Source: Dacryopinax spathularia
Taxonomy: Eukaryota; Basidiomycota; Dacrymycetes; Dacrymycetales; Dacrymycetaceae
DNA length: 64,000 nucleotides
Direction: 5' to 3'
Assembly: GCA_037974965.1 (NCBI GenBank)
Contig: JBBPFI010000018.1
Coordinates: 496,001-560,000, forward strand
A program made the position numbers and the translations under genes. This document shows positions 1 through 64,000 of the stretch, one piece after another (the stretch's first letter is position 1; every line of letters begins with the position of its first letter). The notes below the pieces were generated by a model. That model was not told the DNA's origin and searched no databases. It saw nothing but the letters and a program-made list of their open reading frames with translations.

Positions 1-197
1 TACACCCCCAACCACTTGTCCCCTGTTCCTTCTGTGTCGACGACGACCAGTACTCCTCTTTCTGATCTACGGTGCATCGCCCATCCCGGATATCAGAGCA
101 GCGTCGCTGTCTGCTTCCTACCCCTCGCTCATCTACCACCACCACTCGCCCGTCCAACCTACGAACTTGCGCAAGTGAAAGACAGTAGACTGTCAAG
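1..197 (+). promoter_or_regulatory. CT-rich leader/promoter of the acyl-CoA synthetase gene
   Basis: The stretch before the ATG at 198 is rich in C and T, with a run of CCACCACCACT near 130-140 and an A-rich stretch just before the start codon. This is typical of fungal promoter and 5' UTR sequence. No TATA box stands out. The window begins inside it, so the upstream limit is unknown. Confidence 0.4.
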
Positions 198-2930
198 ATG
201 GTCGTCGCTACCAGCTCTGCTAATACGGCTTTCCCTTGGCCAAAGCCGATCGATTTCTCCCATCAGTCATTCGAGGTGCCAGGAACTCGTCGGCCAGGGC
301 AGACAGGTACGCATCGCATGCGCTGGCAGGCAGAGCGCTCTGCGCTGCCTCCTCGCAGTCCTGGCCCGGCATTGAGGTGGAAGGTTAACGCACACACGCA
401 GGTCACTACAGGAACATCGCCCACCCCGAACTCGTAACGATCGACTCTCCCTCCCTGCCCTACCGGACCCTCCCCGAGATCCTGGACTACGCCCTCTCCC
501 GCTTCCCGCCCACCTACCGGATGCTCGGCCGTCTCCCAATCCTCCAACCCGCGACTCTCAGCACCCCAGCCGTCTACGCAGACAAATACGACTGGCTCTC
601 GTACGGCGAGGTGGACACGCTCCGCCGAGAGCTGGGCGCGGGCGTGGATAGATTGTATGAAGAGGGCTTCTTGGCCCCGAATGACGAGGGACTCCAGACG
701 GCCGGGATATGGAGTATCAACCGGCCTGAATGGCAGATTATCGATTATGCGCTGATGAGCTACGGGAGGGTCAGTGTCTCGCTGTACGACACTTTGGGGC
801 GAGATGCGTGCGGTACGTCCTCCGCCCACCTCCATCTTCCTGGAAAGCCGCATATATGCGCCCCCTTTTGCTTTGCTTTGCTAGGCAGGTGCTGATGGAG
901 GAATGCAGAGTATATCATCAACCACGCCGGTATACAGCTGGCGTTCACGACCGCTAACCATATCCGCGACCTACTCGCGCTCGTGGGGAAGTGCAAGTGC
1001 CTGCGCGTGGTGGTCAGTATCGACGAGCTCGAGCCGGTCGCTTTTGGGCTGTATGAGGCTTGGGCTCGGGAGAAGGGGTTGAAAGTGCTACTGTTGAGCG
1101 ATCGTGCGTCCCTTCCCTTCCCCTCGCCTGTCTCCCTGCGCCGGCAGACAGGAATATGCAGTGCATATACTAATGCGTTTGGCAGTGTACAAGCTGGGCC
1201 GCCAACATCCCCGCTCGGTCCGCTACCCTAAGCACTCCGACGTCGCCACCATCTCCTATACTTCGGGCACGACGGGTAACCCCAAGGGTGTCGTCCTCAC
1301 CCAGGGCAACCTCGCGACGGCCATATACTCGCACTGTATTGGCAGCTTTGCGCGTGAGTCGCAGAATGAGGCGATGTTTAGTTATTTGCCATTGGCGCAT
1401 ATCTACGGGGTGCGTCTCTGCCTTGCCTCCTATCACGGCGAAGGGCCATGCTGATGACAGCTCGGGTTGGTTTTGTGATGTAGAGGACACACGAGCAAAT
1501 TGCGATAACGATGGGCATGGCCATCGGCTACTCGACGGGCGATATCACCCGTCTACTCGAGGAGACCCGGATCTGCCAGCCGCACTTCTTCATCGCCGTC
1601 CCGCGCATCCTCAACCGGATCTACAACGCCGTCAACCCGGTCCTGAACGCCCCCGGGCTCAAAGGCAACCTCGCACGCCACGCACTCAACGTCAAGCTCC
1701 GCAACCTACACACGACCGGCACCATCACCCACCCCGTGTACGACCGGCTAATATTCAACAAAGTCAAGCAGCTCCTCGGCGGCAAACTGGAAGTGATGAC
1801 CTCCGGCGCGGCGCCCATCTCGGGCGAAGTCCTCGATTGGTTTAAAGTTGTGTTTGGCGTGGAGATGATCCAGGGGTGGGGGATGACGGAGAATGCGGCG
1901 TGTGGGAGTCATGTTTTCATGTCGGACCCTCTGCCGGGAGGGACGGTAGGGGCGCCGAGCCCGGGGAACGAGATGAAGCTGGTTGATGTGCCTAGTATGG
2001 GGTATCTGAGCACGGATAAGCCTAATCCGAGGGGGGAGCTGTGCGTCAGGGGAGCTAATGTGTTCTCGAGGTATTATAAAGGTGCGTCCGTTTGCTGTAT
2101 GGCCTGACGGTGGGTTAGTGTGAGCGGCGGCTGATGTACGATGGTAGATGAGAAGAATACGAGGGAGACGATTGATGAGGAAGGGTGGCTCCATACGGGC
2201 GACGTGGGGATGATCGATACCTTCGGGAGGCTGATCATCATCGACCGCGTGAAGGTGCGTCCCCTCCTCTTCTACCCACAGCTCGCCACAGGGCAGGCTC
2301 TGAACTTAGAAGGTTGGACGATACTGACCGCCCCCCTCCGTAGAACATAATGAAGCTCTCCCAAGGCGAATACGTCGCGCTCGAAAAAGTCGAAGCGGCA
2401 TACTCGACCATCCCGCTCATATCCCAGCTGTTCGTGTACGGCGAAGGGACGCAGGACTACGTAGTCGCTGTGGTCGTGCCCGACCCGGTGTACTTTGCGC
2501 CGTTTGCTAGTAAGGTCCTGGGCCGGCCGGTGGGGCAGGAGACGGAGGACCTGGAGAGGGCGGCGAGGGATCCGAGGGTCGTTGAGGCGCTGCTGGGGGC
2601 GATGATGCAGGAGGCGAAGAATCAGGGGCTGAAAGGGTTCGTCCTTACCCTTCCTTCCGACTTTTTACCTCTTTCTCCCTTCCTCTTTGCATGCATGAAG
2701 AGAAAACGATCCTAACGCTACCTTTGCGCCGCAGATTCGAGATGGTCAAACGGATCCATATTTCCCTCGAACCGTTCACGATCGAGAATGGCATCCTGAC
2801 CGCTACGCTCAAGCTGAAGCGGAAAGACGCGTATAATCGGTACAAGCGGGAGATCCAGGCACTCTATGCGCTGGGGACGCCGAAGGAGATGGCGGAGAAG
2901 GAGAACGGGAAGGCGAGGAGTAAGCTCTGA
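198..2930 (+). CDS. Long-chain fatty acyl-CoA synthetase, peroxisomal type
   Basis: Activates fatty acids with ATP and CoA through an acyl-adenylate. The reading frame is split into about eight exons: exon 1 is 198-306, exon 2 starts at 402, the last begins near 2735. Joined, they give roughly 700 residues, normal for the family. The AMP-binding signature [11 protein letters not shown] is at about 1258-1290, the second ANL motif GWGMTENAA near 1876, and GWLHTGDVG near 2184. The C-terminal lysine-region motif [12 protein letters not shown] is near 2810. The last three residues are SKL, the canonical type-1 peroxisomal targeting signal, so a Faa2-like enzyme feeding peroxisomal beta-oxidation is the best reading. 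The ATG at 198 opens the frame directly after the CT-rich leader and no earlier in-frame ATG is visible. The gene converges on the zinc-finger gene, with a tRNA between them. The family is certain; localisation rests on the SKL tail. Confidence 0.93.
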
Positions 2931-3330
2931 GGGTGTCTCGCAGGAGTCGAGAGGACTCGACGGAAATGGGGAGAAGGGGTATGAACACGGACTTTGTTGG
3001 GTTACGTATATGTCTTGGGATGCTTGTGAATGACCACGTAAATGACATAAAAGGCCGCACGGAAAGCTCTCATGATGAGCCATTACTTAATGTGCCTCCT
3101 TGGGTCGCTTGCCCGAGTGCAATATGGTCACCCCTATACCGCGACGGAGACGAGCAGCAAGCTTGGACTAAAACACGCAGTTACTGAGACGGCCTTCAAC
3201 TGTATACTCGCAAACATAGAATGCACCAAACGAAAGGTAGAATGCACCAAACGAAAGGCAAGAAGGAAGCATCAGCGTAGTTGAGGGACATACGGGGCAA
3301 AATAGCACTTGGCAAATAAGGGTCTTGTTT
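2931..3330. other. 3' flank of the acyl-CoA synthetase gene, with a short tandem duplication
   Basis: No gene is seen here. The only structure is an imperfect double copy of a 20-bp unit at about 3218-3258, with core AATGCACCAAACGAAAGG twice in a row. The stretch probably holds the 3' UTR of the acyl-CoA synthetase gene and the downstream flank of the minus-strand tRNA. Confidence 0.4.
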
Positions 3331-3413
3331 AACCTCCTGCGAGGATCGAACTCGCAATCTTCTCCTGAAACCTAGGTAGGAAGGAGACGCCGTAACCATT
3401 TGGCCAAGGAGGC
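3331..3413 (-). tRNA. tRNA-Arg (anticodon CCU) with a 10-nt intron
   Basis: Read on the minus strand from 3413, the sequence folds as a complete cloverleaf. The acceptor GCCTCCT pairs with AGGAGGT, with a G-U closing pair. The D arm is GCC/GGC with the conserved GG of the loop, the anticodon stem is TCTCC/GGAGA, and the T arm is GCGAG/CTCGC around TTCGATC. The anticodon loop carries extra bases. Removing 10 nt after position 37 (CCTAGGTTTC) leaves loop TTCCTAA with anticodon CCT, which reads AGG. The intron begins with CCTAGG, which can pair with the anticodon region, as in many spliced eukaryotic tRNA precursors. CCA is not encoded, as expected. Confidence 0.9.
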
Positions 3414-4145
3414 GGAACAGTCTGGGGACCCTGACTTTACTTTACCACCCACCGGCCACTTTCATGAGCCGCGTCCACCTTTGAAGGATTGAACTTCATT
3501 GAGCAAACAAACATTGGTTGATAAGCAGCCTGACAGCACGAAAGTCAGGAAGCTTCACCCAACGCACCCCTTACTCATTGCACATCTCTCCCAGGCTCCA
3601 CTCTGTACCGAGGCCGCCAGTCTGACGTGTCCGAGAGCGCATCCGGAATACCCCAGGTCGGTCGACCCCCGCACACAGCTATCTTGTGCTAACTATCTGA
3701 TGACGCAGAATGCCCGAGAGCCAGGATACTCCGCATGAAGATAATGCAGACAACAAAATCCATATGACATATCCCTCCCTCCCCAACACTATGGTATCCT
3801 CCGTACAAACAGCAAACTAATGGTATTGTACAACAATGTTTAAGCACTCTTTTGATAATACTGTAAAGACCAGAGATCCTCTTCCGCTTCCCACTTCCCA
3901 CGGCCGCATCACTGCCGGAGAAGACGGAGCCCAGGCGAGCTCAGCTGATCAGGTCCGAGTAAGATAGGACCGTAGGTCGAACAAGGACGACGACGAGAGC
4001 TTGACCGGCCGGGTTCGTGACGGTTGGTCGTAGATGGATGTACGCCGGTTAGTTGCCGGCTTTTTCGTTTCGTGCGAGTTGTTATGCCCCAGTCGAAGAT
4101 AGTGGCCGGGCGAGTCGCGAGGCTTCGAGCATGCTCTTCAGCCTC
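3414..4145. other. Intergenic region between the tRNA and the zinc-finger gene
   Basis: About 730 bp with no convincing gene on either strand. Short open frames such as 3499-3738 have no recognisable domain. The right part probably contains the 3' UTR of the minus-strand zinc-finger gene, and the part next to 3413 contains the upstream flank of the tRNA. Confidence 0.4.
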
Positions 4146-6494
4146 TCATTCCCTGCCGACCCTCGGCTCCCACGCGTTCCTCGGCAACAGCGGGTTACAC
4201 GAGTTCCACCCCTCTTCTCCCGGTCCATGCGCCGCAGCAGTCGCGCTCGTACTGGCGCTAGAGCTGGCCATGCCGCTCAGCGGTACGAGCCTGTTCTCGG
4301 TTTCCGGTGCCTTGCCCTTCCCTTCCACCGTGCTCGTCTCCGCGTGCCCGTCCACACCGGTTGGAGGCAGCCCCTCCCCTGGTGCGCCAACAGCGGCAGA
4401 AGTAGACTCCCGAGCCCCCATCGCAGCAGCAGCAGCAAGCATCTCCCTCTCCCTCCTATGTCTCTCCCTCTCCTCCCTCTCTCTTCCCTGTCTCTCCTCC
4501 TCTTCCCCTACGCGGCGTAGATGACTCGGTAAGCCTACCCGGCCAGAACCTTCAGCCACTGGCCTCCGATGGGCAGAAGGGGACGGACCGTGTGGCAGGT
4601 TGAGGGAGGGCAAGGAGGGGAGGATCGTGGGTCCGTAAGGAGGGGAACGGAGTGGCGCGGGCGGGTCGGTGGGGAGTCGGATGTGCGGGGAGGTGGAGAG
4701 GAGTTGGAAGAAGTGAGGGAGGCGGTGGGTGAGCTTCTGGGCGGTCTGCGCGGGGGCGGGGGCGGGGGCGTGGGTTGGACGGCTGAAGCTGCTGCTCCTG
4801 CGGCCGGGGCCCATGAAGCGCGCGACACCGTAGCTGGAGGGCCCGGCAGAGTAGCTTGACGGGCCTGCAGAGGGACCTGCCGAGTAGCTCGAAGATGGTC
4901 CAGCGGAATAACCCGAGGGTCCCGCCGAATATCCTGAGGGTCCCGCAGAAGGCCCGGCCGAGTATCCAGATGGTCCAGCGGACGGACCAGAGGAAGGACC
5001 AGCAGACATCGAGTACCGCACATCCTGACCATTACTCCTCGCCTTCCCAGCACCAGGCTCATACGCCCGCCTATCAAGGTCGGGCGACGCCAACGAGCTC
5101 GTAAACGGCAGCGTCGGCGGAGGCAGCGGGGCTGCAGGCTGTTTCCCCACGCTTTTGGCCGCAGTGATCCCACTCGCCGACCCAGCCGAAACGGCCGAAA
5201 CAGGCGTAACAGCAGACGTCGGCAGCGTACTGGCCGACCAAGGCCCAGCGGACGAGCTGGACGTAGCGGAGAAAGGGACTGCAGATCGGGGGCCTTGAGG
5301 CGGCGAGTCCGTAGCCACAGCAGCGAGGATATCGAGTGGCGAACTGCCTTTGTTGATCTGCGCAGGTCCATCTACGAGAGAGGAAGAAGAATGGGCACTT
5401 CGTTCGCTTGCGTGCGGGGAGCCTCCTGCTCCTCCTCCTCCTCCTCCGGCGGCGGCGGCGGCTACGAGGAGCCCGGGAGGATGGGAGGATGGTGAGGGTG
5501 GTTTGGTTGTGAGCGTGCTCGTGGTGGTGTAGAGAGATTGGGGATGTGAGGCGGGGGAGAAGGGGTGGAGGTGAGATGCAGGTGGTCCTTGTTGGTACTG
5601 GGTTGCTATATGCGGTGCGGGAGGGTGAGGATATGCGTTCCCCGGTTCGTATTGCGGATAGTGGGAGTGACTGCTGGCCGAAGGAGGCGTATAGTAAGAA
5701 TTCGAGCTGGAGCTCTTGTTGCTGTATATCGAGAGATGCGCCGGCTGCTCGTTCTCGTACGCCTGCCCCCCAGGCGTATGCGAATGCGAATACGACTCGA
5801 CCTGCATCTGCATCCCCTCGTCCTGCAACAGCTCGTCCTCCTCTTCCTGCGCCAACTCCCTCGTCCTCATCCGCTCCCCGCCAGCAGCAGCACCAGGCAC
5901 CGACAGCCCCCTCACCCCACCTACTTTCCTTACCCCTCTACAGCCCGGACAGGCCTTGACGTACCGGCCTACGACTTCTTTCGGCACGCCAGCCCATTCT
6001 TTTTGCACTTCTCTGACTGTCCGGTCCCGCCCTACGTGCCCCACGCGCGCATGGGCCTCGGTGACGATCCTCCAGATGCTTTCTGCCGGTGCGAGCGGCA
6101 GGGAGCTGGCATGATGGCACACTCTCAGTTCGCCCCCCGGACCAGGGACGAGCGTGAACTGCCGCCGGGCCCAGAACCGGGTTTGTGCATCGGATATACT
6201 GGTGCTTTGGGGCGAGGCGAGGATGTTGTGGATCAGGTTGAGGAAGGAACGGGAAAGGAGGGCCTTGGCGCGTTTTGACGGGTGGAGGGAGGTGAGGTAG
6301 GCCGTGAGGAGGTCGGTGAGTGCCGCGGGGGTGGGGAAGGATGAGAGAGGCTGTTGGGAGAGAGGAGGAGGGGTGGGGTCTTGGGGGTATGTGAGGGAGA
6401 CGAGCGGTGAGGAGGAGGAGGAGGACGGGGAGGAGGGACCTGGGGGTGAGGGGAGAGGGTAGGGGGAGTAGCGGGTTGGGGTGGGGTGGGACAT
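4146..6494 (-). CDS. H2C2 (integrase/Spt10-type) zinc-finger protein with long low-complexity tail
   Basis: A single long open frame of 782 residues counted from the ATG at 6494. The frame stays open upstream of that ATG, but no ATG occurs there, so 6494 was chosen. An ordered N-terminal part (residues about 56-190) ends in a His2-Cys2 finger: H148-x4-H153 ... C182-x2-C185. This fold is shared by retroelement integrases and by host DNA-binding proteins such as yeast Spt10. No integrase catalytic core or other retroelement part is present, so I read it as a host gene using a domesticated domain, probably a nuclear regulator. The remainder is rich in Ser, Pro, His, Gly and Ala. A tandem array of SAGPS / SGY units lies around DNA 4850-5020, followed by an Arg/Glu-rich segment near 4440-4530. 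Codon-level GC is high and the antisense strand therefore shows many spurious open frames. Confidence 0.72.
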   Translation of the reverse strand: MSHPTPTRYSPYPLPSPPGPSSPSSSSSSPLVSLTYPQDPTPPPLSQQPLSSFPTPAALTDLLTAYLTSLHPSKRAKALLSRSFLNLIHNILASPQSTSISDAQTRFWARRQFTLVPGPGGELRVCHHASSLPLAPAESIWRIVTEAHARVGHVGRDRTVREVQKEWAGVPKEVVGRYVKACPGCRGVRKVGGVRGLSVPGAAAGGERMRTRELAQEEEDELLQDEGMQMQVESYSHSHTPGGQAYENEQPAHLSIYSNKSSSSNSYYTPPSASSHSHYPQYEPGNAYPHPPAPHIATQYQQGPPASHLHPFSPASHPQSLYTTTSTLTTKPPSPSSHPPGLLVAAAAAGGGGGGAGGSPHASERSAHSSSSLVDGPAQINKGSSPLDILAAVATDSPPQGPRSAVPFSATSSSSAGPWSASTLPTSAVTPVSAVSAGSASGITAAKSVGKQPAAPLPPPTLPFTSSLASPDLDRRAYEPGAGKARSNGQDVRYSMSAGPSSGPSAGPSGYSAGPSAGPSGYSAGPSGYSAGPSSSYSAGPSAGPSSYSAGPSSYGVARFMGPGRRSSSFSRPTHAPAPAPAQTAQKLTHRLPHFFQLLSTSPHIRLPTDPPAPLRSPPYGPTILPSLPSLNLPHGPSPSAHRRPVAEGSGRVGLPSHLRRVGEEEERQGREREERERHRREREMLAAAAAMGARESTSAAVGAPGEGLPPTGVDGHAETSTVEGKGKAPETENRLVPLSGMASSSASTSATAAAHGPGEEGWNSCNPLLPRNAWEPRVGRE

Positions 6495-9400
6495 TGGCGT
6501 CTGTCGAGGGGGAGGGGAGGAGGTTTTGATTCGGCCTAAGGGGAGGAGCGTCCTGGTCGTGCGATAGTTCAATGAAGATAGCTCAGATGACGGGTGACCA
6601 GTGTACAGATTCGGCAAGCACGACGGTCAGCAGTGGGCGCCGTAGCTCACTGGTCAGCCGAAAGGACGGAGAGGAGGCTCGAGACGGCGAGCAGAGGAGG
6701 AGGGGGACGAGGGAGTAAGGGAGTAAGGGAGTAAGGAGGGAGAGGGAGGGAGGGAGACAGGGCGTTGTCCACGGAGGGCGCCAGCCTGGGAACGGAGGGG
6801 GATGGCTTCGGACACAGAGGGACGGGGAGTGTGGGAGGAATAATATGATAGGATTGGTCAATGTCTGATGGGAATAGTCTCATTTCCAACTCGCCCACTC
6901 TCCCCCCTTCCTCCTCCTTCCATTCCCTTCCCGCGGGCTCCCCATCTCCCATCTCCACCCACGATACGCACAGCTAAGCAACCGAAGAAGAAGCACATGA
7001 TACCCAATCAATAATTCTCATCAGCCGAACCAGCCCGAAAGGGAATATTAAACGGGCGAAGGGGGCGCTCGAAGGGAGGGGGGCGTCTTCTTTCCGCTCC
7101 GGCTCGATCTTCACTGCTGTCTTCCCATGAACAGGCTCGTGATTTTCGATTTCGGCCAACACCCGTCCGAGGCCGGCCCGCAGCAGCAGCCAGCATCAGC
7201 GATATGATAATCTTACATGTTGGACCCGAAACGGCTCCCTTGCTCACTCCGCATCCGCCCATCCGCCCCCCACACGATGTACAAGAATGGGAATGGCCGT
7301 CTTGGGCCGGTCGGTGCGTCGTAGGTTGTTCGCTTCCCTTCCCGACTGCGGAAAGGGATTTGGCGTCAGACGGCCCACGAATGGGCGGATGGAATGGAAG
7401 GGTTCAGATTCAGATTTCAGAATCAGAATCATCGGTGCCAGGGGCGGGAAACAGCCTGCTTCCGGCGGCAGCGTCACCATTAACTTATTGGGCGGCGGCA
7501 GGGGTCCACCGGAGCGGAGGCGGATTTGATCTCGGGCTGATGGGTTGACATGTATGACGGACGGGACGGGGACGACATGCGCCGCGTGACACATCCCACA
7601 CCTCACACCTCACACCGAGCGGTTGGAGCAAGGGGGCGTAAGTACTGTACTGTAAATGAACACGGAGGCCGATCTGGACGACCTGGACTTGGCTTCTCTG
7701 CTTTTTGGCTTCTTCTCTTCTGGCGCCGACGTGTTTGAGGTATGTACACAACTTGCAGACGGTCGTCCTCCGGTCCAAGTACTATATGATGCGGATGACG
7801 CGGTCACTCGGCGGCGAAAAGCACGGCTTACATCAAGAGCACATAGACCGAGCGCGATAATGTTTCATGTCCGAGCTCACACGACCCCCACCGGTATTTC
7901 ATTCCGCGCGTCAAACATAAGCATCCCAACCACCGCCACCACCACCGCCACCGCTAATAATCTCGCCCAAGCCGCAACACAACGCAACCTGTTCTAAGCG
8001 AGTGTGCATGTGCGAGTTCGAAACCCAACTGACACTTTCAATTTCATCCAATAGCGCCTTTGCTCGCTTCTCGCACCGAGGCCAAGCCATCTCCAACTGC
8101 GCATCCACAACGATACCCTGTACCGCGGCATGACCCCCCGCCCGCCCGGGAGCCCCAACATACTTACTGAGAAGAAGGAGCGGTGGAAGTCCCTGTCTCG
8201 CATCAATTACGACCCTGGAACAGCGGGACGTCATACCCCTCCCCTCATCCCACACTCTCCCTTCCCACACTCTCCCTTCCCACCCACACAATCCACACCT
8301 ACACAAGCCTACCACAAACCGGTCTCATCAGCCGGCCGTTGCTTCAGTAATGATAGTTCCTTCTTAGCAACCCGCCCACAATGGATCCTGATCCTGATCC
8401 TGGTCCACAATTGCCCACCAAGGAGTGTATTCTGGTTCAGGTTACCGGTACCCTTAAGCTTCTACACGCCGATGGAGGGGTGTGAGGGAGATAGGCTTAC
8501 ATCTCTCTATCTTCTTTTTATCGGCACTTCCGTATCGATATCGGGCACGTTCGGTAGGTCGGGAGGAGCGGCAGACGGCTGTTGCTAGTGTGATGCGATA
8601 TGATATGTTGATCAGGACATGATCTTAATCAGCCGGCTTGCTCGGTTCACGCCCACATCCACGTCCACATCCCTATGTCTCGCTCCGAATCGATATGATA
8701 TGACATAAACCCCACCTTCGCCAGTAGTGTCACCGCCTTCGCTCCGAATAACCAACGAGCGAAGGAAGGGTCGGAAGCCGAAGCCGAATCTGATAACTCG
8801 CCATCCTGGCGAGGCGAATGTATAGCCAGGGTAGCGGGGTAGGGAACAAGCTTGCGCTAGCGGGACGACCAGCCACGTCCATAAGAAACACTCTAAGAAA
8901 CATGGGAGAGGATTGGAATCCAGTCCGAGCGGGTTCTAGCTCGTTCAAGCTCGGACCGTACGACTGATGGCTTGGCGGTCTGACGAAGATAGTAGTGGGC
9001 GGTAGGTTATTCGCTTCATGCCCTTGAGAGGGAAGGGAAGAGGGGGAGGGGGAGGGGATGTGAGCTTGGCGGCTGGGAGTGTGTGGATGATATGACGAGG
9101 AAGGCTGGTTGTAGCATATAGTCAATTGAGGGAGATCCGGATCCTGGTATGTATTGACGATGTCCTGGGCGCTTGCGTTCCGAAGTGGACTGGGTGTTTG
9201 CCCGGCCGACCACTTGCAGAGGACACGCTTCGGAGAAAGGTGTCGAATTCGAATCCTATGTCATCGACACCGTACAGGCAAGGGTAGTCAGTATCCCTAA
9301 GTCGGCAGGACAAGTTGGGGATTGCCGCTGCACCATTCGCATCGTTCTCCGTACCCCGCCAGTTCTCTGATGCCGCGCACCGGTACATGCTACGAGCGAG

Positions 9401-9988
9401 GAATTTCGAGTTGCCGTCGAGGGGCCTATGCGACAGAGCTTCGCCGGACTAACGATCCCAGCTGCCAGACTGGTGTTGGGCGGATCGCTCAACAGTATGG
9501 CCGCATTGAAATCTCCCAGTCCGTGCGGAAGAACATTTTCCCGACCCTGCAGGGTAGCGCTTGTTGTGAGTGCCGGTCGTTATCCTTGACGACGATGTTC
9601 AGGGCCGAACCTCAGGTAGAGGGTTACTGCATAGTGGCCGTCTTCATGCCAAACGGTTTCTTGTGTGGATATCGCCAACGCTTGCAAGATTGAGTGCCCA
9701 ACAATCGCAAGAGGTCGTACGAAGCGTCGATTGCACCCGCTTCGGAGTCTTATCCATGACGCGCACCGCTCGACCATGCGGTCTACTCTGTTCCTACCAT
9801 AAAGAGCTCGGAAATCGATATTGGCGTTGATAAGACTCATCCTCGCTTGCATTATCCTCTTGCTTCGCGAAGCATCTCTGTAATGGGTTATCTGGCGTGC
9901 CTGGCTCCAACGCAGCGGTTGCTGGTTTGGACTACGGCGTGCTCTCGACCTCGAGTCCCTCGTTACTGTACACCTGAGACCGACGACC
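6495..9988. other. Gene-poor region, including G/A-rich leader of the zinc-finger gene
   Basis: About 3.5 kb in which no protein family is recognisable. Positions 6640-6960 are strongly purine-rich on the plus strand (tandem GGGAGTAA and GGGAGGGA units), consistent with a pyrimidine-rich leader of the minus-strand gene. A GGT/CCA-type triplet run lies at about 7925-7960 and a duplicated CACTCTCCCTTCC at about 8260-8285. Small open frames (7656-7997 plus, 113 codons with an acidic start; 7911-8315 minus) lack known motifs and I do not call them genes. The right end should hold the promoter of the permease at 9989. Confidence 0.4.
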
Positions 9989-12273
9989 ATGGCTGAAACT
10001 ACGAGAGAGAAGGATACGGAAAAGTCTGGCAGCGTGGCTGTTGTCGACCATGCTCTGGTCGAACAGCAGTTCGAGCAGCCGAAAGGTCATCTGAACCGGG
10101 ACGACGCGGATGAAGCACTCAAGATTGCTGACGAGCTGGAGTACACTGATATCGCCCCGGAGGAAGAGGTCGCCTTGGTTCGCAAGATTGACTGGCATAT
10201 CCTGCCTTTGCTGTGTGTCGTCTACGGCCTTCAATATCTGGACAAGACAACGCTGTCCTACAGCTCTATCATGGGTACTAGTCGCACAGATGAGTGCCGG
10301 TCAGCTGAAGTTAACCATGCGTAGGTATACAGACGTTCGCCCACCTGCAAGGGCAGCAGTACAGCTGGCTAGGCTCGATCTTCTACTTTGGCTATCTGGT
10401 ATCTTGTCGCTACTTGCTTCCATTCAGGCTGGATGCTGATTCTCGCTCAAGTGCTGGGAATACCCGACAAACCGATTGCTGCAGCGCCTTCCCCTGGGAA
10501 AGTACACGTCCTTCAATATCATGGTCAGCATCGTCTTTCGTCTCTGGGGCTAAGGTGTTTTGTCTAACTCGCATAGGTCTGGGGAGGCATACTGGCCTGC
10601 ATGGCCGCAACGAAGGACTTTGCCGGTTTGATGGTAGTTCGGTTCTTCCTCGGCGTGTTCGAAGCCGTACGTCCCCACTCTGTCTTGTCGCGCGCATCCC
10701 TCTCACGCAGCATCAGTCTGTATCACCTGGCTTTGCCCTGCTCACGTCACAGGTGAGAATCACTCTTTTCGTTGGACAGCCTCGGTCTTGAATCGATTCG
10801 CAGTGGTACAAAGTCGGAGAACAGGGCGGCCGCACCGGCATCTGGTTCTCCTTCAACGGTTTTGCCCAGATCTTCGGCGGCCTCGTCGCATGTATGCCAT
10901 CCCACGGACTACATGACCTTCTCGCTGACCCCGATGCGCAGACGGGATCGGAAAAGCCGACGCCGCCGGCCAGCTCACGGTCGCAGGATGGAAGGTCGTC
11001 TTCCTGCTGACGGGGCTCCTGACCTTCACGCTTGGCGTCATCTGCTGGTTCTTCATGCCGGACTCGCCTGTGACGGCCTATTTCCTTACACCGCGAGAGC
11101 GGGCGATGGCGATCCATCGTATTCGGAAGAACCAGCAGGGAGTGGGCAACAAGCACTTCAAGTGGTATCAGGTAGGTTCGCACTCCAGGCGAGCCCTCAT
11201 CCAGTCGTTAACAATTTTGAACAGGTTAAGGAGGCATTGACCGACATCAGGGTCAGCATTCTCTACATCGCGCTGAAGACATGACTACTGAACATGGTCT
11301 AGACTTGGCTCTTCTTCGCCTACTCGCTCATCGCGGACATACCAAATGGAGGCATCTCGAAGTGAGTACGCCGACGCATGCCGGCAGCAACGTCCAACTA
11401 ATTCCTTTCAGCTACTTCTCCATCCTAATCGAATCTTTTGGATGTACGCGCGTTTACATTTCTATCTTATAGCGTTTCATCTGACCTTGTGATGCCTAGT
11501 CACGTCTCTCGAATCCCTTCTGTACGGTGCACCAGGTGGTGCGATCGAGGTCATCACTCTCATCGTATTCCTCTGGCTGGGAGACAAATACAAGCTACGA
11601 CTTTTTTTCGGTGCTTGTGGCGAGACAAGTAGGGAGCTCGCTTCCTGCCGCTGCCGATCACTGACAGCAAGGGTAGTATCTTTGATCGGCATGCTTTTGG
11701 TATACTGTCTGCCTGACTCTGCCCGTGTCGGCCGCCTTATCGGGTACGCTTCATATCCTCAAGCACCGCACCGTCTCTTGCTCATGCCTTCTTAAGGTAT
11801 TATCTCACCCAAGCCAGCGCAACTGGTTTCGTCGTGCTCCTTAGTCTCGTATCAAGCAACGTAGCTGGCTACACGAAGAAGACAACCGTCTCGGCGCTAT
11901 ACCTGATCGCATACTGCGTCGGCAACCTGATCGGGCCTCAGGTCTTCCAGGCTAAAGATGCGCCACGCTACACTCCTGCTTTGAGTGAGCCTTCCCGTTC
12001 TTAGTTCAGGGTTGATGGCAGAGATGCTGACGGTGAAATAGTCACGATCGTCTGCTGCTGGATCGTCTGCATCATCCTATTGTTCGTTATTTGGTTCGTC
12101 AATGTGCGCGAGAACCGTCGGAGGGATGCGTTCAGGGAGAGCCCCGACTATGTGCATGTTAAAGGTTCGGTGTTGTGCTCGGCCATCGTACGTTCGCGGC
12201 TGACCACCGGAAAGACCAGGAGTTCTTGGACTTAACCGACGGGGAGAACATGGATTTCCGATACAGGACCTGA
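9989..12273 (+). CDS. MFS permease, Dal5/allantoate (anion:cation symporter) family, copy 1
   Basis: A multi-exon transporter of about 500 residues. It starts with a soluble acidic N-terminus, then the family hallmark RKIDWHILPLL and YGLQYLDKTTLSYSS. Further landmarks are QQYSWLGSIFYFGYL, WEYPTNRLLQRLP, GVFEASVSPGFALLTSQWY and GIWFSFNGFAQIFGG, then a PDSP loop and later GYTKKTTVSALYLI and GNLIGPQVFQAKDAPRY. It ends in EFLDLTDGENMDFRYRT. These motifs identify the Dal5/Tna1 group, which imports organic anions such as allantoate, ureidosuccinate, nicotinate or small carboxylates across the plasma membrane. The substrate cannot be read from sequence. The exons join in frame at the boundaries I checked by eye, so the gene looks intact. 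It is a close paralogue of the permease at 32581-34808, sharing intron positions at several sites and the same C-terminal motif. Confidence 0.9.
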
Positions 12274-12592
12274 GAAGGAGCGCGTCTTTGCCCTGCGAGC
12301 GTTTTGAGCCTTCATGCTGTTGAGGAGAAGTGATAGACATGGATATATAGAGCCTCATTCAGCTATATAGTCATAGACAGAAAGGTTCAATTATCTAACT
12401 GAACCATTGAAAGTCCAGTGCCCCCGAAGTTCTCAACGGGAAAATCGCAAACGGCTTCGGCTCCGACGAGTGGCTGTGCCAGTTCTGGTGGCGCAGCAAT
12501 CAATCGGAAGCAGTCTTCCTCTTTCGTCGTCACTGTCCGTCTCCTCCTCCTCGACGTCCGCATACCCAACCCAATCGTCCTCGACATCCAAC
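12274..12592. other. Intergenic region between permease 1 and ATP18
   Basis: About 320 bp holding the 3' flank of the permease and the promoter and leader of the small ATP18 gene. The part from about 12500 is CT-rich (TCCTCCTCCTCG), as in other leaders of this window. No further gene is seen. Confidence 0.4.
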
Positions 12593-12888
12593 ATGCGTTT
12601 CCTCGGCATGCGTTCCTGGCCAGTACCGGTATGCTGCTCTGCATGTGCGCGAGAAGTAGGTTACTGACGGAAAACTGTAGATGCGCCAGTACTGGCCGTT
12701 CGTGGTTGCGGGCAGCGTGACGTGGTACATGTTCAGCAAGATCCAGGCTGCCGCTCTCGAAGGTGGGTCTTACCGTCTTTGCTCAAGCGTCCTAGCTCGT
12801 CCTGACACACTCTGTAGCGCCCGAGTACAAGAACTCCCCGAAGAACCCATATCTCGCACGAAACGCCGCGGCAGCGGAGCACCACTAA
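12593..12888 (+). CDS. ATP18: ATP synthase subunit J (Atp18)
   Basis: A tiny three-exon gene: 12593-12628, 12681-12762 and 12818-12888. Both introns have GT..AG ends and the joined frame is exactly 63 codons, giving 62 residues. The protein opens MRFLGMRSWPVP. It then has one membrane segment (WPFVVAGSVTWYMFSKIQ) and the hallmark APEYKNSPKNPY near the end, which matches the conserved EYKNDPRNP-type motif of fungal F1Fo subunit j. It is a small single-span inner-membrane subunit of the mitochondrial ATP synthase Fo sector, about the usual 55-65 residues. No single open frame covers it, so it is easily missed by ORF calling. It sits just downstream of the permease and next to the decayed SNF2 relic, but itself shows no damage. 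Confidence 0.88.
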
Positions 12889-13017
12889 TTCGGGCTTTGG
12901 TGTTCGTCAGTGGGAGTGAGGGGATGTGGGAGAGATCCAAAATGTATGAGCGGAGGCTGCTAGAAGCGGAGAAATGACATGAGTCTGGAATCACTAATCC
13001 ATTCCCACCTGAATCTT

Positions 13018-13510
13018 CCTTGATCGCGCTAATGATCTTGTCCTCCATGTTCTCTAATCAGTGCTCCCTCTCGCGAACGGCTTTCTTTCGGCTCAACCGA
13101 CTGAGCAACGCTTTGCCCCGGATGCACATCTCGTATGTGCATAGTGCCTATGAGAAACGAGTCTCCGAGATAGTGGCCGCATGCCTGTTCGGAATCAGGC
13201 AACGACTTCGGCTGGTGGGGCTTGATGAGCGGTCATTTTGGGACCGGTTCGCGCTCCGTTGGGGAACGAGAGCCAACCACTGTCGCTTGCGGGACTCATC
13301 TGGAGTATCGTGGTACATGTCTACGAGCATCCATTGCATACATCATCCGACGGGCCCGAATGGGGGCCAGCGTCCTGAAGGAGCAGAAATGGTCGAATTT
13401 GGGGACCTAATCGTGCATCACCTCATTCAGTGCCAGACGATGAGGAACGAGCCCCAGACGCCGTGCTTCCTAAGAAGAGCGAGCAGGCCAATCACCTCAA
13501 CGCTATTTTG
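13018..13510 (-). pseudogene. Decayed fragment of the SNF2/LSH-type helicase gene
   Basis: The minus strand is clearly similar to part of the intact SNF2 gene of this window: 13018-13510 aligns by eye along its whole length with 28491-28999. Landmarks are NMEDKIISAIKE versus [12 protein letters not shown], a shared GGGCTTGATGAG block at 13221 and 28687, and a shared block around TTGTGCATCAC at 13410 and 28895. The fragment corresponds to the DNA-translocase region around the DEGH box. The frame is interrupted repeatedly and no flanking helicase exons are found nearby, so it cannot encode a working enzyme. It most likely arose by segmental duplication from the gene at 26.7-29.7 kb and then drifted. 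Confidence 0.8.
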
Positions 13511-14024
13511 CAAACCATACGAGTCTAGCATCAATGGTCTTCTGGTTCCACACGGCACTGAGCCTCGCAGACAAGAACACTGAGACCGTTCCTCATTCGA
13601 CCGGATTCTTCAGCACCGACTCGAGCAGCACTGGTTTCTGTCTTCCCTGTGCCGGGCCCCGAGAATACCGATGAGCCGGTGTCGGTTCTCCTCACGCACC
13701 GTGCAGCGCCCTGTGGAAGCCGGCTCCTGCATGCACAGGAACAAGCCCGAAATCGTTCATGCTTCTTCTTGGACACGCGATCAACAATCTGTCTCTTACT
13801 GGTACTTCCACTTCTGCCTTCTGAAATTCACTGCATGGTGCCTTCTCCCTGCTATCTGGTTAGCACGCGTGATGGGAGAACCAGCACGCCGATATGCTGC
13901 TCTGCTATTTTGGGACAAGGCCCGCTCGCGTCCCGACAAGCCTATCAATGTCGACCGCTTCTGCTTCTTTCTGGCCCTTTGTTATTCCTATCTTCGAGCG
14001 ACTCGGAGTGCTTCGCACCCCGAG
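13511..14024. other. Stretch between the two pseudogene relics
   Basis: No intact gene is seen. The part from about 13650 may be a further eroded extension of the TmpA-like relic, because it is followed without a break by recognisable TmpA-like sequence. The match is too weak to claim. Confidence 0.3.
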
Positions 14025-14185
14025 ATCCGCGAGGCTCGCTCTAACGTCGTCCAGCTCATCAAGGAAGCATACGACTCCTGGGGTGCCGAAGTTGTGTTCA
14101 TTACGCCCCACTACCAGGCACATGGAGATTCGCGAGCCAAACCTACAGGTGCTCGCTACCCCATAGAGGACGCACCTCTGGAAAG
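14025..14185 (+). pseudogene. Decayed 3' fragment of a TmpA-like gene, inverted relative to the intact copy
   Basis: The plus strand encodes VVQLIKEAYDSWGAEVVFIT at about 14050-14108. This is nearly identical in DNA and protein to the last exon of the intact minus-strand TmpA-like gene (14557-14769). Similarity fades after 14110 (CACTACCAGG versus AACTACCAGG, then drift) and the conserved C-terminus ending in LWDF is lost. No upstream exons are recognisable with confidence. The two copies form an imperfect inverted repeat about 500 bp apart. I read this as a broken local duplicate. Confidence 0.75.
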
Positions 14186-14556
14186 CCGAGCAAGTAGGTC
14201 AACTCCTTATCTGTTGCTTGTGAGCGAATTGTGGACTGATTTGTAGCTGAATTGACCAAATTGTACCGGGTCTGTAAAATGGCAGTAAGGTGTTAGGCAC
14301 ATTTTCAACTGATTGTCTACGAACCAGGTCTGGATTATCGATAACACGTCCCAAAGGAAGGTCCAGAGATCCTCCGTGCAATGATAGGCAAAACAAGTCT
14401 ATTTTTGCAAGGTATTACATTACAAGCTTTCGTGCTTTGATAAAGACCGTGATTTATCCCGACACATGTGCGACCCAGGAGGAAGGCAAGCAGCGTGTGC
14501 CGCATACTCTATGCTAAGATGCGAGCATGCGACCGTCTATGGAGAAGTGTGCACCT
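14186..14556. other. Spacer between the TmpA relic and the intact TmpA-like gene
   Basis: No gene is recognised. The stretch probably includes the 3' UTR of the minus-strand TmpA-like gene. Confidence 0.35.
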
Positions 14557-16656
14557 CTAGAAGTCCCAGAGGGTACCGTAGCAGGGGATTCCGAGGCGCT
14601 TGCAGCCCTCCATCATCTCCATGTTGCCCTGGTAGTTGGACGTGATGAAGACGACTTCGGCGCCCCAGGAGTCGTATGCTTCCTTGATGAGCTGGACGAC
14701 GTTAGGGCGAGCCTTGCGGGCCTTGGAGTCCCAGATAATGCGGCGCTCCTCGCCAACATTCTGCTCCATAAGGTCGACAATGGTATCGCCAAAAGTAGCC
14801 CGGAAGTCGCTGCCGATCCAGATCCTATGGTTCCTCAGTCAGCTTATCTGGTGCGATGCGCTGAATTCTAGACCGGCTCACAGGAACCAATTTGGGCTCT
14901 GCATGCAGGTGGAAAGACCGGATCCGATACCAGTACCCGTGCAGACTCGCAGGCCCTTGTGGTAAAGCGCAGAGGTATTGGAAACATGCGGGATCTTGAG
15001 TTCGCGGGTCCAGATATGGGTGGGACGGCGTTCAACCAAGCTGCGGGTGAAGTCTCCTTGTACCTGATTTTCCTATGAGCACACGACGTGAATAATACCG
15101 AATTCTGAAACTTACACCGCAAATCATGTAGTGACAGTCTGCCTTTGGAGATACAGACTGGGGAATGGATGAGCATTGGAACAATAAAGGCTTCATTTGA
15201 CTCACGATAAGACCGAAAAGGTGGTATTCCCAGACGGCGGAATGACTGATACGCCCAAGCAGACCTTGCTGCATGCCGCGCCTGAACTTGAGGACTGCGG
15301 TCGTCTTCTTCTTGGGCTGCGCAATTTGTCAGTTGTGTGTTCGTAAGGAGGAGGAATGTCACCGTACAATCTCGACCTCGATAGGTACACGCCTCGTCAT
15401 GGTCCAGGGTAGCACGATCCTGCTCATGTGAGCCACATCCTCTCACTGGCGAAAGCCGACTTACCAGACGGTCATTCCGATAACGAACCAGAATTCTTGA
15501 GCCTCTGGCACTGCGATTGGGTTGAATTCCCATTTCTCGGTGACGGTGTTGAACTGCGTGGCGATGATGCAGAAGACCCAGGTCATCACCAGGCTTGTCC
15601 AGCCCAAGAATCGATGCCAGCGCTCAAAGACACTGATTCTGATCAGTCCACATACTTCGAACGGATCGAAGGTCTTACTTATGGGCGCGGTTCCGGACTA
15701 CTGGCCAGCCCGCGAAGAAGGTAATGCCGAGAGCTACACAAGTGATGATACCCTTGTTGTATCTCAGTATCCTGTTCTACAAGAAGTGGGCGTGAACTTA
15801 CGAAGGCGTTCACTGCAGGTCCAGACCATCCTGCAATGCGAACGAACTGTACCGTCCTCCAAATCATCCAAGCCAGACCGGAAGTAGCGCAGCCTGAGTG
15901 AATGCCGCCTAGATGTTGCAGCATGGACGAAATGCTCAACCTCCACCAGAGGGGTGACCACTGCTCGAGTGTTAGCTATTGGATCTCAACATATAGCCTG
16001 GACTCGTACCTTGGCAAATGTGTGGTTCAGTATCCAATAGAGAGACCGGAGAAAGCATTCGTTTCGGACCAGCACAGCGACGCAAAGATTGCCGACGATG
16101 AAAGCACCGGGATGAGTGTATGCGTAGCCGAATTTTCCGATGGAGACGAAGTAGATGGACAATGCATTGAAGATAGCGACTATTGTGCACAGCTTCCTGT
16201 ATGCCGATCAGTCCGCAGCGGGACCCTATACATTCGGGAGACTTACCTGTAAGTGTTGAAAATGAGGCGGAACTTCACCCACCAAGGGGCGGTGTGAAGC
16301 TCCTTCCACATGCGCTGGAAGTAGTTCTGCTTCGGGGGAGGTGGGCGCTTGGGCCTTTCTTCCTTCTTTTCCTCTTGTTTCTCCTGCGGCGCAGCTGCCG
16401 GCTGTGCCGAGGCTACTGCAACAGCTTTCTCATCGATGGGGCTTGCCAAGGGGCTCTTGGAGATATCCGGCGTAGCCGGGTAGGGCGTGGCCTCGGAAGG
16501 TACTGGTTTCGCATCATACGTGAGAACGGCGAGTCCAGCCTCAAGAGGATTAGGCTTGGTGTCGTCTGCCATAGGGGTCTGTACGCCAGAGGCGATCTTG
16601 GTCTCCTCGCTCATGGAGGACTTGGCGGACAGAGTCTTGTTAGCGTCGGTAGACAT
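14557..16656 (-). CDS. TmpA-like multi-span membrane protein
   Basis: A minus-strand gene of about eight exons, with its ATG at 16654-16656 and its stop at 14557-14559. The N-terminus is soluble and rich in Pro, Ala and Lys up to the first intron near 16255. Several membrane segments follow (for example KLCTIVAIFNALSIYFVSI and SGLAWMIWRTVQFVRI). The C-terminal soluble part carries GLRVCTGTGIGSGLSTCMQ, SPNWFLIWIGSDFRATFGDTI, VVQLIKEAYDSWGAEVVFIT and the terminal GIPCYGTLWDF. This layout is that of Aspergillus TmpA and its relatives, putative membrane flavoproteins with a ferredoxin-reductase-like C-terminus. In A. nidulans TmpA influences conidiation signalling. The role here, including any electron-transfer activity, is inference. 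Introns are short and the reading frame is continuous across the joins I checked. A broken copy of its last exon lies at 14025-14185. Confidence 0.8.
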
Positions 16657-19600
16657 AGTGGGCGAAGTCAGTGCTGGGAGGGAGAAGAGGCCTTCCAGAG
16701 CACGGGGCAGATGGCGAGGTGGTGGTGGGTCTGCTGTGCTGCTGAGGTACCGCTCGGTGGTCCTTAAGTACCGTGGAGGGCTACGGAAAGAAGCACTGCG
16801 CAAGAACTTCCTTCCTCAAGAGAAGGACAGGCAAGGAAGCAAGAAGCAAGGGATAATCCACCGCATGGCCGAGATTGCACCGGACTCGCTCCATCAACAA
16901 CGCTGAGTGTGATTGCAACCAGAGGCTTGGGGAGTTTGGTGGAGCCGGGAAGCCTAGAGCATGCAAACGGCTATACCTCGCCAGTTGACGTACGCCAGGC
17001 ACCTTGTTCACCCTGCATTTGGCAACCTCGCCGCACAGGTACGAGGATGCCTCGCAGCGATATCGTGGCCGGTCTGACAACATCAGCCATACGCTCTTCG
17101 TTTCGTATGCGGATGTGAAATGGCATGCTCACCTCGGGGCAGCGGACTACTGTCGACAGACATCAGAGTCGATATCGCCACAAGGTTCGCAAGGTCTACA
17201 GAGCACATGGTAGAACTTGCAAGAAATCCCTTCGCTTAAGACGTGTCAGGACTCAAGGCCCAAACGCACAGTCACCGCATGAACGTGTAAACGACACCGA
17301 GGTAGCAAAGGTTGATACGAGGCAAAGACGGCGTTGGAACTCCGCTGGCACACCGAGACGGATAATTGTCGAATATCCATGTCCTTCTCACGAAGACAGC
17401 GGAACCGTAGTCGATTACGCACATCTGCAAGACTGCAGACGAGCCCGCAGGTTGGCGCCGCTGCAGGAGGAACACGCCTGCCCATCGACACAGAGGATCG
17501 GAAGAATCTCTGCGCCTTCGCCAGCTTTCATCATGCAGTATCTTCCTGGGAGGGTGATCAAGCTTGTTCGTGCCACGCTTGCCTCCCCGTCATGCTCGGT
17601 GGAGCGACATAGTAAGGCGTGTGTGAGGATAAGGATATTGCTGCACACTTGCATGGAGTAAGCAAGAAGCCGTCCGCATGACTCCGTGTCGAGTCCGGCC
17701 ACTTCGCATGCTGTGAACAGCGTTCCATACGAGGCCCCAAGAAATCCAAATGCGAGGTCCAAAATGAGGGGACCGACAATTCACAGCACTTGCTGTACAA
17801 CGTATGGTACCACCAGTCGGGTTGCTCTCGACGAATATCACCGCCGAGCCGGCCAAAGCAGCATCCGGAGGAAAGCGTTGACAACCATGTCTGCCGATTG
17901 ATTCCAGCCGCGGTCTAGCCTTGGGTGGTATGAGAGGCCTCCTAGTAGATCTAGCAGAAATCAAGGAACGAAAGGGCAGTGTACAGAGCCAATCAACGCG
18001 TCATCTCGCCAGCGCATGTTCCCGGATGAATTTTGCATTGTAAACAAAGCATCCGCGCGACGCCTTCCCTAGGGATGAAGACCTAGCTGCTTCTTCCTTC
18101 CTTCTTGCTCCGCCTCCTCTGCGTTCTTTTCGCCAGCCAATGAACAAATCAAGGTTGCATCTCGCAGAGTCTTCCTATCCTCCGCTTCCACCCGATGTCA
18201 GGGCCTTGCTGTGGTGAGGGTTTCCTCTAGTCGGGATGTGCTATCGCGATCTTGGAGAGAATGCTGGCACATTCCCAGGCTTCTTTCGCGCCTTCCTGGG
18301 CAGAAGCGTCCTTCGAACTGTGAATTTACTCCCTATGCCAGGTGGACGCCAGAATCATAGACTGTCCACTGGGAAAAAAGGTTCTCTATAGCTGTGGGGA
18401 ATTGCAAGGCTATCGAAGTATGTCAAGCCGCAGCTAAATCCCCTTTGCTATCCAATGCATGGTCGCCGTGATTTCCCGTTTAGGAATATGCTATCTTTCG
18501 GAAGCCCGAGTGCATCATAGCAGCTTGCCTCATGTACGTGGCGACCGCCCTGTTTCTGGAGTATACTAAGAGATCCAATATCTTGCGGATAGCGCGCGCA
18601 AGGAAGGCACGGAGGTCCGAGGGTACAACTAAACTCCGGGCGAGTTCCCGTAACGAACGGGTTCTGATCATTCATGTTGGATGGGAGAATATGCCGCGTG
18701 GACATCTTCAGCTCACTTTAACTTCCCCGACTCGACGACATGATCCTCGCACAAAGCTCGGACCTGCTGGAACACTGAAGGCTACGCGCCGCGACGACGG
18801 CCGTGCCAGCGAGATACAGAAACCCAGACAGTGGAAATGTAGTGCACTTCCCGGTTCGTCCGTAGCAACAGTCGCCTTAGATAGTATAACTGGCCTTTGA
18901 GCTTCGTTTTCCGCCGATCGTGTCAGCATGACCGAGCGTGGCGTCGGCTATAGTTGATCCGCGGCTAAAAGCTTGCACGCATCTAGACGAGCTTCGGGAG
19001 TTCATTATCATTGCAAATTGCGAATACCTTACAAGGTGCGAGAGCTTTCTTTCGCGGCAATGTATTGTACAGAGGGTGGCGATACGGGAGGTGTGAACTT
19101 TTGAATAACTACCCCTGATCGACTTCGTCCTGCTTCGCGGATGACAACGGCCCACCTCTGGTTCAACGTCTGTAGCTGGTTTAGGGGCCGATTGGCGGAT
19201 AGATCAGCGAATACGTGGGATAAGTGACGTCAAAGTCGGTGCCGCCCTGCAGCAATAGCTGTAGCGCTCTCATTACCTTGCGACTGAGGATTCTGACAGC
19301 AAGTTCGACAGCTGGCAACCCAACTGAATCACCAGGAAGTTCGGGAGCTTTTAGCCTTTTAGACTCTACTGTACAGCGAGGTGGCCGAATGTGTGTGCTG
19401 TCGCATGTCTTTCATATTTCATCGCCCTTCCGCATTGGTTTCTATGCCTGCCATCAAGACAATCAGTGGTACCTGTATGTGGGTTCCTTGCGCGCGGTAG
19501 GGTCACGGGAGAACCAGGCAGCGAGCTTTCGGAGCTTCCAGGAAGACCCCTCCTGGGCGTTAGCAGCGAAAGAAGGGCAGCCTCCAGTAGGTCTCGGTTC

Positions 19601-21424
19601 AGAGGATTTCCCGACAGACCCTGAATGGCGCGTGTAGAATGCTGGCGAGGGAGGCCTTATCATAATATCGGGCGAGGAAGCTGCAAGCCCTGAGATTTTG
19701 GGCAGCCTTGCAAAATCGAAGCTGGGTATACCAAATGGAGGTGTTGCCGCCTCCTTCTGGGGTTCTTGTCGAAGGATCATCCAGAGAAGCGACTCCGTCC
19801 AAGCAGTCGATAGACGTTAAGGAACCGTTCATCAGCGTCAGTGCTAAATCCTGCTGGAAGAAATGTCAAATCTCTGGCCGTGTTTTAGCCGACATCACGG
19901 CGTACAGAAGTTTCTAGCACCACTTCCCACAACCTGAAATCTTGAAAACTTGCCGATGACATTAGCTGTTTCCTAAACTGCCCGACCGACAGAAAAGGAA
20001 GGAGAGCCTATTGGTTGATCGTCCTGGTCATGCATATCCGGCACAAGGAGGATGTGGGGAGATGTGGGGCGGCAGACTCCATAGTTCAAATGTCGGGTAT
20101 TCTCGTAGACAGGCCCCAATCCGGCGAGAGAAAGATACTCAGACAGACTTGTCGCAAAGCTTCGGCAAGCATGAATGGCGCTCGTACGATGGCGAAGGGT
20201 CGAAATAACGCGTCTCGATTCAGCAAGGATGATCCATTCCATGAAAGAGGGCACTGTTGTAGTGCTCCGGCAGTCGGCAGTGACCAAATGGGTCCGGACT
20301 CTTGTCAGGCTGATTGAACAACGGGAGGCCAGGTCCGCGCAGCAGTCTTCTGTAGAAGAAGTCAGGATCGAGAAGGCGGCTGGTTAAGGTTGAAAACCCT
20401 GACCGCGTATAACTTCTGCATGCTTGAGCTTGCTGGTCGCGATATACGACAGGGCTCCAAAGGTCCACTCCGTTCGCCCCACATTGGTGTCGGAGGGAAT
20501 TGATCATGTGATCCACGTTTCGCGGACTTCATGGTTTCGTACACCCAACGTAACCTGCGTTCTCGAGGCAGACCTCAGGCAGGCCGTCCAAAACGTCCGT
20601 TCAGCGATGCAACACCCCCTCAACACCTCTGCTCTGCATGTCAGACCATGATGCAATTACTTGTGAGAATCACTCTCACCTGTTACAGCAGCGGCAAAAC
20701 GGCGAGTTATCGGCGACGAGAGCGGCAAAGGGGTAAGACCAGCGCCAGGGTCAAAGTAGACACAGATCTCCATCTCCATTCTCGTCAAGCAAGATGAGAT
20801 TTATAGATATTTTGACTAGCACTGTCCAGATAGGCAAGTCGTGATCCACCGGATGGAACGGAGATTGGCGAGCGTTCGGCTTCTTGCGAGAAATGCGGGG
20901 TTGTCGATGCTGGCGGGCGCATATCGGATAGAGTTCAAGACCGCCCTTCAAACGGTGAGGCGGTACTCCGGCACCATGTCGGGTAGAACAGAATGACGCC
21001 TAAAGGAATGCCGTCATCCTGTGGGCTCCTCTTGAGCGAGTGCCATCGCAGCCAGGACGAGCGCCACGCCCGGTGCAGTATTTCTGGTATGGGGTGCGGG
21101 GAAAGTCCGCTGCCGTCGTCGAACGTACAATTCTCCGAAGATACGCTGAGGATTTCTCCGTGCAGCAGCTCAGATTGGCAATATGAGGACGACGACGCTG
21201 TGTTGAGCTGCAGAAATGACAGTTGGAAAAGCAGCAAGAGTACTCTCTCTGGCATGTACAGTTCCACGTCACACCTCACAACGCCGGCCGGGACTTCTGC
21301 CGGACCAAGAGCACCGCCACTCGGTCCCTCAGCTACCCGGCTATATCCCCGCTACCCCGCATTCCGGGCACTCGTGATGTAGCGCGAGTTGAAGGCATCC
21401 TCGACCCCAGTAAACAGGCCAACA
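16657..21424. other. Gene-poor degraded region
   Basis: Nearly 4.8 kb with no recognisable intact gene. Open frames are short on both strands. One minus-strand stretch, 17415-17762, has two hydrophobic segments (IVGPLILDLAFGFLGASYG and SCGRLLAYSMQVCSNILIL) that look like a membrane-protein fragment, but there is no family match I trust and no continuation in frame. The last few hundred bases should contain the promoter of the dehydrogenase at 21425. No long tandem repeats or terminal inverted repeats were noticed. Confidence 0.4.
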
Positions 21425-22777
21425 ATGCGCGCCTCGCTCGTCCGACTCTTACAATCAACCGTCCAAGGCTCGAATAATGCAAGGCTGAGGCTGGGTTTCA
21501 TAGGGCTCGGAGCAATGGGCCGACATATGGCTAGCAACCTGTACCGGAAGACGCTGCTCGAGCACCAGGCGAGCAAGAAGAGTCTCCAGACCCCTGCGCC
21601 CGCACTGCTGCTGTTTGACGCGAACGAGGCTGGAATCGTCAAGTTTCTCGATGACTTCCCGATGGAGAATAGGGATTTGGAGGAGATTGAGTTGGAGTTC
21701 GTGCCTACCCCTGAGATGTGCGTACCAACCGCACCATGAGAGACAGGGGGCGGGCCTGACCATATACCAATAGGCTGGCGCGGCGCTCGGATGTCATCTT
21801 TACTGCCCTTCCTTCGTCGCCGGAAGTCAAGTCGGTGTACTTGGGGGAGAATGGGATTCTGTCGGGATTGGGAACCGGAGAGGGAAAGCTCTGTGTGGAC
21901 GCGACGACCCTCGATGTCGCTGTAGCGCGTGACGTCGCCTCGGCAGTTAGCAACGTAGGTAGCCAGATGGTCGACGCGCCAATGTCGGGAGGTATGCCGA
22001 GAGGTCATGCCGGCATATGTCTCGGAATTGACGGAAGTGCAGGCATCGTGGGTGCGAAAGCAGGAACCCTTTCATTCATGGTAGGAGGGGAGGAAGCCGC
22101 TTTCAAGCGGGGTAGGCAAGCCGTAATACCCCATTGGTCGTTTCTCTGACCCTATTTTGCAAGCCGAGCCGTATCTTTCCAGAATGGGGAGTCGTGTGAT
22201 TCATTGTGGTCCGTCCGGCATGGGGTTAGCAGCGAAGATCTCGAATAAGTGAGTTGCACCCTCTTACAGAGACGTCATCCATCCATCCATCCATCCATCC
22301 ATTCTTCCGGGACTGAATGAATACCCAGCCTTATCCTTGGCATCAACCAAATTGCAGTTGCAGAAGGACTGCTGCTCGGCACGTCCCTTGGCCTGGACCC
22401 AGCACTGCTCACGGAGATAATCAACAACTCGACGGGCCGTAGCTGGCCAAGCAGCGTGAACAATCCCATTCCCGGTGCGCTAAAGCCCCCCGCAAGCCCA
22501 CCATGTGAACGGAACTACGAGGGTGGGTTCGCAAGCAAGTTGATGTTGAAGGTGCGCCTGCTTCTTCTTTCTCTTCTATATCCGGGCTAACTGCGCTCGA
22601 TGCTTCTAGGATCTGAACCTCGCGATGCGCGCTGCGGAAGACACCGGCGTGCCGTTACCCCTCGGTTCCAAGGCTACGGAAGAGTACAACGAGGTTGTGG
22701 AGGATGGAGAGCTGGCGAGGAAGGACTTTAGTGTAGTTTACCAGCACTTGCGGCGACAAATGCGTTCGCCGTCATAG
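21425..22777 (+). CDS. 3-hydroxyisobutyrate dehydrogenase, mitochondrial
   Basis: NAD-dependent oxidation of 3-hydroxyisobutyrate to methylmalonate semialdehyde in valine breakdown. The gene has five exons; the first intron is 21718-21773. The product starts with a short Arg-rich, amphipathic presequence (MRASLVRLLQSTVQG) of mitochondrial type. It is followed by the Rossmann motif GFIGLGAMGRHMASNL, the substrate loop DAPMSGG, and the catalytic-Lys motif GPSGMGLAAKISNN. The C-terminal all-alpha domain contains GLLLGTSLGLDPALL and DLNLAMRAAEDTGVPLPLG. The length of about 370 residues is slightly long because of inserts, such as the linker after residue 40. The ATG at 21425 is preferred over an in-frame upstream start because it opens the presequence. 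One intron carries a CATC microsatellite. Confidence 0.92.
22276..22303 (+). repeat. (CATC)n microsatellite inside an intron
   Basis: About seven perfect CATC units lie in the intron of the 3-hydroxyisobutyrate dehydrogenase gene that runs from about 22250 to 22329, downstream of the GMGLAAKISNN exon. They sit between the donor and the branch-site region, so length changes should not alter the protein. Confidence 0.9.
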
Positions 22778-24315
22778 CAACAATGGTAAGGAAAATAATT
22801 CACAGGGGGTGTCAACCCATTTTTTTCCGGCGAACGATTCCGCCGATCGGCGGAAAGACTTCCTCGAACGGAGAGAGTGATGATCGCCGAGTCCCAGCAG
22901 AAGCTTGCAAGTCAGCCTAGCAATCCTCGATGCACAGATATATTTGGCAATTATTTTGCTATTTACAGTACGGCCGATTCGAATGCTTTGCGGAGAGGAC
23001 CCAAGCACACGATGTTGCGCTCAGGTACATACTTGCCTTTGCCCTGAGCGGACCTGCAATGGGCCTTGGCGGATGAGTGAGCAACATTATCGATCGCATC
23101 GGGCCCAGCTGATCCGACAGAGATACCGGCTGGACGACCGATGGACCGGCGATGGCAACCCCCTTTTCTCGTTACCCTTCTCTCGGAAGGGTGCCCGGAC
23201 ATAAGGAAGGTCTTGTATCCGGCATTTCGTAAGCAATCGTAAGCCCAGGGGGGAAGTCGTCATGGACGTCGTAACCTCCACTTTCCCCATCGAAAGTGTG
23301 CAATTGAAACCTGTTCGAATTCGGCCCAAGTTCTGATGGCGAGCGGACATAGAAGGAGCTAGAGAAAATATTTTCTTGTTAGAGACATGACATCAAGACA
23401 TGTACATGCCGAAAACACGAGGCGTCGACTGCTGATGGATCGCAGCAAAGGACAAGCTCGCTCCGCTGCTCGGAACTTTCGGTTTGAAGGCCCGCGCAGA
23501 CCTTAGAACTCCCCCTTAGCCCGGCGCAGATCTGCCGAAATATGAAATCTGTACTATCTCGGAGTGTGAATTTATCAGAATTCTGCGGGGTCGAGGGGTC
23601 GCGTTTCAGATGAGGATTCCGCGACAGTCATCAGCGGAACTGTGAAAGCTCCGGCGCGTGGCTTGAATCAAAAACAAATAGAAAACAAGGGGTCGAGCTG
23701 TCAAAGTCGAAAGTGCTAGTATAAAGAAGGTGAAAACCGAACGATAGAAGCATGGTTTGCAACTCTACTTGTTACGTGGGCCGGAGGGTTTCGAGGATGA
23801 TTGTGGCAGGATTTCCGAGTCTGTAATGGGCCGGATGCACTGCATTCCGATGCGAAAGTGCTTCTAAATGCCTCCGAATGAGCCGGGGAAGGTGTTGTGT
23901 CCACCAGGCACACACCTTTACCTCCCATCGCAACCGCCGACGGTGCTCTGCGCGGGGGAATGATTCGCACCTTCCTTCCTCGTCGCTAACGAAAACCGTA
24001 TGGTCACACACCTTCTCGTTCTTCCCTCTCTTATAATACCCTAAATCCTCATTTCCAATCCTACCCCCCATCAGAGCGCACACAGCATATAAGCGCCTAT
24101 CTCCCCTCAGTCAATCCTCAGTTCTCCCCCCTCTTCTGCTTCAAACGCGTTGCTGGACACATTGGCCATCAGAGAACGAAAAGTCGACACGAATCGCTAC
24201 CCCTTCCCTTCGGCGTCGATCGCTGTGTGGTGCATCGTACGAGCACTTCCCTATATCACAAGTCTCGGTCTATAAGTGGCCGTCACTGCACCTAATCGTC
24301 TGAGACATTACGACC
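22778..24315. other. Intergenic region upstream of the SDR-family gene
   Basis: About 1.5 kb without a recognisable gene. The left part includes the 3' flank of the dehydrogenase, with a TTTTTTTCC run near 22830. The right part becomes CT-rich from about 24010, with GCATATAAGCGCC at about 24086-24098 as a possible TATA-like element some 220 bp before the ATG at 24316. Confidence 0.4.
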
Positions 24316-25932
24316 ATGTCTCGTTCTTCTCCCAAACCGAATGTGCTCATCGTTGGTGCGGATGTTGCCCTATACATGGTCTAACCACACTCTGATCCGT
24401 TCATCTTCATCTGTAGGTGGTATGCACACTGTCGCTCGCCACTTCGCTCAGTCTCTGTTCCCACCAAATGCTCCGCCGCTGGTTGAGGTGCGTCATGATT
24501 GTCTCATATTTGCCAACTCAGGCCTGACATTCCCTACAGCGCCTGAGGATGGTCGACAAGGCCTTAGTCGAGCCAATACCCACGGCATACATTGGACCCG
24601 ACTTCGCAGAGTTCACCCATCGACCGGAGGTCGACTACTCGCAGGTCAACCTGACCCTGCCTGATCGCTTACCCGCCGTATTCGCTCCGCCTGACAATGG
24701 ACGTCCTTGGGATTTGGTGTTCGACTTCTTGGGAGATGTGGGTTATGATGCGATGGAACGCGTACGTCTTGATTTTGCAGCATATATGCGCTTTCTCTCA
24801 CCCTCTGGCAACAGTTCATGAAGATGCACACGTACACCGCATCGGTCAATTGCGGGATAGAGGCTGCCAAACACCCTAGTGTCAAGGCATACGTCAGGCT
24901 GACTTGGGGCTACTATCTGTGCGACAATGACCGCCACCATACTGAGGATGAAGATCTCGAGCCGGATGGCCTCAGAGGCGAGTGGTGGCATGAGACGCTG
25001 AGATCGCTTGCGAACATACCAAAGTGCGCATATCCTCCGCCCAATCCTCTTCAGAGACTGACGAGGAGTGCAGCCTTCCCCTCGTCATCATGCGTGCTGC
25101 TATCCCTTATGGTCCTTACTGCACTATCGGCCTTGCGCAACACATCTTGCTCGGCGAAATCTACCGCTTCAAACAGCGCAAGATGCGCTATCTGTGGGGT
25201 CCTGGCCTTCGTCTCAATACTGTGCATACCGACGACATTGCTGGCGCCTGCTGGCAGGCGGCGATGTGGATGGCCACTGTCGGTCGTACTGCCGCGCTCA
25301 GTCAGGCTGGCGAGGCTCTACACTTCCACAACGACCCGGAAAAGTTGGCACATACGGTGCCACCTCCTATCCCGCCTGAGCAAGTACCCCGAGCGGTTTT
25401 GTTCAATCTCGTACGTGCAGTCCGCATCTTTCTCTCGAGCAGACCTCTGATATCGTTCCAGGTGGATGCGGGCGATACTACTCAGGCCAGTCTAGGCCGC
25501 GCCATCGCGGAGGTCTTCAACATCTCTATCGGCTACCGCTACGTGCCGGACGACATCACTATGGAAGAGATGGATATTATATGTGCAGGGATCAACAACT
25601 GGCACGGGGCCGCCTGGCAGAAGCTGTGCGAGATGAACGACCCGCCTATGGAGTACCCCTGGCTGCAAGCCTGGCTCGACACGCACGACTTGCTGTGGGT
25701 GCCGAGCTCCTGGGATGGCTCGAAGTTAGCACGGATCGTGCAGTATCAGCTGAAGAGGCCTCAACTCACTGCGGCTCTGATTCGCCAGATCGTCGACCTG
25801 TGGAAGGAAGACGGCACGCTTCCTCGCGTGAATGCTGTCGACCCCTCGGACTCCGATAGCGACGACGAAGCGTACCAGGCAAACGACGACGAAGAAGGAG
25901 AAGGAGAAGAGGAACAGGAGGCGTCCGAGTAA
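24316..25932 (+). CDS. Extended short-chain dehydrogenase/epimerase-like NAD(P)-binding protein
   Basis: Six or so exons. The N-terminus reads PNVLIVGGMHTVARHF, an atypical Rossmann turn (GGMHTVARH) split by an intron. Downstream come DLVFDFLGDVGYDA, VNCGIEAAKHPSVKAYVRLTWGYY, the SDR-like LPLVIMRAAIPYGPYCTIGLAQHILLGE and LNTVHTDDIAGACW, where the V-H-T-x-D-x-A pattern is typical of extended SDRs of the epimerase/dehydratase clan. The canonical YxxxK catalytic pair is not obvious, so enzymatic activity is uncertain. The C-terminus is an acidic tail of Asp/Glu/Ser, about 30 residues, which is unusual for the clan. The total is about 440 residues. The gene converges on the SNF2 gene. The reaction and substrate are unknown. 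Confidence 0.78.
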
Positions 25933-26727
25933 TGCCCTCTCTCAACGACCAGCAACTCAAAGCTTGTACCATATCACATCTTTTTCTGCGCGTTTTCCCG
26001 ATCTCACTCGCCTCGACTCGACTCGGGCTCATCAACGGCAGCTGCGTCCGGGACAGCCGCCACTAATACTACGCAACCACGTTGCAACTGATTCCCGGAT
26101 TTCATCATCATCATCATCAATCTCATCTCACGACGAACACGACCTTCACTTCACTTCAATTCTGTACGACCTCCGGTACTCTCCGAACGGGTCTCGTCTG
26201 TAATCCATGGCCGGTCTCAACGAACCGTACTTGCCATCACATCATCACGCTCTGCGGAGCGGTAATCTGGGTGCGAACCGATAATCGCGAAATAGTTGCT
26301 AGTTACATTTTCTTCACTCGAGGTAACCGAATGTGTACCATACTTAGGTGTCAGGCGCTTAATAGTACCAAATGTGTTTCTGAATCTTGGGCTTCGTGCC
26401 GTGTCCTGTGATGGGTAGTCGACGTATGCAGGAAGCTGTTTGGTCGGCGGGTTCGGAAAGCAGCAATCACACCACCTCTGTGAGCGGCATGCAGTTATGC
26501 AGCTTACGTCAGGGAAGAGACGAGCTCTCAATGATGGGATAGCAGCCGGCGCCCGATAAAAAGTCGAATAAGCAGTATAAAATTGTTAGGCCGAATAGCC
26601 GGCGGTATACACAGAGACAAGATTCGTTGCAACTACAGGTATCAATGACCGGAACAAGAACAAGAGATTATGTCACAAGATATGCTACTCATCTGCCGCC
26701 TCCCTAATTCCCATACGTAGAAAAGCA
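25933..26727. other. Convergent intergenic region, SDR gene and SNF2 gene
   Basis: About 800 bp between two stop codons. It contains an ATCATCATC run near 26105 and nothing recognisable as a gene; it should hold both 3' UTRs. Confidence 0.4.
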
Positions 26728-29706
26728 TCACTCGTCGCCTTCGCCCATAACCTTGGCGAGTCGCTCAGATGCCTCATCGACCTGGGTTTCGATGACCTCG
26801 AAGGAGACGCCCTTGGCTTTGAGTCTCTTCTCCTCGACACCCTTCTTTGGTGTGGAAGCAGCAGCTCGCTTGACCTCGCTCGCGCCCGCCGACCAGCCGG
26901 TCGCACGACCCGAGAAGACCTCCGGGCTTCGATCCAGCAGCACTTCGAGATCCTTGTCCGAGATGATCTCGTCTCCCTGCGCGACGATGTTGATCTTCTC
27001 TCCTTCCAAAGCGAGCAGACTAGCCGCCATCTCGGCTAGACTCTCGCGCTTCGTCTCCATCGTACCGTCCGGTCGCCGGAATTTGCCTTTCGCGATGACG
27101 AGCGCTTCGAGCTTCCTCTTCTGAGCCGCACGCTGCAGGATGTTCGTCTCGATCGTGTGAGCAGCGACGAGACGGAAAATGAGAACTGGCTTCTTCTGGC
27201 CGATCCGATGTGCTCGATCTTGTGCTTGCAGATCCATCTGCGGATTCCAGTCCTGGTCGTAGAAGATGACCGTGTCTGCCGAAACGAGATTGATGCCCAG
27301 CCCGCCTGCACGGGTGGAAAGTAGGAAGAGCCGCGGCGCATCGGGCGCGTTGCCGCCTTTGTTGAAACGGTCCATCTCCGATCGACGGTCCAAAGGCGAT
27401 GTCGAACCGTCGATTCGGCATATATCCCAGCCTTTGAACTCAGTCGCCCAATCTTGGATAATGTCGAGCATGGTCGTGAACTGGCTGAAAAGGAGAACCT
27501 TGTGGTCTTGCTTGAACAGGGCATCGAGTAACCGGTCGAGAAGCAGCATCTTGCCGCTTGCACCGACGAGCTCCTCGTTGACTACCTGTTGGCCCGTAGT
27601 AGGATCGACGGGCCACTCGAAGAGGAAAGGATGCGAGCAGACTTTTCGTAGTTGCATGACCCGGTTCTGCAGGTTCATATTGGCCACCGACTTGCCTGTA
27701 ACCGAGTTAGACTGGCTTCTCACACGGAGCCATGTGCGAACGTACGAGCTTTAGCGAGCATATACTCCGCGCCGACCTCCTCAGCCGTCTTCTCGTCATC
27801 ATCCTCGACCTCTACCGGTTTCCCGGCGTTCTGCTCGAGTTCCTTCAGGTACTTGCTGTCGTTGTCTTCCAAGGCGTGTGCATAGCTGATTCGCTTGCCT
27901 TTTCGCAGCTTTCGCTTATAGCGACCTCCAGACTTCTCCTCGTCCTCGTCTTCGCTTTCCGACTCGACGGGCGCCAGCTTCGCGGCCTTCTTTGCGCTTC
28001 CCAGCTTCTTCTCTATCAGCCAGTCTCGCACTCCTCCGCCAGCAATGGCCTTGTACAGCTCGCTTTGCAGTTGCGTAAGAGGCGCATACAGAACGTATTC
28101 CTTCTTCGGCGGTAAGTCGATTTCGACGTCCGTCTTCAGTCGTCTGAGCAAGAAGGGCTTCAAGATGTTGTGCAGGGAGTTGACGATTTGGGCTGTCTGC
28201 TCTGAGGAGAGCGTCTCGGCCGAGTCCGGGTTGCCGGACGTGATGTCGTCGAAATTGAACCTGTGCTGATGCGTAAGACCGCATGTATGCGCTTTCAAAG
28301 GGGACGAACCATTGTTGGAAAGCATCCAAATCATCAAAGATATCGGGCAGAATGAAATTCAGCAAGCTCCACAATTCCGCAAGATTGTTCTGCTTAGATG
28401 TCAGCCTTAGTCACCCAGGCCGGTATTGGCTGGACGCACCTGCAAGGGCGTTCCGGTCAAGATCAGCCGGTTGTCCGACCGATACTGCTTGATCTCCTTG
28501 ATGATCCTGCTCTCCATGTTTTTCAGACGATGTCCCTCATCGACAATAAGGTGCTTCCAGTGGAACCCGCTGAGGAACGCCTTGTCTCGAATGACCATCT
28601 CGTATGTCGTGACGACTATGGGGAACGATTCTTCTGAGTTGATCGAGGGTGTGCCTGTGCGGGTGCCGGGGAGGGATTTTCGACCAGCGGGCTTGATGAG
28701 TCGTGGCTTCTTTGGAGCGGGTCCACGCTCCTTCTGGGGTGGAACGAGCACTGTCCGCTGCAGCTCGCGACGCTCCTCTGGGTTGCCGTGATACATCACT
28801 ACGGGGATCTGCTGCATGTCAGCATGGTCATTCCGAGGGGGTAGGGCATAGAGAAGGGCGTACGGAGGGTGTGAACTTCTCAAACTCAAGTACCCAATTG
28901 TGCATCACGCTCAGAGGGCACACGATGAGAAACGGGCCCCAGACACCATGCTCACGGAGATGAGCAAGAAGGGCAATCACTTGAAGCGTCTTCCCCAGAC
29001 CCATCTACAATACAGGTATCAGAGATATCGTGTTTGGGGGCAGGAACATCGTACCTCATCCGCGAGGATGCCGTTCAGACCGTTCGAGTGTAACGTTACG
29101 AGCCAGCTGAGGCCGGCGCGTTGGTACGGGCGAAGGGTAGCACCGGTGACAAGTTTGGGCTGCTCAATCCACGGCGCGTCGTCCTTCTCCTCTTGCTTCT
29201 GAGCGGCAGCGTCGATGGTCTAATGACGCATATACTCAGCTCCTCGGCCTCTATGGGAAGCAGCGTGACGTACCTCTTCATCGATGACATCCCCAAGCTC
29301 ATATTCCTCTCGTCCTCGTTTCTTTGCCGCGTCCTTGGCTGGGCGACCCTTTCGTCCCGGCTTGCCCTGCTCGACTGCGCGCTCTCGTTTTGCCCGCTCG
29401 ACAGACTGTTTCTGCATGATGTCGCGCATAATGCCGCTGTAGGCAGTGCTCTGCCGGAGCAGATACTGCAGCCGTGCAAAACGCTTCGTGTTATCCTGGG
29501 GAGGGGCATCAGCAAGAGTACACACCATGGCGGGAGCGTTTGCGCACCGCATCAGCTGTTAGGGGAGGAGGTGGACCAGCCTCGGCGGACGACTTCATGT
29601 CCTCCGTCTGGGAGGTCGCCTCGAGAGGCGTCTCTGGCCCAACGGTGGATACGGCGGACGAGTCCATGATTAAGCTAGGAGGGGGCGAAGAGCTAGTAGC
29701 GGACAT
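26728..29706 (-). CDS. SNF2-family chromatin remodeller, LSH/HELLS-DDM1-Irc5 type
   Basis: ATP-dependent DNA translocase of the LSH/DDM1/Irc5 branch, acting in the nucleus on nucleosomes. The ATG is at 29704-29706 and the stop at 26728-26730, with short introns between, and the product is roughly 850-900 residues. In order it has a charged N-terminus, then [17 protein letters not shown], which resembles the pre-helicase region of LSH. The helicase lobe follows: [22 protein letters not shown] (motif I), VDEGHRLKN (motif II, DEGH), LILTGTP (III), then an inserted acidic Lys-rich segment ([13 protein letters not shown]). Lobe 2 has [62 protein letters not shown]. The first intron is best read as removing about 51 nt after the LTADA codons. 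It is divergent from the M1PDH gene. A broken copy of the DEGH region lies at 13018-13510. Confidence 0.92.
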
Positions 29707-30159
29707 TCCAGCTAATTGCAGGCAGCGAGACCGGAATAAGAGAAGCAAGAGGTGCAGCAACAAGAGACAAGGCCAGGGAGAGGACGAGAGATATTACGAG
29801 ACAGACAACGGTCTGCTCCGGAAGGACGAAAGCTGCTGTATCCAAAACGGGCCAAAGCGGTTCTGGCCTTTCCAGTCACCCGCGTCGCGAGACAGAGACG
29901 GCGCGATCGACAACGCGCCGCACATGACAAACATTGCGCGTATGTGGCTGTGCTTGCGAGTCTTCTCCAGATCGCGGTTGGGCGACTGACGTCAGGGCTT
30001 ATAGTGACGCTAGGACGGCCTGGTGATTGTCTGTTTGGGTCATGGCAGGGATGAGACTTTGGGGCTGTTAGGATGTAGCGAGGACATATTCAGGTACGCC
30101 TACCCTTTGACTCTACTCTACACAAGCAGTCTTACAGCCTCATCATCTACTAGATCGTG
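29707..30159. promoter_or_regulatory. Shared divergent promoter region, SNF2 and M1PDH genes
   Basis: About 450 bp between two divergent start codons, so both promoters and leaders lie here. I see no clear TATA box and no additional gene. Confidence 0.45.
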
Positions 30160-31424
30160 ATGCATACTCCTAATGATGCGAGCAAGAAGGCAGTTCACTT
30201 TGGCGCGGGCAACATAGGCCGTGGTTTCATCGGCCCGCTGCTCGCAAATTCGGGTTATCATGTTGTGTTTGCGGACGTCGACGAGGGGACGATCAGCAAG
30301 CTGAACGAGGTAGACACGTATGGGGTACATATCCTGGACAGTGCGTCTTTCCTCCCGCCCTCCTGGACAGGCTGGTGCTGACCCGCCATGGTGTAGAGAA
30401 TGAGGAAGCCCGTCACGTCGACACAATCGGCAATGTCTCAGGCGTGCTGTCGCACAAGCCAGACGCACAGCAGCAGATCGCCGATCCTGCCGTCCAACTC
30501 ATCACCACAGCTGTGGGACCGAACGTTCTCCCCAAAATTGCGCCAACAATTGCAAAGGGCTTGTCGGAGCGGAGAAAGAAGGCGCCTGACGCAGGACTGA
30601 ATGTCATCGCCTGCGAAAACAAGGTCGGAGCGACTGCGACTTTGCGGGACGACGTGTTCGAAGCTCTACCATCGGAGGAGGACAAGACGTGGGTGAAAGA
30701 GCATGTTGGATTTGCGAACTGCTCCGTGGACCGGATCGTACCGCCGTTCGACCCGAGCGAGGACCCAGAAGCAGAAACAGACCTAGATGTCGGAGTGGAA
30801 GGGTTCTTCGAGTGGGTCGTCGAGGCCCCAGCACTCAAGGACCCTAAGCCAAACGTGGATGGCATGACGCTCACGGACGACCTCGAGGCATACGTGGAGC
30901 GCAAGCTGTACACTCTCAATACCGGCCATGCCACCACCGCCTACCTCGGATACTTGAAGGGCCTACCCACGATTGACGTTGCCATTTCTGATCCGGACAT
31001 TCGCAAGGCTGTGGAAGGCGCACTCAGGCAGTCGGGCGCTGCGCTCATCAAGAAACATAAATTTAAGCCCGAGGAGCACGAGGCATATATCAAGAAGATC
31101 CTCACTCGGTTCGAGAATCCCGCGCTGAAGGACAGCACCGACCGAGTTGGACGTCAGCCGCTGCGTAAGCTGGGCAAACAAGACCGACTGGTTGGGCCAG
31201 CGACGATGTGTCGCGAGCTCGGGCTCCCGAACGACTGGCTGCTCAATGCAGTCGCCGCGTGCTTGTTGTATGATGATCAGGAGGACGAGCAGGCGCGCGA
31301 GCTTAAGGGGATGATCGAGAAAGACGGGCTGGACAAGGTCGTCAAGGAGCTTACTGGATTCAATGACGATGAAGTCGGTACGGTCAAGGAGAAGTACGAA
31401 GAGCTCAAGAAATGGAAGCATTAG
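30160..31424 (+). CDS. Mannitol-1-phosphate 5-dehydrogenase
   Basis: Interconverts fructose-6-phosphate and mannitol-1-phosphate with NAD(H), the entry to the fungal mannitol pool. Two exons: the first runs to about 30340 and the second from about 30398 to the stop. The join is in frame and gives [15 protein letters not shown]. The N-terminal Rossmann motif [17 protein letters not shown] is diagnostic of MtlD-type enzymes. [12 protein letters not shown] and the polyol-dehydrogenase catalytic pattern [18 protein letters not shown] follow. The length, close to 400 residues, is normal. The ATG at 30160 is used; a GTG three bases earlier is not a credible start. It is likely cytosolic, and there is no targeting signal. 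It starts divergently from the SNF2 gene, and no functional link is implied. Confidence 0.93.
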
Positions 31425-32580
31425 TAAGCGGTGGGGCCGTACGACGGTCGGGGTACGAAGGACCGTGTTAGAAGCAGTCGCGGTGAACATGTATGCATAC
31501 CATGTTGTGTACACTTGCCTGATGGGCCGCGGATCGATGAGGCGCCTTCTTTTAATTAGTATGCAATAAGATTGCCGACCGGCCCGAGCTTCTGCATTCA
31601 TAGACGCGCGTGGGAGCCTTCAATCACCGCACAGCAACGCCGTCTTCTTTTAGCCGCTCCATATAACACCTGATCAACTTTGTGCAACTTACGTGGGTAA
31701 CCATCGCTCAGCTTTCCCACTCGGCCATATCGTGTTGGTGGGTTTCCCCCTCTTGCAGAAACACAATCGCACAAATCTCATTCACGCCCTGTCAGCTTGG
31801 TGATATCGCCCAGCTCCGCCGATGCATATCGCGGCTGGCCAGGTCGCTGTCTCATTCATTTTCATTGATAGGGATAAACAGGAACGCTCGTTCATAAGAT
31901 CCGAGATAATGAAGGGGGAACTATGGGGGAGACCTGGAGAAATAGGCGCCCATTGGACAACGCCAAGAGCCCAAAATGGGTGGTAGGCAATGAAGCGGGA
32001 CCACAACTGACAGGTCGTGCCGAAGCTGACCCGAACGGCCGAACAAATCGTGACATCGCGTGACCTGGACTCAGGGACGGAAGCATGATAGAGAATCTGT
32101 CTGCGGGGCTTTGTTTCCCACCGGTCCTTTCCGTTCTCCGCAATCGCGGGCTATCGTTTTGGTGGGGATTCGGTACAACCCGCCGCAAGTTCGGATAACT
32201 TTATCGCGATAGCCGAGGAATGACAGCATCGACAAAGGTCATTATCATTTGGGCGTCGCCACCTCCATTGAGTGCTAGCGACGCGATTGGCTGTGTGGCA
32301 CCTGCTTCCTTCCTTGAGCTGCTTCTTTTTCCTGTATTGCGAATACACCGACGGACTTTCACGACGTGCACCATGCTGTTCCTTCACCGATAAGGCAATC
32401 AACTAGAGACTCTATCGTAACGGATGAACAGCTTCGCGAACCGGCATAAATATATGGCGCCATGGAGGTGTGCCTGAAACCCCCAGCTGAGAACGGTTCG
32501 TGCTCCAGCTGTCCTGTGCTCGCTTTCGTTTCTCTTCTCTCTACGGTCTCGTGGCCCATTAGCAAGATCAACCCTTCAGA
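31425..32580. promoter_or_regulatory. Intergenic region and promoter of permease 2
   Basis: About 1.15 kb without a gene. The left side holds the 3' flank of the M1PDH gene. CATAAATATATGG at about 32445-32457 is a plausible TATA element roughly 130 bp before the ATG at 32581, and the bases just upstream of the ATG are CT-rich (TCGTTTCTCTTCTCTC). Regulation cannot be deduced further. Confidence 0.4.
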
Positions 32581-34808
32581 ATGTCCGCCGCAGACGTCGA
32601 GAAGGCGCCCGTCGCCCCCCTGCCTGAGGAGCACTCGCCGCTCGAGAAGACGATGAGCGGAAAGGATGTTGCCGTTCGAGCTCACATGACGGAGGAGGAC
32701 GGTGATGAGGCGCTGAAGATCGTCCATCAAGAGGGCGAAGACTTCCACATGACTGAAGAGGAAGAGCGCGCTCTGCTCCGCAAGATCGACTGGCATCTGT
32801 TGCCGCTGCTTTGCATTGTCTATGGCCTGCAGTTCCTGGACAAGACGACTTTGTCTTACTCCAGTATCATGGGGTTCGTCGGTCCCATTGCAGCTTCCAC
32901 CCGTGCTGACATCGATCGACAGCATCCAGACCTACGCGCACCTTGTCGGGCAGCAGTACAGCTGGCTGGGCTCCATCTTCTACTTCGGCTATCTCGTTTG
33001 GGAGTACCCAACAAATAGGTTGCTCCAGAGGCTGCCATTGGCCAAGTACACGGCTTTCAACATCATAGTGCGTCCCCTCAATACTATAACGGGGGCCTAT
33101 ATTGACCTTCCTCAGGTATGGGGTCTGATTCTCAGCTGCATGGCTGGTGCGCGCAACTGGGCTGGTCTTATGGTTGTCCGCTTCTTCCTGGGCTTGTTCG
33201 AAGCTGTACGTTCTACAACTCAATTACCACGTCCTTGTCTCATCCTTGTTTCAGTCCGTCTCTCCTGGATTTGCTCTCATCACCTCGCAATGGTACAAAG
33301 TCAGCGAACAAGGCTCGCGTACTGGCATCTGGTTCTCCTTCAACGGTTTCGCCCAAATCTTTGGAGGTCTCGTGGCTTGTTTGTTCCATCTTCCGTTATC
33401 CTTGACCTCGACTAACTGAAACATGATAGATGGTCTGTCTCGCGGTGACCAAATGCACGAGCTATCCATTGCTGGCTGGAAGATTGTCTTCATCCTTACG
33501 GGGTGCCTTACCATCTTCTTCGGCTTCATCGTTCTCGTCTTCTTGCCCGATTCGCCTTTGAACGCTCGCTGGCTCAGTCCGAGGGAGAAGGCGATGGCGA
33601 TTGAGCGCATCCGAGGGAACAACCAGGGTGTTGGTAACCGTCATTTCAAGTAAGCCAGGGCACTTCCTCAGAAGACGTTGAGATTGACCAGTCTTGCGTA
33701 GGTGGTACCAGTTCAGGGAAGCTTTCACGGACGTGCGCACATGGTTGTTCGTCGCTTACTCGCTTATTGCCGGTCAGTCGCTGTCCTCTACTGCCTCTAA
33801 TGGGGGAATTTGCTTACATCATCTCTAGATATCCCTAACGGCGGCTTGACGAAGTGCGTAGTTCGGATGATAGCGCGGTGCAAGAGCTAACGCTTGAGCA
33901 GCTTCTTCTCCATCATCATTCAGTCCTTTGGCTGTGCGTATACCTTATGCCACAGCTTGAGGCGACGCTAACACGTTTTCATAGATACGTCCCAGCAGTC
34001 TCTGCTTTACGGCTGCCCGGCTGGTGCCGTCGAGGTAGTTACCCTCATCGGCTTCCTCTGGCTCGGCGACAGGTACAAGAACCGTTTGCTGTGGGGTGCG
34101 ATTAGCGAAGCGAGTACGTTGCCCGCAATCCAGCATCTCTTGCGTTTTCTGATGGATATCTAGTGTCGCTCCTTGGCATGGTACTGATGTACGCCCTGCC
34201 GACTGGTTCGTATTGTGTTTGATTCGCAGCCTGGACCTTGGCTGAACCCGTCCACAGATAAGAAAGTAGGCCGTTTGATCGGCTACTACCTGACTGGCTC
34301 GTACGCACCCTGTTCCCCTACTGTATGCAATACCGTGCTGATCGCCCCAAAGATCTGCCACGGGATTTGTCGTCATCTTGTCGCTCATCTCGTCCAACGT
34401 CGCTGGTTACACAAAGAAGACGACGGTCTCTGCCCTGTACCTTATCTTCTACTGCGTGGGCAACCTGATTGGACCGCAAGTCTTCCAGGCCAAGGACGCA
34501 CCCCGCTATACTCCGGCTCTGATTACCGTATGTTGTTTGCAATGCGAAATCTCAGCCCTTTTGAGCTGATTGCTTGTTAGATTGTCGTTTGTTTTGCGTT
34601 GTGCATCCTTATCCTGCTTGCCATCTGGTATGTCAACCACCGCGAGAACGTCCGTCGGGATGCCTTCGCCAAGACACCGGAATACGTCCATGTGTACGTC
34701 CTCCCAACGGAGCAATATGACTCACCTACTCACTTTGTGAATAGTCCCAATCAAGAGTTCCTTGACTTGACTGATGGCGAGAACATGGATTTCCGCTACA
34801 GGTGCTAA
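32581..34808 (+). CDS. MFS permease, Dal5/allantoate (anion:cation symporter) family, copy 2
   Basis: A multi-exon transporter of about 510 residues, strongly similar to the permease at 9989. The order of landmarks is the same: RKIDWHLLPLLCIVYGLQ, LDKTTLSYSSIMG, QQYSWLGSIFYFGYLVWEY, SVSPGFALITSQWYK, GIWFSFNGFAQIFGGLVA, LPDSP, GYTKKTTVSALYLIFYC, GNLIGPQVFQAKDAPRYTPAL. It ends in EFLDLTDGENMDFRYRC. The first intron falls after the SIMG codons in both copies. The family imports small organic anions; the substrate is undetermined. Conserved C-terminal DLTDGENMDFRYR in both copies is unusually invariant compared with the rest and may be a trafficking or regulatory tail (inference). The N-terminal 60 residues differ most between the two. 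Confidence 0.92.
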
Positions 34809-35245
34809 GGTGGAATAGAGGGGTTTTCGATATTTCTTGCGTAATTTATGTGTTTTTGTTGGCGGTTGATGTAAAGCATGAGGTCTTAATAAAGAGGTGC
34901 ATTGTGCGGAGACTACTCAAGGAGCGCACCGTAGCGACTACGTATGTTCGGCTTGCAATCAGACCAGATCGACGCAAGAACCCGGTTTTCTAAGCAGCCG
35001 TTTGATGCGGCATCAGGCGGCCTGGCAGCTCCTCGCAAAATAACGGCCAGGCGATGATGCGATGGACGACTCTTGTCGGTGTACGGCCGTAATGAGCCAG
35101 GGTCGACGCTCTATAATCCTGGCCTTCTCGCGTGAGTGCCATGACCAACCCTGAGTAGTTGAAGGCAGGAGATGAAGGCAAGTAACCAAGATATCAGGCG
35201 TCTGTGCCACTTACGGATAGTCAGATATGCTAAATTTTGCACCCA
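34809..35245. other. 3' flank of permease 2
   Basis: No gene is recognised. The stretch carries the permease 3' UTR and leads into the repeat island. Confidence 0.4.
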
Positions 35246-35370
35246 AAGTAATGCCGCCCCGCTAGTGTAGCGGTAACAGCGGCAGAGGGCTACTATATCG
35301 TGAGCCTGGGGTTACTATATCGTGAACCCTTTTGGTTTCGAGTCTGGCAGGCGGCAAATTGGCTTTTTAA
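35246..35370 (+). repeat. tRNA-headed repeat, solitary copy A
   Basis: Starts AAGTAATGCCGCCCCGCTAG. Its head has a box-A-like segment (TAGTGTAGCGGTAACAGC) and, about 70 bp on, a box-B-like segment (GGTTTCGAGTCTGG). Between them stand two tandem hairpins, 35287-35307 and 35309-35329. GCCGCC at 35253-35258 can pair with GGCGGC at 35350-35355 like a tRNA acceptor stem, but a proper T stem is missing, so it is tRNA-like rather than a tRNA. No inverted partner of the same subtype lies next to it. Confidence 0.75.
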
Positions 35371-35584
35371 CCCCTTTATGCGGCTTGGGTAGAACGGGGC
35401 TCTCGCCTCTGTGTCAACGCTGAGGAGATGACTTGGTGGTAGTTTTCGAGTGAGACATTCGTGGCATCACTACGTGTATTGCGTTGTCCGGCCAACTATA
35501 CACAACGAGCACACCAACGATAAGTCCAAAGTACAAATGAAGGTGGAGAGGAGCTTGAAGGGGATGTATAGCTCAGAATTGGAA
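35371..35584. other. Spacer between repeat copies A and B
   Basis: No gene or clear repeat is seen; it may include the tail of copy A, which cannot be delimited from this single sequence. Confidence 0.3.
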
Positions 35585-35592
35585 TGCAAAAC

Positions 35593-36246
35593 AATGCCGC
35601 CCCGCTAGTGTAGCGGTAACAGCGGCAGAGGGTTACTATATCGTGAACCCAGGGTGGCTATATCGCGCACCCCTTTTGGTTTCGAGCCTGACAGTCGACT
35701 AAACTTTTTTTTAATCCACTTTCTCGTTGCTGGGCGCTCGGAGGCGCGCTTGGGACGGACGAAGGGCGGCCGAAGGGTGAGTGGGAAGACGTTGGAAGAT
35801 GCGGAATCAATGTCTGAGCGTAAGTCCGCCCCGACATACACAATGTGAACGAAGCCAATGCGAATAAATATATCTTACAGAGTCTTCTTCCATAGTTGAT
35901 GAGAACTGCTTGGAAAAGAGCTAAGTGAGGGGGTTTACACTTGTAACCCCTTGACCCCCTTGCTGCAGAAGGAGAAAGAGAATGATGAGGAACGGAGAAT
36001 GTCATCCCGGCTCCGATGCTGAGACATAGCCTCCGAGAGTCTTCCAACGTCTTCCCGCTCACCTCGTGGCCTCCCTTCGTCCGTCCGAAGCGCGTCTCCG
36101 GCGCCCAGCAAACGAGAAAGAGGATTAAAAAGCTAATTAGTGGACTGTCAGGCTCGAAACCAAAAGGGGTGCGCGATATAGCCACCCTGGGTTCCCGATA
36201 TAGTAACCCTCTGCCGCTGTTACCGCTACACTAGCGGGGCGGCATT
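35593..36246. mobile_element. Foldback element with tRNA-headed inverted ends (copies B and C)
   Basis: A 654-bp unit whose two ends are inverted copies of about 200-230 bp, both beginning AATGCCGCCCCGCTAGTGTA at the outer edge. Each end carries the tRNA-like head, two tandem hairpins and a downstream part containing GACGGACGAAGG and GGGAAGACGTTGGAAGA. The 8-bp word TGCAAAAC lies directly outside the left end (35585-35592) and again just outside the right end (36250-36257) after a 3-bp GCG, which suggests a target-site duplication. The interior (about 35830-36020) has no coding potential I recognise. It is non-autonomous. It could be a MITE-like foldback element with captured tRNA promoters or a pair of head-to-head SINE-like units. 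Confidence 0.78.
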
Positions 36247-36451
36247 GCGTGCAAAACTAAACATGAGATACTAGTCCTTCTTGTACCACACGAATTCATA
36301 GAACTCAATTGAGCTGCAAATGTGAGGCAACTCTTTGTGCGCGATGGATATCTTCCATAATAAAAATGTATATATATGTGAAAAAGGTCGCCCATACTAA
36401 CAATACATCGGTGCGGAAAGGCGACACACGCATTCGTTATAGGGTAAACAT
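36247..36451. other. Right flank of the repeat island
   Basis: Short AT-rich stretch (ATGTATATATATGTG near 36365) between the foldback element and the stop codon of the first F-box-like gene; nothing else is seen. Confidence 0.35.
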
Positions 36452-37783
36452 CTACATAACCCAACATTGCGGCGCCGCGTGCCTCTCCCCCACATCCTTG
36501 AGTTCCGCGACTTCAGCAGCCAAATCTCCACAATATCCGGCAAAGAGTGGCGACCTGCGATTTCGGCAGTTCCTATAGGTGATGTCTGCTTTCCATTTGC
36601 TTTGGCCAATTCTTCGGGCGGAGTAGCTAGGTACGGCCGCTTCGTGTGCGTGGGTAGATCCGCGGTCGACGATCGTTACGATATCGAGAGAGGAACAAGC
36701 GAGGCCGACCTGAGCGATGACGGATAAGAGCGGGGTCTTGCGCCCGGGACTGGGAAGTTGGCCGTAGAAGGCATGGATCTCGAGCTCTGTGAGGTGGAGG
36801 AAGTTGGAGAAGTTGCCCCGGGTCACCCAATCCTCCGATTGCAGGTCGAACAGGCCCTATGAACGATGAATGATATTAGAGGCAACGCAGCAGTCAAAAG
36901 AACGGAAACATACAGTCTTGGGCAGATCCAGCACAGTCAAAACAAAATGGCTCAGCATCGGGAAGGCCGCAGCAATCTGCCGTAAAGTATCGAAGTCGAA
37001 CGAGCGAAGTTTGATATCCAGCCCACGTAACGCAGCGGTAGACAGCAAAAGCGTATCGATCACCATCGGCAAATGATCCAGGTCGAGGGTGGTCGCCTCC
37101 AGCGCAACTTGCTGCACCGGCCTTCCAGGGATGAGCGTCTCCGCCTGCCGCAAGGAACAGCGGACGCCGCGCAGTTTGGGCAGTGCGGAGGAAGGTAGAG
37201 TATCGACGTTGTAGCCGAATACTTTTAGGGTGTATAGCCTTTCTACGGAGGAAAGGGTATTGAGGATGTCTGCTGGTGGACCGCGGGCGCCGACTTCGAA
37301 GTAGTCTACCTTTGGCGGGAACCGGCAGAGGTTGGCATTTAGGATATCGTCGAACCCGATATGGCAGGAGAAAGCAAGTGCCGCCAACCGCGGGCAGGCA
37401 TTGTATACCCGGAAGAAGAGGCGCGCGTATGCCGGGGCGAACATCTCCGTCGGTTGCCGGGCATAGGTTCGTGTTCGGGATGCAGCAGCCCGGTCGGCAG
37501 TGTCCAGTCCGAAGATAACAGCCATGGAGCGTACTTGTCGTCTGAGGTGCGGTTTGCGCAAGAGGACGAGACATTGTTGGACTGTCGAGATCCCGCGCCG
37601 TAGTGAGAGGTCCCGGTAAAGGTGCCGTACGGAAATGTCGTAGAATGTGTGCGACGCGGCTGCCAGTGCGGCTAGGTCGGCCCGAGCTGGCACATAGCTG
37701 AAGATAAGATCCCAGAGCTCGACTGGCAGAGCCGTTCGCTCGTGTAATGAGCTGTCTGGCCCGTCTGGCCTGAGCAGCAACAT
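36452..37783 (-). CDS. F-box-like protein 1
   Basis: Two exons, 37783-36914 and 36856-36452, with a 57-bp intron (donor GTATGT, acceptor ATAG). Together they encode 424 residues. The N-terminus has an F-box-like helix pattern: LPVELWDLIFSYVPARADLAALAAASHTFYDISVRHLYRDLSL. The rest is a leucine-rich alternation of helices and strands typical of fungal F-box proteins that bind SCF substrates, though no clear LRR consensus is visible. The in-frame start further upstream is not an ATG, so 37783 was chosen. The same architecture occurs in the genes at 38104-39361 and 57950-59186 (same YDISVR/ LY signature and an intron in the C-terminal third). The probable role is substrate adaptor for Skp1-cullin ubiquitin ligase; the target is unknown. 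Confidence 0.72.
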
Positions 37784-38103
37784 AGCAACAGTCCGGGGCA
37801 AGAGCGAAAGTCTATGCGCCGGCGCATCGCACACTTCGACGGTCCGCACGATCTGACGCTTTATCGAGGACCTGACCGGTCCATCGGAAGAACGGTGTCT
37901 CCGCGACGCGTCCCCTGCTGACCGATATCCACCGCGGCGCGGTGCCGGCGTATGTATGCTCGTGAGCTGGGACCCCGAATACCGCTCCTTGCGGGGACCG
38001 GGAAGCGCCCGAACCGGCCAAGTTATGGTTGTATGCGCACTGTCCGGACGGAAAGTGTCAGCTGAGTTCGTGCGACTACTGGAAGAGTACGATGAGGACA
38101 GGG
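37784..38103. promoter_or_regulatory. Region between F-box-like genes 2 and 1
   Basis: 320 bp that must carry the 3' UTR of F-box gene 2 and the promoter of F-box gene 1 (same strand). The sequence is GC-rich with no clear motif. Confidence 0.35.
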
Positions 38104-39361
38104 CTAGATAAGGGGACGACGGGCGATGAACTCTGCTGCGTGCTCGGTCACCTCCACCTGGCGCACCCAGTAGCCTGACATGGCATTCCCCCGGCTCTCG
38201 TCGATGTAGTATCTCTCCACCTCCTGCCTATGCCGGTCCTTCTCGTTGATCAGAACGAGAGAGCGCAAACGGCGGGCAGCTGCCATAAGGGGTACGAGGG
38301 GAAGTGCTTTGACGCTCGTGACTACTCGGCCGACGGACGCGGCGTGAAGTTCAAGCGTCTCCATGTACCGGAATCCCCGGAAAGCCTCAATACATGCGTC
38401 GCGTTTTAGATGGGACAGTGTCTGCCTCTTATATCAGTACTTGTTGTAGGAAGAAAGGAGCGGGACGAACCTTTACATGATCCTCGACATCGCTGTATGC
38501 CACCAGGTCGACAAGATACGGAACACACGCAGCGACCTCCTCATAAAAGCTCGTATCGGCCTTGAAGACATGTAGGCTCAGCCGCTTCAGCGGTCCAGTG
38601 CTCCTTCCAAGCGGTGCCAGGAATATCGGTACTTCATCGGGCGTGATGATGCCGACGATGGACAGTTTCGTTACGGGGCGCTCAGGGACGAAGTACACGA
38701 TCGAGTTCCTGACGAGCCGGACGGTATGCACATTTGGCAGGGCGGTCTTAGCCAGGGTATCTAGCGCATATGTTGGCTCTGGGTCGGGCAGGTCTATGTC
38801 CTCGATCGACGGGGTGCTCTCCAGGAGTTGAGTCGCCTCGAGGGCCGTAGGTAGACATAGTCGCCGAATAGGTAGTTTTGCCTCAGCGAGGTTTTCTCCG
38901 CACGTACATCGGTACCCCGCCTCCATGTTAGTGAACGTCAGATTCCGGAGGTTGGCCATTAGCCTCAGAGAGCGAAAGACGAGCCGGAGGTAGGCGGGCG
39001 TGCGAAGTGTATGCATGAACTGCCTTTTGATCTCGGAGGGATGATGCATCGTCAGGCTGAGAGCGCGGACATGGGCAGCGAGGTGGGGCTTGCGTGTCAG
39101 TAGGCGGGTGAAGTAGAACGTCTGGGAGAAGTTGCGCAGGACGGGTGAGCGGAAGAGGTAGCGCACGGAGATGTCGTACATCGTCCTGTTCGCGAGGCTG
39201 AGATGAAGGAGGGTAGGTGTGTCCTGGAGCTCGACCGAGGCGACGATGTGGTCGATGATCTCTGGTGGGAGGTACATGATGGACGGCGGCCTATAGCTGC
39301 GGAGAGTACGACGTCGAGGTGATAACGAGTGATCAATTGTGAGTGCAGAGGTATGCGGCAT
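38104..39361 (-). CDS. F-box-like protein 2
   Basis: Two exons, 39361-38471 and 38421-38104, with a 50-bp intron (donor GTTCGT, acceptor GCAG), giving 402 residues. The F-box-like segment is YLPPEIIDHIVASVELQDTPTLLHLSLANRTMYDISVRYLFRS, starting near residue 30. Two cysteines in a CTCGEN motif near residue 157 have no paralogous counterpart. The layout, intron position and the YDISVR signature tie it to F-box-like proteins 1 and 3. It lies in tandem with gene 1 and divergently from the SIKE-like gene (289 bp apart). It is probably an SCF-type adaptor; the substrate is unknown. The ATG at 39361 opens the frame, and an alternative ATG at residue 29 (MYLPPEI) sits right at the F-box and would also work. 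Confidence 0.72.
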
Positions 39362-39650
39362 ACGCCTTTTGTATGCTATCGAGCTATGAGTGTTCAGTAC
39401 ACGTCGGTGGGGATTGGGCGGCGGGCGGCAATGTTCGAAGCTGTCCTCTCAAATGCGGGGCGGCCATCATCAGATCAACGTTGCCTCCGCTTGACGTGAG
39501 GCCCCTGCACCCTTACAGCTGCCTCTTTCCCCCCAGGAACGCCCGTGGCCATTCATCCTCTGCGCATACAGCTGCCTCTCAGCCCGTACACCACCGTTGT
39601 CACCTCTTTGCTTATTGTGACTTGGTTATACCGTAGACTGGCTGGCAACG
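39362..39650. promoter_or_regulatory. Divergent promoter, F-box-like gene 2 and SIKE-like gene
   Basis: 289 bp between two divergent ATG codons. It is CT-rich towards 39600 on the plus strand (CCACCGTTGTCACCTCTTTG), as expected of a leader for the plus-strand gene. Confidence 0.4.
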
Positions 39651-40725
39651 ATGGCAGTGTTGGACGATATTGACCCCGAGCTTATGCGGCTCTGGAGCCT
39701 GATCTCCGAGCTCTCTGACCAGCTCACGCAGAACCGGCAGCAGGTCGTCCAGCTGCAGCAACAGGCGGACCAGGTCAAGGTGCACTCGCTAGACTCTTCT
39801 ACTCTCGTCGCAAAGTTGACTGGGTGCAGGACCAAGCTGTACATTGCGGAAGCGGTTTTGCATTACGAAGATGGAATACCGATATCTCCAAAGGTCTGCC
39901 CCTGACCTTGCCAGTCCGTATGCTCTGTTTCTGATGCGTAGGACAGAGGTCTTCGAGTCCGAACTAGAACGCATGAACGCCCACCTCGTCATAGAAAACC
40001 AAAACCTCAACCACGAGAACAAGCAGCTCAACCTCCTCCTGAAAGAATACGAACAAGCACTCGACGTGATCATGTCCAAGTTCCGCGCCCACGCGCACTC
40101 GACGCAGCAACACGACCTAGCCCTTACACGACACTACGAGCAATTGTTGTTGACGTCACAGACGGCGCTGATGAATAGCTCGTTGGGGGCGAGTGCGCAG
40201 CAGACGGAGAGTCTGGCGAGACTGTCGCATTTGCTCAGGGCGGCTCTGAGGTCTCTGCAGGGGGAACCGGGCTCGCCACAGCCTTCACCGCCCGCTTCGC
40301 CTACTACGCCTGAGAAGGCTATTGCGCGTGGGCTCGTACCGCCGAATGAGGATGCAGGCGGTGGAGGAGACTGGAACCTCGAGCGAGAGATCGAGCTAGC
40401 CCGGCTAGAAGCGGAGAACAGCATGCTCCGGTCCATGCTCGGTATAGCGGAGAGCAGCCCGGAAGAGCGCAGGAAGCTGATGGAAGAATGGGACAGGGAG
40501 AACGAGCGGCCTTTAGCTGGGTCCGGGGGAGGAGGGGCGATGAACCCGTTTGCGGGGATGACGATGGGTGGTGGACGGGGACGGAGGGGGATGAGGAGCT
40601 TGAGCAGGGGCGGGGGGATGATGGGTTTCACACCGATGGGCGGCGGGGGGGCGAATGGGGGCGTGCAGCAAGGGCCGGGGTTTGCTGGGCCGCCGGTGGG
40701 GATGGGGAGGGGTATGAACGGATAG
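39651..40725 (+). CDS. SIKE/FGFR1OP2-like coiled-coil protein (possible STRIPAK subunit)
   Basis: Three exons, 39651-39779, 39830-39893 and 39947-40725, joining in frame to 323 residues. The second exon is only 64 nt and its acceptor at 39946 is needed to give DISKEVFESELERMN. An N-terminal coiled coil (LMRLWSLISELSDQLTQNRQ) is followed by AVHCGSGFALRRWNTDI. The family core is ENQNLNHENKQLNLLLKEYEQ and ALDVIMSKFR, matching the SIKE/FGFR1OP2 pattern LQxENRELxxxLxEHQxALELIMSKYR. The C-terminus is Gly/Met-rich and low complexity. SIKE-family proteins are small coiled-coil subunits of striatin-interacting phosphatase and kinase (STRIPAK) complexes; the Sordaria member is SCI1. That role is inferred for this protein. 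It converges on the proline-rich gene. Confidence 0.8.
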
Positions 40726-41110
40726 GACTTTGGAACGACAGGTTAGTCTTTCTGGCCAGGTCGTTGGGGATGGAGAGGCGGGAGTTGGATAAGAGCAGTC
40801 AGATACCCGTTGGGCAAATACCCATACCGCTTGTTTGTGCAGTGTTTCCCGTCATGTACTGTTGCGGCGATTCCTAGATGTCATGCAGTGCGTTGCATCA
40901 GAAAATGTGATTCCATCCAGTGCTAGAAATACAAGCTTTGCTTTGTTGTGAACTTTGCATACAGTCGAGAACAAGACCAAGACAACAGGAATAAAGGGAA
41001 GAGAGAGACAAACCCGTTCCCCAGTAAGCGCGCCATCGGAAAGCCCAAGGAAAGCAGAGTACACGATACACACATAAGACCTTCCACCCTCTCCTGCCTG
41101 TTTCCAGCAC
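40726..41110. other. Convergent intergenic region
   Basis: 385 bp between two stop codons. No gene is seen; it should hold both 3' UTRs. Confidence 0.4.
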
Positions 41111-42337
41111 CTACATACCCGTCCTCCTCCGTCCTCCGGTAACATCTCCCAGGTTGCTCCCACTCGGGCTGCGTATCCCACCCGGTTCACTCCCCCCACC
41201 AAGTCTGTCAAACCTCAAAAGCCCCACATCCCTCGCCCAGTCCTCCCAGCCTCTGGCGAGGTACGGCGCCCAGCTCTCCATCGCCTCGGATGGTAGACCG
41301 AGCTCGGACAGGAGTTGGGCTCGCAGCGGCGATCGGGAGAGGGCGAGCAAGAGGGTATGGGCGACCTTGTGACCTGGCGAGGGTTGAGGGGGTTGAGGGG
41401 GTTGGGGTGGTCGGGGTGGTCGGGGTGGTGGGGCTAGCTGTGGGGGGAGGGGGAGTTGGATTGCTGGTGCTGCTTGAGGGGGAGGGGGATATGTCGGACG
41501 AGTGGGTGGTCCCGGTGTGGGAGGTAGACGAGGGATGGGATGTTGCTGGTTGTCGATGGGCAGGAAGGGGATATGCAGGCTTTTTGGAGGTGGGGGATGG
41601 CCGTTCGTAGGCGGTGGGAGGCGGAACGGCTCTTGGGCTTCGATACGTGTGCCCAACTGCGGGTGAGAGGTCCAGTTGGCTAGTTGAGGTAGATGTATGC
41701 GCTGAGTTTCTTCGGGAGGGGGAAGGATGTTCGGCAGCTGGGGCGGGGACCGAGGGAGGACGGTGGAGAGGACTTCGTCTTGCTCTGCTTGCTCCACGCT
41801 GGACATGGAGGTCTCGCTGCTGTGCGAGTTATGCCTCTCTCGTGGAGACATCTTGTCATGTTCTTCCTCTTCAGTACCAGGAGGGAACGTGTTCGACCAC
41901 TCATCCGCAGCCGTAATTGTCCCATTGGCCACTGCATGCGCCTGTCCTTCCTCCCTCGTCACAGTGCCACCAGAGACATTGCCTCGCCTCTTCGCCTCCC
42001 TACACCTCCTCTGCCTTTCCCTCGCTTTCGCCCTAGCCCGCTCCTTCTTCTCCCTCTCACCAGCCGGTAAGTCCTCAGGTATAGGAGCGGGAGGTTTGAG
42101 CTCCACCTCCGGTGGGGGCTTAAACCCAGCGGCGATGAGCCTATCTCGCTCCCTTTTCCTGCGTTGGCGGAGTCGGGATTGTTGTCTGACTAGTTCAGCA
42201 CGGGAGAGATTTTCGGGCGGCGAGGATTGGGCTGCGGCTCCCAGTGGGCGGGTGGAGTGAAGAGGCCGGGAAGCGCTCGTGCTTGGTATGCTGCTGGGAT
42301 GGGGGAAGGTCACAACGGGAAGGGACAGGACCGACAT
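41111..42337 (-). CDS. Proline-rich protein with two basic clusters, family not recognised
   Basis: One uninterrupted frame of 408 residues from the ATG at 42337; the frame extends upstream but without an ATG. Residues about 50-75 (LRQRRKRERDRLIAAG) and about 95-120 (ERARAKARERQRRCREAKRR) are Arg/Lys-rich and could be nuclear-localisation or nucleic-acid-binding segments. The first resembles a bZIP-type basic region but is not followed by a leucine zipper. The middle is acidic/Ser-rich, then strongly Pro-rich with short tandem PPRPPQPPQ units encoded near 41375-41440. The C-terminal 90 residues look more ordered (KVAHTLLLALSRSPLRAQLLSELGLP). I do not recognise the family. It is divergent from the SCD6 gene. 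Confidence 0.6.
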   Translation of the reverse strand: MSVLSLPVVTFPHPSSIPSTSASRPLHSTRPLGAAAQSSPPENLSRAELVRQQSRLRQRRKRERDRLIAAGFKPPPEVELKPPAPIPEDLPAGEREKKERARAKARERQRRCREAKRRGNVSGGTVTREEGQAHAVANGTITAADEWSNTFPPGTEEEEHDKMSPRERHNSHSSETSMSSVEQAEQDEVLSTVLPRSPPQLPNILPPPEETQRIHLPQLANWTSHPQLGTRIEAQEPFRLPPPTNGHPPPPKSLHIPFLPIDNQQHPIPRLPPTPGPPTRPTYPPPPQAAPAIQLPLPPQLAPPPRPPRPPQPPQPPQPSPGHKVAHTLLLALSRSPLRAQLLSELGLPSEAMESWAPYLARGWEDWARDVGLLRFDRLGGGSEPGGIRSPSGSNLGDVTGGRRRTGM

Positions 42338-42882
42338 CCTGTCCACTGTTGCTGTTTTGTTGGGGTTGTTGACTAGCGCGAGGTCAGGTCGGTGATAGAA
42401 GCACATACAGAGCACTGCGGCGACCACAGCTTGAGCCCAGTTATGGGACCAGTCGCCGCATTCCCTCCCTCGTGCCAAGCGAAAGTGTGGCAATCCGCTA
42501 TCAACGCGGGGTACGGTAGGGACATCACCCTGCCCTGAACTCGAACTTCAGCACGTGATTCAGGCTACCTTAAGGTAAGAGAGAGTGGCGAGTGACGAGT
42601 AGCGAGCGGGCAAAGGTGACGCACGGACGGAATTGGAAATTGGCTCCGGGTGAGAATGCTCCCCCAAAGCCGTCGTTCGTACGCTCAGTGCAACAGGTCG
42701 TCCCTCTCAACCCGCGTTCCTTCTCTTCTTCCTCTCCTCCTCCTTCCTGCACTCATCGTCACACAACTCTGCTCAATTCGTTCCACTTGCATTTACAACT
42801 ACCACTGCTCTGATTGTCATTGTTCATATTCGACAAACATCTCGTGCTGTAGCATAACCAACCCTTCGTGTCCATCTCCAAA
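42338..42882. promoter_or_regulatory. Divergent promoter, proline-rich gene and SCD6
   Basis: 545 bp between two divergent starts. From about 42715 the plus strand is CT-rich (CTTCTTCCTCTCCTCCTCC), marking the SCD6 leader. No extra gene is seen. Confidence 0.4.
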
Positions 42883-44604
42883 ATGGCGGACAACTTCATC
42901 GGGTGAGTCTTTGCCATTCACCCGCGCATACATGCCATTCTAACACCATCTCTTCAGAGCGCGCATCTCGCTCACCTCAATGCGAGGTGTGCGCTACCGT
43001 GGCACTCTGCATTCCTTCTCCAAGGAGGACAGCACCATCTCCCTCTCCGACGTGCTCAGCATGGGCACGGAGAACCGCCGTCCACAAAACGAGTACATCG
43101 CGCCCTCCGAACGCGCATATCCGTTCATCGTCTTCCGCGTGAGCGACGTGGCAGACGTGAGCGTCGAGCAGCCTGCTCCGCCACAGGCACCACAGATGCC
43201 TGAAGACCCGGCCATCGTTGCTGCTGTGAGTACTCTTTCTAGTTGATTCTGGACGAGGCTGCGGGCACCCGAATGATGAAACATTCACGGATGTTAAACA
43301 CATAATACCGTCCGACGATGCGCAAAACCCCATGTGGATATTTCCGTTGCCTTCCTTCTGACTCTTTCGTGCCGGCATCCTCGCCTTTTTATCCTCTTTG
43401 TGAGCGATACTGACTCACATACCTATGACAGCACCAGCCTCCTCCTCAGAATGGACCGCCACAGGGGTACTACCCTCCTCCTCCCGGTCAGCGGCCTATG
43501 GCTCCTCCTGGGCCGCCTGGGCAACAGGGGTATTACCCTCCTGGACCTCCTGGACCGGGCGGTATGATGCCGCCTGGCCCACCTGGGCAGCAAGGTTTCG
43601 CTCCTGGGCCTCCTCCGCCGGGTTCTCGTCCTCTACCTCAGGCTCCTGGTCAAGCACCACCAGCGCCTGCCGCAACGCAGCCAGCAGCGGCGCCTCCCGC
43701 TCCGGCCCCCGTGGCTCCGCCTACTCAACCTGCACCAGCGACTTCTGCTCCTCAGCAGGCTTCGCAGAACAATACCACCGTGGAAGCGCCGAAGCCGCGT
43801 CAAGCTCAACCCAAGGGTGCACGCGTGCCCTCCCGTACTGGCGCAGAGAGCGCCTCCGTCCGAGCTGCCAGTGCATCGCTCGAGAACGTCGAGAAAGCTC
43901 TGGACGACCTCCGTCTCTCCCGCGAGACCGAAGCTCGTGCACCTGCCGCCCGTCCACCAAGGAACGGCACAACGAACGGCGCTGGTCTCCCTCCCCGTCC
44001 GTCAAATGGCACCGCTGCGGTAGATGGTGACTCCCGCCCTCCTCGCCACAACAGGCGACGGCCACGTCCACCACATGGTGCGCCTGGCACCTTCGCCCAA
44101 CCCCGTGCGCCCCTCCCAGGCACAGATTTCGACTTCAGCGGCGCTACTCAAAAGCTCGACAAAGCTGCCCTCTTCGCTGACGTCGCCGACTCCGCTTCGG
44201 AAAGCGAATCCGAATCGGACTCGGAGCCCGAGGAGCACGCAGACAAGGACGGCAAGATCCCCAAGGCCAAATCACCAGTATACGACAAATCCAAATCATT
44301 CTTCGACCATCTGTCCGAAGCGCCCGCTGCACCCGCACCGTCCGCTCCCTCCCAAACCGGCGGGCGTGGTGGGCGCGGAGGAGGAGGCCCCGGCGCAGGC
44401 GGAAGGGGAAGGGAAAGAAGACAACAAGAACGGAGCTTGAACCTTACCACTTTTGGGGAGGCGAGTGTAGGCCGGTATGGGGATGGGGTGCAGACGGGTG
44501 TTGGGGGCGGGTATGGATATAGGGGCAGGGGCAGGGGAAGAGGAAGGGGGAGGGGGAGGGGAGGCCCGCCGAGGGAGAGCAGGGAGCCGCAGTTGGCGGC
44601 ATGA
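42883..44604 (+). CDS. SCD6: Scd6/LSM14/RAP55 mRNP protein
   Basis: Three exons, 42883-42902, 42958-43225 and 43432-44604, giving about 486 residues; the second intron is long for this window (206 bp). The N-terminal LSm14 domain is MADNFIGARISLTSMRGVRY and onward to YPFIVFRVSDV. A Pro/Gly/Gln-rich linker follows. The three hallmark C-terminal modules are then present in order: FDF (TDFDFSGATQKLDKAALF), FFD box (YDKSKSFFDHLS) and TFG box (LNLTTFGEASVGRYGDG). The tail is an RGG-type run ([17 protein letters not shown]). Members of the family repress translation and promote decapping by binding eIF4G and the Dhh1/Dcp2 machinery in P-bodies. All modules are intact. The exon-3 acceptor at 43431 is set by the frame of the Pro-rich segment. 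Confidence 0.94.
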
Positions 44605-45056
44605 GTGACTTCTCGACGATCGAGGGCCCCACCTTCGGGTGTATGGTTTTATATGGTTTTAGTGGGATGTGCGACAACTCTACTCCGTTATGTTCGTATA
44701 TCTGCCCGCGAGCGGAGGAGATACCGGGAGGTTGTGATGTTGATGTCTGACGTGGTGAGGGTTAGGCCGTGTGAGGTGTATGTAGCGTGAATCGAAATTG
44801 AATGTTGACAAGGTTGATCCCTGAATATACGTCTGTGTCAGCCTTGGTTCGATATGCATTTCAGAACGATCTTCTGTATTTTTGCGTGTCAGGGCACCTG
44901 TATAGGCCATTCCAGTGTTCCTGCAGTCAGGACTCAGCACGACGGCAGTTCACCGTAAAGAAGCATCACAACGACTGGTCACTCGAGCGCATAGAGGACA
45001 GCAACGATGCCATTTGGGGCGCACAGCGCGTATGTATAGGCTAGTTTCCGCACACG
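44605..45056. other. 3' flank of SCD6
   Basis: About 450 bp, no gene. A tandem ATATGGTTTT pair occurs near 44650-44665. The stretch leads into the second repeat island. Confidence 0.4.
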
Positions 45057-45697
45057 AAGTAATGCCGCCCCGCTAGCCTAGCGGTAACAGCGGCAGAGGG
45101 CTACTATATCGTGAGCCTGGGGTTACTATATCGTGAACCCTTTTGTTCGATTCCGGCAGGCAGCTAGTCTTTTTCAAATCTCTTTTGCTCGTGCAGGGGC
45201 CGCCGGAATTGCGCTTCGGGTCGTTCGGGTGGTTCATAAGGGGAGCGGGAAGATGTTGGAAGACTCTCGGAGGCTATGTCTCAGGGTTGGAGCCGACCGC
45301 CGAGCTCACCAAGTCTCTCTTTCCTACGGAACTTTACCAAATTAATTACGCATTTCGGGTTATGCTCGCACCATGGTCTAATTCCTCTACAAGTGTCCAA
45401 AAGCTGCTTAATTTAGTAAAAGTCAGGGGTGCAGTGGACTGGAAGCCTGAGTGACGAGAGGATGTCGGGGTAAGACATTGATTCCGCATCTTCCAACATC
45501 TTCCCGCTCCCCTCGTGGCCTCCCTTCGTCCATCCGAAGCGCAACTCCGGTGGCCCGCGCGCGAGTAAGAAGGGATGAAAAAAGAATTAGGTGCCTGCCG
45601 GACTCGAACAAAAGGGTTCACGATATAGTAACCCCAGGCTCACGATATAGTAGCCCTCTGCCGCTGTTACCGCTAGGCTAGCGGGGCGGCATTACTT
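45057..45697. mobile_element. Foldback element with tRNA-headed inverted ends (copies D and E)
   Basis: A 641-bp unit with inverted ends, each beginning AAGTAATGCCGCCCCGCTAG. It is the second member of the family at 35593-36246. The box-A-like segment reads TAGCCTAGCGGTAACAGC and the box-B-like segment TGTTCGATTCCGG, closer to the Pol III consensus than in copies A-C. Each end has the same two tandem hairpins. A subterminal part contains GGGAAGATGTTGGAAGA in both arms. I found no convincing target duplication around this copy. The interior (about 45310-45470) is non-coding. Confidence 0.78.
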
Positions 45698-46496
45698 TCC
45701 AACCAACTTTTAGCATATACATAGCCACTCAGAAGACTATCCCACTGCTCGTATACTGGAGTTGCTCATTCTTGGGTCCCACAGAACCATATATTCGAAC
45801 TTGGTATCCACTACCGTATACCACCAGCATAAACCCTTTCGAGCCTGGTCCGGCCAGTGTTATTCCATCGCATGAGCGGCGAGCGGGTATCATTAGTGAG
45901 AGACAAAGCTCGAAGCGCGCTCAGCATGTCGACCGCTGGGGCTATAACAAACTAGGACGTGTCTGTCCTTGGGGCATATGGGGGGCTGTGTGCTCGTGAC
46001 CCTTCTTAAGTTACTCCGAGTCGTCATCGAGAACTGGATTGAGTCCTTTGATGAGAAGGGGAGAGTACAAAAGAGGAAACCGGTATCAGCATACAGAAGT
46101 CTGGATATGTTCATTATGGGCGTCACCGCTCACGTCGGATGACGACCAAAGAGACGACGAGGAAGCCGGTGTGGATACGCAATTGCGGTTCGGCCAAGCA
46201 ACAGGAATGGAGTGCCAGACAAGACAGGGGGTCGTACCCATATAGAGTACATTCGATCTCATGTCCCCGGTATGTGCTTTCGGCCAAGTACAACTTCGCC
46301 CTGAGTTTGGGCGGTGATGAGCGGTGTAATCACATATGGCGGGCATAGTTAGTGGCATCCGACGTTGACAAGATCGAAACGTTTGGCGGACCTGCTCGTC
46401 AGAGTGTGTTGGACATGCATCGGCCGCTTTGAGGTTGTGACATGTGGCGCAGGCGGATGATGTTGTACTACATATGGTGTACTTCGACTCGGTGAG
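45698..46496. other. Intergenic region between repeat copies
   Basis: About 800 bp without a recognisable gene; short open frames on both strands have no domain. Confidence 0.35.
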
Positions 46497-46640
46497 GTAA
46501 TGTTGCCCCGCTCGCGAAGCGGTAACAAGCGGCAGAGGATTACTAGTACATGTAGATTGAGTCCTGAACCCGGGGTGGCTTAGGGTATATGAGAACCCCT
46601 TTGCCACACGTCGCCAGCTCGATTCCCATGGTAATCAACA
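46497..46640 (+). repeat. tRNA-headed repeat, divergent copy F
   Basis: Begins GTAATGTTGCCCCGCT and keeps the box-A-like CGAAGCGGTAACAAGCGGCAG and box-B-like CTCGATTCCC. The hairpin region is enlarged and degraded (CCGGGGTGGCTTAGGG ... GAGAACCCC). This is an old, diverged relative of copies A-E, about 800 bp from copy E. Confidence 0.6.
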
Positions 46641-46879
46641 AGTCAGATGATGTTTCGACAATGAACCGGGAATGCTCTCCGGGAAGGGGAGATGAAGAGA
46701 GGAAAGGGGAGAGAGGATGAGAGGAGTCGTCCGTTAGAAAACTCGGAGGTAAGGCGCACTCCCCGGGAGCCGAGCGCTCTTTTTATGTAAGCACAATTTC
46801 TTTGCGTTGTCGGTCCCTGACGTCCCTGGGCGCCCATCGCTCCCCTCACACTCTCTCCTCCTCAGTGCCGCCCCTCACA
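46641..46879 (+). promoter_or_regulatory. Promoter and leader of RRP3
   Basis: The sequence turns CT-rich at 46830-46870 (CTCACACTCTCTCCTCCTC). The repeat copy F lies directly upstream, so part of the promoter may be repeat-derived. Confidence 0.4.
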
Positions 46880-48437
46880 ATGTCCTCCTCCGAAGCGTCC
46901 TCCTCTCGTTCTCCTTCCCCTGCTCCCCAAAACGGTGCTAATGGTACTGAACCCCGACCGGCTTCACCGCCGATAGCGCCCGCCGTCGACCCAAACACCA
47001 CATTCTCATCCCTCGGACTCATCGACCCTCTCGTAGAAGCATGCAAACAACTCGGATTCACCCGTCCTACACCGATTCAGGCTGCTGCTATCCCGCCTGC
47101 GCTGGAGGGGAAGGATGTGATCGGCCTCGCGGAGACGGGGAGCGGGAAGACGGCTGCGTTCGCTTTGCCAATATTGCAAAAGCTGTGGGATGATCCAAAG
47201 CCGTTTTTCTGCGTTGTGCTTGCGCCCACTCGGTGCGTCCATCCATTCCCCCTCGCAGTTCAGACCAGCTGACACGGAAGGTTTCCAGAGAACTGGCATA
47301 CCAAATATCACAGCAATTCGAAGCGCTAGGAAGCACCATCGGCGTCCGCTGCGCCGTGCTCATCGGAGGCGTCAAGATGGTCCCTCAAGCCGTCGCGCTC
47401 TCCAAGCGTCCTCACATAATCGTCGCCACCCCCGGCCGGCTACAGGATCATCTCGAGAACACCAAAGGCTTTTCCCTGCGCGGGCTCAAGTACTTGGTCA
47501 TGGACGAAGCGGACCGACTGCTCGACTTGGATTTCGGACCGATTATCGATAAGCTGCTGAAAGTCATTCCGAGGGAGAGGAATACAATGCTGTTCTCGGC
47601 GACGATGACGACCAAAGTCGCCAAGCTGCAGCGGGCGAGTCTGAAGAGTCCGGTCAGGGTGGAAGTTTCGTCCAAGTGCGCTTTTTCGCTTCTCTCTCCT
47701 GACCCTCTCGCACCTAACAAGGGCTCGTGGGCAGGTATCAAACTGTATCCACATTACTGCAGACCTACGTCCTCACCCCCGCCATCCTCAAAGAGCCCCA
47801 GCTCGTGCATCTCCTCACGACCCTCACAGGGCTCAGCACGATCGTCTTCGTACGCACGATCCACGACGCGACCAAGCTCACGCTCGCCCTTCGCCACCTG
47901 GGCTTCCCCGCCATCCCCTTACACGGCGATATCTCGCAGGACAAGCGGCTAGGCGCGATCACGCGGTTCAAGTCTGAGCGCGGCGGGGTTTTGGTTGCGA
48001 CGGACGTCGCTAGCAGAGGGCTGGATATGCCAAAGGTGGACGCGGTGGTCAATTATGATCTTCCGACGAACTCGAAGGACTATATTCACCGGGTTGGGCG
48101 GACGGCGCGTGCGGGCAGGGCGGGGAAGGCGATCTCGATTGTGACGCAGTACGATGTGGAGCTGCTCCAGCGGATAGAGGGGGTGATCGGGAAGAAGCTG
48201 GAGGCGTACGCGGAGAGCACGAGGGAGGAAGTGGAGATGCTGAGGGAGAGAGTCGGGGAGGCGGTGAGGGCTGCTACGATCGAGATGAAGGAGAAGGAGG
48301 GGCGGGGCGGCGGGAGGAGTCAGGGTGGACGGGCGAGGAAGAGGGCGAGGGAGGGAGTGAGGGAGATGATGGATAGGGATGATGATGAGGTCGAGGCGGG
48401 GATGCCGAGGTTTAAGAAGGCTAGAGCGAGGCGGTGA
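46880..48437 (+). CDS. RRP3: DEAD-box RNA helicase Rrp3/DDX47
   Basis: Three exons; the introns are near 47234-47285 and 47676-47735. The joined protein is about 480 residues, normal for Rrp3. All DEAD-box motifs are present in order: Q motif (GFTRPTPIQ), I (AETGSGKT), Ia (APTRELA), GG, Ib (TPGR), II (DEAD), III (SAT), V ([10 protein letters not shown]) and VI ([11 protein letters not shown]). The sequence around [19 protein letters not shown] and the run [35 protein letters not shown] place it in the Rrp3/DDX47 branch, needed for 18S rRNA maturation in the nucleolus. The C-terminus is a basic Arg/Gly/Lys-rich tail. The ATG at 46880 follows a CT-rich leader; a frame extension upstream lacks a better start. 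Confidence 0.93.
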
Positions 48438-49155
48438 AGATCTGTAGGGTGGTTGGTCTGCTTGGGTTGTACGATATCCTGTTTGTTTCTTTTTCCTTCT
48501 ATGGGTGGTACTATCCCATAATACACTGTCACTGTCCAAAATCTTGCTCAGCTCCTGCATATACGCTGCGGAGTTCAATCTCACGGCATAGTAGTGTGCA
48601 ATCGCTGAAGGATCGCTGAAGGAACGACGCCACGCACGCTTTCGGCGCTACAAAACATTCCCGGGTTCTAGAGGCACGCACAGCGTGTCTACGACCTCTA
48701 ACCCTGGCAACACCCCGCAAGTCAAGCCTCCTGAAGCACATTCATGTTGACAGCCATGTTCATTCATATCCGTGTATCTTACACACCTCGTACCACATGC
48801 ACATGCACATGCGAAAAACCATAACCCACGGAACAGAAAAAGAACAGGGAAGTAACATGGCCGTCGCGTGACCACGTCCATATCAGAGGCGCAACGTGCG
48901 AAGTCCACAAGTATCAGCCATGGAAATGAGGAAATGAGAAACGTGGATACAGTATCGCCCACTCATCGGGCAGCCAGACTAGAGAAACGGAAAGAACAGT
49001 TGAATGGCGGAGCATGAGACGCAAAAGTTGGATCGGAGGACTGGAAGGATGCGGAAAGTGAAGGTATCGATGCGGATAATGTACAGTTCAGTTCAGTGCG
49101 GGGAAGACTCATGCGGCTGTTGTTCGTGGGCGTTGGCGGAGGGAGTACGGGGGCG
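48438..49155. other. Convergent intergenic region, RRP3 and methyltransferase gene
   Basis: About 720 bp between two stop codons. A CACATGCACATGCACATG repeat is at about 48792-48812 and an ATCGCTGAAGG duplication at about 48601-48622. No gene is seen. Confidence 0.4.
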
Positions 49156-50993
49156 TTAGTCGTCCATCGTCGTATTCCTGACTAGCTCTCCTTCGGCTTT
49201 TTCGGCCCATCTAGAAAACCCTATCAGCACTCCCAGTCCCCAGCACGTCCGAAACCCTTGCTCTCGCCTTGCTTTCCAAGGCAAGAACCAAGCAGGCGAC
49301 AGAAACGGGAAGGAGGGAAAGAGCAAAGAAAGGAGACTCACGCATAATGCCAAGTAACGTACATCTGCTTGCTCAACCCATCCAGCTCCCTGTCCGTCTC
49401 CTCGATCCACCCGTCTAGGACTGCCGGGTCGTACCCCGCCTCGATCAGCGTTGGCCGGAGGGAACGCATGAAGAGCTTGGAGTCGCGCCGCATGAGTTCG
49501 CCGATGTAGTTCATTCGTCTGGAATGGTCGTCTGTGCCTGGTCGCATATGGTAGCGTGAGTGGATGTTCTTCCGGTGCGGGTAAAAGGAGAGATTTTGGG
49601 GGAAGAGGTGATAGGAAGTAGGAAGTAGGAAGGGGAAGGAGAAGTGTGGACGTAAGCTCACCAGGGAACCACGGCCCCACAGGAACCCACAACAGATCCT
49701 CCCCCACGAACGTGACTCCACCCGGAGCGCCCACATGTTCCTGGAGCCATTTCGCAAAGCACCTCCCCGCATCGACCGTGCTCCCCTTCCCCTTCAGGGC
49801 GTTATATGCCGCCCACAGGATGCGCTGCATGGCCGATTCGTCCGGGTCGGTTGGCTGGCCATCGGCGTTCCGCAGTTGGAGGTCGCCTTCCACTAAGAGG
49901 AGGACACCGCCGGGGCGGAGGGTCGTGAGGAGGTCTTCGATGTAGGCTGGGTAGTCTGGGACCTGCAGCGCGGGGAAGTCAGCTACGTGGGCTATTGCGT
50001 GGCAGGGCAGGGGAGAACGCACTCCGTTACAGATTGAGCGGGAGTGGACGACGTCGAACATCCCCTTGAAATGCGGCAGGCCGAGCGTGACGTCGTCGAT
50101 CTCGAACCTGCAGTTAGGCGGTGCATTCGCGGCTCGTTTCCTGAAAATCGGATCAGTCCAGTCCGATGCTCTCCCCATCTCGAACCTTCCAACAAGAGAC
50201 AGTTGCCAAGGGACAAGGTTGAACACGGGGGGTGGGAATGGAGAAGGGACGCACTTGAACTGCGGTGCCAAATCAACCCCAATAACCTCAACATCCGGCC
50301 ACTCCTCCGCCATCTCGCACGCCCACACCCCCGCCCCAGTCCCACAATCCAACAGCGCCCTCTTCTGTCCCTGCTGCTGCGGTGCCCCCTTCGGCAGACG
50401 CGGCAATCCGGGAAAATTGAATGGTAGAGATTGGGCGGGTGCGGGCGTCGGCGGGAAGGGGCGCGAGAGCGCACGTTTTACGAGGTGGGGGGCGGCGTAG
50501 TTTGAGTTGAGGGCGAGCTTGAGCATGAGGTGCTGCGTGCCGAGGCGGTCGCATTCTTCGTCGTCGGCCGGGATGGAATAGAGCTATATGCGCAGACGTG
50601 GTCAGCCGTGATCCTGAGTTCACCGACGAGATTGGAAGAGGGGTGCGGCAGTTGAAGGCCCGGATAGGATAGGATGTGGGAAGGTGGGAAGGTGGAAAGG
50701 TGGAAGGACGGAGCGCGCACCTCGTTCTGGGCATTACACACCCTCCCATGCATCTCCCTCACGAACCTCGCCCCGTCCCTACTGCTCGCAAACGAATACA
50801 CGCTCGGCGCCCTCTCCAAATCAGAATCATAGTATTCCCCCGCCTGGCCCTCCCCATCCCCATCCCCATCCACGTCCCCGAGGTCCATGTCCATGTTCGC
50901 TGATCGGGGGGAGAGAGAGGTGTAGGACGGTGAGGGGGAGGCGGACATGCGCTCGTCTTCGAGCGGGGAACGGTAGGTCAGGAAGGCGGCCAT
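49156..50993 (-). CDS. UMTA/LaeA-type SAM-dependent methyltransferase
   Basis: Start ATG at 50991-50993, stop near 49156, and about six exons. After a Ser/Asp-rich N-terminus come LYSIPADDEECDRLGTQHLML and SNYAAP, then the SAM-binding motif I, LLDCGTGAGVWACEMAEEWP, and motif II, VEVIGVDLAPQFK. CRFEIDDVTLGLPHFKGMFDVVHSRSICNG and the LRPGGVLLLVEGD strand follow. The order is that of the fungal UMTA/LaeA-like class I methyltransferases. LaeA itself is a regulator of secondary metabolism, but many paralogues exist and nothing here shows which role applies. No biosynthetic cluster genes lie nearby. Residues of the SAM site look intact. Confidence 0.85.
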
Positions 50994-52524
50994 TCTGCTT
51001 GCACGGTATTACTCGGGTGTCTGAGAGTTGGCAGAAGGAAGCGGGGAGGGAAAGAGGCTGCGGCGACAGGAGGAGGAGAGAGCAAGGCGGCGATTGGAGG
51101 CCTTAGCTTTGTTATATACCCGCTTTATATGCACCGACCGAACGGGGTGGAACGGGTGTGAAAATGATGCGCTGTGAACACTCGTCCCAGAGTAGCAAGT
51201 CGTGCTTCTTCTTGATCTTCCAATACCGACGCGGAATGGCGGGATACGTTTATGTACGTATATGCGTATGGGTGCAGTCGTTTGCTGTGCTAGGAAGGTC
51301 GAGCTAAGTGGTAGAAGCCCTCGAGCTATTAGAAGGTTGGGTTGGAGTGGGAAGGTTACTGTAGAAGACCGCAGTCCGGAGGTCGGAGCGGATCACCGGT
51401 CGGCTTGCTCGCTGGTGGGTTGGTCTGGTCTGGTTGCGAAGATGAGCGAGAAGGAGGGCGGGAGTTGCGTGAGTTGGAAGAGGCGGGAAGATGGGGGTGG
51501 TGAGGCGGTGTGATTCGGGAGATTGACGATTCGAGATTGAAAATGGCGACGAGAAGGTTTGAATTTGGCTGCTCGGGGGGGACGTTGCGTGAGCTTAGCT
51601 GGGAGGAGGCGAGCAAGCAGAGGCAGAAGAAAGGGGAAGCCAGAGGGAGAGGGAGTGCGGTCGAGCGCACATCATTTGTCTGCTCCCTTTGCAAGGAGAA
51701 GACCAGCACTGACCCCGGTCGGTCGGCGGGGCAGAGCGAAGGGAAGGACGGCGAAGGGAAGAGCGAGGAACGAGAAGAAGCTGATGGACGACCGCAGATG
51801 GACTCGAGAAGAGCACGCCGCCGCCGCCCGATGGGGGAACCACTCACTCCCGCACAATCTCGTTCGTAATGGGCTGCACACATGGAGAGCGACGCACAGG
51901 CCGACACGCACACACGCCAGCCATCAACGGATAACCGCGTCTCCCTTCCCTTCTTTTCTTTTGGGTGTGTCGTGTCGTGTTACCAACCAACCCAGCCTGC
52001 TGTGCAGATCTCAGGCAAAAGGCAGGCAAGGAATCACGCGCTCACCGTCGGCGGCGCGCGGCGTCTATCCCGACGCACCGAACTCACCGCGAGGTCCTCT
52101 TCAGTGCTACTACTGTACTGGCATTTTGATTCGGCCCAAGATCTGCCTCTTTCTGCTCTCAGTGCATACTAATCAGCTGAGAGTGCGTATGTATCGGCGG
52201 TAGACCGGCAGCAGTACTAGCATCATCATCCCATTCCATCCATCACCCACCCAACCCGAGCAAAAAGGCAAGAACAACACCCAACCCGTTCCGCGTTCGA
52301 AGATCGGCCCCGCCGGCGGTAAAGACCCCGCCCGCCGCCGACGTCAGCACGTAGGGGACTGGCAGACCCGGGGGACAAAGCGCGAATGTGCGAATCTGTC
52401 GGACTTTGGACTTTTCTGGGTTTGGGGTCTCGGCTCGCCCAGTCGCCTCTCCCCTTTGCATTTTCGCTGGGACGGGACGGGGACCGCCACCGCCGGCGGA
52501 GAAGACGCGCTGTCCGGGGGTGAG
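50994..52524. other. Upstream region of the methyltransferase gene
   Basis: About 1.5 kb. The part nearest 50994 is the leader and promoter of the minus-strand gene. Open frames at 51356-51913 (minus) and 51510-51869 (plus) come from CT/GA-rich bias and carry no domain I recognise. From 52240 the sequence is GC-rich up to the insertion point of the element at 52531. Confidence 0.4.
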
Positions 52525-52530
52525 GTTCCG
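52525..52530 (+). repeat. Left 6-bp target-site duplication (GTTCCG)
   Basis: GTTCCG directly abuts the left terminus of the element and is repeated at 55707-55712 directly outside its right terminus. Confidence 0.8.
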
Positions 52531-55500
52531 TATGGAAGCCTCCCGCGGACAGCTCGACTCCGGGGTCCATCTAGGGTCCAAGAACCCTAGGACCCGGTGA
52601 GCGACCGGGCAAAAAGGCCAAAGCCCCAGTGCACAGGGATATAACAAATATTTTATGGATAACTTAAAGACCCTGGTGCGGCCGCTTATTAGAAAGAACA
52701 AATTGGGAAATAGTAATATTTGTTTAAGTTATCTGTTGTATAAGTGGTTTCTGGCCTCATTACATAATTCAATGTGTCCGAAATTTGCTAAATATAATGC
52801 AGAAGTGAGCCAAACTGTCAGGGTTCACCTAATTTCGGAGCAGGTTTGACACTTTCAATGGCATTCGGGCCAAGTCGAGCGCTGTGTGATCCTTTCTTTT
52901 CCCAGGTGTGCAGGAGAGATCTTAGGTGCGATGGGCAGGTAAAAGACTGAGGGGAAATGGGACGACGAGATTGAAGTACCGAAACGATATTTCGTTTCAG
53001 GAAGGCGGTGCGAGATGATTCGATGGGGGCGAACGAGACGCGCTTCACGATCCGTAGTGGTCATTCGCATCTAGCTTCGTACCTACCGCTATGATATATG
53101 TAAGTCTAGGGCAAGTACCAAATTTTACCTTCACTCCGGACGATACCGGAATCTCGCATCGAGATTTCAGTCTCTGCCCGGGCCGGCTAACCGTTCCGAG
53201 ATCTCGAGCTGAGCTTGCCAGCCCTAGATCCCGTTCTGAGATCCGGTCGCAACTACTGGTTCCGAGATTCCGCACTCAGGGTCCATCGGCCACGAATAAC
53301 CACCTGTTGCCTCGTTCCCCGCTCAGGAGGAGAATACTCCTCACAGCGCACTTAGACTCAAAACTGCTCGGTCCCTGGTCGAAAGCCTTTGAACACCGAT
53401 CAGCATTGACATCAACCGATTGAGCCGAAGCATTGCCCTAAACATGGTGAACTGTACAGTTCCACACCCACCTGGTTTGCTTCCATTTTGCTTCCACATT
53501 TTCATGTATATATACCAGCCCCAAGGAGCCCTATGCTCCATAGAGCTGATCTCTCAGGAATTCCACTGTCGAATAGTGACGAACCTAGAGCGAACTTTCA
53601 CCGACTCTCCTGCGAACTCTTCGATTGGTGACCGAACCTAGACTTCGTCCCACTCGTGCCTACTCTCTGACCAAAGACTATTCGGGCCGATTCGTGATAT
53701 TGGCCCCACTGTCGACATTGATTCGAGCTTTGTGCTCTCATCCTCTCTCCTCTCGACCCCTTTCGGTTCTTGATTCGAGGCAACTTTCCCAATTCGGCAG
53801 TGTGCCCTGACAGAAACCTGAATAAGTATCTGGATGCTTTGTAGAGTTGCATGATTCATTACCATATTAAAAAAGGTTTGCTGAAAAAGGCAGTACTTAT
53901 GACCGGAGAACTCTGGAATTGGAAAAAGGATGTTTATATTACTAAAGTGGATTACTGATGTCAGGGCACACAATACTAAGGCTACCTGTGAATTGGGCCA
54001 AAGAGAGTGACAAGACGTTTGGGATGAGTTCAAGGAGCGGAAAAATCACGGAAAGTCAAGCACAGAGAGAATCGCAAGCCAAAGCCGTCAATATCAGAAG
54101 TAACAAAAGGCTTGAAGACGTTCATAGGTATTTTGAATCTCAATGCTTAGTTTGACTCTACAAGTATTGTGGAAGATCCTAAGTGATCAGATCTAAGGAC
54201 AACACTATGACAGGGGGCATAATTCTCTATAAGTGGATCGGAAGCAGTTCTAGATGCGGGCTGTACAGTTGGCTTAGGGTGGGCTCTGTTTACCATAGGC
54301 AGTATGCTCTGCCTGTCCATGATAATATTGATACCCTTGAAATAGTGAAATCCAGTGTCTTGCCTACATCATAATATTGCAAGGGCTCGAATTGGATGAA
54401 CCCTGACAACTGATAACAAAGTGGTACATAACTTTGGGCGTTCTTATAAATGCAACTACCCTTATTTGCAACTACTCTTATTAAGCTGAGATTTTGAGTA
54501 TTTTGCTCTGATTTTACTAATATGATGGATAGCAGCATTGTCAGGGGACGTACCTTTTTCGACCCTGGAGCCTAGCCCCATACTTGCTTCCATGCCTTCC
54601 CAAGCACCTGGTCATCGGTTTCCCTGGTTATCTCCACCGATCTATTGGAATTAGCACTATCCCTGTTGCCGCTCAGGAACCAAGAAGCATGGTGGGCACA
54701 ATGACGCGCCACACAAACTGTTTCAACCCCTGATGCCGCCCATGCCCTTGTGGCCGCTCATGCCATTGTGGCCACCAATCACTAGCTTCTCTGCCTTACC
54801 GCCGCCGTAGCATGGGGTTACCCCGCCTGGCAACCACCGGTGCATTCCAGGGGCCTCCGGTACCTTCCGGAATACTGCAGCGCAGCCTTGTAGTAAGTGA
54901 TCCTTACTCATCGAGCGCAGCCTTGGTCCTAGTATATGCCAGCACCTTCTGCCATAGGGCGTAGCCACACCCATGGATTATGCCGGTAGGTTCTCTAGGC
55001 AGGCGCTGCCACACTTACTGTAGGGTATAGATAGACAGCCTGTAAGGCCTAAGGCTCCTCAGATCCGGTCTCTGAGGACTTCCACCACTGTAACTCCTAA
55101 GCACTCGATCTCACTATCCACTCTACTCTTGTCCTCCACACCCTCTACTCTACTCCAATCGCTATCCCATCTTTCTGTCACCCGCAGTAGCCTTGTTATT
55201 GTGGTGTGCCCTCACAAGCATACAATGATGCTAGTTTGGATACATAGATCCTATATGGTTGGATTTTCTGCCAAAGTTGTGTCAGATACCCTTGAAATAA
55301 ATATGGATATAGAACCTATCAGATCAGATATGAGCATTTATGTTCTTTGCTTAAAGTCCCATATATATATAGGGTTAAACTGCTGTTCTATAAAGACAAC
55401 TTTAGCCAAAAGCCTTTTTGTTCCAATTGTAAGCTTGAAGTATAGTGTAAGAAAAAAGGCACTAGAGGTAATTTATATGAAAGCAAAACATAAGTAAAAA

Positions 55501-55706
55501 AAGTTTAATCTGTTCTCCTGATGTTAAGTGGCTGTATATAAAATTTGGTTTCATTTTCGCAAAAACAAGGGTCCTAAGCCGACTTTAGCAGTACATGGGG
55601 GCCTAGACCCTAATATCGGGGGTCGAGCCCGGTCAAGTCCAGCTTGGACCGAGCTCGGTAGCCCTCTGCGGACAGCTCAGGGAGCTGTCCGCGGAAGGCT
55701 TCCATA
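52531..55706. mobile_element. 3.2-kb terminal-inverted-repeat DNA element, AT-rich, no recognised transposase
   Basis: The element begins TATGGAAGCC and ends with its reverse complement. The terminal inverted repeats match over 25 bp with one mismatch and are bounded by a perfect 6-bp target duplication. Next to the right end is an 11-bp perfect palindrome arm pair (55668-55678 with 55682-55692), and near the left end a 7-bp CTAGGGT/ACCCTAG hairpin (about 52570-52590). Inside, 52640-54540 and 55160-55560 are AT-rich compared with the GC-rich host, and all open frames are short. I recognise no transposase, so it is either non-autonomous or a long-decayed autonomous copy. A 6-bp duplication excludes TA- and TTAA-targeting families; the superfamily is unassigned. 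Confidence 0.8.
53160..53280 (+). repeat. Short dispersed TTCCGAGAT-like repeats inside the element
   Basis: Three variants of GTTCYGAGATYYCG occur within about 75 bp (near 53192, 53233 and 53260). They could be degenerate binding sites or simple duplication. Confidence 0.4.
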
Positions 55707-55712
55707 GTTCCG
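55707..55712 (+). repeat. Right 6-bp target-site duplication (GTTCCG)
   Basis: Identical to 52525-52530 and directly outside the right terminus. Confidence 0.8.
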
Positions 55713-57949
55713 GATGGCTGGCTTGCCTCACCTTCCTCTTTCGCTGATGCAATTGATGTGTTCCTCTAGTACAGTACTTCATTCAGTCAAGCCACGACCT
55801 CATCTCTCTGTGTATTGTAAAACTACTCTGACAGCCAATACGCCTGTCATAACGCTCCTCAGGCCTCCTCCTTCCACATCAAGTTATCAACCCCGTCCTC
55901 AACTCAGTCCTCAGCACAACACAACACAACCCACCGAACTAATAGGAGCTTCTATAAACAGCACCTCACTTCACTGCTTGGCTTTACCTACATGGGCTTG
56001 GTTTGGTTTGGTCTGGCTTGGTTCTTCCCACGCATGCGAACGGCAGCTCTGAGATCAGTCCCATCAGAAACCTGTCAGTCCAGTGATACAGACGTGGGAT
56101 TAGACACTTGGAACGCGCGTGGCAGCGGGCACTGATATTGAGTGTATGTATTGAGAGCTCTGCGCATCTGAAGGATAGAATGGGATTGGACAACAACTCG
56201 ATGTGCATGAGAGGGCTGTTCCGCTCGTTCCGTTCCGAGGGAGCGAGGCTTGATGTCTATATCGATATCAGTATACTACGTTATCACAAGCGACCACATT
56301 GTCCCTTCACCTTTCTTCTGCACCTAGTATCACTGTATTTTGATCTCAGGGAGAGAAGGGAGGACGAGGAGAAATCGCAACAGTCACCACCTGCCCTATA
56401 CTTGGGTGTCCATCCTGTTCCCCGCTCCTTACAGGCCCTCCCCAGCTTCTACAGCCGACAGTCAGACTCGTAGCCGCATTCCACTTCCTTCTGTCCTCCA
56501 ATTTGCAAGCCTCACCCACCGCTCGCACCTCCCAAGCCCAACACCCCGTCGGCGGCCGTCCTCCAAATTAACACACCAAGGTTTCTCTCATTCAACAGTC
56601 ATGGTGCGCCTCATTCTTCCACCTACCACTGCCTGAGGCCGCGCCTGGGATCTTGGGACCGGAGATAGCGCAACGCCGGTGTCGTGCTGGCACTACGTAC
56701 TGCTGGCATCGACGCCGGCCAGCGGCCAGCTCACCATACCAAGCGTAAGGCGGCTTGTACCATCCGCTCTGATTAACAGCCTTTGACCTCATCCAGTATT
56801 CACGGCAGAGCAGAGCGTAAGGCTGTATGGCTCTGGCTCTGGCTCTGGTTCTGGGTTTGATCTTCCCCAGTGCATAAGCTCGTTACTGTTTATGCGCTTG
56901 GAATGCGTGTGAGGACAAAGGGGGAAACAGCAAGCTCAGCCCCTCGGTCCCGCCGTTATTCTCTCCTCCGCTGCCAGCGAAACATCCATGGACTCCAGTC
57001 GGACAAAGGGCTGGCACTGCAGAATGCCAGCAGGCCCGCCTCTCTCGGTACCGAAGAACTTTGCCTTGCTACCGCCGACGACCGCCGTCCTCCGGTCTTG
57101 CGTGCTACTTGCGGCTCCGAGAATGTTTGCTGTCTGGTCCTGATTGGTCCTATGCTTGCTTGTGCTGAGGCTTCCTGGAGGAGGTTTGGCCTGGTTCTGG
57201 TGTGTAATGCACTCGTATGAAATGTTGCGTCGGCCGGAGGAGCTTAGGCGGAGTTTCTACAGATTCTGTCGGTGTCTGGCGCTTGTCTTGCAAGCGCTTT
57301 CCTACCAAAGGCCGCCAGAGAACCTCGATACATCATCTGTACAACCTCATCTGACTTCTACGCCCCCTCAAAGTACTGCTCAGAGAGGAAGTGCGGCAGT
57401 ATGATGGACCGGCTGCAACAGCACAAAACGGCTTGGATCGCGCACCAGCTGATGCAAGGCTCACATCAACACACCCCTCAGAATGGACGTCTGCCTGCTG
57501 GAAGCTAACCCGTATTGACAGACCAAAGAGTCTTATCCCCGCCTTGTCCGCCGACAGCCCTTCTTCCTACACCCGCCGATCGTACAGCCCCAGAATGGAC
57601 CAGAACAGGTCGGATCCGGGTGGGGGACACGTTGTTGGCACGTTTTTGGGAAGGAGGGGAAGTCTGAAACGGGTAATGACTGAAGTAGGGAAGCAGATGC
57701 TAGGTCGGGATGTTTCGGGCAAGTGTTGCTTTCTCGATGCGGGAGCGGTTATGGAGGCTGGGAGCAGGGTCGAGGTGATGGATTGACTCAGGAAACTCAG
57801 TGCGAATGAGCAGAGACGGGTCTTCGTATATTCGCTAAGTGTTGCGTAGAGCATCGGTGTTGCATGTCATGAGAAGATGGGGTGGTACAACCACAGCGAA
57901 AAGTCGTGAGCGAGTCTGCAGCCGCTCTCCAGCTAGAAAAGCAGCTTAT
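55713..57949. other. Gene-poor region between the element and F-box-like gene 3
   Basis: About 2.2 kb. Short tandem GGCTTGGTTTGGTTTGGTCTGGC at about 56000-56020 and GGCTCTGGCTCTGGCTCTGG at about 56827-56848 are simple repeats. Open frames such as 57391-57786 show no domain. The part next to 57949 should hold the 3' UTR of the minus-strand F-box-like gene. Confidence 0.4.
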
Positions 57950-59186
57950 TCATTCGATCCATTCGATCAGCGACACCTGTTTGCCCGCCCTCGGACGAGG
58001 GGTGCGTGCCAGCCCCTCCCTCGGCGTCCACTCGACTTCATCAGGACCTAGCACCCTTCCAGGTTGGCGACGAAGCTGATAAGCGGGCAATCTTTGGCGG
58101 TCCGATGACCCACGCAGCTCGTCAATGATCGTGAATGTTTGCAGGGACGCGCAAGCTCTGCCCAGGGGCGTGATAGGCGGAAGATATCGGAGAGCCGGGC
58201 GGTCATAGTAGGAGTGAATCTCGAGGTTCTCCAGTGAATGGAAGGATCGGAAAGCATGTAGGACATCAGGGCGCTGCATCTCAACGACCATCTGGCAATG
58301 GTGAGTTAGCGAGGTCTCTTTATGAGCAGGGTGCAGGGCCGACCGTGTATTCAACGTTCTCCATGCTGTGTACGATGAGATCGACGATGTCAGGAATCGC
58401 ACGAGCAGCATATATGAAGAACATCCCATCGATCTTCATCATCAGCAACTTGATGCGGCGCAGCGGTCCGGTCGACTTGGAGAGCATTTCCATACATTTC
58501 GGTACATGCACTTCCAGCAGAGTGTCAAGAGGGCGGAACTCGGTCACAGGCCGGCCGGGGACGAGATACTTTGCATCTTCGTGGAAAGCGACTAGGCTTC
58601 GCAATCGTGGGATGGCACTGCGCTGCAGAGCAGGTATAGAGAAGCTCGGACCATCATGAATCTCCAAGTCTTCGATGAGAGGCTGACTCTGCAGAATGAC
58701 ATGTTCGAAGACTGAAGTCGGGAGGACCAGGGACCGTACTTGAATGCCGGACTGGGCGAGATTCCGGGCCGGCAAACGCCCAAGAGGTGATGTATTCTTG
58801 AACGTGAGGTGTTCTAACTGTTTCATCAATCGAAACGCTCGAAACATGAGCCTGCAATATGATGGAGCGAAGGTGTATAGGAATATCTTGGGTGCCGGCC
58901 ATTGATGCACGATCCAGTCGGGAACCTCGCCAAAGTCGATATCGAGGCGGGTCACATATGCGGCAACGGCTGGTTTCCTGAGAATCAGCAGACACGCATT
59001 GATTGCCCGTCGAAAGTCTTTCAGTCGTAAATGGCGATATAGGTACCGTATAGCGATGTCATGAAAGACTGAATTGACCAGACAGAGCTGCCGCAAATCT
59101 CGATGCTCGTCCAGCCGGCTGAAGATCGCCTCGTGCAATTCTGGAGGCAATTGCGGTACACTGCTTCCACTCTCCGTCAGCGACAT
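57950..59186 (-). CDS. F-box-like protein 3
   Basis: Two exons, 59186-58344 and 58291-57950, with a 52-bp intron, giving 394 residues. The donor is GTCGGC, weaker than usual, so the exact splice is less certain than in its paralogues. The F-box-like segment is QLPPELHEAIFSRLDEHRDLRQLCLVNSVFHDIAIRYLYRHLRL from residue 12. It is followed by the same helical pattern as F-box-like proteins 1 and 2 (for example LLILRKPAVAAYVTRLDIDF versus LVLLRKPHLRRQVRSM). The conserved C-terminal exon begins near MVVEMQRPDVLHAFRSFHSLENLEIHSYY. Probable SCF adaptor; the substrate is unknown. This copy is 18 kb from the tandem pair, with many genes between. Confidence 0.72.
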
Positions 59187-59461
59187 TTGGCCTATGCAGT
59201 ATTAAGCAAGTGCTTTGCAGTGAGCGCATTCTTGCCATACCGATGAATACGAAGTCAGATAAGCGATGAGTGAGCTTGTTCGATGAAAGAAGACGCCGCT
59301 GTCCTTCTCGATCTGGACCCTTCTCCGCTTAGTCATCCCTCCATCGCACATGAATGGATTCGCATCTTGGAAATGCAAAAGATATTAGTGAAAGTCGTCC
59401 ATTGCAGTATAATATACGTGAGAGCGATGAGTAAGGAGAGGAGTCCAGTGGGACTTCCACG
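59187..59461. promoter_or_regulatory. Region between F-box-like gene 3 and GluRS gene
   Basis: 275 bp carrying the F-box-like gene 3 promoter (minus strand) and the 3' flank of the GluRS gene, also minus strand. No motif stands out. Confidence 0.35.
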
Positions 59462-61780
<2,319 letters not shown>

Positions 61781-62948
61781 ATGGCTGCAAGGGGTCGATA
61801 TGTCCCTCCAGCTTTGCGGCAGCGGGAGGAAGAGCGACAAAGAAGGGAGCGAGAGCGGAAGGGAAAGCCGTTGGATAGGATGGAACGGCTAGCAATGATC
61901 AGCAGAGGTGGGGACGAGGATGGACATGACTCGTTCGTCATGATTGCAATCCCATGGCTGCTTGTGACTAATGTAAGAGCAGTTTGAAAGACTACAGAGT
62001 ACAAGAAGAGTTCCGAGCGTACATTGAGGGTCATGTGCGCCATCCTGTTGTGTAGTATGGACATCTCTTACCTCTTTCCAGATCGCATACTACGGAGCGT
62101 CCAATCCATTCCCTCCGGCCCAGAATGATGACGGCTCGACTGCTTTGTCGTCCAACCAGCGAGAAACGTTAACGAATATCCTGATCATGCTACGTAAGAG
62201 TAACAATTCTGCTACGGACCCGACTGATCGGGTACTAGGCAAGTTGCGAGAAGGTATCCTGGCCGCACAGCGGGTGGACGACTTTGCGATCGAAGCATAC
62301 GAGACCTCTGCGCGCCTCGCAATTTATTGTCAGGACGACAAGGCCCTATCCAGCGTCTTTGGGCGCCTCGTGCCCGACCTGTACGACGAGCATGAGGAGG
62401 CGAAACTCGTGGACAACTTCGCTCTGTTAAGGACCAATCCTTATACCGGTGCCACGCAATCGAACGGTGTACAAGTGGAGCAGCGCAAATCAAATCGGGA
62501 CGAATACCTTGCCGTCTACCTCCTTCACCTAATTATTACCGGCTATCCATCTCAACGCGACGTCCTTCCTCGCATGAGACAGCTGCTACCCCGGACATCT
62601 CCCAATTTTGATTTAGTCAAGGCCACTGCTACCCATGTTCGAAGAGGCAACTTCTGGGCATTGTCGCAGCTCGTCATCCGTCCTCCGCCGTCCCGAAGCG
62701 ATTTGATACAAAGAATGCTGGTCGTTATTCTCGCCAAGACGAGGACACGGAGTTGGGCAACCTTGAAGGCCGCCTATATCCAATTGCAGCTCGATCAACG
62801 GCATTGGCTCGAAACGGTTTTGGGGTTCGTTCAGCCGACGAGCGTGGAAGCCTTTATGAGCGAGCGAGTCAAGACGGGCGAAGCTGTCGAGAAACAAGGT
62901 TCTCCTCTAACGTGGACCATCAACAAAGCCAGCAAGGTTCGAGGCTGA
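61781..62948 (+). CDS. SAC3/GANP-domain-like protein
   Basis: Three exons. The first starts MAARGRYVPPALRQREEERQRRERERKGK. A first intron of about 50 nt has a perfect GACTAAT branch site. Exon 2 gives LKDYRVQEEFRAYIEGHVRHPV, and a short intron separates it from IAYYGASNPFPPAQND. The rest matches the spacing of SAC3/GANP domains: FAIEAYETSARLAIYCQDDKA, FGRLVPDLYDE, DEYLAVYLLHLIITGYPSQRDVLPRM, VRRGNFWALSQLV and LVVILAKTRTRSWATLKAAYIQLQ. SAC3-family proteins (Sac3, Thp3/LENG8, GANP) act in mRNA export or splicing-coupled roles. The match is by pattern, and which member applies is not clear. At about 340 residues it is closest in size to the shorter relatives. It converges with ADE8, with only 43 bp between stop codons. 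Confidence 0.68.
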
Positions 62949-62991
62949 AGCGGAGCGACTCCCATCGGTCCGTCCGTAGTACGGATTGCCG

Positions 62992-63713
62992 TTATGAGCG
63001 CTGCTGTTCAAGCACTTTCCGGGTGGCTTCGACGATGATGTCGTGTTCGACCTCGTGTATGCGCGCCTCAAGATCGTCCAGGCTGTCGCCGTCCTTGATT
63101 TCCACCTCTCGTACCACCACCGGTTCTCCTCGATCGACCTCCGGCACAACCCGATGAACCATCACACCCGTATTCTTGATCTCTCCAGCTTTGAACGCAT
63201 CGTACGCCCTGCCAATAGCGTTCGCTCCGTCGAATGCACCGGGCAAGGCGGGATGCAAGTTGATGATGGGAAGATCCCGGCCTCTCGGCGATCCCACATA
63301 GAGGACTTCGAGGAACTCAGCGGAGAGGATATGCATCCAACCCGCCAGCACGACGATATCCGGTTTCGCCTCCAGCACCGACTTGGCGACCGCGATGTCG
63401 TAGTCAATCCTCGTCTTGCCGGGGTTGGCTTTTAGGTACGTTACGAGGGCGAGGTATCCTGTGGGTATCGGAGGCTCGGCCGTGCGCGCACGTTCCAGCC
63501 CGAATGCATTCTTGCGGTTGGAAAAGACGAGGACTATGCGTGCGTTGGGTATCGTGCCGGATGCACAGGCGTCAATCAGGGCTTGAAGGTTTGTGCCTGC
63601 AATACGTTTAGAACAGACAGTACCTGCAATAATCTCAATGCCGTACCTGATCCCGAAATAAGAACAACGATTCTCTTCTCCGCACCATTACTCTGTTCCT
63701 GCAGAGTGCTCAT
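62992..63713 (-). CDS. ADE8: Phosphoribosylglycinamide formyltransferase (GAR transformylase)
   Basis: Monofunctional purine-synthesis enzyme transferring formyl from 10-formyl-THF to GAR. Two exons with one intron of about 49 nt near the start, splitting ISGSG/TNLQAL. The product is about 224 residues, as in yeast Ade8. Motifs are RIVVLISGSGTNLQALIDAC, VFSNRKNAFGLERA, DIVVLAGWMHILSAEFL, the catalytic Asn-His segment INLHPALPGAFDG and the catalytic Asp region VVPEVDRGEPVVV. Nothing is missing. The ATG at 63711-63713 is the first in frame. The gene converges on the SAC3-like gene, and no other purine gene is nearby. Confidence 0.94.
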
Positions 63714-64000
63714 CGTGCACCAAAGTCTAACAGGTCAAACCCGTATCCGTCGCAGGCGATGAGAAGGTGTAAGAAGCCCTAAAAAGGAAGTGGCGAACGT
63801 GCTGCAGTTGCAACGGAAACAAATTCCCCACGTCCTTCAATTTTGCCGTTTGGTCGTCCGCCTCACTCACCGTCAACAACAGCATCAAAAGGTGTGTATT
63901 ATCCGTCTAGAAGGGTGCATGTATGCTGTCTGAGGAGCATATATGCTCTCCTTGAAAATTGTGGGGGGTTTGCTGAAGCGAGGTAATAGAAACCATGCCT
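63714..64000. promoter_or_regulatory. ADE8 promoter region, cut by the window end
   Basis: 287 bp upstream of the minus-strand ADE8 start. No clear gene or motif is seen. Confidence 0.35.

Follow-up and report, generated by a model that had tools for sequence, protein, structure and literature searches.

MITEs and foldback elements are short inverted-repeat elements without coding capacity that lie at dispersed sites. The two inverted elements described below, E1 and E2, are likewise short, dispersed inverted repeats that lack coding capacity. AfuSINE2-type tRNA-related fungal SINEs of Aspergillus fumigatus, as presented in the main text of PMC5063351, have in common with the repeat studied here that they are short and dispersed, have an internal box A and box B, keep no cloverleaf and carry an oligo-T run; the words 'inverted' and 'hairpin' each occur 0 times in that main text. 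In tRNA genes of S. pombe and S. octosporus, TATA lies between -20 and -35 upstream (excerpts of PMC4600332), and the combination of an upstream TATA-like block with internal A and B boxes is shared by fission yeast Pol III genes and the present repeat. Among the matches listed from the open-access literature, none described inverted pairs of Pol III units that carry tandem hairpins, which is no proof of novelty.

We analyzed a 64-kb stretch of DNA (the window), for which an earlier note had described two repeat heads with two tandem hairpins each. Both heads are real, and we found that the repeat has six heads in the window. With +1 set at the first base of AATGCC or AATGTT, they begin at 35250 (U1, + strand), 35593 (U2, +), 36246 (U3, -), 45061 (U4, +), 45693 (U5, -) and 46499 (U6, +, a decayed copy). 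A covariance model built from these heads gave six matches of at least 57.5 bits in the window, the next best scoring 15.5 bits, and this model revealed no seventh copy in the 64 kb. We consider the heads to represent a family of short Pol III-type units that are dispersed and contain a duplicated hairpin, with a probability of about 0.55. The family is best read as SINE-like and partly packaged as inverted pairs.

The five intact copies (U1 to U5) each look like a complete Pol III gene, with a TATA-like block at about -26, box A, the hairpins, box B and an oligo-T run, and measure 140-146 bp from the TATA-like block to the T run. U1 is a solo unit on the forward strand (35225-35368). It has ATAT at 35225-35228, box A at 35263-35273, hairpin A at 35287-35307, hairpin B at 35309-35329, a box B-like block at 35335-35345 (8/10) and T5 at 35364-35368. 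U2 (35567-35712, forward strand) is the left arm head of E1 and carries TATA at 35567-35570, box A at 35606-35616, hairpin B at 35630-35650, hairpin C at 35652-35672, a poor box B at 35679-35689 (7/10) and T8 at 35705-35712. Its inverted counterpart U3, the right arm head of E1 (36127-36271, reverse strand), carries GTAT at 36271-36268, box A at 36233-36223, an altered hairpin B at 36209-36189, hairpin C at 36187-36167, another poor box B at 36160-36150 (7/10) and T5 at 36131-36127.

The other inverted element is E2. Its left arm head U4 (45035-45174, forward strand) consists of TATA at 45035-45038, box A at 45074-45084, hairpin A at 45098-45118, hairpin B at 45120-45140, box B at 45144-45154 (9/10, with the core GTTCGANTCC exact) and T5 at 45170-45174. 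In the inverted right arm head U5 (45578-45719, reverse strand), these are TATA at 45719-45716, box A at 45680-45670, hairpin A at 45656-45636, hairpin B at 45634-45614, box B at 45610-45600 (9/10, the same core exact) and T6 at 45583-45578. The decayed copy U6 (46499-46626, forward strand) has a box B-like block at 46616-46626 (8/10), lacks the box A consensus and shows no T run of at least 4 within its first 160 nt.

Across the heads, a consensus box A lies at +14 in 5/6 (U1 to U5). The box B-like block at +84 to +87 scores 9/10 in U4 and U5, 8/10 in U1 and 7/10 in U2 and U3; over all six heads the tally is 9/10 in two, 8/10 in two and 7/10 in two. An oligo-T run of five to eight is found at +110 to +116 in 5/6 heads. 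T4 also stands directly after the second hairpin in U1 to U5, so a shorter RNA of ~85 nt may be possible.

All scoring of promoter features was done after the heads had been seen, and in this scoring the ordered set of box A, box B of at least 8/10 and T5 occurred three times in the 64-kb window, always in heads (U1, U4, U5), and never in 20 dinucleotide shuffles. The ordered-set test fails to pick up U2, U3 and U6, which we count against the Pol III reading, together with the box B of only 7/10 in E1. The core GTTCGANTCC alone is not rare, with two occurrences against 0.75 expected and two in 19/100 shuffles. Furthermore, the best-conserved gapless upstream block of the six heads lies at -25 to -18 (35/48; random-set mean 26.8, 0/2000 as good), although this conservation may stem from copy homology alone, which the random-set control leaves in. 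At -27 to -25, we found TATA in U2, U4 and U5 and ATAT or GTAT in U1, U3 and U6. The tRNA-Arg gene that ARAGORN identifies in the window has, by eye, no TATA near -26.

The earlier note had called the repeats tRNA-headed. It placed the hairpins at the position of a tRNA anticodon region, and they do sit between box A and box B, at the position of a tRNA anticodon/variable region, flanked by tRNA-type Pol III promoter motifs. The cloverleaf, in contrast, is not maintained, since a 3' partner of the 5' GCCGCC was seen (by eye) only in U1. Neither Rfam nor ARAGORN with default settings called a tRNA at any of the six heads, and only relaxed ARAGORN settings gave assorted tRNA calls there. The Rfam result is a weak negative because the whole-window gathering search also missed the tRNA-Arg. 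On the missing default calls and the cloverleaf partner confined to U1, a true tRNA was rejected. A tRNA-related SINE starts with a type-2 Pol III promoter (box A plus box B), has a tRNA-unrelated body transcribed as far as a 3' tail, carries target-site duplications and is retroposed by a partner LINE. Both boxes are present here. T5-T8 precedes the body, and since this T run stands straight after the head, the predicted transcript would end before the body, unlike that of a classical SINE. U1 has no body in common with U2 to U5.

We also considered a twister (type P1) self-cleaving ribozyme, of the kind carried by retrozyme-like elements, as the origin of the 5' part of the head, which would then be its relic or a variant of it. 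Twister-P1 was the top Rfam match in 171-base searches of U1 (17.1 bits, E 0.29, 35245-35293) and U4 (19.9 bits, E 0.043, 45056-45104), and in the U1 alignment as printed, the agreement covers UAA, the first stem and GAGGG. These scores are far under the Rfam gathering score of 67.2, on which basis the ribozyme was rejected as an assignment, and the middle of the model is absent from the printed U1 alignment. In a 671-base search, U4 and U5 gave no match at E up to 10, and a separate search of U2 gave none either. U2 and U3 carry CAA instead of UAA, and a UAA at the predicted transcription start would leave P1 unable to form in a Pol III RNA. A twister relic is therefore very improbable.

The four 21-nt hairpins of U1 and U2 are located exactly where they had been described, and the 6-nt loop TATATC, the bulged G and the described stem sequences were found in all four. 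The second hairpin of U1 equals the first hairpin of U2 letter for letter over 21 nt, so there are three variants, not four independent hairpins. In the whole window only three exact 21-nt sequences occur: A (U1, U4, U5), B (U1, U2, U4, U5) and C (U2, U3). Their order is A-B in U1, U4 and U5, B-C in U2, and altered B followed by C in U3, whose first hairpin is B with one uncompensated A-G that breaks one pair. Folded alone, the three distinct sequences reached -6.1, -5.5 and -9.8 kcal/mol, and 11/200, 12/200 and 2/200 shuffles, respectively, folded as well.

Variants A and B differ at three sites, comprising one compensatory pair and one G-C/G-U change, while B and C differ at four sites, comprising two compensatory pairs. 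All differences among A, B and C are in stems, with 0 loop changes and 0 broken pairs. When 3 + 4 random substitutions were placed on B, in a simulation devised after the variants had been seen, 2/400,000 runs did as well (frequency 5e-6). Aligning the six heads over 26 pairs gave 150/156 cells that pair (96.2%), compared with 92.7% in shuffles (0/500 as high as 96.2%) and 34.8-41.0% with slid partners. The covariation score of the six heads was equalled by 2/500 shuffles, and the number of pairs with a two-sided change, three, by 89/500. A formal covariation test on these heads is low-powered, because only two or three events are available. Of the six unpaired cells, one is in U3 and five are in U6.

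Thus, the stem compensation among A, B and C is unlikely by chance, yet it amounts to only two or three events. This is what stands of the paired stem changes reported in the earlier note, which are compensated beyond chance and rest on three variants. Further copies, named there as the place to look for uncompensated stem changes, do in part contain them, since U3 has its A-G and U6 has 5/26 pairs broken. U6 also has insertions in both hairpin loops and retains two 5' stem pairs as U-G. Its second hairpin shows the left-arm changes of type C and lacks their right-arm partners, which suggests a possible intermediate of stepwise change, although U6 is decayed.

A question separate from the identity of the unit is whether the stem changes reflect selection on RNA structure. 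Hairpin-templated repair (template switching) may instead have produced them, as may the reshuffling of an older A-B-C array, and we regard this as a serious possibility, although at somewhat less than even odds. Template switching is a documented non-selective route that creates and maintains hairpins with multiple compensatory changes (excerpts of PMC8794818). Variant B is identical at position 2 of U1, U4 and U5 and at position 1 of U2, as slippage predicts, and the intact copies show only two hairpin orders. The different positions of B point to either a B-B ancestor or slippage in an A-B-C array. Mildly against templated repair, all three variants have kept the bulged G, which repair of a whole stem would be expected to erase; the unpartnered left-arm changes in U6 also suggest stepwise change rather than repair, with the reservation made above for this copy. 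An array origin would still not account for the paired differences that separate A, B and C.

The predicted folds depend on the length of the piece, and the longer ones leave the reading of the earlier note only partly supported. In 81-nt pieces, U1, U2, U4 and U5 fold into a 5' two-tier hairpin followed by both hairpins, and U3 does so with its variant first hairpin; 6, 3, 3, 17 and 17 of 200 shuffles folded as well for U1 to U5, respectively. The U6 fold (104 nt) did not form both hairpins and was not exceptional (118/200 shuffles as good). In 128-144-nt pieces, the minimum-energy fold retains both hairpins only in U2 (1/6), and the other five heads are rearranged against downstream sequence. 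On these predictions, the twin-hairpin fold is the favoured one if the RNA is short and ends near T4; for an RNA extending to T5-T8 it is less certain.

Under the Pol III reading, box A (+14) and box B (+84 to +87) would be the TFIIIC binding sites, and TFIIIB would sit on the TATA-like block. Pol III would then produce an RNA of ~110-120 nt, or ~85 nt if it stopped at the T4 after hairpin 2. This RNA would form a two-tier 5' hairpin overlapping box A, followed by two tandem hairpins with a 22-nt period. The twin hairpins would have arisen by duplication of one hairpin between the boxes, from a B-B ancestor or from an A-B-C array minus one end, and after duplication the stems would have diverged with pairing retained.

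E1 is the inverted pair U2/U3 (35567-36271), 654 bp from +1 to +1 and 705 bp including the TATA-like blocks. Its inverted repeats extend over ~209 alignment columns from +1, with 183/207 identical. E2 is the inverted pair U4/U5 (45035-45719), 633 bp from +1 to +1, with inverted repeats identical at 175/203. We found that E2 has the side-specific junctions of E1 in the opposite orientation. In the 22 columns just past the repeat, comparison of E1 with E2 gave 5 same-side sites and 0 concerted sites. E1 and E2 thus likely descend from one parental pair, since same-side arms share private sequence past the repeat.

Inside the repeat, the pattern is different: 24 sites are concerted within elements, 0 are same-side, 2 cross, 31 single and 11 mixed. 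The head alone has 14 concerted, 0 same-side and 2 single sites, and the body includes 2 cross, 29 single and 11 mixed sites. The heads of one element differ at 1/97 and 1/94 positions, compared with 23/110 and 27/109 in the adjacent bodies (p 3e-6 and 2e-7). Body identity between U3 and U5 (87/110) equals the likeness of the two E1 arms. Because of this equality and the mixed body sites, homogenization is clear only in the head. The near-identical heads are most simply explained by conversion between arms, by selection focused on the head, or by both.

Of 15 possible pairs of copies, 8 were compared in their outer flanks (-283 to -33), and none showed likeness beyond shuffles (8 to 100/100 as high), so the copies are dispersed repeats at unrelated sites; segmental duplication of a larger block was dropped because the flanks are unrelated. 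Likewise, from +125 onward U1 resembles U2 to U5 no more than shuffles do (13 to 48/100 as high). The likeness of U1 to these copies stops just past its T run, and thus the smallest repeated unit coincides with the predicted transcription unit.

Within its head (35250-35345), U1 is mosaic-like, with an E1-like 5' hairpin loop and box B region and E2-like hairpins A-B, which suggests exchange among copies. The region after U6 (46624-46844) has some likeness to the bodies of U3 (0/100 shuffles as high) and U4 (2/100) and none beyond shuffles to U2 (38/100 as high). This likeness may be compositional, since the sequence is purine-rich.

The inverted elements raise the alternative of a non-autonomous DNA transposon (MITE/foldback) with ~210-bp terminal inverted repeats, in which the hairpins would be palindromic transposase-binding sites at the DNA level and the likeness to box A and box B incidental. 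E1 and E2, as inverted-repeat elements at unrelated sites, would suit such a transposon, and so would two palindromes 22 bp apart, a spacing fit for side-by-side protein binding. A further point in its favour is that the first ~37 bp is the most conserved part of the head. The 8-bp direct repeat TGCAAAAC adjoins both E1 heads (35585-35592 and 36250-36257) and could be a target-site duplication. The U3-side copy also resembles the upstream spacer of U1, and TGCAAAAC was dropped as proof of transposition.

E2, whose ends are uncertain, shows no target-site duplication, and the exact ends of the elements are undefined. The TATA-like block lies outside all six heads, so TGCAAAAC would fall inside the element. 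U1 lacks a partner arm, and the end of its likeness just past the T run fits a transcription unit rather than a terminal inverted repeat. The absence of the ordered box A, box B and T5 set from all 20 shuffles argues against an incidental likeness. Taken together, we consider the transposon unlikely.

Our preferred reading remains the dispersed family of Pol III-type units, in which each of two ~0.65-kb inverted-repeat elements, copied to sites without homology, would have a unit at either end, the two facing each other. Within an element, conversion between arms, selection on the head, or both would keep the heads almost identical. A further proposal is that the heads encode a family of structured RNA not described before, which Pol III would transcribe at either end of a mobile inverted-repeat element, and that they are kept identical because the RNA with its tandem hairpins is needed for spread of the element or for a host function; we regard this as distinctly unlikely.

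Relatives of the repeat were also sought elsewhere. Exact or degenerate patterns of the repeat had 0 matches in viral contigs and 0 in GTDB genome contigs, collections without fungi, and blastn found 0 matches in plasmids and phages, which is uninformative on fungi. Matches of a 19-mer in three viral contigs were taken as chance, since the likeness is confined to the 19 letters. As separate observations in the window, Rfam matched an snR52/Z13 C/D-box snoRNA at 43264-43372 (77.1 bits), in an apparent intron upstream of an FDF-domain ORF (43498-44604). On the strength of this match, a short intron-like stretch and the gene content, the DNA was presumed to be fungal. At 4146-6617 on the reverse strand, an S- and P-rich ORF of 823 aa has a weak match to the zinc-binding domain Integrase_H2C2 (22.1 bits; curated cut-off 25.5).

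If transcribed, the repeat would be a natural tRNA-type Pol III unit whose anticodon region is replaced by a duplicated hairpin, its fold kept as the sequence drifts, and the ends of the inverted repeats would be complete Pol III genes. The family would then lend itself to experiments on how Pol III promoters give rise to repeat families, and on telling RNA-structure selection apart from templated hairpin repair.

Among known systems, MITE/TIR transposons have terminal inverted repeats with defined ends and a target-site duplication of fixed length; E1 and E2 have long inverted repeats, and their ends and duplications are inconsistent. Unlike MITEs and foldback elements, their ends carry Pol III-type units, and the possible target-site duplication is 8 bp in E1 and absent in E2. 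In contrast to the fission yeast tRNA genes (excerpts of PMC4600332), the predicted transcript is not a recognizable tRNA, and the unit is repeated, partly in inverted elements. The present repeat departs from AfuSINE2, as described in the main text of PMC5063351, in that its T run follows the head at once, its boxes enclose two tandem 22-nt hairpins, it has a TATA-like block at about -26, and two inverted pairs have shared bodies.
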